From an uncultured bacterium (GTDB lineage: Bacteria; Bacillota_I; Bacilli_A; RF39; UBA660), in assembly GCA_946643435.1 (NCBI GenBank), contig CAMPCD010000009.1:1-37342 (forward strand): a stretch of 37,342 nucleotides of DNA, read 5' to 3'. Both the position numbers and the translations under genes were made by a program. Under the pieces are notes generated by a model. That model was not told the DNA's origin, searched no databases, and worked only from the letters and a program-made list of their open reading frames with translations. Shown piece after piece: positions 1-37,342 of this stretch (position 1 is the first letter of the stretch; every line of letters starts with the position of its first letter).

Positions 1-1388
1 ACTGGTACACTTTGTTGTTGTACTGGTTGAGGAACTGCTGCATTAGATAAATCTAATGTAGTAACAACTGAAGTCTTTTTATTCTTATACATATCTAAGA
101 CCTCTTCTGTTTCAATAGGTTTAGCAGTATTGTTTAAATCAATAGTATTAATACTACCTTCTATATTTACTCCACTTCCTGCATCAGGTATTTGATTAGT
201 ATCTAATTTTTTACCATAATTTACTTTTGTTTTATCTCCTTTAATTCTTAATAAAGGATCATTTTTATTCTTTTGATTAGTTTTAATAATTAGTAATATT
301 ACTAAAGCAATAGCTAATGTAATTAATCCACCAAATATAAGAGGTTTATAATCTCTAGGTGGTGCATCTTTTTGTACATGAATCATATATACCATGGAAT
401 TAGAACCATCTTTAGATGTGACTGTTATTTTAACAGTATCACCATTCTTAATATTATCTGTACTAGTTATTACAATATTAGCTTCATCATTAGTAGCTAC
501 TGCATTGACAGTTAAATAGTTTATATCATATGTAGCATGAATATTATAATCATATATAACTGGTTCAAAATTAATATCAAAACCATTTATAGATAAACTC
601 TTTAAAGAGGCATCTTTTTCAGGATAATATATTTCTTCTCCTCTTTTTAATCTTGTTACATTTAATGTATAACATGTTTCAGTACCATCTAAAGCTGTTA
701 CATATATATCTATAACATTTAATCCTATAGCTAACTTTTGTGAACCTTCTATTCTATATGTAGAATTTTCATTGTTAGGTACAATATGTAGATTTAATTC
801 TTCTACTTCAAATAAAACTGATAAATCATATTGAGTTTTGAATTGAGAAAAAACAAAGTCTAAGTTCTCATCACTTATAAGTTTTAATCTTGAATCAGGA
901 TTATCAGTTCTTCTTGGTTTTGTATCTACAACAACTGGCGCTTCTTCATGATATGCAACAATTTGAATTAAAGGACTTCTTAATACTTCAGTGAAAGCAT
1001 CTCTATTATCATCTAAAAAATGATACTTAAAGTTATCCATTATGATAGAAGCAGATGTTGATGTCTCACTTTGAGTTGTTACCTCACATGTATATGTAAC
1101 TAGGTTTTCACTTGTTGGAGTACCTGTTAAAGAAAAACCATACTCATCACTTTTATTCTTAACTGTTAAGCCATCAGCATAACCAGATACCTTACATGAT
1201 ATATTCGATATAGATTTAGGATCAATACTTCCTGATAATTCATCGTATGTTTTATTATATTCACCTACAATATTACATGTAAAAGTATTTGGATATGTAT
1301 GTGGTCCCGTAGGACACACAAATTCATATGCTTTTATGTTAATTGGAATAATAAAAATTGTTAACAAAATATATTTAATATACTTCAT
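1..1388 (-). CDS. Membrane-anchored protein with two cadherin-like beta-sandwich domains (3' end outside window)
   Basis: The frame is open from the ATG at 1388 to the window edge (462 codons and two bases), so the C-terminus is missing. Residues 1-20 form a signal peptide ending in NIKA. A Cys-containing region (about 21-110) follows, then two repeats resembling the cadherin-like beta-sandwich family PF12733 at about 168-246 and 262-339; both have the DG-x-Y/Y-x-V ending (LDGTETCY, KDGSNSMVY). A single membrane helix lies at about 348-368, followed by a polar cytoplasmic tail of more than 90 residues ending in a Q/P-rich stretch. The predicted topology is outside-membrane-inside, so it is probably a surface or envelope protein. 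The ribosome site AGGGG lies six bases before the ATG. It is downstream of leuS but separated by a terminator. Function is unknown; the domain call rests on pattern only. Confidence 0.75.
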   Translation of the reverse strand, partial: MKYIKYILLTIFIIPINIKAYEFVCPTGPHTYPNTFTCNIVGEYNKTYDELSGSIDPKSISNISCKVSGYADGLTVKNKSDEYGFSLTGTPTSENLVTYTCEVTTQSETSTSASIIMDNFKYHFLDDNRDAFTEVLRSPLIQIVAYHEEAPVVVDTKPRRTDNPDSRLKLISDENLDFVFSQFKTQYDLSVLFEVEELNLHIVPNNENSTYRIEGSQKLAIGLNVIDIYVTALDGTETCYTLNVTRLKRGEEIYYPEKDASLKSLSINGFDINFEPVIYDYNIHATYDINYLTVNAVATNDEANIVITSTDNIKNGDTVKITVTSKDGSNSMVYMIHVQKDAPPRDYKPLIFGGLITLAIALVILLIIKTNQKNKNDPLLRIKGDKTKVNYGKKLDTNQIPDAGSGVNIEGSINTIDLNNTAKPIETEEVLDMYKNKKTSVVTTLDLSNAAVPQPVQQQSVP

Positions 1389-1412
1389 AACATACCCCTA
1401 TTCTTCATGATA

Positions 1413-1421
1413 ATTTTAGCA
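1413..1421 (-). promoter_or_regulatory. Extended -10 promoter for the cadherin-like protein gene
   Basis: The minus strand reads TGCTAAAAT, an extended -10 element about 25 bases before the ATG and just after the leuS terminator. No good -35 box is visible, which is normal for extended -10 promoters. Prediction by eye. Confidence 0.35.
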
Positions 1422-1429
1422 TATTTGGA

Positions 1430-1460
1430 TAAAAAAAGGAATAGAATTACTTCTATCCTT
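1430..1460 (-). terminator. Rho-independent terminator of leuS
   Basis: Hairpin AAGGATAGAA/TTCTATTCCTT (one bulge, GTAA loop) followed by seven T on the minus strand. The leuS stop codon lies inside the hairpin. Confidence 0.85.
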
Positions 1461-3876
1461 TTACTACTATGTTAACTATTTTACCTTTAATAACTATAAC
1501 TTTAACTATTTCTTTTCCTTCAGTAAACTTCATTACATTCTCATGACTTAGAGCTTTTTCTTTAATAGAATCTTCTTCTTCATCTTGAGATATTTCAATT
1601 GTACCTCTTAGTTTACCATTTACTTGTACACCAATAGAAATAGTATCATCTATAGTCTTAGCTTCATCATATGTTGGCCAAGGTTCAAATGCTATTGTTT
1701 TATCATGGCCTAGTATTTCCCACATTTCTTCAGTTATATGAGGACATATTGGATTTAATAATTTAACAAATCCTTCAGCATATTCTTTAGGTAAAACATC
1801 TTCTTTATATACAGCATTCATGAATACCATCATTTCAGAGATAGCTGTATTAAATCCTAATTGTTCAAAATCATTAGTTACTTTTTTAACCATCTTATTG
1901 TATGGAACTTCAAGATTTTTATTTTCTTCATCTTTTACTTTTCCATCCTCAGTTATAGCTCTCCAAACTCTATCTAGGAATTTACGAGCTCCTTCTACAC
2001 CTTGATTACTCCAAGGTTTAGATGCTTCAAGTGGTCCCATGAACATTTCATATAATCTTAATGTATCTGCACCATATTGAGCAACTACATCAGATGGATT
2101 AACTACGAATTCAGGGAATCTTTTACCCATCTTAATACCATTTGATCCAAGTATCATACCTTGATGAACTAGTTTCTTAAATGGTTCTTTAACAGGAGAC
2201 AATCCTTTATCATATAGATAATTATTCCAAATTCTTGAATACATTAGATGACCTACTGCATGTTCAGGTCCACCAATATATAAGTCTACTGGCATCCAAT
2301 GTTTAAGTAATTCTTGATTTGCAAATTCTTTATCATTATGTGGATCGATATATCTTAGGAAATACCAAGATGATCCTGCAGATCCAGGCATAGTAGATGT
2401 TTCTCTTATACCTTTAATTCCATTTTTATCATAATGTTTCCATTCTTCTGCATTTTCAAGTGGAGCTTTTCCATTATGGCCTTGATAATCATCAAGTACA
2501 GGAAGTTCTACTGGTAGTTCTTCATCAGGTAAGATATAGTCTTTACCATCATCACCATGTACTATAGGTACAGGTTCTCCCCAGTATCTTTGTCTTGCAA
2601 ATATCCACTCTCTAAATTTATAGTTAACTGTACGTCTAGCAATACCTTCATTAACTAATTTATCAGTTATTTTTTCTTTTGCTTCTTCTACAGTTAATCC
2701 TGTAAATTCTTCAGAATTAATTAATTTACATCCTTTTCCAAGATAATCATATTTTTCAAATGCTTGTTTAGTTATATCTCCACCTTCAATAACTTCAATT
2801 ATTTCAAGGTTATGTTCTTTTGCATATTCAAAATCTCTTTGATCATGAGCAGGAACAGCCATAACTGCACCAGTACCATAATCACCTAATACGAAGTCAC
2901 CTAAGAAGATTGGTACTTCTTCTCCGTTAATTGGATTAATAGCTTTAACACCTTTAACTTCTACACCAGATTTACCTTTATTTAATTCAGTTCTATCCAT
3001 TGCAGACTTCTTAGCTGTTTCATCTATATAAGCTTGTACTTCTTCTTTATTTTCAACTCTAGGCATTAATTCTTGAATTAGTTTTCCGTCTGGTGCAATA
3101 ACAAAGAATGTTATACCATATACTGTTTCAATACATGTAGTAAATATTGAGAATTTACCACCACCAGCAATATTAACATCCATTTCAACACCAGTTGATT
3201 TACCTATCCAATTTCTTTGCATCTCTTTAGTTGAAGCTGGCCAATCAATTTCATCTAATCCTTCTAGTAATCTTTCAGCAAACTTAGGTTGATCAATACA
3301 AAGTTGTTTCATATTCTTACGAACAACTGGGAATCCACCTCTTTCACTCTTACCATCAATTACTTCATCATTAGATAATACTGTACCTAATTCTTCACAC
3401 CAGTTAACTGGCATATCAACATATTTAGCATATCCATCATTGTATAATTGCTTGAATATCCATTGAGTCCATTTATAGTATGATGGATCAGATGTTGCAA
3501 TACATCTATCCCAATCATAATCAAATCCTAATTCTCTCAATTGTTTAGAGAATGTTTCAATATTCTTTTGAGTAAATCCATCAGGATGATTACCTGTTTG
3601 AACAGCATATTGTTCAGCAGGTAAACCAAATGAATCATATCCCATTGGATGTAATACATTATACCCTTGCATTCTCTTCATACGTGATATTATATCTGTT
3701 GCAGTATATCCTTCTGGATGTCCAGCATGTAGACCGACTCCAGATGGATATGGGAACATATCTAGTGCATAGAATTTAGGCTTTGAGAAATCCCAAATAT
3801 CAGTCTTGAATGTTTGATGCTCTTTCCAATATTCTTGCCACTTCTTTTCAATTTTTCTTGTTTGTTCTATTTCCAT
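1453..3876 (-). CDS. leuS: Leucyl-tRNA synthetase
   Basis: Class I cytoplasmic enzyme that charges tRNA-Leu using ATP. The 807-residue length and motif order are those of bacterial LeuRS: PYPSG-GLHAGH (HIGH box, residues 43-53), the GYDSFGLPAEQYA block (79-91), the CP1 editing domain (about 230-420, with YGTGAVMAVPAHDQRD at 333-348), and GADTLRLYEMFMGP (602-615). Two motifs are unusual. The KMSKS loop reads KMGKR (582-586), and the threonine-rich editing peptide, normally TTRPDT, reads TTCIET (246-251), keeping its Thr residues but losing Arg and Asp. The upstream T-box leader with a UUA specifier confirms the substrate. The start ATG at 3876 has AAGAAGGA upstream. It is transcribed alone from its own promoter. 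Confidence 0.97.
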   Translation of the reverse strand: MEIEQTRKIEKKWQEYWKEHQTFKTDIWDFSKPKFYALDMFPYPSGVGLHAGHPEGYTATDIISRMKRMQGYNVLHPMGYDSFGLPAEQYAVQTGNHPDGFTQKNIETFSKQLRELGFDYDWDRCIATSDPSYYKWTQWIFKQLYNDGYAKYVDMPVNWCEELGTVLSNDEVIDGKSERGGFPVVRKNMKQLCIDQPKFAERLLEGLDEIDWPASTKEMQRNWIGKSTGVEMDVNIAGGGKFSIFTTCIETVYGITFFVIAPDGKLIQELMPRVENKEEVQAYIDETAKKSAMDRTELNKGKSGVEVKGVKAINPINGEEVPIFLGDFVLGDYGTGAVMAVPAHDQRDFEYAKEHNLEIIEVIEGGDITKQAFEKYDYLGKGCKLINSEEFTGLTVEEAKEKITDKLVNEGIARRTVNYKFREWIFARQRYWGEPVPIVHGDDGKDYILPDEELPVELPVLDDYQGHNGKAPLENAEEWKHYDKNGIKGIRETSTMPGSAGSSWYFLRYIDPHNDKEFANQELLKHWMPVDLYIGGPEHAVGHLMYSRIWNNYLYDKGLSPVKEPFKKLVHQGMILGSNGIKMGKRFPEFVVNPSDVVAQYGADTLRLYEMFMGPLEASKPWSNQGVEGARKFLDRVWRAITEDGKVKDEENKNLEVPYNKMVKKVTNDFEQLGFNTAISEMMVFMNAVYKEDVLPKEYAEGFVKLLNPICPHITEEMWEILGHDKTIAFEPWPTYDEAKTIDDTISIGVQVNGKLRGTIEISQDEEEDSIKEKALSHENVMKFTEGKEIVKVIVIKGKIVNIVVKG

Positions 3877-3896
3877 ATTAGTCCTTCTTTCTAAAT

Positions 3897-4089
3897 AAAA
3901 AAGGCCACGATATCTCCAAAGGACGAGAATATCGTGGTACCACCTTAATTACTTCTTATTATAATGATAAAGGTATTAAACCATCCACATCAGAAACCTA
4001 ATTCATAAATTACTTAACCATTCACTTACACCAACCGTGAACTCTCTTTAGGTATTTTCATTTACTACTACCTTTTCGTCATTTGCTTA
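3897..4089 (-). promoter_or_regulatory. T-box riboswitch (leucine) controlling leuS, with terminator
   Basis: The leader RNA carries the T-box consensus AAGGTGGTACCACG (3933..3946). Stem I has AGAGAG and GGTTGGTG elements near 4025-4045. A specifier-loop segment GAA-UUA-G places the codon UUA (Leu) at 3999..4001. The terminator stem CCACGATAT/ATATCGTGG with a U run lies at 3897..3937 and overlaps the 3' half of the T-box sequence, so antiterminator and terminator exclude each other. Uncharged tRNA-Leu (anticodon UAA) should promote read-through into leuS. Boundaries are approximate; the element class is clear. Confidence 0.95.
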
Positions 4090-4095
4090 AACTCG

Positions 4096-4124
4096 ATTAT
4101 ACTAAACTTCGGCCATATATTCAA
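4096..4124 (-). promoter_or_regulatory. Promoter of the leuS T-box leader
   Basis: Minus strand TTGAAT, 17-base spacer, TATAAT. The -35 box lies within the last codons of the upstream GH31 gene and the first base of the -10 box is also the last base of its TAG stop codon. Transcription would start near 4089, where the T-box begins. Confidence 0.75.
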
Positions 4125-6513
4125 GTAATTTTAAGAACAAGTTAATGTATTTATTAGATACACCTAACTTACTTAACTTACGTACAGCTATACGTTTTTG
4201 TTTAATCTCTGAATCACTTAATAATACTTTACCAATTTCTTCTTTAATCTTAGTTTGAATTGGTAAGTCATTTAAGATTGAATCAATATCATCATTAACT
4301 AATCTTAATGCATCTATTTCAATATCTTTACCCTTACATACAACAGTTATTTGTTTAATTGTTGATAATGAAGGTAAATCTACTACGAAATCATTATCAT
4401 CAACAAATGTTTGGATACCTTTTACTTTTTCAGTTCCACAATGAACACTTATTGAATCTGGTTCCTTAGTATTTCTAAATCTAATTCTATAAGCTCTATA
4501 ATCAGGAATAATACCTGACTTACCAGCTACAGGTCTAATTGTTACATTAAAATTATTCTTTTGATAAGTATAATCTATATCTGTAACAATAAAGAAACCT
4601 TTTTCATATAATGAAGATAAACCATCATCTTCATACATCTCATATGTACTTGAAGCACCAGGGAATACTTGTATTTCCATATTCTTTGGTGGTTTAGTAT
4701 CATTTAAATTCTTTTCATCTAGCATAGCTAAAGGAATAATAGTTCCTTGTTTAGCAAATACTGGATAATCTTCTCTTTTATAGAAAGCAGTATAACGCTT
4801 TCCTCCATTATATCTTTTACCATTAGTAAAGTCATACCAAATACCTTCAGGTAAGAATAATCTTAATATTGTTCTATCCATTACTTGTTCTGACTTAGTT
4901 GTAATTGGTGCAACTAATAAATTAGAACCAAAGTAATATTCATTTCTATATAATGGTTCATCATATATTTCAGGATATCTATAGTATAAAGGTTGTACTA
5001 AAGGTAAACCTGCTCTTGAATATCTATATGCTTCACTATAAAGATATGGTATTAATGAATGTCTTAATCTTAAGTATTGAGAAACTATAGATGATGTAGT
5101 AATATCCCATCTCCAAGGTTCTCTCTTATAGTATTTACCTTCATCAGCAGATAATCTTAATATTGGTGAGAAACAACCAAATTGTACAAATCTTGCATAT
5201 AACTCAGGATCTTCAATACCACCAGTAAATCCACCTATATCATTAGAGATCCATGATAAACCTAAATTTGATGCTGTTGAATTATATTGAGGCATCATTT
5301 TTAAGTTATTCCATGATACTAATGTTTCACCAGTATAAATAACTGGGTATCTATGTTGTGCAAGACCTGATGTTCTTGCAAATGTTATACCACGTCTATT
5401 TAATATTTGTTTAAAATCATTAAAATGATAATGTGTTAATGCTCTTAATGTAGTTAAATCATTAACATTATCATAGTTTAACCAGAAGAAATCAACACCA
5501 TAATTCATAAGTGGGTGTATTAAATAATCAAAATAAGCATTTAAAGTATTTGGATTAAATACATTAAATGGTAATACACCATTCTTATCTTCTTCTAATC
5601 CTGAAGCCTTCTTAAATGGTAAATAATAATCTTCTTTATTTGATATACCTTCTATAGGATTAATCTTTAAAGCTAATCTAACATTTTTACTATGTAAGAA
5701 TTCAGCTACTCTTTTTGGTCTTTTAATTAATTCAAGATTAAATGATAAACCAGATTTCATCTTACCATTCTTCTTATGCCAGTCATCACCTAACATTAAA
5801 ATTGATAATGGTATTTTATACTTATTAAATTGGAATACTAGTTTTTCTATATCTTTAGAATTATAAGGTATATTTCTATTCCACCATACGCCTAAAGCAT
5901 ATCTAGGAACTAAAGGTGGAAAACCAGTTAAAGTGAAATAATCTCTTAAAGCTGCACCAAAGTCTCTTTTATACATGAATACATATATATCCATACGTTT
6001 ATCATTTCTTTTTCCTAATGAACCATCTTCATTATAGATTAAAGAATTAGAATCATCTATTGAAGTAAAACCATCAGTAGAATATAAACCTTTACCGAAT
6101 CTAGTTTTACCATCTGCACCATCTAGTGAGTATGTTGTTCCACCAAAGTTTCTTACTTCTGGGTGGTTAACGTACCAATACTTATCTGTATCATTCAAAT
6201 CAATTCTTAAATATTGATCTGGAGATACTTTTGAACCTAATAAAGGTTGTTCTTTTTGATATGTAATAGTAAAGTATTCTGTCTTAATAGTTAAATATTT
6301 ACTATCTTCTTTTTGTTCAAATTTTACTGCAGGGAAATTTCTATTCATGACAAGTTCTGTTGGTCTATCTTCAAATTCACCTGTAAGTGAATATTCTAGT
6401 CTAACTAATAAAGGACTTAATATAGTAAATCTATATGTTTTACCTTTTATAACAGAACTACCTAAAGGTAATATCTTTTTATAATCCATTTTAAAATGTT
6501 CTTTAAGTGTCAT
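4102..6513 (-). CDS. Glycoside hydrolase family 31 protein with altered catalytic residues
   Basis: An 803-residue protein with the family 31 layout: N-terminal beta domain, TIM barrel starting near GVWWNRN, the NDIGGF block, and a C-terminal DUF5110-like beta region (about 650-740). A helical tail of about 60 residues is added. Family members are retaining alpha-glycosidases such as alpha-glucosidase and alpha-xylosidase. The nucleophile block, normally W-x-D-x-x-x, reads FWLNYDN with Asn at residue 346 (5478..5476). The acid/base block, normally TGDT, reads TGET with Glu at 396 (5328..5326). It may be inactive, a binding protein, or have a changed mechanism. The start is the ATG at 6513, preceded by GAGGGTGAT; the in-frame GTG at 6522 lies inside that ribosome site. 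No secretion signal is seen. Confidence 0.85.
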   Translation of the reverse strand: MTLKEHFKMDYKKILPLGSSVIKGKTYRFTILSPLLVRLEYSLTGEFEDRPTELVMNRNFPAVKFEQKEDSKYLTIKTEYFTITYQKEQPLLGSKVSPDQYLRIDLNDTDKYWYVNHPEVRNFGGTTYSLDGADGKTRFGKGLYSTDGFTSIDDSNSLIYNEDGSLGKRNDKRMDIYVFMYKRDFGAALRDYFTLTGFPPLVPRYALGVWWNRNIPYNSKDIEKLVFQFNKYKIPLSILMLGDDWHKKNGKMKSGLSFNLELIKRPKRVAEFLHSKNVRLALKINPIEGISNKEDYYLPFKKASGLEEDKNGVLPFNVFNPNTLNAYFDYLIHPLMNYGVDFFWLNYDNVNDLTTLRALTHYHFNDFKQILNRRGITFARTSGLAQHRYPVIYTGETLVSWNNLKMMPQYNSTASNLGLSWISNDIGGFTGGIEDPELYARFVQFGCFSPILRLSADEGKYYKREPWRWDITTSSIVSQYLRLRHSLIPYLYSEAYRYSRAGLPLVQPLYYRYPEIYDEPLYRNEYYFGSNLLVAPITTKSEQVMDRTILRLFLPEGIWYDFTNGKRYNGGKRYTAFYKREDYPVFAKQGTIIPLAMLDEKNLNDTKPPKNMEIQVFPGASSTYEMYEDDGLSSLYEKGFFIVTDIDYTYQKNNFNVTIRPVAGKSGIIPDYRAYRIRFRNTKEPDSISVHCGTEKVKGIQTFVDDNDFVVDLPSLSTIKQITVVCKGKDIEIDALRLVNDDIDSILNDLPIQTKIKEEIGKVLLSDSEIKQKRIAVRKLSKLGVSNKYINLFLKLLEYMAEV

Positions 6514-6536
6514 AAGAATCACCCTCTTACCCTATT

Positions 6537-6565
6537 ATTATCAAAATAATTTTAACATAATACAA
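6537..6565 (-). promoter_or_regulatory. Probable promoter of the GH31 gene
   Basis: Minus strand TTGTAT, 17-base spacer, GATAAT, just downstream of the preceding gene's terminator and about 25 bases before the start codon. Confidence 0.5.
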
Positions 6566-6595
6566 TAAAAAAAGATATAGTTTTAACTATATCTT
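6564..6595 (-). terminator. Rho-independent terminator of the 221-residue protein gene
   Basis: Perfect 11-base inverted repeat AAGATATAGTT/AACTATATCTT with a T run on the minus strand, immediately after the stop at 6603. Confidence 0.85.
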
Positions 6596-6602
6596 CTTAT
6601 AA

Positions 6603-7268
6603 CTATTTAGTTTTGCTTTCACTTTCTTGAACATCTTCAAATTCTTGTTCATAACAAGCTATTATATATTGAGCTTGAACCATTTTTTCAAATTGTCTAT
6701 CTAATTTATTTCTACATGCATTGGCTCTTACTTCTAATCTTTGAGATAATTCTTCATTAATCTTATCGCTCATTTTAGCTACTTCAGGTTCAACATCTTC
6801 AGTATAATAGAATGGCACTTTCTTAGCTCTATCAAATGCTTCCATAAAGTTTTGATAATTTAATGCTGAGTAATCTGATGTTTGATAATCTTCATTTTCC
6901 TCAAAAGCAACACCAGTAACGGGATCTATGAAACAATGATTATCTTTATTATATTGTAGTATTATAGCACCTTCTTCTGCTAAAGGTGTATTCTCTGGAT
7001 CAATACAAAAATCTATATAAGCATTCTTACAACCAGCACCATGCATTACTCCTTTGTTATAAATAGCATATTTTGCTATTAAATCTAAATCTGAAGTGGA
7101 ATCAATGCTAGTATAACCATAACCAAGACCGTGATTACTAATACCTTTTTCAACTATATTATTCAAGTCTACTACATAGTATTCTCCATCAATCAATTCA
7201 TCATAATGTCTTTTAACGAAACTTTGATCCTCATCAACACAACCATAGGCATTTTTATCTACTGCCAT
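6603..7268 (-). CDS. Hypothetical protein, 221 residues
   Basis: I do not recognise this protein. It is acidic, soluble-looking, without a signal peptide or membrane helix. The N-terminal 150 residues are compact, with several aromatic and Gly residues (HGLGYGYTS, GVMHGAGCKNAYIDFC). The last 60 residues (about 160-221) are rich in Glu, Lys and Gln and look helical, possibly coiled coil. Four Cys (10, 101, 109, 119) are spread too loosely for an obvious metal site. Ribosome site AAGAGGG lies nine bases before the ATG. It has its own near-consensus promoter and terminator, so it is a single-gene transcript between the small-peptide locus and the GH31 gene. No function can be inferred. Confidence 0.8.
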   Translation of the reverse strand: MAVDKNAYGCVDEDQSFVKRHYDELIDGEYYVVDLNNIVEKGISNHGLGYGYTSIDSTSDLDLIAKYAIYNKGVMHGAGCKNAYIDFCIDPENTPLAEEGAIILQYNKDNHCFIDPVTGVAFEENEDYQTSDYSALNYQNFMEAFDRAKKVPFYYTEDVEPEVAKMSDKINEELSQRLEVRANACRNKLDRQFEKMVQAQYIIACYEQEFEDVQESESKTK

Positions 7269-7297
7269 ATTCTATACCCTCTTTCTTAATGATGCAT

Positions 7298-7326
7298 ATT
7301 ATAATGTATAACAATATATTCGTCAA
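7298..7326 (-). promoter_or_regulatory. Strong promoter of the 221-residue protein gene
   Basis: Minus strand TTGACG, 17-base spacer, TATAAT; start expected near 7291. It faces away from the plus-strand promoter at 7345..7373. Confidence 0.75.
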
Positions 7327-7344
7327 ATTAAAAAAAAGATATAG

Positions 7345-7373
7345 TTGTAAAGAATAATTATATATAATATAAT
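7345..7373 (+). promoter_or_regulatory. Plus-strand promoter for a small RNA
   Basis: TTGTAA, 17-base spacer, TATAAT on the plus strand. No long plus-strand gene follows; a hairpin lies about 40 bases after the expected start near 7380. It is the only clear plus-strand promoter I found in the window. Confidence 0.65.
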
Positions 7374-7379
7374 TTAGTT

Positions 7380-7455
7380 AGAGGATGCATCACCAAACTG
7401 ATGCTATTCCTTGTTGGTTGAAGCATCTAGTTTATACTAGATGCTTATTTTATTA
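7380..7455 (+). ncRNA. Putative small antisense-type RNA
   Basis: About 75 bases from the predicted start to a terminator-like hairpin. It contains one small internal stem (GCATCA/TGATGC, 7388..7405) and the 11-base palindrome at 7421..7446. It lies on the opposite strand and converges on the 23-codon ORF at 7547..7476, so a transcript of that ORF running past 7455 would be complementary to it. This geometry matches Bacillus type I systems where the antitoxin RNA overlaps the 3' end of the toxin mRNA (txpA/RatA, bsrG/SR4). It holds only a six-codon reading frame, so it is unlikely to be coding. Inference from promoter, hairpin and context. Confidence 0.5.
7421..7455 (+). terminator. Terminator-like hairpin of the plus-strand small RNA
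   Basis: Perfect 11-base stem AAGCATCTAGT/ACTAGATGCTT with a TTAT loop, followed by ATTTTATT on the plus strand. On the minus strand no T run follows, so it probably terminates only plus-strand transcription. Confidence 0.55.
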
Positions 7456-7475
7456 AACCAAAACCCCCTGATAGG

Positions 7476-7547
7476 TTATTTATATAGTATTAACAAAACA
7501 ATGATAATAACTAGAAAGAAAATGACTAAATCACTTCTTCTAAGCAT
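7476..7547 (-). CDS. Putative 23-residue hydrophobic peptide (type I toxin-like)
   Basis: The peptide starts MLRRSD, runs through an unbroken hydrophobic helix of about 15 residues (residues 7-21) and ends in YK. This is the general form of small membrane toxins of type I toxin-antitoxin loci. The ribosome site GAAAGGAGTGGTGAT lies just before the ATG and is very strong. Its GAAAGG pairs with CCTTTC eight bases earlier (TTTT loop), so the site could be hidden in a hairpin, as in Fst-type toxin mRNAs. The coding part can itself fold into a stem. An opposing small RNA lies immediately downstream. I cannot name a family. It could be chance, but an ideal ribosome site, membrane helix and convergent RNA together in an otherwise empty 400-base gap make that less likely. 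Confidence 0.5.
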   Translation of the reverse strand: MLRRSDLVIFFLVIIIVLLILYK

Positions 7548-7640
7548 TTATCACCACTCCTTTCAAAAGAAAGGAATAACATCTAGGCAATACACCCTCT
7601 AATACTATATATACAAGATTAATTCTTAAAATACGTGTGG

Positions 7641-7671
7641 AAAATAAAAAAATATGCTTTTTAGCATATTT
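7641..7671 (-). terminator. Rho-independent terminator of parE
   Basis: Stem AAATATGCT/AGCATATTT followed by TTTTTATTTT on the minus strand, directly after the parE stop. The plus-strand side is also followed by TTATTTTAT, so it may work in both directions. Confidence 0.8.
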
Positions 7672-7676
7672 TTATT

Positions 7677-9593
7677 TTATATCTTAAAATCATCTTCTAA
7701 TGAGAAGTCTACATTCTCATTAATCCATTCTTTTCTAGGTTCTACTGAATCACCCATTAAAACAGAAACTCTCTTTTCTGCAAGTAATGCATCATTTATA
7801 TTAACTTTAATTAAGTTTCTAGTTTTAGGATCCATAGTAGTTACTCTTAATGGTTCAGGATTCATCTCACCTAAACCTTTGTATCTTTGTACAGTATAGT
7901 TAGACTTACCTTGAATATATTCCTTATAATCTTCATTTGTATAGAAGTAATGGAATTCCTTATTAGGTAAAGTTACTTTAAATAAAGGAGGCATAGCTAT
8001 ATATAAATGTCCTTCTTCAATTAAAGGTTTCATAAATCTATAGAAGAATGTTAATAATAAACATTGAATATGACATCCATCATCATCGGCATCGGTCATG
8101 ATGATAACTTTATCATAGTTGATAGATTTACAATCAAAGTCTGAACCAACTCCACCACCAATACAATGGATAAGTGTATTTAATTCTTCATTCTTATAAG
8201 CATCTGCTAAGGAAGCTTTCTCAGTATTTAATACTTTACCTCTTAAAGGTAATACACCTTGATACTTTCTATCTCTTGCTTGTTTAGCAGAACCACCGGC
8301 AGAAGTACCCTCGACAATGAATAACTCATTTATCTTTGCATTCTTAGCTTGAGGTGGAGTTAACTTATCAGATAAAGAAGCTTGTTCTTTCTTTTTATTC
8401 TTACCTAGTCTTGCTTCATCTCTTGCTTTTCTTGCTGCTTCTCTAGCAACACGAGAACCCATCATCTTTTCAAGAACATTTGTTGCTTCAGCTTTATGTT
8501 CTTGAAGATAGAATTTTAAATTATCATAGATAATATCTTCTACTACTTTTTTAGCTTCAGGAGTTCCTAATTTACCTTTTGTTTGTCCTTCGAATTGTAA
8601 TAATTCTTCAGGTACTTGTAAGTTAATAATAGCAGTTAATCCTTCTCTTGTATCAGATCCTTCAAAGTTAGAATCTTTTGCTTTAAGGAAACCATTATCT
8701 CTTGCGTATTCATTAAATATCTTTGTTAATCCTGTCTTAAATCCTACTTCATGAGAACCACCATCTGGTGTCTTAACATTGTTAACAAATGATTCAATAG
8801 TTTCACTATAAGAATCAGTATATTGTAAAGCAATATCTACATTAATACCTGCTTTATTACCAGATACACTCATAATGTTAGATATTTCTTTTTTATCCTC
8901 GTTAATGTATTTAACGAATGCAGATAAACCATCTTCATAATGATATGTTTCTTTCTTAACTTCATCACCTGTTCTATCTTCTACATCTACAGTTAATCTT
9001 GGAAGTAAGAAAGCACTTTCTTGCATTCTTTCACATAATGTTGAATAACTAAAATTACAATTCTTAAATATATTATAATTTGGCATGAATGTTACTATTG
9101 TACCTGTATGTTTAGCAGTACCAACAGTCTTAAGTGGTTTATCTACTTCTCCACCATTCTTAAATTTAATCTCAGATATTTTACCATCAGTATAGATTAT
9201 TACATCCATCCAATCAGATAACGCATTAACAACAGATGCACCTACACCATGTAGACCACCTGATACTTTATAGTTACCTTCTTCAAACTTACCACCAGCA
9301 TGAAGAATAGTATAAACTACTTCAGGAGTAGATTTACCACTGGCATGTTTACCAATTGGAACACCACGTCCATTGTCGGCAACAGTTAATGATCCATCTT
9401 TATTCATAATGATTTTAATAGTATTACCATATCCATTGATAATTTCATCTATACCATTGTCTATAATTTCCCAAGCTAAATGATGAAGACCTTTTTTATC
9501 AGTTGAACCAATGTACATACCAGGTCTTTTTCTTACAGCTTCAAGTCCTTCAAGTATCTTAATTGAACTAGCATCATACTTTTTTGTTGCCAT
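7677..9593 (-). CDS. parE: DNA topoisomerase IV subunit B
   Basis: ATPase subunit of the type IIA topoisomerase that unlinks replicated chromosomes. The GHKL ATP site shows EIIDNGIDE (42-50), DNGRGVP (73-79) and the LHGVGASVVNAL loop (114-125). The transducer part has QFEGQTKGKLGT (333-344). The TOPRIM part has Glu 428 and DADDDG (501-506). Several stretches (GLHHL, QTKGKLGT, VEPRKEWI) match ParE better than GyrB. The family motif EGDSAGG reads EGTSAGG, with Thr 430 (8306..8304) at the position altered in quinolone-resistant GyrB/ParE. No parC follows, which is unusual because the two are normally adjacent. Ribosome site AAGGTGAT; monocistronic. Confidence 0.92.
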   Translation of the reverse strand: MATKKYDASSIKILEGLEAVRKRPGMYIGSTDKKGLHHLAWEIIDNGIDEIINGYGNTIKIIMNKDGSLTVADNGRGVPIGKHASGKSTPEVVYTILHAGGKFEEGNYKVSGGLHGVGASVVNALSDWMDVIIYTDGKISEIKFKNGGEVDKPLKTVGTAKHTGTIVTFMPNYNIFKNCNFSYSTLCERMQESAFLLPRLTVDVEDRTGDEVKKETYHYEDGLSAFVKYINEDKKEISNIMSVSGNKAGINVDIALQYTDSYSETIESFVNNVKTPDGGSHEVGFKTGLTKIFNEYARDNGFLKAKDSNFEGSDTREGLTAIINLQVPEELLQFEGQTKGKLGTPEAKKVVEDIIYDNLKFYLQEHKAEATNVLEKMMGSRVAREAARKARDEARLGKNKKKEQASLSDKLTPPQAKNAKINELFIVEGTSAGGSAKQARDRKYQGVLPLRGKVLNTEKASLADAYKNEELNTLIHCIGGGVGSDFDCKSINYDKVIIMTDADDDGCHIQCLLLTFFYRFMKPLIEEGHLYIAMPPLFKVTLPNKEFHYFYTNEDYKEYIQGKSNYTVQRYKGLGEMNPEPLRVTTMDPKTRNLIKVNINDALLAEKRVSVLMGDSVEPRKEWINENVDFSLEDDFKI

Positions 9594-9609
9594 ACTATCA
9601 CCTTACTAA

Positions 9610-9639
9610 AATATATCATATTTTACGTGCTTTTTACAA
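9610..9639 (-). promoter_or_regulatory. Probable promoter of parE
   Basis: Minus strand TTGTAA, 18-base spacer, TATATT, ending 16 bases before the ATG. It lies downstream of the terminator of the preceding gene. Confidence 0.45.
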
Positions 9640-9660
9640 TTAAAATCGTCATATTTTCGT

Positions 9661-9685
9661 AAAATAAAAGAGTCTAATTGACTCT
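9661..9685 (-). terminator. Rho-independent terminator of the 65-residue protein gene
   Basis: Stem AGAGTC/GACTCT with a TAATT-type loop followed by TTTATTTT on the minus strand. It overlaps the stop codon at 9684. Confidence 0.75.
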
Positions 9686-9881
9686 AAAATTTAATTCTAT
9701 TATTTACATTTACTACAGATGATAAATGTAAGAATTCTTGAGCTGATGGTAATGAATAATTTTCAACACCATCTTTATAGTTAATTTTTAAGAATCCTAC
9801 ACTCTTATCATTACGTACTAAAACTTGAAATAATGAATTATTATAACTTATCTTGTAAGTCTTTCTATAAATATTTTTCAT
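9684..9881 (-). CDS. Small hypothetical protein, 65 residues
   Basis: I do not recognise it. It starts MKNIYRKTYK, is basic, and alternates hydrophobic and polar residues in a way that suggests a small beta-rich fold. There is no signal peptide, helix-turn-helix or Cys pair. The ATG at 9881 is chosen over an in-frame TTG at 9890 because GGGG lies about ten bases before the ATG and almost touches the TTG. It has a near-consensus promoter, a leader made almost entirely of a 10-base-stem hairpin, and its own terminator. It is therefore expressed on its own, and probably strongly, which argues that it is a real gene. Confidence 0.7.
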   Translation of the reverse strand: MKNIYRKTYKISYNNSLFQVLVRNDKSVGFLKINYKDGVENYSLPSAQEFLHLSSVVNVNNRIKF

Positions 9882-9905
9882 ACCAATCAAACCCCTTTGA
9901 TTGGT
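9882..9905 (-). promoter_or_regulatory. Perfect 10-bp inverted repeat forming the 5' leader, with ribosome site in the loop
   Basis: ACCAATCAAA - 4-base loop - TTTGATTGGT, with the last base adjacent to the ATG. On the minus strand the loop is GGGG, the core of the ribosome site. The predicted transcription start is at about 9904, so the mRNA would begin with this hairpin. It could be an RNA switch, a 5' stabiliser, or a protein operator at +1. Confidence 0.65.
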
Positions 9906-9910
9906 TACAT

Positions 9911-9939
9911 ATTATATATTAATAATATGTTTTAGTCAA
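9911..9939 (-). promoter_or_regulatory. Near-consensus promoter of the 65-residue protein gene
   Basis: Minus strand TTGACT, 17-base spacer, TATAAT. One of the best promoters in the window by consensus match. Confidence 0.8.
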
Positions 9940-9964
9940 AAATAAAAGCATACATTTGTATGCT
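9940..9964 (-). terminator. Rho-independent terminator of the 260-residue protein gene
   Basis: Stem AGCATACA/TGTATGCT followed by TTTATTTTT on the minus strand; the stop codon of the gene is at its 5' edge. Confidence 0.75.
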
Positions 9965-10745
9965 ATTTATCTCTAAATACTAATTTAGTTAATTTATTAT
10001 TTTCATATGTTATTTCTAATTTAGAATAAATTAGATCTACAGGATAATCATAAGTTGATATATCACTATACTTATTATACTCTTCAATTGTATTATAAAT
10101 AACAATATCACATTCTATAGTATTATCTTTAATATTAACAGCTTTAATATCCATATAAGATGAATCTTTATAATCATCATTAATAGTAGTTATTATATTA
10201 TTGCCTTCTATAATAGGTTTATCTATTGGATATATATTTCTATCAAAGTCTGTTAACTTATTATAATCAAACAATTCTCCATATAAAGAATTATAATAAT
10301 TATTTAAATTATCTAAAGATATACTTATGGTATTACCATCTATATCTTTATAAACATTATCTTTAGATAACATATATAAAGCAAATGAATACTTAAAGTT
10401 ATCATCTTTTAACATATTTGTATTATATTTAACATTTGTTAAGAAGTTAGGTTCTTCTTTATTTACTACTAATGCAGCTAATAATGGTTCTACATAAACT
10501 TTAAATTGTTGATTATAGTTTTTTCTTGTTTCATTATCTAAATTAGATGTTGTAGTAGTATATTTACTTAAATCTATAGTTGTAGATGAAGTTGTAAGTA
10601 CTATTTCTTTATTTGTAGGTGTGCTTGTTTTAGTTTGTTTAGGTACACTTATTCTAATAAAATAGAATGCTAAAAAACCTGATATTGCTGCAAATATCAA
10701 GAATATAGAAATAATAAGTACAGCACTAGATCTATCTCCTGCCAT
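9963..10745 (-). CDS. Hypothetical membrane-anchored protein, 260 residues
   Basis: One N-terminal membrane helix (about residues 8-30 in SSAVLIISIFLIFAAISGF) precedes a Thr/Ser-rich linker and a soluble domain of about 190 residues rich in Asn, Asp and Tyr. Predicted topology is inside-out with the domain outside the membrane. I see no catalytic motif and do not recognise the family. The ATG at 10745 is preferred over the GTG at 10754, because that GTG overlaps the ribosome site AGGTG. It lies between two terminators and is probably transcribed alone. The 148-residue protein upstream has a similar N-terminal anchor, but the soluble parts show no evident similarity. Confidence 0.75.
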   Translation of the reverse strand: MAGDRSSAVLIISIFLIFAAISGFLAFYFIRISVPKQTKTSTPTNKEIVLTTSSTTIDLSKYTTTTSNLDNETRKNYNQQFKVYVEPLLAALVVNKEEPNFLTNVKYNTNMLKDDNFKYSFALYMLSKDNVYKDIDGNTISISLDNLNNYYNSLYGELFDYNKLTDFDRNIYPIDKPIIEGNNIITTINDDYKDSSYMDIKAVNIKDNTIECDIVIYNTIEEYNKYSDISTYDYPVDLIYSKLEITYENNKLTKLVFRDK

Positions 10746-10814
10746 ATCATTCACCTATTATAATTATAATATTTCATATTTGATATATAAATAGATTTGT
10801 TTTTTGTTTACACA

Positions 10815-10841
10815 ATAAAAAAAGATAGTATTCACTATCTT
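10815..10841 (-). terminator. Rho-independent terminator of the 148-residue protein gene
   Basis: Stem AAGATAGT/ACTATCTT with a GAAT loop and seven T on the minus strand. The stop codon lies within the hairpin. Confidence 0.85.
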
Positions 10842-11281
10842 ACTAAAGTACTTTGTAATTGTTTAAGAGCTTTTAAGAATTCTTCTTCTTTCTCATAACT
10901 CATACAAGTTAAACCTGTTCTATTATTAGATACATGTAATTCACCTTTAAATTCATGATCTACATCTATCTTCTTAACACTTATATCATCATCTTCATGT
11001 GTATATGATACATCATAATTAATTTTATTATTATTCATTTGACTAACTAATTCATCATAAGAAATAATAGCATTATCTTCTTGTTCTTGTTCGTATGAAG
11101 TTAATCTTATATTTACAGGTTTATAATCTCTTTCAATATTCTTTGTTATTTTTTCTAAATCAAATCTTTCTTTTGTATCTTTCATCGTCTTGTTCTCCTT
11201 CTTATTTATATATATTAATTCAAGTGTTGTAACAATAATTAATGCTAATATAACTAATATAAATAATAGATCCCTATCCAT
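10835..11281 (-). CDS. Hypothetical single-pass membrane protein, 148 residues
   Basis: An N-terminal helix (about 5-25, LLFILVILALIIVTTLELIY) is followed at once by a Lys-rich stretch, which predicts a cytoplasmic C-terminal domain. That domain is strongly charged (many Glu, Asp, Lys), with a short conserved-looking middle part near ISYDELVSQ. The shape resembles small membrane-tethered adaptor proteins of Bacillota, but I cannot assign a family. The ATG at 11281 has AAAGTGAT upstream. It has a probable promoter and a terminator, so it seems to be a single-gene unit after the CPBP pair. Confidence 0.75.
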   Translation of the reverse strand: MDRDLLFILVILALIIVTTLELIYINKKENKTMKDTKERFDLEKITKNIERDYKPVNIRLTSYEQEQEDNAIISYDELVSQMNNNKINYDVSYTHEDDDISVKKIDVDHEFKGELHVSNNRTGLTCMSYEKEEEFLKALKQLQSTLVR

Positions 11282-11307
11282 ATAATCACTTTCTTTTTTA
11301 ACTCTCT

Positions 11308-11336
11308 ATTATAAAGTAATTAACCAATTAAGTAAA
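11308..11336 (-). promoter_or_regulatory. Probable promoter of the 148-residue protein gene
   Basis: Minus strand TTTACT, 17-base spacer, TATAAT. The -35 box lies inside the end of the upstream CPBP gene, which shows no terminator of its own, so read-through is also possible. Confidence 0.45.
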
Positions 11337-12195
11337 TAATAATATAAGAGAATAAATTATTGATCATATGAGTACCAATATTTAAGTATATATTATTGTA
11401 TTTTTGAAATATATAAGCTAAGAATAAGCCCACAGATACATACAATACTCCGCTTATTAATTCAGAAATTTCTATACTTGTTATAGCCATTAATAAATTA
11501 CCAGTTATAAATTGTAGAGATAATAAATAAACTACAAACATAACTACAAAAGTTAAGATTGATAACTTAACCTTTTTATTCTTCTTTAATTCTGATTCGT
11601 ATATTTTATCAATTAATAGTCCTGTTACTAAAATAAGTATTACTGCAACATTATATTTTAATACATGAACTAATCCAAAAGATAATCCACTTACAATTAC
11701 GAACACCCTTTTATTCTTTATAATTCTTCTAATTGCTCCTCTAAATAGTAGTTCTTCAACAACAGGTGCACATATTACACTAGTTATCAACATCCACAAA
11801 GGTGAAACATTGATGATTTCTTCTAATGCAGCTTGATTAGCAGAAGTTGCATCTATTCCAAGACTAGTGCTTATTATCCCCACGATAAATGCTCCAAGTA
11901 TTTTTACTACAAAGAAGCCAACAGTAGCTTTAACCAATGAACTGATAAAGTATCCTGTCTTTTCATTGCTATCCTTACCTTCTAATACTTTATATTCTTT
12001 AAATATATCTATACTATAGATAATAAAGAATACAAAATAGAATAAATCAAATATAATATTTAGCCATGCTAGTTGCTCTAAATTACTACTGTCAAAGTGT
12101 AATTTAAATACATAATTACCAATTAGAATAACTAATGTCGGTAAATATAAATATAGCAAGAATGACGTTAATGTCTTACTTACATCTTTTTTCAT
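11320..12195 (-). CDS. CPBP family intramembrane metalloprotease
   Basis: A 291-residue protein with about eight membrane helices. It has the family's motifs: EELLFRG with Glu 147, Glu 148 and Arg 152; FGLVH with His 177; and a late HMINN with His 276 and Asn 280. CPBP (CaaX protease/bacteriocin-processing) members cleave peptides within the membrane; roles include bacteriocin immunity and maturation. Helix 6 follows the catalytic region with the order usual in the family. Its ATG overlaps the stop codon of the upstream CPBP-like gene (ATGA), so the two are translationally coupled and probably act together. The substrate is unknown; no bacteriocin precursor is seen nearby. Confidence 0.85.
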   Translation of the reverse strand: MKKDVSKTLTSFLLYLYLPTLVILIGNYVFKLHFDSSNLEQLAWLNIIFDLFYFVFFIIYSIDIFKEYKVLEGKDSNEKTGYFISSLVKATVGFFVVKILGAFIVGIISTSLGIDATSANQAALEEIINVSPLWMLITSVICAPVVEELLFRGAIRRIIKNKRVFVIVSGLSFGLVHVLKYNVAVILILVTGLLIDKIYESELKKNKKVKLSILTFVVMFVVYLLSLQFITGNLLMAITSIEISELISGVLYVSVGLFLAYIFQKYNNIYLNIGTHMINNLFSYIIIYLIG

Positions 12196-12863
12196 GGTAA
12201 GTACCTCAATATTTGATATCCTAAGCCTTTAAATAATATGTATGATATAAATACCATCCAAATATTATTTGTAGTCTTATAAAGATAAGTTAATAGCATG
12301 ATGATAATTGATGGAATTAATACAATAAAGAAACTACATTCTAATGAACAATTATAATTCATAATATGAATAACTCCGTATAATATACCAGATACTACTG
12401 AAGCAGCAGTTTTGTTCTTAATTATATTTGATACTCCAAGTACATATATAACTGTAACAATAAACGGTATAAATACTAGGTCTATTGCCATAGGATAAAT
12501 ATCATTCAATTCAAATGATTTTCCAAAGTAATTAGTAAATCCATATTCTACTGAGTGGAATGTTGATATTACTTTAACTAATAAGTAATCAGCTATAACC
12601 AACACTACAAATGTTCCTAGAGAAAATATAATACTCATTATAAGTGATTTATTATATTTATTCTTAGAACTATGAATGTTATCACGGTAGATTAAGAATA
12701 ACAATAAGCATATAATTGGATACCTTAGACTTACAATAAAGTTAGCTAAGTCTCCTTTAATACCTACTAAACTAATAACATCATAGAAATAATGCTCTAG
12801 TAAATAGTAGATAGCAATGCTTATTACTAATTGTATTATTCCCTTTATATTCTCATTCTTCAT
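12192..12863 (-). CDS. CPBP-like membrane protein lacking the catalytic Glu pair
   Basis: A 223-residue protein with about six or seven membrane helices. The segment VSGILYGVIHIMNYN (157-171) closely matches VSGLSFGLVHVLKYN in the downstream CPBP protease, including the motif 2 His (166). The preceding block, where EExxxR should be, reads VTVIYVLGVSNIIKNK and has no Glu or Arg. The last His motif is also missing. It is therefore probably a pseudo-protease or partner of the next gene, with which it overlaps by four bases. The ATG at 12863 is chosen because GGTGAT precedes it and because the predicted transcription start (about 12875) is too close to the upstream ATG at 12875. Confidence 0.75.
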   Translation of the reverse strand: MKNENIKGIIQLVISIAIYYLLEHYFYDVISLVGIKGDLANFIVSLRYPIICLLLFLIYRDNIHSSKNKYNKSLIMSIIFSLGTFVVLVIADYLLVKVISTFHSVEYGFTNYFGKSFELNDIYPMAIDLVFIPFIVTVIYVLGVSNIIKNKTAASVVSGILYGVIHIMNYNCSLECSFFIVLIPSIIIMLLTYLYKTTNNIWMVFISYILFKGLGYQILRYLP

Positions 12864-12881
12864 GAGCATCACCATAATACC

Positions 12882-12910
12882 ATTATATATACGCTACATT
12901 TTCTTTACAA
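12882..12910 (-). promoter_or_regulatory. Promoter of the CPBP gene pair
   Basis: Minus strand TTGTAA, 17-base spacer, TATAAT; expected start near 12875. It fixes the translation start of the first gene at 12863. Confidence 0.7.
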
Positions 12911-12949
12911 TTTATAATTGTAAATTATTCGTTTATTGACATCTATTTT

Positions 12950-12986
12950 TACAAAATAAAAAGACTAGTAAATGTATACTAGTCTT
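12950..12986 (-). terminator. Rho-independent terminator of the alpha/beta hydrolase gene
   Basis: Stem AAGACTAGTA/TACTAGTCTT with a six-base loop, then TTTATTTTG on the minus strand. The stop codon is in the hairpin. Confidence 0.85.
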
Positions 12987-13890
12987 TTATAAAGTTACAA
13001 GTTATATCTAATAATTCTTTAGTTTCTTTAGTTTTATTAGATAATGTTTGGAATGCATGATAAGCATTCTTATATATGATTAATTTGCTTTCTATATTGT
13101 TTTCTATACACTTATTATAAAGAACATAAGAATCAGTAAATAATGTTTCATTATTATCTACTACAATCATTGTTTTAGGTAAATTATTTCTTACATGTAA
13201 CAATGGACTTGCATACATGTCTTTCTTCTTATATTTACCTAATATAACTTTTCTACATCCCTTTTTAACATTCTTACTAATTACCTTATCAGTCACTTCA
13301 TTCATATTCTTATATGTTTCAGATAAATCTGTTAAAGGTGAATATAGAACTAAACTCTTTAATGGTTTCTTCTTATCCTTATTAATCTTTAAAGCTAACG
13401 ATAAAGCAATACTTCCACCTGCAGATGTACCTATTAAAGATATATTAGAATCTGGATATTTAATACATATTAAATCATATATAGCTGATACATTTTCAAT
13501 AATATCATTAATCTTATTGTCTGGTCCTAAAGGATAATCAACGGATACTACCATTGATCCTGACTCTTCAGCCAAGTCTTTAGTAAAGTGTCTTGTATAT
13601 ACAGCATTACCTAAAACAAAACCACCACCATGGAAATAGATAATAATATCATTATTAAGTATTTTCTTAGGTGTAATAGTTTCAAATCTTAGTCCATTCT
13701 TTCTATACACTTTGATTTTAACATGTCTAGGAATCTTATATAGTTTAGCAGATACATCTACTATCTTTCTTATCTTTTTCCAATTAACCTTATCCATGTT
13801 TTCATCAAATGGAAACTTAGAAGCAACTAATTCTTCTCTCTTTTTTAGTTTAGCAATTTTTTTAGAACTTACTACTTTTACTTCAATCAT
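12979..13890 (-). CDS. Alpha/beta hydrolase of the hormone-sensitive lipase type (esterase)
   Basis: A 303-residue cytoplasmic enzyme expected to hydrolyse carboxylic esters or amides. It has the family's oxyanion motif HGGGF (87-91), the nucleophile elbow GTSAGG with Ser 156 (GDSAGG in most members), the probable acid Asp 253 in ETLFTD, and His 278 in AYHAF. The first 80 residues form the usual cap and are Lys-rich. The start ATG is one base after the stop of the preceding PLP-enzyme gene and has AGAGGAT as ribosome site lying over that stop, so the two genes form an operon with coupled translation. The natural substrate cannot be told. Confidence 0.88.
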   Translation of the reverse strand: MIEVKVVSSKKIAKLKKREELVASKFPFDENMDKVNWKKIRKIVDVSAKLYKIPRHVKIKVYRKNGLRFETITPKKILNNDIIIYFHGGGFVLGNAVYTRHFTKDLAEESGSMVVSVDYPLGPDNKINDIIENVSAIYDLICIKYPDSNISLIGTSAGGSIALSLALKINKDKKKPLKSLVLYSPLTDLSETYKNMNEVTDKVISKNVKKGCRKVILGKYKKKDMYASPLLHVRNNLPKTMIVVDNNETLFTDSYVLYNKCIENNIESKLIIYKNAYHAFQTLSNKTKETKELLDITCNFIKD

Positions 13891-13891
13891 A

Positions 13892-15124
13892 TTATCCTCT
13901 TAATTTTAATATTGCTTTAATTAATCCTAACTTACCATATGTGTATGTTAAAGAACCTTGTTGATATGCAATATATGGAGGTCTAATAGGTCCATCACAA
14001 GATAGTTCAATAGAAGAACCTTGAGTAAAGCATCCAGCTGCCATGATTACTTGATCAGTATAACCAGGCATATCCCATGGAATTGGAGTTGCATGAGCAT
14101 CTACTGGTGAACCACTTTGAATACCTTGTACATATTTAATTAATAAATCAGGATCATTAAATATTATATTTTGTACTATATCTGGTCTTGGATCATTATA
14201 CTTAGGAGATACATTATAACCTAATTCTTCTAATACACATGCTGTTAATACAGCAGTCTTTAAAGAAGAAGCTACAACTGAAGGAGCTAAGAATAATCCT
14301 TGATAAAATTGTTTATTAATACCTAATGTAGGTCCTACTTCTTTTCCTTCTCCAGGTAAAGTTAAACTTTCACCTACTAGTTCAATTAAATCATGTCTTC
14401 CTACTACATAAGCTCCATTAGGTGCTATACCTCCACCTAAATTCTTTATTAAAGATCCAACAACTACATCACATCCTACTTCAATAGGGTTCTTTTCTTC
14501 AGTAAATTCACAGTAACAATTATCTACCATGATAATAATATCTTTATTAATAGATTTAATTAATTCAACTACTTTTTCAACTTTATCTATAGTTAAAGAT
14601 AATCTTGTAGAATATCCTTTACTTCTTTGGATAGCCATAACTTTAACTTTATTATTCTTAATATAATCTTCAATAGCTTTATAGTTAAAATCATCATCAA
14701 TTAAATCTATTTCATCATATTCTACACCAAATGATTTTAATGAAGAATTATTATCTTTAATACCTATTACTTCATGTAATGTATCATATGGAGTACCACT
14801 TATATAAACTAGTTTATCTGATGGTCTTAATAAAGCAAAGAATGTCTTAGCTAAAGCATGAGAACCAGATATAAATTGATTTCTTACAATGGCATCTTCT
14901 GCTCCAAATAAATCTTTATATATTGATTCTAAAGTATCTCTACCTAAATCATTATAACCATATCCAGTAGTTGTTGAAAAACAGGCTTCAGATACTTTAT
15001 TATCTTGGAAGGCATTTAATACTTTATTGGAATACATGAATTCTAATTCATCTATTTTTTTAAACTCATCCTTACATTTATCTTCACATTTATTTACTAA
15101 TTCTATAATTTGTTGTTCATTCAT
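13892..15124 (-). CDS. Methionine gamma-lyase family PLP protein (PF06838, YnbB-like)
   Basis: A 410-residue fold type I PLP enzyme. Visible landmarks are the start TTTGYGYNDLGRD (51-63), the cofactor-side IMVDNCYCEF (198-207) and the Schiff-base Lys 227 in GSLIKNLGGG (223-232), plus a C-terminal block with WDMPGYTDQV. This matches the family historically called aluminium-resistance protein or methionine gamma-lyase-like and found beside glnR-glnA in Bacillus; its reaction is not well defined, probably a C-S lyase. Here it stands before an esterase gene, with no glnR-glnA in view. The ATG at 15124 is followed by a normal family N-terminus. Confidence 0.9.
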   Translation of the reverse strand: MNEQQIIELVNKCEDKCKDEFKKIDELEFMYSNKVLNAFQDNKVSEACFSTTTGYGYNDLGRDTLESIYKDLFGAEDAIVRNQFISGSHALAKTFFALLRPSDKLVYISGTPYDTLHEVIGIKDNNSSLKSFGVEYDEIDLIDDDFNYKAIEDYIKNNKVKVMAIQRSKGYSTRLSLTIDKVEKVVELIKSINKDIIIMVDNCYCEFTEEKNPIEVGCDVVVGSLIKNLGGGIAPNGAYVVGRHDLIELVGESLTLPGEGKEVGPTLGINKQFYQGLFLAPSVVASSLKTAVLTACVLEELGYNVSPKYNDPRPDIVQNIIFNDPDLLIKYVQGIQSGSPVDAHATPIPWDMPGYTDQVIMAAGCFTQGSSIELSCDGPIRPPYIAYQQGSLTYTYGKLGLIKAILKLRG

Positions 15125-15148
15125 ATAAACATCTCATTTCCATCAACT

Positions 15149-15177
15149 ATTATACAATAAAAAAGTATCTTAAACAA
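15149..15177 (-). promoter_or_regulatory. Probable promoter of the PLP enzyme-esterase operon
   Basis: Minus strand TTGTTT, 17-base spacer, TATAAT. The -35 box lies in the loop of the uppP terminator hairpin, so terminator and promoter share DNA. Confidence 0.5.
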
Positions 15178-15184
15178 AGATACT
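15155..15184 (-). terminator. Rho-independent terminator of uppP
   Basis: Stem AGTATCTT/AAGATACT with a TGTTT loop, then TTTTTTATT on the minus strand. The uppP stop codon is in the loop region. Confidence 0.85.
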
Positions 15185-16003
15185 CTTATATATAAAGTAT
15201 AATAGTACTACTACACCTAATCCTATACGATAGTAACCAAATACTTTAAAGTCATTTTTCTTAATATATGCTAAGAAGTATTTAATTATAAAGAAACTAA
15301 CTATAAATGCTGTTAAACAAGAAACAATTAATACAGTTAATTCTGTTGTAGTAAATACTAATCCTACATTCTTAATATACTTAAGTACTTTTAATAAAGA
15401 AGCACCACCCATAACTGGAATAGCAAGTAAGAATGTAAAATCAGCTATAGTTTTTCTATCAAATCCTGATAATAAACCACCTAAGATAGTTGCACCTGAT
15501 CTTGAAGTACCTGGTATTAAAGATAATACTTGATAAGTTCCTACAGCAAATGCTTGAGAATATGTAACATCTTCTAATTTCTTAGTTTGTTTAGTACCTA
15601 TATTCTTATTTTCAAATATGATAAATATAATACCATATAGAATAAGCATTGCAGCTACAACTATAGAATTAAATAAATATTTATCTATAATATCATTAAA
15701 TAATACTCCTAATACTCCAGCAGGAATACAAGCGATTATTATCTTACCCCATAGATTAAATGTTTTCTTATTATGTTTCTTATCCTTATTAAAATCAAAT
15801 AAAGTTCTAAAATATAATATGAATACAGCTAATATAGCAGCTAATTGAATAACTACTTCATATAATTCATAAAAATCACTAGATACATTAAGTTTTAATA
15901 AATCATTTAATATTAGCATATGTCCAGTTGATGATACTGGCATCCATTCAGTAATACCTTCAACAACCCCGAATATAAAAGCTTTTATTCCTTCAATTAA
16001 CAT
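15170..16003 (-). CDS. uppP: Undecaprenyl-diphosphatase
   Basis: Integral membrane phosphatase (BacA family) that turns undecaprenyl diphosphate into the monophosphate carrier used for peptidoglycan and surface polysaccharides; it also gives bacitracin tolerance. At 277 residues it has the usual length. The signature EGITEWMPVSSTGH lies at 15-28 and PGTSRSGAT at 164-172, both forming the active site, with about eight membrane helices. The ATG has AGGTGAT upstream and lies eight bases after the stop of the fused ligase-glycosyltransferase gene. This placement suggests recycling of the lipid carrier released by that enzyme's polymer transfer. Confidence 0.95.
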   Translation of the reverse strand: MLIEGIKAFIFGVVEGITEWMPVSSTGHMLILNDLLKLNVSSDFYELYEVVIQLAAILAVFILYFRTLFDFNKDKKHNKKTFNLWGKIIIACIPAGVLGVLFNDIIDKYLFNSIVVAAMLILYGIIFIIFENKNIGTKQTKKLEDVTYSQAFAVGTYQVLSLIPGTSRSGATILGGLLSGFDRKTIADFTFLLAIPVMGGASLLKVLKYIKNVGLVFTTTELTVLIVSCLTAFIVSFFIIKYFLAYIKKNDFKVFGYYRIGLGVVVLLYFIYKSIFV

Positions 16004-16011
16004 ACTATCAC

Positions 16012-18237
16012 CTATTTAAATATTTTCTTTAATATATTATCCATTTTAGATGAATCGTATTCTAATGCTTTATTATATGCATTCTTGATAAGCTTTTCTT
16101 TACCCTTTTCATCTAAATCTAATATTGTATTAATCTTATCTACTAAATCAGTAGCATCGCCTTGTTTAAATACATATGCATTACGTTTGTTTTCAGCATA
16201 TGATAAAGGCCCTTCATTATTGGATGTAATTGTTAAAGTCTTACATGCAAATGCTTCTAGTCCAACAAGTCCAAGTGATTCACTCTTTCTTTTTGTTGGG
16301 AATACAAATAATTCTAATGAATTATATAAGTAAACTAATTCTTCTCTTGATAAACCATTTAACATGATTATCTTATCTTCTAGTTTATAATCAGTTATTA
16401 ATTTATTTAATATTTTTTCTTCTGATCCACCACCAAGAATTATATACTTATAATTCTTATATTTTTTATCATTAGATAAAATATTAATTGCTTCTACAAA
16501 AGTATCATATCCTTTATCAGTTTCAACTCTTGATACATAACCTATATATTTAGTCTTTTTATCTAATTTTAAATATTCTTTAGCTTCATCTTTATCTATT
16601 TTTCTAAATAGATTAGTATCTACACCACCAGATGGATAAATAATAATCTTATTATCTGGTACATTATAGTTTTCTCTAATAACATTCATATAATGTGAAG
16701 ATGGAACAACTACTTTATATGCATTCTTTAGATACTTAGCTGATTTCTTAATATTCTTTTTATCTCTTTCAGTATCAGCAACTACATCATTACCATGAGC
16801 ATTAAAAACTAACTTAGTTCCTTTACAGAACTTACTAGCAAATACTGCACCACCAGATGAATGAGATATAAAATGAATATATACATAATCATAATTATTA
16901 AATGTTATTTTTATAATTGTAGCTAAATGTAAATAAATATATGCACATAATTTAGCAATAATATTATTATGTTTACCAATTGCTACTCTATCTACATTGT
17001 AGTATAAAGATAATCTATCTTCTACATTCTTAACAAATATACCATATGACTTATTATTCTTATTTGGATACATATTAGATACTACTAATATTTTAGTTCT
17101 ATCATCTTGATTCTTACTTAATAAGAATAATAATGCTATGAATATATAAACTAAATAATTAGTAAATATATTACCTTGGAAGAATGATGCAAAGATCATC
17201 ATCACAAATAATACTAAATGTATGCCTTTAATCTTACTACTTGATAAGATATAAATCATAAATGCTATATATAATATAACTCCTACTATACCAATTGATA
17301 AGATCATATCAACTAAATCAATACCAACTTTTTCATATTTGTTACCAAATATAAATGAATACATCTTATTTTCATTCTTTATATCTTCTACTTTAATCTT
17401 AGTGTCTTTTAATTTATATGAGAATAAATACTTATCAACATTTTCTATATCATAGAAAGTAGTATCATCACTAAAAGCATTATAAATCTTTTCTGTTCTA
17501 TAATTTTGATATTGAGGTATAACAGGTAGAATTATTATTACTGCAGAAGCTAATGTTGCTATCATTAAAGCAATATGAGGTTTTCTCTTGAAATACTTTA
17601 ATAAGCAATATACAACATATACAATTAAAGATGCATATATTGTTTTAGTACCTATAAATAATACAGTAATAATAGTACATATATAGAATAATCCTTTAAT
17701 TATATAATTCTTGCTTTTAGATGCATAATCTAATGCTATAGGCATTAATACAGCTATAATAGGACTAATTATATTTGAACCATAGAATAATCCTATAAAG
17801 CCCTTCTTATACTCAAATGCTAAATCTGCATTAAATCTAAATATATAACTAATTGTTAAAATAAATGCAAATATTAAATATACATATGATATGTATTTTT
17901 GATTAACCCATTTATTATCATAGTTAATAAAGAAGAATACAAACATAGGAAAATATAACATTATTAATATGTCTTTAATACTCTCAATACTATTAACTTG
18001 ATTAACAAAAGTTAGTCCTATAGCTAATAACATAAATATTAGATATCCTATTAACATCTTTCTTTTGATATTATTAATAAATAAATATATGTATGCCAAT
18101 AAAAAGAAAAATGATATTAAGACAAATCCTAATATAGACATATCTATATGTTCTCTTATACCATATGAAATATATAAATATAAAAATGGTATAAACATTA
18201 TAAAAACTAAAATAAAATTATCAATAAACTTTTTCAT
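16012..18237 (-). CDS. Fusion of O-antigen ligase/polymerase-like membrane protein and family 4 glycosyltransferase
   Basis: A 741-residue protein in two parts. Residues 1-378 form about eleven membrane helices with a large outside loop (about 240-310), the layout of the O-antigen ligase/Wzy polymerase family. Residues 380-741 are a GT4 glycosyltransferase: N-terminal ILVVSNMYP (383-391), FNAHGND (478-484), a GYVSR start of the second Rossmann domain (566-570) and the E-x7-E motif with Glu 653 and Glu 661. The DNA reads through without a stop or gap, so the fusion is real. One chain would join sugar addition on the inside with polymer transfer on the outside. It is directly upstream of uppP. 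The sugar and acceptor are unknown. Confidence 0.85.
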   Translation of the reverse strand: MKKFIDNFILVFIMFIPFLYLYISYGIREHIDMSILGFVLISFFFLLAYIYLFINNIKRKMLIGYLIFMLLAIGLTFVNQVNSIESIKDILIMLYFPMFVFFFINYDNKWVNQKYISYVYLIFAFILTISYIFRFNADLAFEYKKGFIGLFYGSNIISPIIAVLMPIALDYASKSKNYIIKGLFYICTIITVLFIGTKTIYASLIVYVVYCLLKYFKRKPHIALMIATLASAVIIILPVIPQYQNYRTEKIYNAFSDDTTFYDIENVDKYLFSYKLKDTKIKVEDIKNENKMYSFIFGNKYEKVGIDLVDMILSIGIVGVILYIAFMIYILSSSKIKGIHLVLFVMMIFASFFQGNIFTNYLVYIFIALLFLLSKNQDDRTKILVVSNMYPNKNNKSYGIFVKNVEDRLSLYYNVDRVAIGKHNNIIAKLCAYIYLHLATIIKITFNNYDYVYIHFISHSSGGAVFASKFCKGTKLVFNAHGNDVVADTERDKKNIKKSAKYLKNAYKVVVPSSHYMNVIRENYNVPDNKIIIYPSGGVDTNLFRKIDKDEAKEYLKLDKKTKYIGYVSRVETDKGYDTFVEAINILSNDKKYKNYKYIILGGGSEEKILNKLITDYKLEDKIIMLNGLSREELVYLYNSLELFVFPTKRKSESLGLVGLEAFACKTLTITSNNEGPLSYAENKRNAYVFKQGDATDLVDKINTILDLDEKGKEKLIKNAYNKALEYDSSKMDNILKKIFK

Positions 18238-18281
18238 ATAATCACTTCTATTATCTATTATAACATTTAATTAATCATAAT

Positions 18282-18311
18282 AAATAAAAAAGTACGAATT
18301 AATTCGTACTT
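18282..18311 (-). terminator. Rho-independent terminator of the ABC exporter operon
   Basis: Stem AAGTACGAA/TTCGTACTT with TTAA loop, followed by TTTTTTATTT on the minus strand; it begins within the permease stop codon. Confidence 0.85.
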
Positions 18312-19734
18312 ATTGATTTTTTATATCTTTCTTATTAAATACTATAATCGAAACAGTTAATAGTACTACAAATGATACTACACTTACTATTATTGATTTA
18401 GTTAAGAATATATCTTTATAAGGACTTATTGCTCCAAATGCAAAATCATTAAATTGATAATTCAATGTAGGAGAATAAGATAAGAATGGGAACTTTTTCA
18501 TAAATATTGCAAATACTTCTTCTGAAATATAAGCACCAAATCCTAAACCTAATGCAAATGCAGCATTAGTAGTTATTACACTCATAGTAAATATAAATAA
18601 CTCTAATAGTATAATTCTAGGTAATGATAATAATGCTGCATATAATGATAATACTATAGTATTCATATACATAGCTTCATGTGTATGATAGTTAAATATT
18701 ACTTGTTTACCTATTATAGTATGAATATCTCCATTAACTAATCCAGCTATAACATTTATTCCTATTTCAATAATAAACATAAATATAACTGATACTGCAA
18801 ATACAGCTATTAGTTTACTTACTAATATCTTTGTTCTTGAGAAAGGTTTAACTAATAATTGTTTAATAGTACCTTTATTAAATTCATCAGCTACATTAGT
18901 AGCACTTAACATAATAATGATTAAAATAACAAAGAATGATAAAGTTTTAAAACCATCAACTAATTCACTCCCTGAAGAATAATCTTTATAATCATTAGTT
19001 AATATTTTATTATCTAACATATATTTAGCAGTTTTATAAGTTGCTTCAGAGTTTCTCTTATCAATAATTTCATTATAATTTAAGAATTTATCATTTTTAT
19101 CTCTAACATCTAAATATTTTGCATGTATGGATGAATATGAATCTAAACTAGATGAAGCATCATTATAAGAGTAAGGTATATTATTATCAATTCTATATTG
19201 GATAGCAACAATGTCATCATTAGCAGCTATACATTCATTACTATTTGGATCACTACAAGCTTCTACTTGTTCTGCTTTAGCTTCTTCCATTTTTGTATTT
19301 ATATACTTAACAGCATCATAGTTATTAATTAATTCAATTGCTTCATCAACTTTTTTCTTTGAAGCTTCAATAGCACTTTCATCAGCTTTACTATAAATCA
19401 AAGTATAGTATTCAAGTTGTGCATCATATAAATCATTACGCACAACATACATTTCTTTAGATTCATTAACTATTTTTTTCTCTTTTATAAAATTAATTTG
19501 TTCTAAACCTGCTTTTGCATGTGCACAATGTTGAATATCTATTGGTTCACCAATATCAACACATGTTTTAAGTTGTTCTTCATATAACATTGTATTCAAA
19601 TCAACAAATGAATTTGTAATGCTCTTATCTAAAATACTCATTAATAATGCACCTGCTAAGGCAATTATTGCTACTACATAAATAGCTTTTTTATGTAGTA
19701 TTTTATACATTTCATTTTTAACAAGACTAATCAA
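18310..19734 (-). CDS. ABC-2 type transporter permease
   Basis: A 474-residue membrane subunit of an ABC exporter. One helix near the N-terminus (about 17-35) is followed by a large extracytoplasmic domain of roughly 220 residues with three to four Cys, then about five helices. This is the layout of ABC-2 permeases such as those for antimicrobial peptides or lipids. The start is a TTG at 19734: AGGAGG lies eight bases before it, and it overlaps the ATPase stop codon by eight bases, giving translational coupling. Cys residues at about 37, 46, 136 and 145 in the outside loop could form disulphides. The substrate is unknown. Confidence 0.82.
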   Translation of the reverse strand: MISLVKNEMYKILHKKAIYVVAIIALAGALLMSILDKSITNSFVDLNTMLYEEQLKTCVDIGEPIDIQHCAHAKAGLEQINFIKEKKIVNESKEMYVVRNDLYDAQLEYYTLIYSKADESAIEASKKKVDEAIELINNYDAVKYINTKMEEAKAEQVEACSDPNSNECIAANDDIVAIQYRIDNNIPYSYNDASSSLDSYSSIHAKYLDVRDKNDKFLNYNEIIDKRNSEATYKTAKYMLDNKILTNDYKDYSSGSELVDGFKTLSFFVILIIIMLSATNVADEFNKGTIKQLLVKPFSRTKILVSKLIAVFAVSVIFMFIIEIGINVIAGLVNGDIHTIIGKQVIFNYHTHEAMYMNTIVLSLYAALLSLPRIILLELFIFTMSVITTNAAFALGLGFGAYISEEVFAIFMKKFPFLSYSPTLNYQFNDFAFGAISPYKDIFLTKSIIVSVVSFVVLLTVSIIVFNKKDIKNQ

Positions 19735-20632
19735 TTTTATTACCTCCTGTCACACTAATAAAGGCATCTTCTAATGTCATTTCTTCCATTACTACTTGAT
19801 ATATTTGATATTTATTCTCAATTAATTTAGTAATAATACCAGTTATTTCATCTTTTTCTACATATACCTCTATTGAATCATCATCAATTATTTTAACCTT
19901 TTTACCTAATAATTTAGATATACCTTTAGATGTATTTAAATCAATCTTAAATGTTGTTTCATTTAATTTCTTTAATTCTTTAACTGATGTTGATTTTATT
20001 ACTTTACCATTTTGAATAATACATGTGTTAGTAACAAAACTTTCTAGTTCAGATAAATTATGTGAAGATATTAATATAGCTATCTTATCTTCTTTAGCTA
20101 ATTTAACTAATAGTTCTCTCATTTCTTTAATACCTTCAGGATCAAGTCCATTTGTTGGTTCATCAAGTATTAATACATTTGGTTTAGGTAATAAAGCAGC
20201 AGCTATACCTAATCTTTGTCTCATACCTAAAGAATATTTAGATACTTTATCGTCTATTCTTTTTTCTAGACCAACTAGCTTAATTATTTTATTAATATCT
20301 TCTTCTTTAATTCCTTTATAATAATTAGCTATTAACTTTAGGTTTTGTCTACCAGTTAAATACATATATAAATCAGGAGATTCAACTATAGCTCCAACAG
20401 ATGTCATAGCCTTGTTGAAATCCTTCTTAACATCATATCCATTGATAATGACTTCACCTGAATCAATTGATTGTAATCCAAGTATTAACTTAATAGTAGT
20501 AGTTTTACCAGCTCCATTAGGTCCAATGAAACCTAATATCTCACCTTCATTGATTGTAAAACTTACATTATGTAGTACTTGTTTCTTACCAAATGATTTA
20601 TTGATATTCTTTACTTCCAATAAACTTTTCAT
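19727..20632 (-). CDS. ABC transporter ATP-binding protein (BcrA-like)
   Basis: A 301-residue ATPase that powers the exporter encoded just downstream. It shows Walker A GPNGAGKTT (37-45), the Q-loop region IVESPDLY (82-89), signature YSLGMRQR (133-140), Walker B VLILDEP (153-159) and the switch His 191. The VESP Q-loop and SLGMRQR signature are typical of the bacitracin/lantibiotic-type (BcrA, DrrA-like) branch. A C-terminal accessory domain of about 80 residues follows. Ribosome site AGGTGG precedes the ATG. It forms a two-gene unit with the permease and is preceded by the terminator of the zinc-ribbon cassette. Confidence 0.93.
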   Translation of the reverse strand: MKSLLEVKNINKSFGKKQVLHNVSFTINEGEILGFIGPNGAGKTTTIKLILGLQSIDSGEVIINGYDVKKDFNKAMTSVGAIVESPDLYMYLTGRQNLKLIANYYKGIKEEDINKIIKLVGLEKRIDDKVSKYSLGMRQRLGIAAALLPKPNVLILDEPTNGLDPEGIKEMRELLVKLAKEDKIAILISSHNLSELESFVTNTCIIQNGKVIKSTSVKELKKLNETTFKIDLNTSKGISKLLGKKVKIIDDDSIEVYVEKDEITGIITKLIENKYQIYQVVMEEMTLEDAFISVTGGNKID

Positions 20633-20667
20633 TTTACCACCTAGTATTAGTTATAGCATATTATAAT

Positions 20668-20701
20668 AAAAAAATAAATAGTTAGGATAAACTAACTATT
20701 T
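20668..20701 (-). terminator. Rho-independent terminator closing the radical SAM cassette
   Basis: Stem AAATAGTTAG/CTAACTATTT, six-base loop, then ATTTTTTTATT on the minus strand. The stop codon of the zinc-ribbon gene lies inside. Confidence 0.85.
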
Positions 20702-21727
20702 ATATAAATACCATTCTTGATTATAATTATTTTCTGTATCACAATACTTACACTTATCACTTGTAACATCAATTGATGCTCCACAGTTATGGCAATTAAT
20801 TACATTAATTTCACCATCTTTTGTATATTTAATAGGTTTTGTACTTCTTCTAAATACTAAATGTTTAGTTTTATTTTGTACAAATAATCTATTTTTTTCA
20901 TATTTAACTTCTCTCATTAATACATCAGTTGATAAATATAAACTACCAGCATCTTCAGCTAATTTAAAGTTGCTATAATCGATAATATCATAGTCAATTA
21001 TTGAACATTTATTATCTACATAATATAGTTTATCTAATTCCGAATGAAGATTATTATAGAATGTATTATAAGCAATATTTCTTCTTTCTAAATCTTCCCA
21101 TACTTTTCTATCTGATTTATTAATAACTTCTTTCTTTATTCTAATTGGTAATAATACTATAAAAGCATCTACTAAATAGAATATAAAGAATAATACTAAT
21201 GCTATACCTAAGGCTACTCCAGATGCTTTTAATATATCAAACATATTAAAAGTTCTACTTACCTTATGAAAATAATAAAAGGATATAGCAAATGAAACAA
21301 ATAAATCAAGTAATAAAGTAAAAATAATATACTTATTATTATGTAATACTAAATCATATGTATTCTTACTTCCTAAATCTTTATTCTTATAATCTAAATT
21401 AAAATGAGAACCACAGAAAGGACATCTTTCAATACTTTCTGTTATTTTAGTTATCATTCTACAGTTAGGACAATCATAAGTTTTACCTACTTGCTCACCT
21501 TTAATAAAGGCATATTCTATTCTAGGATCAAATCCATATAATCTCTTTTTAAAGGAATTATTAACATAGTAGTCTTTTTCTACTATAATTCCTCTTGTTA
21601 AATCTTCATTTTTTGTACCATTTGAATTTTTTTCGTATTTGTTATCACCATCAGAATAAATAGTTTTAATATTTATATTGAATTCTTTTAGTCTATTCTC
21701 ATGATTCCTATCACTTATTAAACTCAT
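20696..21727 (-). CDS. Membrane protein with two zinc ribbons
   Basis: A 343-residue protein. A CPNC/CPFC zinc ribbon (Cys 86, 89, 102, 105) is followed by two membrane helices (about 133-153 and 167-193), a soluble segment, and a second ribbon CHNC/CKYC (Cys 312, 315, 326, 329) with a short WYL tail. The region 205-300 together with the terminal ribbon resembles the Tim44-like zinc-ribbon membrane proteins of Bacillota, but this is only an impression. Both ribbons would be cytoplasmic if the two helices form a hairpin. It is the last gene of the cassette, nine bases after the poly-Asn gene, with AGGTGAT as ribosome site. Its role beside the radical SAM enzyme is unknown. Confidence 0.78.
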   Translation of the reverse strand: MSLISDRNHENRLKEFNINIKTIYSDGDNKYEKNSNGTKNEDLTRGIIVEKDYYVNNSFKKRLYGFDPRIEYAFIKGEQVGKTYDCPNCRMITKITESIERCPFCGSHFNLDYKNKDLGSKNTYDLVLHNNKYIIFTLLLDLFVSFAISFYYFHKVSRTFNMFDILKASGVALGIALVLFFIFYLVDAFIVLLPIRIKKEVINKSDRKVWEDLERRNIAYNTFYNNLHSELDKLYYVDNKCSIIDYDIIDYSNFKLAEDAGSLYLSTDVLMREVKYEKNRLFVQNKTKHLVFRRSTKPIKYTKDGEINVINCHNCGASIDVTSDKCKYCDTENNYNQEWYLYK

Positions 21728-21736
21728 TTAAATCAC

Positions 21737-22141
21737 CTAGTTATTATTGTTATTGTTATTGTTGTTATTATTGTTATTATTGTTGTTATTATTATTTGTG
21801 CTTGATCCAGATGAACTAGAATATCCTCCTGATCTTGTACTTGTAGATATATAATGAGATACTACATGGTCTCCTGTCTCATCTATTCTATATCCATCGA
21901 ATGAAATACCATTATATTGAGAAACTTTACTAGATACTCCTATAGACTCTACTAAACTATTTTGAGCTTTATATAGTTTAATTGCAGCCTTAGTAGCTAA
22001 CATGAAACTATTTGGAGTAGAAACTAAGAATTCATAGATATGATTTAATTGTTCATCAGTTAAATAATAATATTTAGCCAAATTATAAACAGCCCTTTTT
22101 GTCTTTAATTCCTTAAATGTTTTAGCTTTATCACTTATCAT
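21737..22141 (-). CDS. Protein with 19-residue poly-Asn C-terminus, candidate radical SAM substrate
   Basis: A 134-residue protein with no family that I recognise. Residues 1-75 look helical and basic (leader-like). Residues 76-99 are mixed, 100-115 are rich in Ser, Gly and Tyr (RSGGYSSSSGSST), and 116-134 are nothing but Asn. The Asn codons are eleven AAT and eight AAC in irregular order, so the tract is not a pure single-triplet repeat. No signal peptide, no Cys. Its ATG overlaps the stop codon of the radical SAM gene (ATGA) with GAGGAAG before it, so it is translated together with that enzyme. A leader plus low-complexity tail beside a SPASM enzyme fits a modified-peptide precursor, but that is inference. 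Confidence 0.75.
   Translation of the reverse strand: MISDKAKTFKELKTKRAVYNLAKYYYLTDEQLNHIYEFLVSTPNSFMLATKAAIKLYKAQNSLVESIGVSSKVSQYNGISFDGYRIDETGDHVVSHYISTSTRSGGYSSSSGSSTNNNNNNNNNNNNNNNNNNN
21740..21796 (-). repeat. AAY trinucleotide tract encoding 19 Asn
   Basis: 57 bases of unbroken AAT/AAC triplets on the minus strand, ending directly at the TAG stop. The order of the two codons is mixed. It is a likely site of length variation between strains. Confidence 0.9.
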
Positions 22142-23877
22142 AATTCTTCCTCCTCTAGTATATTAAACTCAATATTTTGGAATGGTAGATTAATAGCTTG
22201 CATATGATAATATGCATTATTCTTTTGTTTAGTATAATGATAATCTCTTAATGCAGAAGTAGTAAAGAATAAATTATTAGGATTATCTTTATCTAAGTCA
22301 CATAAATATAATTTCAAGACATCAGATATATCAACTTTATAATATCCTTTTTTATCACTTTTATTCTTCTTTATAACTCCTTCATATATTTGATGAGTCA
22401 TTACATGTCTTTGTTTTGTTCTACCTTCATCACCATATGTTATTAAATCTCCTGATAATAACATCATATATAACGAGTTATTATTAGGATAATCACATAC
22501 ATATGTAAATATATCATCTTTCATATATAATTCAATAGATGATTCCTTAGATATATAAACTATATCCCTTACCTTTTTAAGTATTTGAGATTGTAATTTA
22601 TACTCTATTCCATCTATTTTAAGTATAAACAATTCATCATCATATATACCTTTTAGATTAGCATCTTTACTTATTATTTCTTCTAAAGATGGATAATCTT
22701 TTTGTTCTTTTGGATAATATTTATCCATCAAAGATGGATGAACATCATGTAGATAATAATATGTTGATTCTTCTACATTATTATCTGGTTCATATCCTCT
22801 TAATTTATATAATTCTTGTTGTAACTTACATGTATATGATTTATTACTCTTATATACATTTTTAACAAAAGGACATCCAGTCTTACATAAATAAAGATAA
22901 GGACATTTAGCACATGTAGGATTAAAACCAACTCTATTATGTGCTTTTAATATTTGTTCTTTAGCTTTATTTAATATTTCTTCTACTGTATTATCATATA
23001 TATTTCCATAGTAGAAATCTTTGTTCTTTTGACCTCTTACACAAGAATAAATATCACCATTTTTTTCAAGTAAGAAAAACTTCTCACCACAATTGGTACA
23101 ATTAGTGCAATAATCTGGTCCAAACTCATTAAACCATGCACCATTTACTCCAACATCTAAATCTGTACCATCAAATTCTTTATGCATTCTTTTAAAGAAT
23201 TTTACTTGTTCAGTTTCGTTCATATGATGAAGTATTCCATTGGAATTATAATCAAAACCTATCATGAAATTAAAATCATTCATATTTAATGTTGTATTTT
23301 TATTTAACCATTTTATATCTTCAATTATTTCATCTATTCTTTCATAATGTTCTTTAAATATAGTTGCAGATACTTTTCTTTTATTAGGTAAATCATCTAA
23401 TAATTTAATATTATTAATGATTTTATCTAATGTCTTTTTATTACCTTTAGTTACTCTATATTCATCATGTAATGATAAAGGTAAATCTAAACTACCAGAT
23501 ATAGAAACATTATATTTCTTTATAGTATCTATATGCTTATCTATTGAATATAAATTAGTCTTGATATGAGGATCACCTATTTTAAATCCATGAGATGATA
23601 TTAAAGCATTATTCTTTTTATAATAATCACTTATGAATTTTATAATACCTTCAAAATCATCATGAGATAAACAAGTTACTTCTCCACCATGTAATGATAT
23701 ATTAAATGGATATACATTACTTTTATTAAATTTATTAACTGCATATTTTAATGTATCAATTACTTTTTTATCAGACTTTAAATCTACTGTATTATCTTCA
23801 AGATAGCAATACTTGCATGCCATATTACATGCAAGTGTAGGAACATATAGAAGATGAATAAATTTATAATCTTCCAT
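22138..23877 (-). CDS. Radical SAM/SPASM domain enzyme with C-terminal extension
   Basis: A 579-residue enzyme. The radical SAM cluster is CNMACKYC (Cys 17, 21, 24), and GGEVT (64-68) takes the place of the usual GGEP SAM-binding loop. A SPASM domain follows, with Cys 257, 260, 263, 279, 322, 325, 331, 335 and 350, enough for auxiliary Fe-S clusters. Such enzymes modify peptides or proteins (thioethers, epimers, C-C bonds) or mature sulfatases. Residues 360-579 are an extra domain that I do not recognise. The ATG at 23877 is used because AGGGTGG precedes it; a GTG at 23886 lies within that site. It follows the LRR gene by ten bases and overlaps the poly-Asn gene by four. No sulfatase gene is in view. 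Confidence 0.9.
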   Translation of the reverse strand: MEDYKFIHLLYVPTLACNMACKYCYLEDNTVDLKSDKKVIDTLKYAVNKFNKSNVYPFNISLHGGEVTCLSHDDFEGIIKFISDYYKKNNALISSHGFKIGDPHIKTNLYSIDKHIDTIKKYNVSISGSLDLPLSLHDEYRVTKGNKKTLDKIINNIKLLDDLPNKRKVSATIFKEHYERIDEIIEDIKWLNKNTTLNMNDFNFMIGFDYNSNGILHHMNETEQVKFFKRMHKEFDGTDLDVGVNGAWFNEFGPDYCTNCTNCGEKFFLLEKNGDIYSCVRGQKNKDFYYGNIYDNTVEEILNKAKEQILKAHNRVGFNPTCAKCPYLYLCKTGCPFVKNVYKSNKSYTCKLQQELYKLRGYEPDNNVEESTYYYLHDVHPSLMDKYYPKEQKDYPSLEEIISKDANLKGIYDDELFILKIDGIEYKLQSQILKKVRDIVYISKESSIELYMKDDIFTYVCDYPNNNSLYMMLLSGDLITYGDEGRTKQRHVMTHQIYEGVIKKNKSDKKGYYKVDISDVLKLYLCDLDKDNPNNLFFTTSALRDYHYTKQKNNAYYHMQAINLPFQNIEFNILEEEEL

Positions 23878-23887
23878 TAAAACCACC

Positions 23888-25480
23888 CTATCTATATTTT
23901 ACTTTTGTTGGACTATCCTTAAATACTTTTTCTCCTAAATTAGTTCCTTCAGGAATTGTTATTGTTGTTAACAATTTACATTCCCTAAAAGCTGAATCTT
24001 CAATACTTGTAACAGTTGAAGGAATATTTACATTAGTTAATTTAGAACAATTTCTAAATGCTCTTTCACCTATTCTTGTTACACCTTCAGGTATATCTAT
24101 TGATGTTATAGCTGTATTTCTAAATGTGCTAGCTTTTATTTCAGTAATATTTTTGGATAATTTTACTTTTTCTAAATTACGACAATTTTCGAATACATGA
24201 GCACTTATTTTAGTTACTGAATCAGGTATACTAATACTTTGTATCAATGTTCCTTCAAATGCTGATTCAGATATTTCTTCTAATCCTTCATTTAAATTAA
24301 TATTCATTAAAGTAGAATATTCAAATGCACTTGGTCCAATTTTCTTTATTGTTGTAGGAAGAGTAATATTTGTTATTGCTGTATTAGCAAATGCTTTTTC
24401 ATGTATTTGAGTAACGCCTTCTTCTAGATTCATATATTTAATCCTAGTATTATAGAAAGCATATCCACCTACTTCTTTTTTAATAGATGTTTCACCTATA
24501 TTTTCAAGACTAGTACATCCATCAAATGCATGACCACCTATTGTATCTAATTCCTTAGGTAATTCAACCATAACTAAGGATGTATCTCCTTGGAATGTAG
24601 ATCCATGTATTTCTTTTACCTTTTCAGGTATAGTAATATAAACTAAACTTGTACAATTTTGGAAAGCAGATCCACCTAATTCAGTTAAATTTTCAGGTAA
24701 TTCTATAGTTTCAAGATTAACATCATTTTGGAAAGCTTTACCTCTAATAGATGTAATAGTATTTGGTAATTTAACAGATTTTATTTGAGGTAAATTTCTA
24801 AATACATTACCTCTTATTTCTACAACTGGTTCACCTTTATATTCTGATGGCACTTCTATATTTTCAGGTAAATTAGATCCAACATAATATCTTAAGGCAT
24901 AACCACCATTTGTTTTTTCATATATAAATGTTTCATGATTAAAGGCTATATATGGAATAAAAAATAAACCAATTATTATAAGTATTCTACCTAATATAAA
25001 AGGTATTCTATTTACTTTTCTTTGAATCATAGAGTTAATAATATATTCCATGTTTTCATCTTCTCTTGCTTGGAATTGTTTATATATACTCTTTTTTAAA
25101 TTATATCTAGTTACCATGATAATAGCTGGAATAATAGTTGCAAACATTAATAATCCTGCAATAACATCATTTATTCTAAACATAAGCATCATATTAGCAA
25201 TAAAGAATATAACACCAACTATTAAGCCTAGTATGCTTTTCTTTATTTCTACTTCCATTGTAGAATCAAACATACCATAACCTTGTTGTTTTAATTCTTC
25301 AGTAATAACTTCATTAGCTAATTTGTTAATACTTTGATTATACATTTCAGGAGTATTTGCAAAACCTTCTTTTTCAGTAATTATTACATTTCCAAAAGGA
25401 TTATTAATTTCATTTCCTTTTTTGATAATTGTTCTTACAATTAAAAAGAATATTACTGCAGTAAATAGAAAACCAATCAT
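23888..25480 (-). CDS. Membrane-anchored BspA-type leucine-rich repeat protein
   Basis: A 530-residue protein. There is one N-terminal helix (about 2-16), two helices near 70-115 and another near 160-185. About 14 LRR_5/BspA-type repeats of roughly 23 residues then cover 195-525, each with an A-F or similar pair (for example GSAFQNCTSLVYITIP). The repeats should lie outside the membrane; in this family they bind host or bacterial surface proteins. It opens a four-gene operon with the radical SAM enzyme, poly-Asn protein and zinc-ribbon protein. The ribosome site is GGTGAT before the ATG at 25480. An extended -10 (TGATAAAAT) lies about 20 bases upstream. Whether it is a target, receptor or anchor for the cassette is unknown. 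Confidence 0.85.
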   Translation of the reverse strand: MIGFLFTAVIFFLIVRTIIKKGNEINNPFGNVIITEKEGFANTPEMYNQSINKLANEVITEELKQQGYGMFDSTMEVEIKKSILGLIVGVIFFIANMMLMFRINDVIAGLLMFATIIPAIIMVTRYNLKKSIYKQFQAREDENMEYIINSMIQRKVNRIPFILGRILIIIGLFFIPYIAFNHETFIYEKTNGGYALRYYVGSNLPENIEVPSEYKGEPVVEIRGNVFRNLPQIKSVKLPNTITSIRGKAFQNDVNLETIELPENLTELGGSAFQNCTSLVYITIPEKVKEIHGSTFQGDTSLVMVELPKELDTIGGHAFDGCTSLENIGETSIKKEVGGYAFYNTRIKYMNLEEGVTQIHEKAFANTAITNITLPTTIKKIGPSAFEYSTLMNINLNEGLEEISESAFEGTLIQSISIPDSVTKISAHVFENCRNLEKVKLSKNITEIKASTFRNTAITSIDIPEGVTRIGERAFRNCSKLTNVNIPSTVTSIEDSAFRECKLLTTITIPEGTNLGEKVFKDSPTKVKYR

Positions 25481-25533
25481 ATTATCACCATATTAATTTT
25501 ATCATAAATAGGTATAATAAAAAATAATATTCA

Positions 25534-25564
25534 ATAAAAAAAGAACCTATCTAAATAGATTCTT
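25534..25564 (-). terminator. Rho-independent terminator of the family 2 glycosyltransferase gene
   Basis: Stem AAGAA-CTAT/ATAG-TTCTT with one mismatch, then TTTTTTATTG on the minus strand. The stop codon is inside. It isolates the LRR-radical SAM cassette from upstream transcription. Confidence 0.75.
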
Positions 25565-26398
25565 TATAAAAGCAATTGTTAATGATAATCCATATAATAC
25601 TTTTAGTATAAACATACTAAAGATATTTCTTTTATTATATGTTTTTTCATAATACATTAATGATTTAATTAAAATCTTATACTTATTTAATTTCTTAATA
25701 GATTTATCAACACTTACTGATAAATTATGTATTACTTGTACATTATTTAATATATATGTATCATATCCTTTATCTTTTAATATATGTCCTAAGATATTTT
25801 CTTCATAATATAAGAATGTACCTTCATCAAAATAATTAATTTCTTTTAATACATCTGCTCTAATCATAAAGAAACAACCTGATACAACATCTACTTTAGA
25901 TAATTTATCTTTATAATGAGATTCATCATATAATCCATAGTTTTTATGAAATCTTTGTTTAGTATTACATATAGTAATTACTTCTCCATAGTAAGTTGGT
26001 AACATCCACCCTCTTTTAATGGTATCAAGTTCAGATATAGTTGGAGCTAATACTTTAATGCTAGCATGCTTATCCATCTCTTTCTTTAAAGCTGTTATAA
26101 CTTCACTTTCAACAATAATATCAGGATTAGATATTATTACATAATCGACTTTATGTTTTTTTAATAAATGTTTAATACCTACATTGTTACCTGCAGAATA
26201 CCCATTATTAGATTTAGATTTAATTACATCTATTTTATTACTATTATATTCTTTTAATAGTTCATAAGAATTATCTGTAGAATGATTATCTACTACAACA
26301 ATACTATCAATAGATCTATATGATTTAATTGTATCTAACATTATTCTAGTTGTCTTATAATCATTATAGTTAAGTACAACCATACCTACCTTACTCAT
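25547..26398 (-). CDS. Family 2 glycosyltransferase, rhamnosyltransferase-like
   Basis: A 283-residue cytoplasmic-face enzyme transferring sugar from a nucleotide donor. The GT-A fold begins VGMVVLNYND; DNHSTDNS (37-44) binds the nucleotide, NNGYSAGNN (64-72) is typical of the WbbL/rhamnosyltransferase branch, and NPD (91-93) replaces the DxD metal motif. SGCFFMIR and a YYEE stretch mark the acceptor side. The last 20 residues are hydrophobic and could lie on the membrane. It is after pgsA but separated from it by a terminator. It probably builds a surface polysaccharide; the donor sugar is not certain. Confidence 0.88.
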   Translation of the reverse strand: MSKVGMVVLNYNDYKTTRIMLDTIKSYRSIDSIVVVDNHSTDNSYELLKEYNSNKIDVIKSKSNNGYSAGNNVGIKHLLKKHKVDYVIISNPDIIVESEVITALKKEMDKHASIKVLAPTISELDTIKRGWMLPTYYGEVITICNTKQRFHKNYGLYDESHYKDKLSKVDVVSGCFFMIRADVLKEINYFDEGTFLYYEENILGHILKDKGYDTYILNNVQVIHNLSVSVDKSIKKLNKYKILIKSLMYYEKTYNKRNIFSMFILKVLYGLSLTIAFIKNLFR

Positions 26399-26411
26399 TT
26401 ATATCACCCTT

Positions 26412-26438
26412 TAAAAAAAGACAAGTATTACTTGTCTT
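26412..26438 (-). terminator. Rho-independent terminator of pgsA
   Basis: Perfect stem AAGACAAGTA/TACTTGTCTT followed by seven T on the minus strand. The pgsA stop codon is at the tip of the hairpin. Confidence 0.9.
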
Positions 26439-27021
26439 TAAATGCATCTTTATTTACAAGATAATATTGAATACCACTTATAATTGATAAGATTGTTGCA
26501 ATATATAATAATCCATTAGCAACATCAATGTTAATTAATTCAAATGGAATATTATAGAAGAATGTTAAAGTTAAACCTGACATCATACAAATAGTTTTAA
26601 GTTTTCCTAAAACTGATGCACCAACTGCTTTACCTTTAGATCCGGCAACCATCTTAATTGAATCAACAAATATATCTCTTGTAACAATAATAACAGGAAT
26701 AGCTGATGTAATAGTTCCATTACAAGCTAATGCAATTAAAACACCATTAACTAATACTTTATCAGCTATAGCATCCATAACTTTACCAAAATCAGTAACT
26801 AAGTTTCTAGATCTTGCTATATATCCATCTAGTGAATCTGTTAAGGAAGCAACTAAGAATATACCTCCACTTATTAAATATTTTAAACTCATATTAATAT
26901 GTCCAAATACTAAATATGATGGAAATGAAACTCCACATAAATCAAATGGAAATATTAATAATACTAATAATACAATTGATAAGAAAATTCTGCACATTGT
27001 TATTTTATTTGGTAAATTCAT
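26428..27021 (-). CDS. pgsA: CDP-diacylglycerol-glycerol-3-phosphate 3-phosphatidyltransferase
   Basis: Integral membrane enzyme making phosphatidylglycerol phosphate from CDP-diacylglycerol, the committed step to phosphatidylglycerol and cardiolipin. The CDP-alcohol phosphatidyltransferase signature is complete: Asp 62, Asp 65, Gly 66, Ala 69, Arg 70, Gly 79, Asp 83 and Asp 87. At 197 residues with about six helices it has the normal length. The ATG at 27021 overlaps the end of the RodZ-like gene by 17 bases. The rodZ-like/pgsA order is the one seen in Bacillus (ymfM-pgsA), but cinA and recA do not follow here; a terminator does. Confidence 0.95.
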   Translation of the reverse strand: MNLPNKITMCRIFLSIVLLVLLIFPFDLCGVSFPSYLVFGHINMSLKYLISGGIFLVASLTDSLDGYIARSRNLVTDFGKVMDAIADKVLVNGVLIALACNGTITSAIPVIIVTRDIFVDSIKMVAGSKGKAVGASVLGKLKTICMMSGLTLTFFYNIPFELINIDVANGLLYIATILSIISGIQYYLVNKDAFKDK

Positions 27022-27511
27022 ATTCTACTCCTCCGTCGTAATAACTAATTACATTTGTTCTATTATTTCTAAAAGTTATTTGAGATATACTCCAAACAAC
27101 TATAATAATCACTAATAACACTATAATAATACCTGCTATGATATAAGGTAGAGTTCTTTCTTTAGGATAGAATCTAGTATAAGGTGAAGCTATTCTAGTT
27201 TCATCTTCAACTTTTTCTTCCTTCTCAAGTTCAATCATCTCTTTTTCAATATCATCTAACTTGATCTTAGAAGTATAATCAAACATATACTCATTAAAAT
27301 TCTCTACTACTTCATTTAAGTCTAAACCTAAATACTTAGCATATTCTAGTATTTTTTGCTTCAGCTCATAGATATCATCAAAGGCTCCAAATGCACAAGC
27401 TTCTATTTGTTCTAATTCAAGAACAGGAATATTCAAATCATTACTTGCTTCTTCTATGGAGACACCAGATGCTTCTCTAGTATTCTTGAAAGCTTCTCCT
27501 GTTGAAAACAT
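27005..27511 (-). CDS. RodZ-like helix-turn-helix membrane protein (YmfM family)
   Basis: A 168-residue protein. The N-terminal 75 residues are an Xre/RodZ-type helix-turn-helix (GEAFKNTREASGVSIEEAS...). A Glu/Lys-rich linker follows, then one membrane helix (about 118-140, PYIIAGIIIVLLVIII), and a short outer tail of about 28 residues. RodZ links the MreB cytoskeleton to the membrane and wall synthesis; the short outer part matches the smaller Bacillota forms. The position right before pgsA supports the family. The start ATG at 27511 lies 35 bases after the RNase P RNA with no terminator between, so it may share that transcript. Confidence 0.85.
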   Translation of the reverse strand: MFSTGEAFKNTREASGVSIEEASNDLNIPVLELEQIEACAFGAFDDIYELKQKILEYAKYLGLDLNEVVENFNEYMFDYTSKIKLDDIEKEMIELEKEEKVEDETRIASPYTRFYPKERTLPYIIAGIIIVLLVIIIVVWSISQITFRNNRTNVISYYDGGVEYEFTK

Positions 27512-27545
27512 GAGAAATCACATCCCTTTTTTATAAAAGAATAAA

Positions 27546-27888
27546 TTATCTTTATAAGCCATGTTCTGTAACCTATTACTAGGCGATAAACATTTATCTA
27601 ACACTTACGTGTTCCTTTGGTCCCTTATCATTCGTTCCCAAAGACTCTCCTACCAAATTTGGATTTCTATCTCGCGGGGTTTACCACGTTCCACCCGATT
27701 AGTTTCCCAATCGACTCGTCTCTTTGGCACTTTTATAGCTATTCTAACCATTTAAGGTTATTTCGCAGCCGTTAGCTTACGCTACCTAGGGTTATTTATT
27801 CCCCTAGCACGAACACTACACTCATCACAGAGTGTGATAGCATGGACTTTCCTCACCAAGTTAAACTTAGCGCGTTTATCAAAGATAA
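27546..27888 (-). ncRNA. rnpB: RNase P RNA, B type
   Basis: Catalytic RNA of RNase P, which trims the 5' ends of tRNA precursors. The universal P4 element GAGGAAAGTCCATGCT is at about 27840..27855, GTAAACCCCGCGAG near 27675..27690, and the closing ACAGAACATGGCTTAT near 27553..27570. The 5' TTATCTTTGATAA and 3' TTATAAAGATAA ends pair to make helix P1, which sets the ends. The AAATTTGGTAGG segment is like the Bacillus B type. The RNA starts on the base after the gpsB stop codon, so its promoter must lie in gpsB or it is cut from a longer transcript. The gpsB-rnpB order is the one found in Bacillus. Confidence 0.96.
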
Positions 27889-28224
27889 CTATTCACTTTT
27901 ACCATATACTGCTTTTTCTAAGTTTGATATTCTTTTTAGTAAATCTACATTATTGAAATTAGGTTTACTAGTACCACCACCATCTTGAGCTGTATCAATA
28001 ATGGCTCTCAAACGACGACATTCAGTTTTTAGTTTAGCATTATCAGAAGACAATTCTCTATTCTCAATTTGTAATTTCTTAATGATATTAGTAAATTCAG
28101 AATAATCTCTAATAACCATGTCTAAAAATTGATCAACTTCTTTAGGTCTATAACCTTCAGCGTCTATTTTAAACTCTTTATTATATATTTCTTGTGGAGT
28201 TAAAAATAACTTTTCATTATACAT
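27889..28224 (-). CDS. gpsB: Cell division regulator GpsB (DivIVA family)
   Basis: A 111-residue coiled-coil protein that binds membrane and penicillin-binding proteins and coordinates division and elongation. The N-terminal membrane-binding segment has LTPQEIYNKEF and the DivIVA-type GYRPKEVDQFLD (28-39). A coiled coil runs from about 35 to 75, with a Gly-rich linker (QDGGGTS) and a C-terminal helix, the GpsB trimerisation part (VDLLKRISNLEKAVYG). Length and layout match GpsB rather than the longer DivIVA, and so does the adjacent rnpB gene. Its stop codon directly borders rnpB. Confidence 0.93.
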   Translation of the reverse strand: MYNEKLFLTPQEIYNKEFKIDAEGYRPKEVDQFLDMVIRDYSEFTNIIKKLQIENRELSSDNAKLKTECRRLRAIIDTAQDGGGTSKPNFNNVDLLKRISNLEKAVYGKSE

Positions 28225-28288
28225 TTTATCGCCCTTCTTACTTTCTTTATTTTACTATTTTTATAATATATAGTCAATGAGGGTAAGA

Positions 28289-29986
28289 CTATATTACTTG
28301 GAAGTATTTTAATATTACCTCAGCTAAAGCCTCACCAATTTCTTGTTGATTTTCTTTTAACCACTTAGCATCTAACATATCATCATGGTGGGCTAATTCA
28401 ATTAATAATCCAAATCTTACAAGGTTATCATTAGCTTCTCCTAAGTTACCTAATGAGTATTTAACACCTCTATCATAGTTTTCTCTATCTTTATATGGAT
28501 ACATTTCAACCATCTTTTCTTGTAATAAAGATGCTATAGAATAAGTATCAGATAATTCATTATCAATCCATGTTTCTATTCCATATGAAGTATGATCAAC
28601 AGAAGCATTTGAATGAATAGCAAATTTTAAATCTACTCCTAGATAATTAGCATCCCTATTCCATTGATTTATTCCACCTTCAGGATTATTTCTATATACT
28701 TTAACATTATCATATTGTTTTAGTTTAGCTATTACATAATCAGCTACTTTATTCATCTCATATTTTTCAGTAGTAAATCCTACTTCTTGAACACCTAGAT
28801 TTCTTCCTTGGTTAGATGGAGATATATAGAACTTAAATTGAGTTTGCTCACTTACATTAAGATTATATGTAGTAACAACAGCATCACTTCTTAAGTTTTC
28901 CTTAGCTGTTACTTTTAATACACATGAATCAGTTATTAATATAGGTTCTTCATAAGGTATACCATTTGTAGTTGGATCATCACCATTTAATGTATAATAA
29001 ATCTTAGCTCCTTCTGGTTGTTTTAACTCTAGTTTAGTATTCTTCTTTATTGCTTTAGGATTAACATTTATATATACAGGTTTTAGTTTTGGTAATCCTA
29101 CTAAATCGAATGTTACATCTGTAGTTTTCTTATAATCTTTATATACACCTTCAACTTCAATTCTATACTGTTTATCACTTTCAAATAGTGATCTAGATAA
29201 TACTATCTTTTTCTTAGTTGTTTCGGAAGTATTAATTAATGTTTTATCATTATAAATATTTATATTATAGTGTTCAGCATTTTCTCCACCATGGAAGATT
29301 AATACAACATCATTAAATAATACTGATGTATTACTTACAGGTGTTTCGATATATATATCTTTAATAGGATTCATATCATTAAATAAAGATAAATTATCTA
29401 CAACTACACCATCACATAAAAGTTGTATAGATAATTCTATTTGTTTATCTTTATATAAGTCTAAAGGTATTAAGTATTCATTAGTTTTAATATGATCATT
29501 TAATAATACCTTACCCTCATTTGAAATATTAATATAGTAATCTTTATTGGATAAAGATCCATTTATATTTATCTTATATTCTTGATTGTTTAATAATAGA
29601 TTACTTTTATCAAAAGTAGGATATTCATATACAAATTCATATGATGATTTAGCTGGCATGTAATTATTAGCATTATCATAGGCATAAACCATGAAAGAAT
29701 ATGTTGTATTATATTTTAAATTATCAACAATAAATCTATTATAAGTATCATGAGTATCAAAGAAATATATTAGATTAGCTTCATTATCAATAAGTTCAAC
29801 CTTATAGTATTTTGCTGCCTTAACTTCATCAAACTCTAATTCAAAGGTATTATAAATATTATTAACATATTTTATATTAAATCCAATAAGTACAGTATTA
29901 GATTTCATCAGAAAGAAAACACTAACGAATGTTAGTGCTATGAATATTACAATAATTAATAATAATTCCTTAATTATCTTCTTCAT
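28289..29986 (-). CDS. Secreted N-acetylmuramoyl-L-alanine amidase with FN3-like and chitobiase-like domains
   Basis: A 565-residue protein with an N-terminal anchor/signal helix (about 7-30). Several beta domains of fibronectin-like type fill 35-300. A chitobiase/hexosaminidase C-terminal-type repeat (about 305-380, with YYTLNGDDPT) is followed by an Amidase_3 domain (385-565). That domain shows AIHSNAS (His about 458) and LIELAHHDD (Glu about 530), which are zinc/catalytic positions. The first zinc His, normally in DxGHGG, is replaced by a SPSNQ stretch, as in a known variant branch of the family. It should cut peptide stems from peptidoglycan outside the cell. It ends without a clear terminator before gpsB. 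Confidence 0.85.
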   Translation of the reverse strand: MKKIIKELLLIIVIFIALTFVSVFFLMKSNTVLIGFNIKYVNNIYNTFELEFDEVKAAKYYKVELIDNEANLIYFFDTHDTYNRFIVDNLKYNTTYSFMVYAYDNANNYMPAKSSYEFVYEYPTFDKSNLLLNNQEYKININGSLSNKDYYINISNEGKVLLNDHIKTNEYLIPLDLYKDKQIELSIQLLCDGVVVDNLSLFNDMNPIKDIYIETPVSNTSVLFNDVVLIFHGGENAEHYNINIYNDKTLINTSETTKKKIVLSRSLFESDKQYRIEVEGVYKDYKKTTDVTFDLVGLPKLKPVYINVNPKAIKKNTKLELKQPEGAKIYYTLNGDDPTTNGIPYEEPILITDSCVLKVTAKENLRSDAVVTTYNLNVSEQTQFKFYISPSNQGRNLGVQEVGFTTEKYEMNKVADYVIAKLKQYDNVKVYRNNPEGGINQWNRDANYLGVDLKFAIHSNASVDHTSYGIETWIDNELSDTYSIASLLQEKMVEMYPYKDRENYDRGVKYSLGNLGEANDNLVRFGLLIELAHHDDMLDAKWLKENQQEIGEALAEVILKYFQVI

Positions 29987-30042
29987 AATACCCTCTTATT
30001 CTACATAATATTATACATTATTACATAGAATTATTAAAGGTA

Positions 30043-30504
30043 TTATCTACTCTTACGAGTAAAATCTAATAGTTTATTCTTATTTGTTTTAGGCAATTTT
30101 ACTTTCTTAATTGCTCTTGCTTCTTTACATGAAGTTATTTTATATTGTTCACTTTTATAAGCAACACTTAAGCTATGAAATTGCATAAGTTTCTTAGCTT
30201 CTCTCTTTTTTTCTCTTAAATGATCTAATTCAACTGAAGATGCACTTAATAGTTCTTCAAACTCTTCATTAGATAATCCTTTTATTTCATCATAGTCAGC
30301 TATACAAGTAGCTTTCTTAATTAATTCTATTTCTTCTTCATCAGTAAAAACAAAAAACTTATTTTTATTATGTTCAGTCATATGAATAACATCATATAAT
30401 GATTTAACATATACTGATTTAGGAATAGTAAACCCACTATCGGAAATTAAGAAGCTCAAATCCTTTAATTGAACATATGCTTTACCATCTTTTATTATTT
30501 TCAT
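30043..30504 (-). CDS. Hypothetical protein, 153 residues
   Basis: I do not recognise it. The protein is soluble and highly charged. A short beta-like N-terminus (MKIIKDGKAYVQLKDLSFLI) is followed by an acidic middle (NEEFEELL), a Lys/Glu-rich helix near DHLREKKREAKKLM, and a very basic end (KKVKLPKTNKNK). No signal peptide and only two Cys. The basic tail could bind nucleic acid, but nothing proves it. The ATG at 30504 is chosen over a TTG at 30525, because the ribosome site AAAGGGG lies between them. It stands alone between the SSB terminator and the amidase gene. Confidence 0.7.
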   Translation of the reverse strand: MKIIKDGKAYVQLKDLSFLISDSGFTIPKSVYVKSLYDVIHMTEHNKNKFFVFTDEEEIELIKKATCIADYDEIKGLSNEEFEELLSASSVELDHLREKKREAKKLMQFHSLSVAYKSEQYKITSCKEARAIKKVKLPKTNKNKLLDFTRKSR

Positions 30505-30555
30505 AGCTTTCAGCCCCTTTCGCAATTACACCATATTATACAACATTTACCCACG

Positions 30556-30591
30556 AAATAAAAACAAAATAGAGGCTTTTTTGCCTCTATT
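30556..30591 (-). terminator. Rho-independent terminator after ssb
   Basis: Stem AATAGAGGC/GCCTCTATT, A-rich loop, then TTGTTTTTATTT on the minus strand. Confidence 0.85.
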
Positions 30592-30661
30592 TAAAAAGTT
30601 AGTGGTTAATGTAATATGACTAATTTGTTTTAAGATTAAATTTTATAAATATGTTGCCTTT

Positions 30662-31060
30662 TTATTCTTCTACTTCTTCTCCTTCCTCAAGTTCATTTTC
30701 AAGTTCTTTGTCAAAAGATTGGGTGTCTTTTATGTTTTTGCTAGCAGATGATAAGAATGATATTTTGTCTGCTATTATTTCAGTTACGTATTTTAATTCG
30801 CCTTCTTCATTTTCATATGATCTAGTTTGTATTCTTCCTTTAATACCAACTAAATCACCTTTATTGCAATATTCAGCTGTGTGTGTAGCTAATACATTCC
30901 ATAGAATGACTCTTAAATAATCAACTTCATATATTCCATCGTCATTCTTGAAACTTCTTTGAACTGCTAAGTTAATTGTAAGTTTTTCTTTTCCGTCTTC
31001 ATAGGTTTTCATTTCGGGTGTGTTAGTAAGTCTACCTATCAAATAAACTATATTGTGCAT
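30662..31060 (-). CDS. ssb: Single-stranded DNA-binding protein
   Basis: A 132-residue OB-fold protein that coats single-stranded DNA. The fold starts NIVYLIGRLTNTPEMK, with FKNDDGIYEVDYLRVILW and GDLVGIKGRIQTRSYENEEG, all typical of bacterial SSB (residues 3-105). The tail is acidic (ELENELEEGEEVEE) but lacks the usual final DDDIPF-type tip that recruits partner proteins. It is not next to rpsF/rpsR, so it may be an accessory SSB with the main copy elsewhere. The ribosome site AAAGGAGGT is perfect and a leader of about 80 bases precedes it. Confidence 0.9.
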   Translation of the reverse strand: MHNIVYLIGRLTNTPEMKTYEDGKEKLTINLAVQRSFKNDDGIYEVDYLRVILWNVLATHTAEYCNKGDLVGIKGRIQTRSYENEEGELKYVTEIIADKISFLSSASKNIKDTQSFDKELENELEEGEEVEE

Positions 31061-31144
31061 TCTTTTACCTCCTTTCTGGTTACAAATTTAACACAAGAAA
31101 AAGGTAAAAAACAAAGCGCAGATTTTAAATATTTGAGCATATTA

Positions 31145-31174
31145 TTTATAACAATTTTAAACAATTTGAACCAA
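31145..31174 (-). promoter_or_regulatory. Possible promoter of ssb
   Basis: Minus strand TTGGTT, 18-base spacer, TATAAA, giving a leader of about 80 bases. Other AT-rich options exist nearby. Confidence 0.35.
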
Positions 31175-31202
31175 TTATCTTCTAATTATAATTATTTGGT
31201 AA

Positions 31203-31238
31203 TAAAAAAATATGCAAATTTTGTTTTTTTGCATATTT
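31203..31238 (-). terminator. Rho-independent terminator of the DUF2207 protein gene
   Basis: Perfect 11-base stem AAATATGCAAA/TTTGCATATTT followed by TTTTATT on the minus strand. Confidence 0.85.
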
Positions 31239-31251
31239 TAATTTTTTTTAA

Positions 31252-32880
31252 TTATCTTTGAATTTGACTAACTATTTGATCTATTTCTTGGTTTAAAGAA
31301 GAAATATCAGTTAAATTATTCTTATTAATTAATTTATATTTATCATTAGCTTTAGAATAGAATCCACGATATATAAATCTTACATTTTCTAAGTCTAATA
31401 ATTTTTGAGCATATACATTATTAGGGTTCTTTCTTAATATTTCTTTAGCAACTTGTTCACCAATACCTAATACTTCTGCATTAATTAAAAGATTCTTGTA
31501 TGTTTTCTCAGTTAAGGCATCTTCTCTAGGTACTTGATTGAAGTTAAGTAAATATTTCTTTAAACCTTGTAATCTAATAGCTTCAGTTACTATTTGATTT
31601 TGTAACTCTAAATGCATTTTACCCATCTTACTAACTCTTTTTACTGATCCAGCCATGATTTCATCAGTTAAAACATTAGATACACCCATGTTATACCAAG
31701 TCATAACTCTTAAATAATGTGAAGATGAGAATCTATCTAATTTAGTTCCATCAATTATATTATGAGTACTTGATTCTCTTAACATTGAATAGATATCTCT
31801 ATCTAATTGATAATCTTCATTTACTGAATCATAGTTTAATCTTATAAATGGTTTAGCATCTTTAGGGAATACATCAATTACTCCTTTATATATCCAACTT
31901 AATATTATACCTCCAACTAAATCAGATCTATTTCTAGCTATTTTAAAATAACTAGCTAAGAATGATACTTTATATAGATTTAGAATAGGTACATCTTTAT
32001 AATAATCCACTTCATCTAATTTAGGTATTTCTTGATTATTTACTACATCTATTCCAGCAAAGTCTCCACCACTTTTTTTATTAGCGATTACTTTAGCTAA
32101 TACTATAATTCCTATAGTTAATATTATTACTACACCTATAATTATAAATGTTCTAATAGATGTCATGTTTAATATATATGTTACATATGAATTTTCATTA
32201 CGAGCTTTTTCATATATTTCTTCAAATGTTGCATCCTTTTCAACAACATTATCAAATGTTAAATCAGTAAACTTAGTAAATAATCTAACTAATGATTTAT
32301 TATCATAGGTGAAAGTATTCATGATTATATTACCATCAGTAATACTTAATGCTAAATCTTTACCTATACCAAATAATGCTGTATTTGTTTCCATGAATGG
32401 ATTATCAGATTTAATAGTTATTAACACTGAATCTATTTTCATAGAATAATTAATACCTACAAAAGTAAAATCTAAACCATATACATCATTCTTATATTTT
32501 TTAATCATACCTTTAACATCATAAGTTATTGTATATGTATCATCTTTATATGTATCTAATACAACCTTCAATGATTTATACTTTGGATGAGTAACTAAAG
32601 TATAAGTCTTTCTATCATCTTTATTTAGTTTCTTAACATTAGTATATTCAGTACCATTCTTATTAACTATCTTAATATTAGATATTTCAATATCTGATGC
32701 ATTGAAGAAGTCTTTTTGGAAATAAGTATCTCGTTGACTAGATACATCCCACTTTTCAACAACAGATGCTGTTCCATCAGAATGTAATGTTACATCAATA
32801 GTATCCTTCTTTATTTGAGAAGCATATACATTAAAAGGAATAAGAATAATAAGTAATAATAAATACTTTAATCTTTTCAT
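31252..32880 (-). CDS. DUF2207 family membrane protein
   Basis: A 542-residue protein. A signal peptide (1-20, ending NVYA) is followed by an outside beta domain of about 210 residues with the DUF2207 pattern (IDVTLHSDGTASVVEKWDV at 28-46). One membrane helix lies at about 243-265, and a cytoplasmic domain of about 275 residues, partly helical, completes it. Family members are common in Bacillota and have no firm function. Its ATG is two bases after the stop of the prepilin peptidase gene with GGAGTG as ribosome site, so it belongs to the same transcript. The link to the pilus proteins is by position only. Confidence 0.83.
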   Translation of the reverse strand: MKRLKYLLLLIILIPFNVYASQIKKDTIDVTLHSDGTASVVEKWDVSSQRDTYFQKDFFNASDIEISNIKIVNKNGTEYTNVKKLNKDDRKTYTLVTHPKYKSLKVVLDTYKDDTYTITYDVKGMIKKYKNDVYGLDFTFVGINYSMKIDSVLITIKSDNPFMETNTALFGIGKDLALSITDGNIIMNTFTYDNKSLVRLFTKFTDLTFDNVVEKDATFEEIYEKARNENSYVTYILNMTSIRTFIIIGVVIILTIGIIVLAKVIANKKSGGDFAGIDVVNNQEIPKLDEVDYYKDVPILNLYKVSFLASYFKIARNRSDLVGGIILSWIYKGVIDVFPKDAKPFIRLNYDSVNEDYQLDRDIYSMLRESSTHNIIDGTKLDRFSSSHYLRVMTWYNMGVSNVLTDEIMAGSVKRVSKMGKMHLELQNQIVTEAIRLQGLKKYLLNFNQVPREDALTEKTYKNLLINAEVLGIGEQVAKEILRKNPNNVYAQKLLDLENVRFIYRGFYSKANDKYKLINKNNLTDISSLNQEIDQIVSQIQR

Positions 32881-32882
32881 AA

Positions 32883-33647
32883 TTACACTCCAATCAATAC
32901 TTGTAATATCATATTAAACCATGAAGGTATAGTATAAATTACATATAAACTTATCATAAGGAAAGGTCCAAATGGCATAAGCGCTTCCTTCTTAAAATGT
33001 TTTGATATTATTCCATATGGTAATGCTATTAAAGCACCAAGGAATAAATAAACTAATCCTAATTTAAATCCTAGTAATAATCCAGCTAAGAAGGATAGTT
33101 TAACATCTCCCCAACCTAATGATTCTTGTTTAAATACTTTATCTCCTAATAATTTAATAATTAGTAATACTATAAATAAAACTACTCCTCTTATTAACGA
33201 AGATAATATAAGTTCAAAACCACCTATAAAATATAATACTACAATAGATAAGATAATTGATGGTATTAATACTTCATCTAATATTATTAAGTATTTAAAA
33301 TCAGATATAAACACTGTAACCATTAAAGAACTTAATATTATCATAATAAGAGTTTGATAAGAAAACTCATAAATATAAAAAGAAAAAGCAAACAATATAC
33401 CTGTTACTACTTCAGTAACTAAGTACTCATATGAAAGCTTAATCTTACACTTTCTACATTTACCACCTTGTATTATAAAAGAAAAAACTGGTATTAATTC
33501 ATACCAGGTTAATCTATGATTGCAATTTTCACAATGGGAACCTGGTTTTATTATTGATTCATTCTTAGATAGTCTATTAGCTATACAAGCATAAAATGAT
33601 CCAAAGAATGTACCAACTATAAATAATAATAGTAGCATAATAACCAT
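32883..33647 (-). CDS. Prepilin leader peptidase/N-methyltransferase (A24 family)
   Basis: A 254-residue integral membrane aspartyl protease that cuts and methylates type IV prepilins or pseudopilins. It has the zinc-type Cys quartet CENC...CRKC (about residues 35-65), a catalytic Asp in SDFKYLIILDE and the second in GWGDVKL, plus about seven helices. The ATG at 33647 is chosen because GGGAGGGG lies six bases before it; the longer frame back to 33710 would read into the end of the preceding gene. It is downstream of the type II secretion F protein, its natural partner. The prepilin itself is not in this window. Confidence 0.92.
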   Translation of the reverse strand: MVIMLLLLFIVGTFFGSFYACIANRLSKNESIIKPGSHCENCNHRLTWYELIPVFSFIIQGGKCRKCKIKLSYEYLVTEVVTGILFAFSFYIYEFSYQTLIMIILSSLMVTVFISDFKYLIILDEVLIPSIILSIVVLYFIGGFELILSSLIRGVVLFIVLLIIKLLGDKVFKQESLGWGDVKLSFLAGLLLGFKLGLVYLFLGALIALPYGIISKHFKKEALMPFGPFLMISLYVIYTIPSWFNMILQVLIGV

Positions 33648-33663
33648 GATGTCCCCTCCCAAA

Positions 33664-35238
33664 TTATTTAATTTGTCCGTATAATGAGAATATTGGTACG
33701 ATAACTGCAATAATTATGAATCCAACTACAACAGCTAAGAATACAATTAATATTGGTTCTATTAATGTCTTTAATGTATTAACAATTAACTTATGTTGTT
33801 CAGAATAATAATCAGCAACTTTACCCATCATTTCTGATAATTGACCTGTAGTTTCACCAGTAACCATCATATAATAAGCTACTTCAGGTATCGCCCAATT
33901 ATCTTTGAAGGCTACAGATATCTTTTCACCTCTACCAATACAATTAATTGTATTGATCATTATTTCTCTATATATTTCATTTGTTGTTACTTTACCAAGG
34001 ATATCCATTGATTCAGTAATATATACATTATTCTTTAATAAAGATGAGAATGTTTTAGTAAATATTGTCATCTCTTTATAAATAATTACTTTACCAATTA
34101 CAGGAAGTTTCATAGCTATAGTTTGAAGTGTATATCTAAATGCTTTAACATTCTTATATAAGACAATTATTACACCTAGAATTACAACTGTAACAAGAAA
34201 TACATAGAATAAGTTATTCTGCATGAATTCCGATGCTTTTATTATACCTACTGTAATAGGATTTAGTTTAACATTAGCTGTATTGTAAATATTTACGAAT
34301 TGAGGTATTAAGTATACCAACATAAATATTACTACACCTATAGCAAAAACAAGTACCAATGCTGGATATGTTAATGCTTGTATCATATCTTTTCTAGTTG
34401 TTTCAATTTCTCTATAGTAATTAGCCATATCATCAAGTGTTCCTTCAAGATCACCTGTTGCTTCAGCAGACTTAATCATATTAATCAATAATGATGGGAA
34501 TGCTTCACCTTGTTTTTCAAGAGCAGATGAAAATGATTCACCTAATGTTAAATTATAAACAACTGAATTGAATACTCTATTTATATTCATATTCTTACCC
34601 ATTTGTTTAGATAAGATACGCATAGCATCTGTTAAAGGAATACCTGCTTTTAAGTAAGTAGATAATTGATCTAACCAGAATACTAAATCTTTTGTTTTTA
34701 ATCTATGATTTGCAAAAGCATTTTCACCATATAATCTTTCGATCATTGGACTAGTCTCAATTTTAAATACTTTATATCCTTCATTTTCTAGGAATGTATA
34801 TACTTCTACTCTTGAGAAAGCAACAAATACATTTGTTACTTGCTTACCAGAAGGATCTAAAGCTGTATATTTATATGTTACAGGTCTATCAGATCTTACT
34901 TCTTGATTTGCATCTATAGAATTAATTAATTGTTGTCTAGCATCAATTAAGTTTTTATTAACTTTAACTTCTTTAGTCACTACTTGAGTACCATAAGATT
35001 CGTTTTGCATTTGTTCAGCTAGTTCTTGAGCTTCAGTAGCACCCATATAAGCACCACGTAAATCATTAGTATTAACATTAGTATTAATACTATTATATAA
35101 ACCAGTTGAAAAAGAATTCCATATAAATATGAATGGTGTTGCTAGTATACGAAGCACATAGTAAACACCTAAACATACATATACGAAGAAGAACAAGAAA
35201 AAATTATCTTGTTTATGTATATGTTCTGCACTAACCAT
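33664..35238 (-). CDS. Type II secretion system F/PilC-type inner membrane protein
   Basis: A 524-residue platform protein of type IV pilus, competence pilus or type II secretion machines. Two copies of the T2SSF domain are visible: one begins near FWLDQLSTYLKAGIPLTDAM, the second near FTKTFSSLLKNNVYITESM. Three long helices follow the usual places, the last near the C-terminus. An extra N-terminal part of about 120 residues carries a further helix (about 13-40) and a Gln/Asn-rich stretch before the KYTALDPSGK start typical of the family. No ATPase (PilB/PilT) or pilin gene is adjacent. It starts an operon with the prepilin peptidase and DUF2207 gene. Confidence 0.9.
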   Translation of the reverse strand: MVSAEHIHKQDNFFLFFFVYVCLGVYYVLRILATPFIFIWNSFSTGLYNSINTNVNTNDLRGAYMGATEAQELAEQMQNESYGTQVVTKEVKVNKNLIDARQQLINSIDANQEVRSDRPVTYKYTALDPSGKQVTNVFVAFSRVEVYTFLENEGYKVFKIETSPMIERLYGENAFANHRLKTKDLVFWLDQLSTYLKAGIPLTDAMRILSKQMGKNMNINRVFNSVVYNLTLGESFSSALEKQGEAFPSLLINMIKSAEATGDLEGTLDDMANYYREIETTRKDMIQALTYPALVLVFAIGVVIFMLVYLIPQFVNIYNTANVKLNPITVGIIKASEFMQNNLFYVFLVTVVILGVIIVLYKNVKAFRYTLQTIAMKLPVIGKVIIYKEMTIFTKTFSSLLKNNVYITESMDILGKVTTNEIYREIMINTINCIGRGEKISVAFKDNWAIPEVAYYMMVTGETTGQLSEMMGKVADYYSEQHKLIVNTLKTLIEPILIVFLAVVVGFIIIAVIVPIFSLYGQIK

Positions 35239-35281
35239 ATAGCCAACACCTTTCTACTATTCTACGAAATAATTATAACAT

Positions 35282-35322
35282 AAAAAAATAACAAGATAAA
35301 TAAATATACTTTATCTCGTTAT
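35282..35322 (-). terminator. Rho-independent terminator after the small membrane protein gene
   Basis: 13-base stem ATAACGAGATAAA/TTTATCTTGTTAT (one G-T pair), followed by seven T on the minus strand. Confidence 0.85.
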
Positions 35323-35334
35323 AATTTTTTAGTG

Positions 35335-35583
35335 CTATATGTAAATTATATATAATAGTATCCCATTTGTTATTAATATATTAATTATTAAACTTATTAA
35401 ATTGTATTTATTCTTATAGGATAGTAAGAAATTATAATTAAATATTATTGCTATAAATGAAGAAATAATACCAATTATTAAATACATATAATTAAAGTCA
35501 TTTGCTGTAAATAAGAATAATAATAAAATGATATTAATTAATACTATATAAATACCTATTCTCTTTTGTTCTTTTTCTCTCAT
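35335..35583 (-). CDS. Small membrane protein, 82 residues
   Basis: Starts MREKEQKRIG, then three hydrophobic helices with short Asn/Lys-rich connections; the C-terminus is a helix ending YIIYI. No known family. The ATG at 35583 has AAAGTGAT before it, and the GTG at 35592 lies inside that site. It follows rplQ after a terminator hairpin and may receive some read-through. In Bacillus the energy-coupling transporter genes (ecfA, ecfT) lie here instead. Confidence 0.65.
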   Translation of the reverse strand: MREKEQKRIGIYIVLINIILLLFLFTANDFNYMYLIIGIISSFIAIIFNYNFLLSYKNKYNLISLIINILITNGILLYIIYI

Positions 35584-35608
35584 ATTTATCACTTTAATAA
35601 TTATAAAG

Positions 35609-35643
35609 AAAAAAGACTTGATTAGTCAACTAATTCAAGTCTT
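35609..35643 (-). terminator. Rho-independent terminator of the rpsK-rpoA-rplQ operon
   Basis: Long stem AAGACTTGAATTAGT/ACTAATCAAGTCTT (one bulge) followed by TTTTTC on the minus strand. The rplQ stop codon is in the hairpin. Confidence 0.85.
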
Positions 35644-35963
35644 ACAGTTAAAGCGTCATCGCCTTTTCTTTCAGTTAATTTAATAATTCTAGTATATCCA
35701 CCATTACGGTCAGCATAACGAGGAGCTAATTCATTAAATACTTTATTAACTACATCCTTATCGTTATGTAAGAAAGCTAATGCTTTTCTTCTAGCAACTA
35801 AAGATCCATCTTTTCCATAAGTGATCATCTTATCAACGAATTTTCTAACTTCTTTAGCTCTTGCTTCAGTAGTAGTAACTCCTTCGTTCATAATAACATC
35901 TTTAGTAATTCCGGCTAACATACTTCTTCTTATTCTAGATTCTCTTGATAATTTTCTGTACAT
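35622..35963 (-). CDS. rplQ: 50S ribosomal protein L17
   Basis: A 113-residue ribosomal protein with the conserved start [16 protein letters not shown], the [16 protein letters not shown] block (about 31-46), and the [11 protein letters not shown] core near the end. It sits in the large subunit near the exit tunnel. The ribosome site AAGGAGGT is perfect. Its place directly after rpoA is the usual bacterial order. It is the last gene of the operon before a terminator. Confidence 0.98.
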
Positions 35964-35992
35964 GTCTGTTACCTCCTTACAGTATTTTTATA

Positions 35993-36934
35993 TTATTCGT
36001 GGAACTTTAGTCCCATTTCAGCTACTTTATCAATAACTTCTTTTAATGACTTCTTACCTAAGTTTCTAATCTTAGCAACATCAGCTTCAGTCATATCAAT
36101 TAAGTCTTGCATAGTATTGATACTAGCTCTCTTTAAACAATTATAAGCTCTTACAGAGAATTCAATTTCTTCAATAGGAGTTTCTAATGTCTTAGTAATA
36201 GTATCAACTTTCTTTTCAGCCATGATACCAGTCTTGTCAGCTATTTCATTTAAATCAGCTACAATCTTAAAATGTTCAATTAAGATCTTACCAGCTAATG
36301 CCATAGCTTCTTCTGGAGTCATTGATCCGTTTGTATATACATACATTGTTAATTTATCGAAGTTTTCATTTTGACCAACACGTGTTGGATCAACTTCAGG
36401 TAAAACTTTTTCGATTGGTGAGTAGTTAGAATCTACAGGAATAACTCCAGGAATATCTCCACCCATTAATTTCTTATTTTCTTTTGCATCAACATATCCT
36501 CTACCGTTGCAAACAGTTAATTCCATGTCGATTTTTCCACCTTTAACTAAGTTACAAATAACAAGTTCAGGATTTATAATCTCGATATCTGCATCATGTT
36601 CGATGTCAGCAGCAGTAACTACTCCTTCTTTGTTAGCAGTTAAATGCATTACTTTTTTATCGTCAGAATGATTCTTAACAACTAAAGATTTGATGTTTAA
36701 TACGATGTTCATAACATCTTCTTTTACACCGTCAATTTTTTGGAATTCATGCATAACGCCTTCAATCTTAATGCTAGTAACAGCAGATCCAGGCATAGAA
36801 GATAACATAACTCTTCTTAATGCATTTCCTAAAGTTGTACCAAATCCTCTTTCAAGAGGTTTGATAACGAACTTTCCATAGTTTTTCTTTTGATCATATT
36901 CAGTTATTTCATATTCTGGTTTTTCAAAATTCAT
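35993..36934 (-). CDS. rpoA: DNA-directed RNA polymerase subunit alpha
   Basis: A 313-residue subunit that starts RNA polymerase assembly. The N-terminal domain shows GFGTTLGNALRRVMLSSMPG (30-49), the dimer core. The C-terminal domain (about 240-310) contains SVRAYNCLKRASINTMQDL and KIRNLGKKSLKEV, which bind UP elements and regulators. The ribosome site AAGGAG is present. The order rpsK-rpoA-rplQ is the standard one. No odd features. Confidence 0.98.
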   Translation of the reverse strand: MNFEKPEYEITEYDQKKNYGKFVIKPLERGFGTTLGNALRRVMLSSMPGSAVTSIKIEGVMHEFQKIDGVKEDVMNIVLNIKSLVVKNHSDDKKVMHLTANKEGVVTAADIEHDADIEIINPELVICNLVKGGKIDMELTVCNGRGYVDAKENKKLMGGDIPGVIPVDSNYSPIEKVLPEVDPTRVGQNENFDKLTMYVYTNGSMTPEEAMALAGKILIEHFKIVADLNEIADKTGIMAEKKVDTITKTLETPIEEIEFSVRAYNCLKRASINTMQDLIDMTEADVAKIRNLGKKSLKEVIDKVAEMGLKFHE

Positions 36935-36959
36935 AATATACTCCTTTTATCTTTAATTA

Positions 36960-37342
36960 TTAGTTTCTTGGTCTTTTTGGTGGTCTACAACCATTGTGTG
37001 GTACTGGTGTTTCATCAGTAATTGAAGTAATTTCTAAACCTACAGCTTGAAGTGAACGGATAGCAGTTTCTCTACCTCCACCTAAACCTTTAACAAATAC
37101 GTCAACTTTAACAACTCCGCATTCTTGAGCAGCTTTACCAGCTGATTCAGCAGCTAATCCAGCAGCATAAGAAGTCTTCTTCTTAGAGCCTTTATATCCG
37201 ATAGTTCCAGATGAAGCCCAGCTTATTGTATTACCGTCTTTATCAGTAATTGTTACTAATGTATTGTTATATGTTGTAGAAATATGTGCTTGTGCTTCAG
37301 GAATATTCTTTTTAACTTTTCTTTTTCTTCTATTATAAGCCA
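36960..37342 (-). CDS. rpsK: 30S ribosomal protein S11 (start one base beyond window)
   Basis: 127 residues reading MAYNRRKRK... to ...CRPPKRPRN; the A of the ATG lies just outside the window, so the gene is complete but for one base. It shows [15 protein letters not shown] (20-34), [11 protein letters not shown] and the end GCRPPKRPR that form the decoding-site protein. It is followed by rpoA after 25 bases, in the usual operon. Confidence 0.97.

Follow-up and report, generated by a model that had tools for sequence, protein, structure and literature searches.

A radical SAM/SPASM enzyme encoded beside a putative Asn-tailed substrate in gut Bacilli, and its homologues in Campylobacter prophages

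SPASM enzymes form unusual bonds, and new substrate classes have tended to reveal new chemistry. The anaerobic sulfatase maturase anSME (PDB 4k36/4k37) consists of a radical SAM barrel and a SPASM domain with two auxiliary clusters. In the systems of GrrM/OscB (Gly-rich), TIGR04115 (CXXX-repeat), TIGR04463 (Cys-rich), HxsB (His-Xaa-Ser), DynA and ChlB, a SPASM enzyme is encoded beside a small protein whose low-complexity C-terminus is the likely substrate. The epimerase EpeE/YydG and the polytheonamide epimerase PoyD apply radical chemistry at backbone positions, and the proteusin backbone positions modified by radical SAM epimerases include Asn residues. On the phage side, the C-terminal knob of the Campylobacter H-fibre binds the receptor MOMP (PMC11464564) and was dependent, in one case, on a downstream DUF4376 chaperone (PMC7882524); both papers concern the DUF4376 version only, and a radical SAM protein is mentioned in neither. 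Among the open-access papers searched, we found none combining radical SAM, SPASM and poly-asparagine, and none linking radical SAM with a phage tail fibre and post-translational modification.

Here we describe a four-gene cassette on the minus strand of a 37,342-nucleotide stretch of DNA from an uncultured bacterium (the whole stretch is referred to as the window). From comparison of sequences and predicted structures, its enzyme probably belongs to an undescribed SPASM subfamily, which would modify the disordered Ser/Gly-Asn tail at the very C-terminus of a partner encoded by an adjacent gene.

Cassette layout and the radical SAM/SPASM enzyme

The features of the cassette are as follows.

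25537..25565, minus strand: terminator-like hairpin and U-run where the upstream GT2 glycosyltransferase gene ends (ViennaRNA fold of 25520-25575, -9.2 kcal/mol)
23888..25480, minus strand: BspA-type LRR_5 leucine-rich repeat protein, first in the cassette (LRR_5, E=6e-91)
22138..23886, minus strand: radical SAM/SPASM enzyme, 582 aa from GTG, with the ATG at 23877 as likely start (Radical_SAM 41 bits, SPASM 26.8 bits)
21737..22141, minus strand: putative substrate, 134 aa, with a folded domain (aa 9-96), a Ser/Gly/Tyr linker and Asn19 (AF2 model, locus comparison)
21740..21796, minus strand: Asn19 tract of mixed AAT/AAC codons, then TAG (sequence)
20696..21727, minus strand: membrane protein with two zinc ribbons and two central membrane segments (weak zinc-ribbon matches)
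20671..20703, minus strand: A+T-rich terminator-like hairpin and U-run 3' of the cassette (ViennaRNA fold of 20655-20715, -13.9 kcal/mol)

The ORF coordinates agreed with the gaps of 10, -4 and 9 bases given in an earlier note on this DNA, the first of them when the enzyme is started at the in-frame ATG 23877 instead of GTG 23886. The 4-base overlap (ATGA), by which the enzyme and small-protein genes were said to be translationally coupled, was confirmed, as was the low-complexity tail of the small protein; 9 bases separate the small-protein and zinc-ribbon genes. Terminators had also been claimed on both sides, and A+T-rich hairpins with U-runs were obtained there by ViennaRNA, though a G+C-based scan detected none at either cassette edge. 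One hairpin lies where the upstream glycosyltransferase gene stops, setting the cassette apart. The cassette genes were kept together while the flanking genes changed between loci.

The CxxxCxxC motif and nine SPASM-type Cys noticed earlier were located at C20, C24 and C27 and at positions 260, 263, 266, 282, 325, 328, 334, 338 and 353, and all twelve were invariant in an alignment of 18 orthologues. The window enzyme passed the cut-offs of PF04055 Radical_SAM (41.0 bits against 29.5), PF13186 SPASM (26.8 against 21.5) and NCBIfam TIGR04085 (47 against 27). The SPASM pattern (CX..GX4C, CX2CX5CX3C, C) was present, with C266, G277, C282, C325, C328, C334, C338 and C353 invariant. In the fold search, residues 8-366 corresponded to the anSME/ChlB/CteB/SuiB fold with a Z score of 26.6. 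The C-terminal domain, comprising about residues 370-582, showed no match in Pfam or among PDB sequences and is conserved also in the phage homologues described below; Foldseek/VIA searches with the enzyme were dominated by the radical SAM core. Faint BFVD alignments of this domain to minor tail proteins of Microbacterium phages (E about 0.01) were noted as a lead only. Among the defence-system models, viperin alone matched, weakly and over the radical SAM core, and this candidate was rejected.

An ordinary anaerobic sulfatase maturase, converting Ser or Cys to formylglycine beside incidental neighbours, would share the radical SAM barrel and the SPASM domain. anSME is indeed the closest solved fold, and its family TIGR03942 ranks high among the weak NCBIfam matches, but the score was 88.3 bits against a cut-off of 349.45. 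Moreover, the position of the anSME catalytic Asp (YPCDFY) is occupied by Val283 (YSCVRG), invariant in the 18 orthologues, whereas two related maturases, like 4k36, do have the catalytic Asp directly after the GX4C Cys. With Val at this position, we consider it extremely unlikely that the enzyme is a sulfatase maturase forming formylglycine. Among 12 carriers, most ORFs with a sulfatase domain had a length of 640-720 aa, as LtaS-type enzymes do, and some of the matches were partial. Among the best 25 of the 34 NCBIfam families at E<=1, the maturase equivalogs were all far below their cut-offs, the top one being DynA (94.5 against 450), and the generic TIGR04085 alone passed.

The LRR protein had been described as a surface protein. 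Its repeats were confirmed, but its N-terminal sequence contains several membrane segments, by which the protein appears to be anchored in the membrane and not simply secreted to the surface. Its gene was directly upstream of the enzyme at 15/15 loci compared, with other flanks differing; the encoded proteins varied strongly in length and architecture, several orthologues carrying an added N-terminal zinc ribbon. The zinc-ribbon membrane protein carries the motifs C86/C89/C102/C105 and CxNCGA...CxYC, and weak zinc-ribbon matches were found in 11/11 of its orthologues. It occurred with the enzyme in the same 8/108 genomes, whereas four enzyme-bearing genomes were without this gene; the LRR gene, by contrast, was always present.

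The Asn-tailed protein in gut Bacilli and Clostridia

Orthologues of the enzyme with 61-85% identity were found at no fewer than 29 (>=29) loci of gut Bacilli and Clostridia. A recurring Asn-tailed neighbour, which the earlier note had proposed to look for, was encoded at 29/29 distinct loci extending past the enzyme; one of them (L078, genome G410) is present in two contig copies, and in one copy the reading frame is stopped before the Asn codons. The enzyme and the small protein co-occurred in the same 8/147 genomes of relatives. Other radical SAM matches in relatives (L009-L016), with about 25% identity, belong to other families and have neighbours without an Asn tail, and one of them (L014) is a true sulfatase maturase adjoining a sulfatase gene. 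A match to the small protein in genome G008 (E=5e-4) was an unrelated secreted protein. In the class and phylum samples, which include many same-family genomes, the window enzyme was the only match at E<=1e-40. Neither a leader peptidase nor an exporter was found in the cluster, the loci sharing just the LRR protein, the enzyme, the small protein and the zinc-ribbon protein.

The small protein of the window ends in SSTN19. Across the loci, it is composed of a variable folded domain of about 95 residues, a Ser/Gly-rich linker of differing length and, at the end, 4-20 consecutive Asn. In the AF2 model, residues 9-96 were predicted to be folded, mostly with pLDDT above 90, and the tail to be disordered. 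The N-terminus, regarded earlier as leader-like, is thus doubtful as a flexible leader. The folded domain retained 27-53% identity to the window protein across loci, against 61-85% for the enzyme. No family match was obtained for the small protein apart from a low-complexity Pfam match below the cut-off, and the fold search gave nothing significant (best E 0.6), which is no proof of a new fold.

Asn runs could expand neutrally in an A+T-rich lineage and stand beside the enzyme by chance. Such runs are common elsewhere in this family as linkers of extracellular proteins, also in enzyme-free genomes and also with mixed AAT/AAC codons. The cassette tail, however, is universal, strictly C-terminal and uninterrupted at 29 loci spanning two named classes and 22-38% G+C. 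Proteins ending in NNNN at the Bacilli loci numbered 10/171 unique ORFs, and all were cassette proteins. Most of the Asn runs read from 60 relatives were linkers inside proteins (LysM, prepilin-like, PBP) or lay outside coding sequence, with no second cassette-like Asn tail among them; one penicillin-binding protein with an Asn-rich C-terminus was seen in genome G035. The Asn19 tract mixes AAT and AAC, so that it is no pure microsatellite, and AAC made up 36.6% of the Asn codons in the tails against 13.7% in the enzyme genes of matching loci (p=7e-21). Because of this excess, and because the tail is still present at 36-38% G+C (L031, L032), what is conserved appears to be the amino acids and not the repeat at the nucleotide level. 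With the parallel association in Campylobacter phages described below, a neutral origin is very improbable.

Asn-tailed fibres in Campylobacter prophages

Full-length homologues of the enzyme, with 33-35% identity including the C-terminal domain, were found in Mu-like Campylobacter prophages; they surfaced through protein searches of plasmids and phages, and a scan of viral contigs with the Bacilli enzyme alignment gave no match. One phage homologue aligned to the window enzyme with 33.7% identity over 96% coverage. The Fe-S ligands are all conserved between Bacilli and phages, the sole loss being C263 in the most remote member (L135). The model phrog_1802 ('radical SAM domain-containing protein') scored 475 bits with the phage homologue and 154.9 bits with the window enzyme (residues 15-575), although it also matches generic SPASM cores; used as a family search across the phylum, it returned, besides the window, generic SPASM enzymes only, and was set aside.

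The prophage enzyme gene lies two genes after the tail fibre. The fibre ended in (S/T/G)NN or NNNN in 7/7 enzyme-bearing prophages and in 0/19 enzyme-free prophages with near-identical fibre N-terminal halves (p = 1.5e-6, with relatedness ignored; the association is one recombining module, whose 26 cases are not independent). The endings beside the enzyme were STNNNNY, ATNNNNY, SSNNNNY, GNNF, GNNS and SCNNNNN. No homologue of the LRR protein or of the small protein was found near the phage enzyme. Enzyme homologues without the small protein, which the earlier note had listed as counter-evidence, therefore do occur in phages, but the tail is there carried by another protein, the fibre. Since the fibre is unrelated to the small protein, yet Asn-tailed only together with the enzyme, the case for the tail is strengthened.

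These data bear on two other assignments of the substrate. The enzyme might make a soluble cofactor or act on the LRR protein, with the Asn-tailed protein as scaffold, chaperone or carrier. The constant upstream position of the LRR gene in Bacilli would fit, and the folded domain of the small protein could be an adaptor; the LRR proteins, however, are highly variable, and the phages keep the enzyme and the Asn tail in the absence of both neighbours, making this quite improbable. A stronger competitor, though still unlikely, is that the small protein is the substrate but is modified in its Ser/Gly/aromatic (or Cys) linker, the Asn run serving as a flexible handle or recognition element. The linker is likewise conserved in kind and contains CGxxCxGC at L031 and L032; the fibre ending in SCNNNNN (L133) has a Cys before its Asn run, and a fibre-like tail protein near L135 ends in a Cys-rich CxxCxxCxxCPC with no Asn run. 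Against this, aromatics and Cys are not universal (the L081 linker has neither), the linker length varies, NN or longer is found in all tails but that of L135, and type-B phage fibres retain GNN with little linker. A Cys donor of the sactipeptide/ranthipeptide kind was not supported, the window protein being Cys-free and linker Cys confined to L031/L032, nor was a three-residue cyclophane (triceptide), as aromatics are absent in the L081 and L031 tails and stand at no fixed distance to Asn.

Proposed reaction and comparison with known systems

The comparative data, namely the 29 loci, the co-occurrence in relatives and the phage fibre tails, lend strong support to the earlier proposal of the small protein as substrate, while its leader-like N-terminus is doubtful. 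We propose that the folded part and the tail of the partner would dock on the enzyme, perhaps via the C-terminal domain of the latter. Cleavage of SAM would give a 5'-deoxyadenosyl radical abstracting hydrogen from a tail residue, and the two auxiliary Fe-S clusters would accept an electron, leaving a residue in oxidised form, either dehydrogenated or cross-linked. The most probable site is Asn, given that nearly all tails have nothing in common but consecutive Asn, and in Bacilli the reaction would be repeated along the run. The membrane LRR and zinc-ribbon proteins, for which the earlier note suggested roles as surface partner and membrane factor, might conceivably display the modified tail or serve in sensing it; in phages, the tail would be placed at the tip of the fibre, which binds the receptor.

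Ser/Gly followed by Asn at the C-terminal end would be all that makes up the substrate motif, a very simple one that is found again on unrelated proteins of two bacterial phyla and of phages, so that the enzyme is a candidate for use as a tool to modify short C-terminal tags. Chemical modification of receptor-binding tips by phages becomes directly testable, and fibres of the enzyme-linked type, if made recombinantly in the absence of the enzyme, may lack activity.

The window enzyme resembles anSME in its barrel, SPASM domain and two auxiliary clusters, and differs from it in an extra C-terminal domain of about 200 residues and a dedicated Asn-tailed, non-sulfatase partner. The gene arrangement is that of the RiPP maturases listed at the outset, but with a pure Asn run, a folded N-terminal domain and no conserved peptidase or exporter in the cassette. 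EpeE, a representative of radical chemistry at the backbone, matches the fold less well and over a shorter stretch (Z about 15). The enzyme-bearing phage variant has the same fibre N-terminus and locus as the CJIE1-type Campylobacter H-fibre, whereas its knob is replaced and ends in NN/NNNN, and the DUF4376 gene gives way to a 211-aa protein (phrog_10241) and the radical SAM gene. It is possible, and we suggest it tentatively, that an enzyme with its own docking C-terminal domain carries out a chemically new, repeated poly-Asn modification that also arms phage fibre tips, which would make these the first radical SAM-modified virion adhesin and the first homopolymeric Asn substrate.

The cassette and its recurrence

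The window is the entire contig C9 of a metagenome-assembled genome (G000; 1.13 Mb, 80% complete), whose named relatives are uncultured 'Bacilli' and 'Clostridia' from gut and rumen. The cassette consists of four genes:

25480-23888, minus strand: LRR_5 protein
23886-22138, minus strand: radical SAM/SPASM enzyme
22141-21737, minus strand: small protein, 134 aa, with 19 terminal Asn
21727-20696, minus strand: membrane protein with two zinc ribbons

The gene spacing agrees with that of the earlier note, provided that translation of the enzyme begins at an in-frame ATG (23877). The cassette is also bounded on both sides, as had been claimed, by A+T-rich hairpins with U-runs at either flank, which a G+C-based terminator scan did not pick up. 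Elsewhere in the window (16012-18237, minus strand), a 741-aa protein has the unusual combination of a group 1 glycosyltransferase and an O-antigen-ligase-like membrane domain in one chain.

Orthologues of the enzyme (61-85% identity) were found in 8 of 147 genomes in a sample of relatives and, across the order, in 20 of 385 genomes, the window's genome being included in both counts, and at 15 loci in a species-level genome collection. In a comparison of 15 loci, the shared genes were only those of the LRR protein, the enzyme, the small protein and, mostly, the zinc-ribbon protein, and the remaining flanking genes were mostly unlike. Among 108 relatives, all 8 genomes with the enzyme, and no others, also had the zinc-ribbon protein. 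Four enzyme-bearing genomes were without it, which marks it as an accessory part, with the reservation that the incompleteness of metagenome-assembled genomes weakens any single gene absence.

The Asn-tailed small protein

At every locus reaching that far (29 distinct sequences), the gene next after the enzyme encodes an Asn-tailed protein. Its N-terminal domain is variable and is followed by a Ser/Gly-rich linker, which frequently includes an aromatic residue (Tyr, Trp or Phe); the protein then ends in an unbroken run of Asn, in many cases capped by Arg or His. Several contigs stop within the Asn tract, and some run lengths are therefore minimum values. When the 147 relatives were searched with a profile of the small protein, the hits fell in the 8 enzyme-bearing genomes, apart from one false match. 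The Bacilli loci contain 171 unique ORFs, and a C-terminal NNNN was confined to the small proteins of the cassette. Long Asn runs serving as linkers are frequent in extracellular proteins of this A+T-rich family, for example between LysM domains (genomes G014, G025, G019, G034 and G035), and often sit at contig ends, where assembly breaks.

AAC accounted for 36.6% of the Asn codons in the tails versus 13.7% in the accompanying enzyme genes, and the run was still present in hosts at 36-38% G+C. From these compositional features, we read the Asn run as a retained protein feature, not a drifting repeat, with the caveat that Asn-run linkers are common in the family. AlphaFold2 predicted a compact domain at residues 9-96 (two helices and five strands, pLDDT mostly >90) and a disordered tail. 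The N-terminus, previously described as leader-like, is thus not a classical short leader but a predicted folded domain.

The small proteins at L031:7736-8104 and L032:7736-8086, unlike the remaining Bacilli orthologues, have a linker Cys directly ahead of the Asn run (SGCGSSCSGCSTNNN). In genome G410, the end of the cassette is present on two contigs (L078 and L083) that diverge where the Asn tract begins; TAA precedes the Asn codons in one copy and the other reads through, pointing either to a mixture of strains or to disruption of the tail.

Phage homologues and their tail fibres

Among plasmid and phage proteins, a search detected an enzyme homologue with 33.7% identity over 96% of the length, C-terminal domain included, in a Mu-like prophage on a Campylobacter coli plasmid and in Campylobacter phage CAM-P21. 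Its gene sits amid tail genes, two genes downstream of a tail fibre that terminates APSGSTNNNNY. More viral contigs carry enzymes 63-100% identical, with the fibre ends STNNNNY, ATNNNNY, SSNNNNY, STGNNF, SMGNNS, SSGNNF and SCNNNNN. At least two of the fibre C-terminal regions (the L093 type and the L102/L104 type) were mutually unalignable by BLAST. According to published work, members of this fibre family are the receptor-binding proteins, which attach to the porin MOMP through the C-terminal knob and have the DUF4376 protein as their chaperone (PMC11464564, PMC7882524); neither paper mentions radical SAM.

Twenty-eight prophages were collected via the N-terminal half of the fibre, and scoring was limited to complete fibres. 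The Asn ending was found in all seven enzyme-bearing prophages versus none of the 19 without the enzyme (Fisher p=1.5e-6, a guide and not a strict probability because the cases are related). These 19 had other knobs instead, mostly together with the DUF4376 chaperone. The phage loci contain 223 unique ORFs; nine have NN within their last six residues, and seven of the nine are enzyme-linked fibres.

In the Campylobacter Mu-like prophages (fibre region of L105-L132; L093:6307-9743), the 3' end of the fibre gene is swapped along with the downstream genes, one version being a knob plus the DUF4376 chaperone and the other an Asn-ended knob, a 211-aa protein (phrog_10241) and the radical SAM enzyme. 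In one Campylobacter prophage (L117:7452-9193), the radical SAM gene is broken into two frames, and the fibre still ends SMGNNF.

The enzyme, its target and its partners

Residues 8-366 of the enzyme have the fold of anSME (anaerobic sulfatase-maturating enzyme), ChlB, CteB and SuiB (Z 22-27), with every cluster ligand conserved. An invariant Val (residue 283) lies at the position of the anSME catalytic Asp, which makes formylglycine formation unlikely; the enzyme also scored far below the cut-off for all named NCBIfam maturases among the matches listed. The final ~210 residues are strongly conserved (e.g., YGDExRxK and FFTTxxLRxYHYxKxxxNAxYHxxxINLPF), gave no Pfam match and no PDB sequence match, and represent a candidate substrate-docking domain.

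Like tails occur on unrelated proteins in different phyla with the same enzyme subfamily, and the most economical interpretation is that the enzyme acts on the tail. The proposal that the Asn-tailed protein is the substrate, made earlier from one sequence, gains stronger support from the pairing of tail and enzyme in both Bacilli and phages, and the tail-bearing protein is quite probably the substrate. Consecutive Asn is nearly the common denominator of the tails, the most remote member (L135) lying near a fibre-like protein with a Cys-rich end instead. Oxidative modification at Asn is tentatively suggested as the likeliest chemistry. Cys-dependent thioethers and aromatic cross-links at a fixed distance were also considered, and neither provided a common denominator.

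The L135 enzyme (32%) lies on a 97-kb viral metagenome contig (region L135:4752-7809), and the Cys-rich C-terminus of a nearby tail protein (STCALCASCSGCPCSYSFPAC...) suggests a variant substrate. Given such an end, the specificity may have shifted in L135, or the enzymes may act on the linker.

From positive-inside reasoning, the LRR domain probably faces the outside of the cell and the zinc ribbons the inside. With this arrangement, it is possible that the modified tail is displayed or sensed at the membrane in Bacilli. A SPASM enzyme with an adjacent substrate would be of a known kind, and the type of substrate tail would be new; the link of this enzyme subfamily to phage receptor-binding proteins was unexpected.
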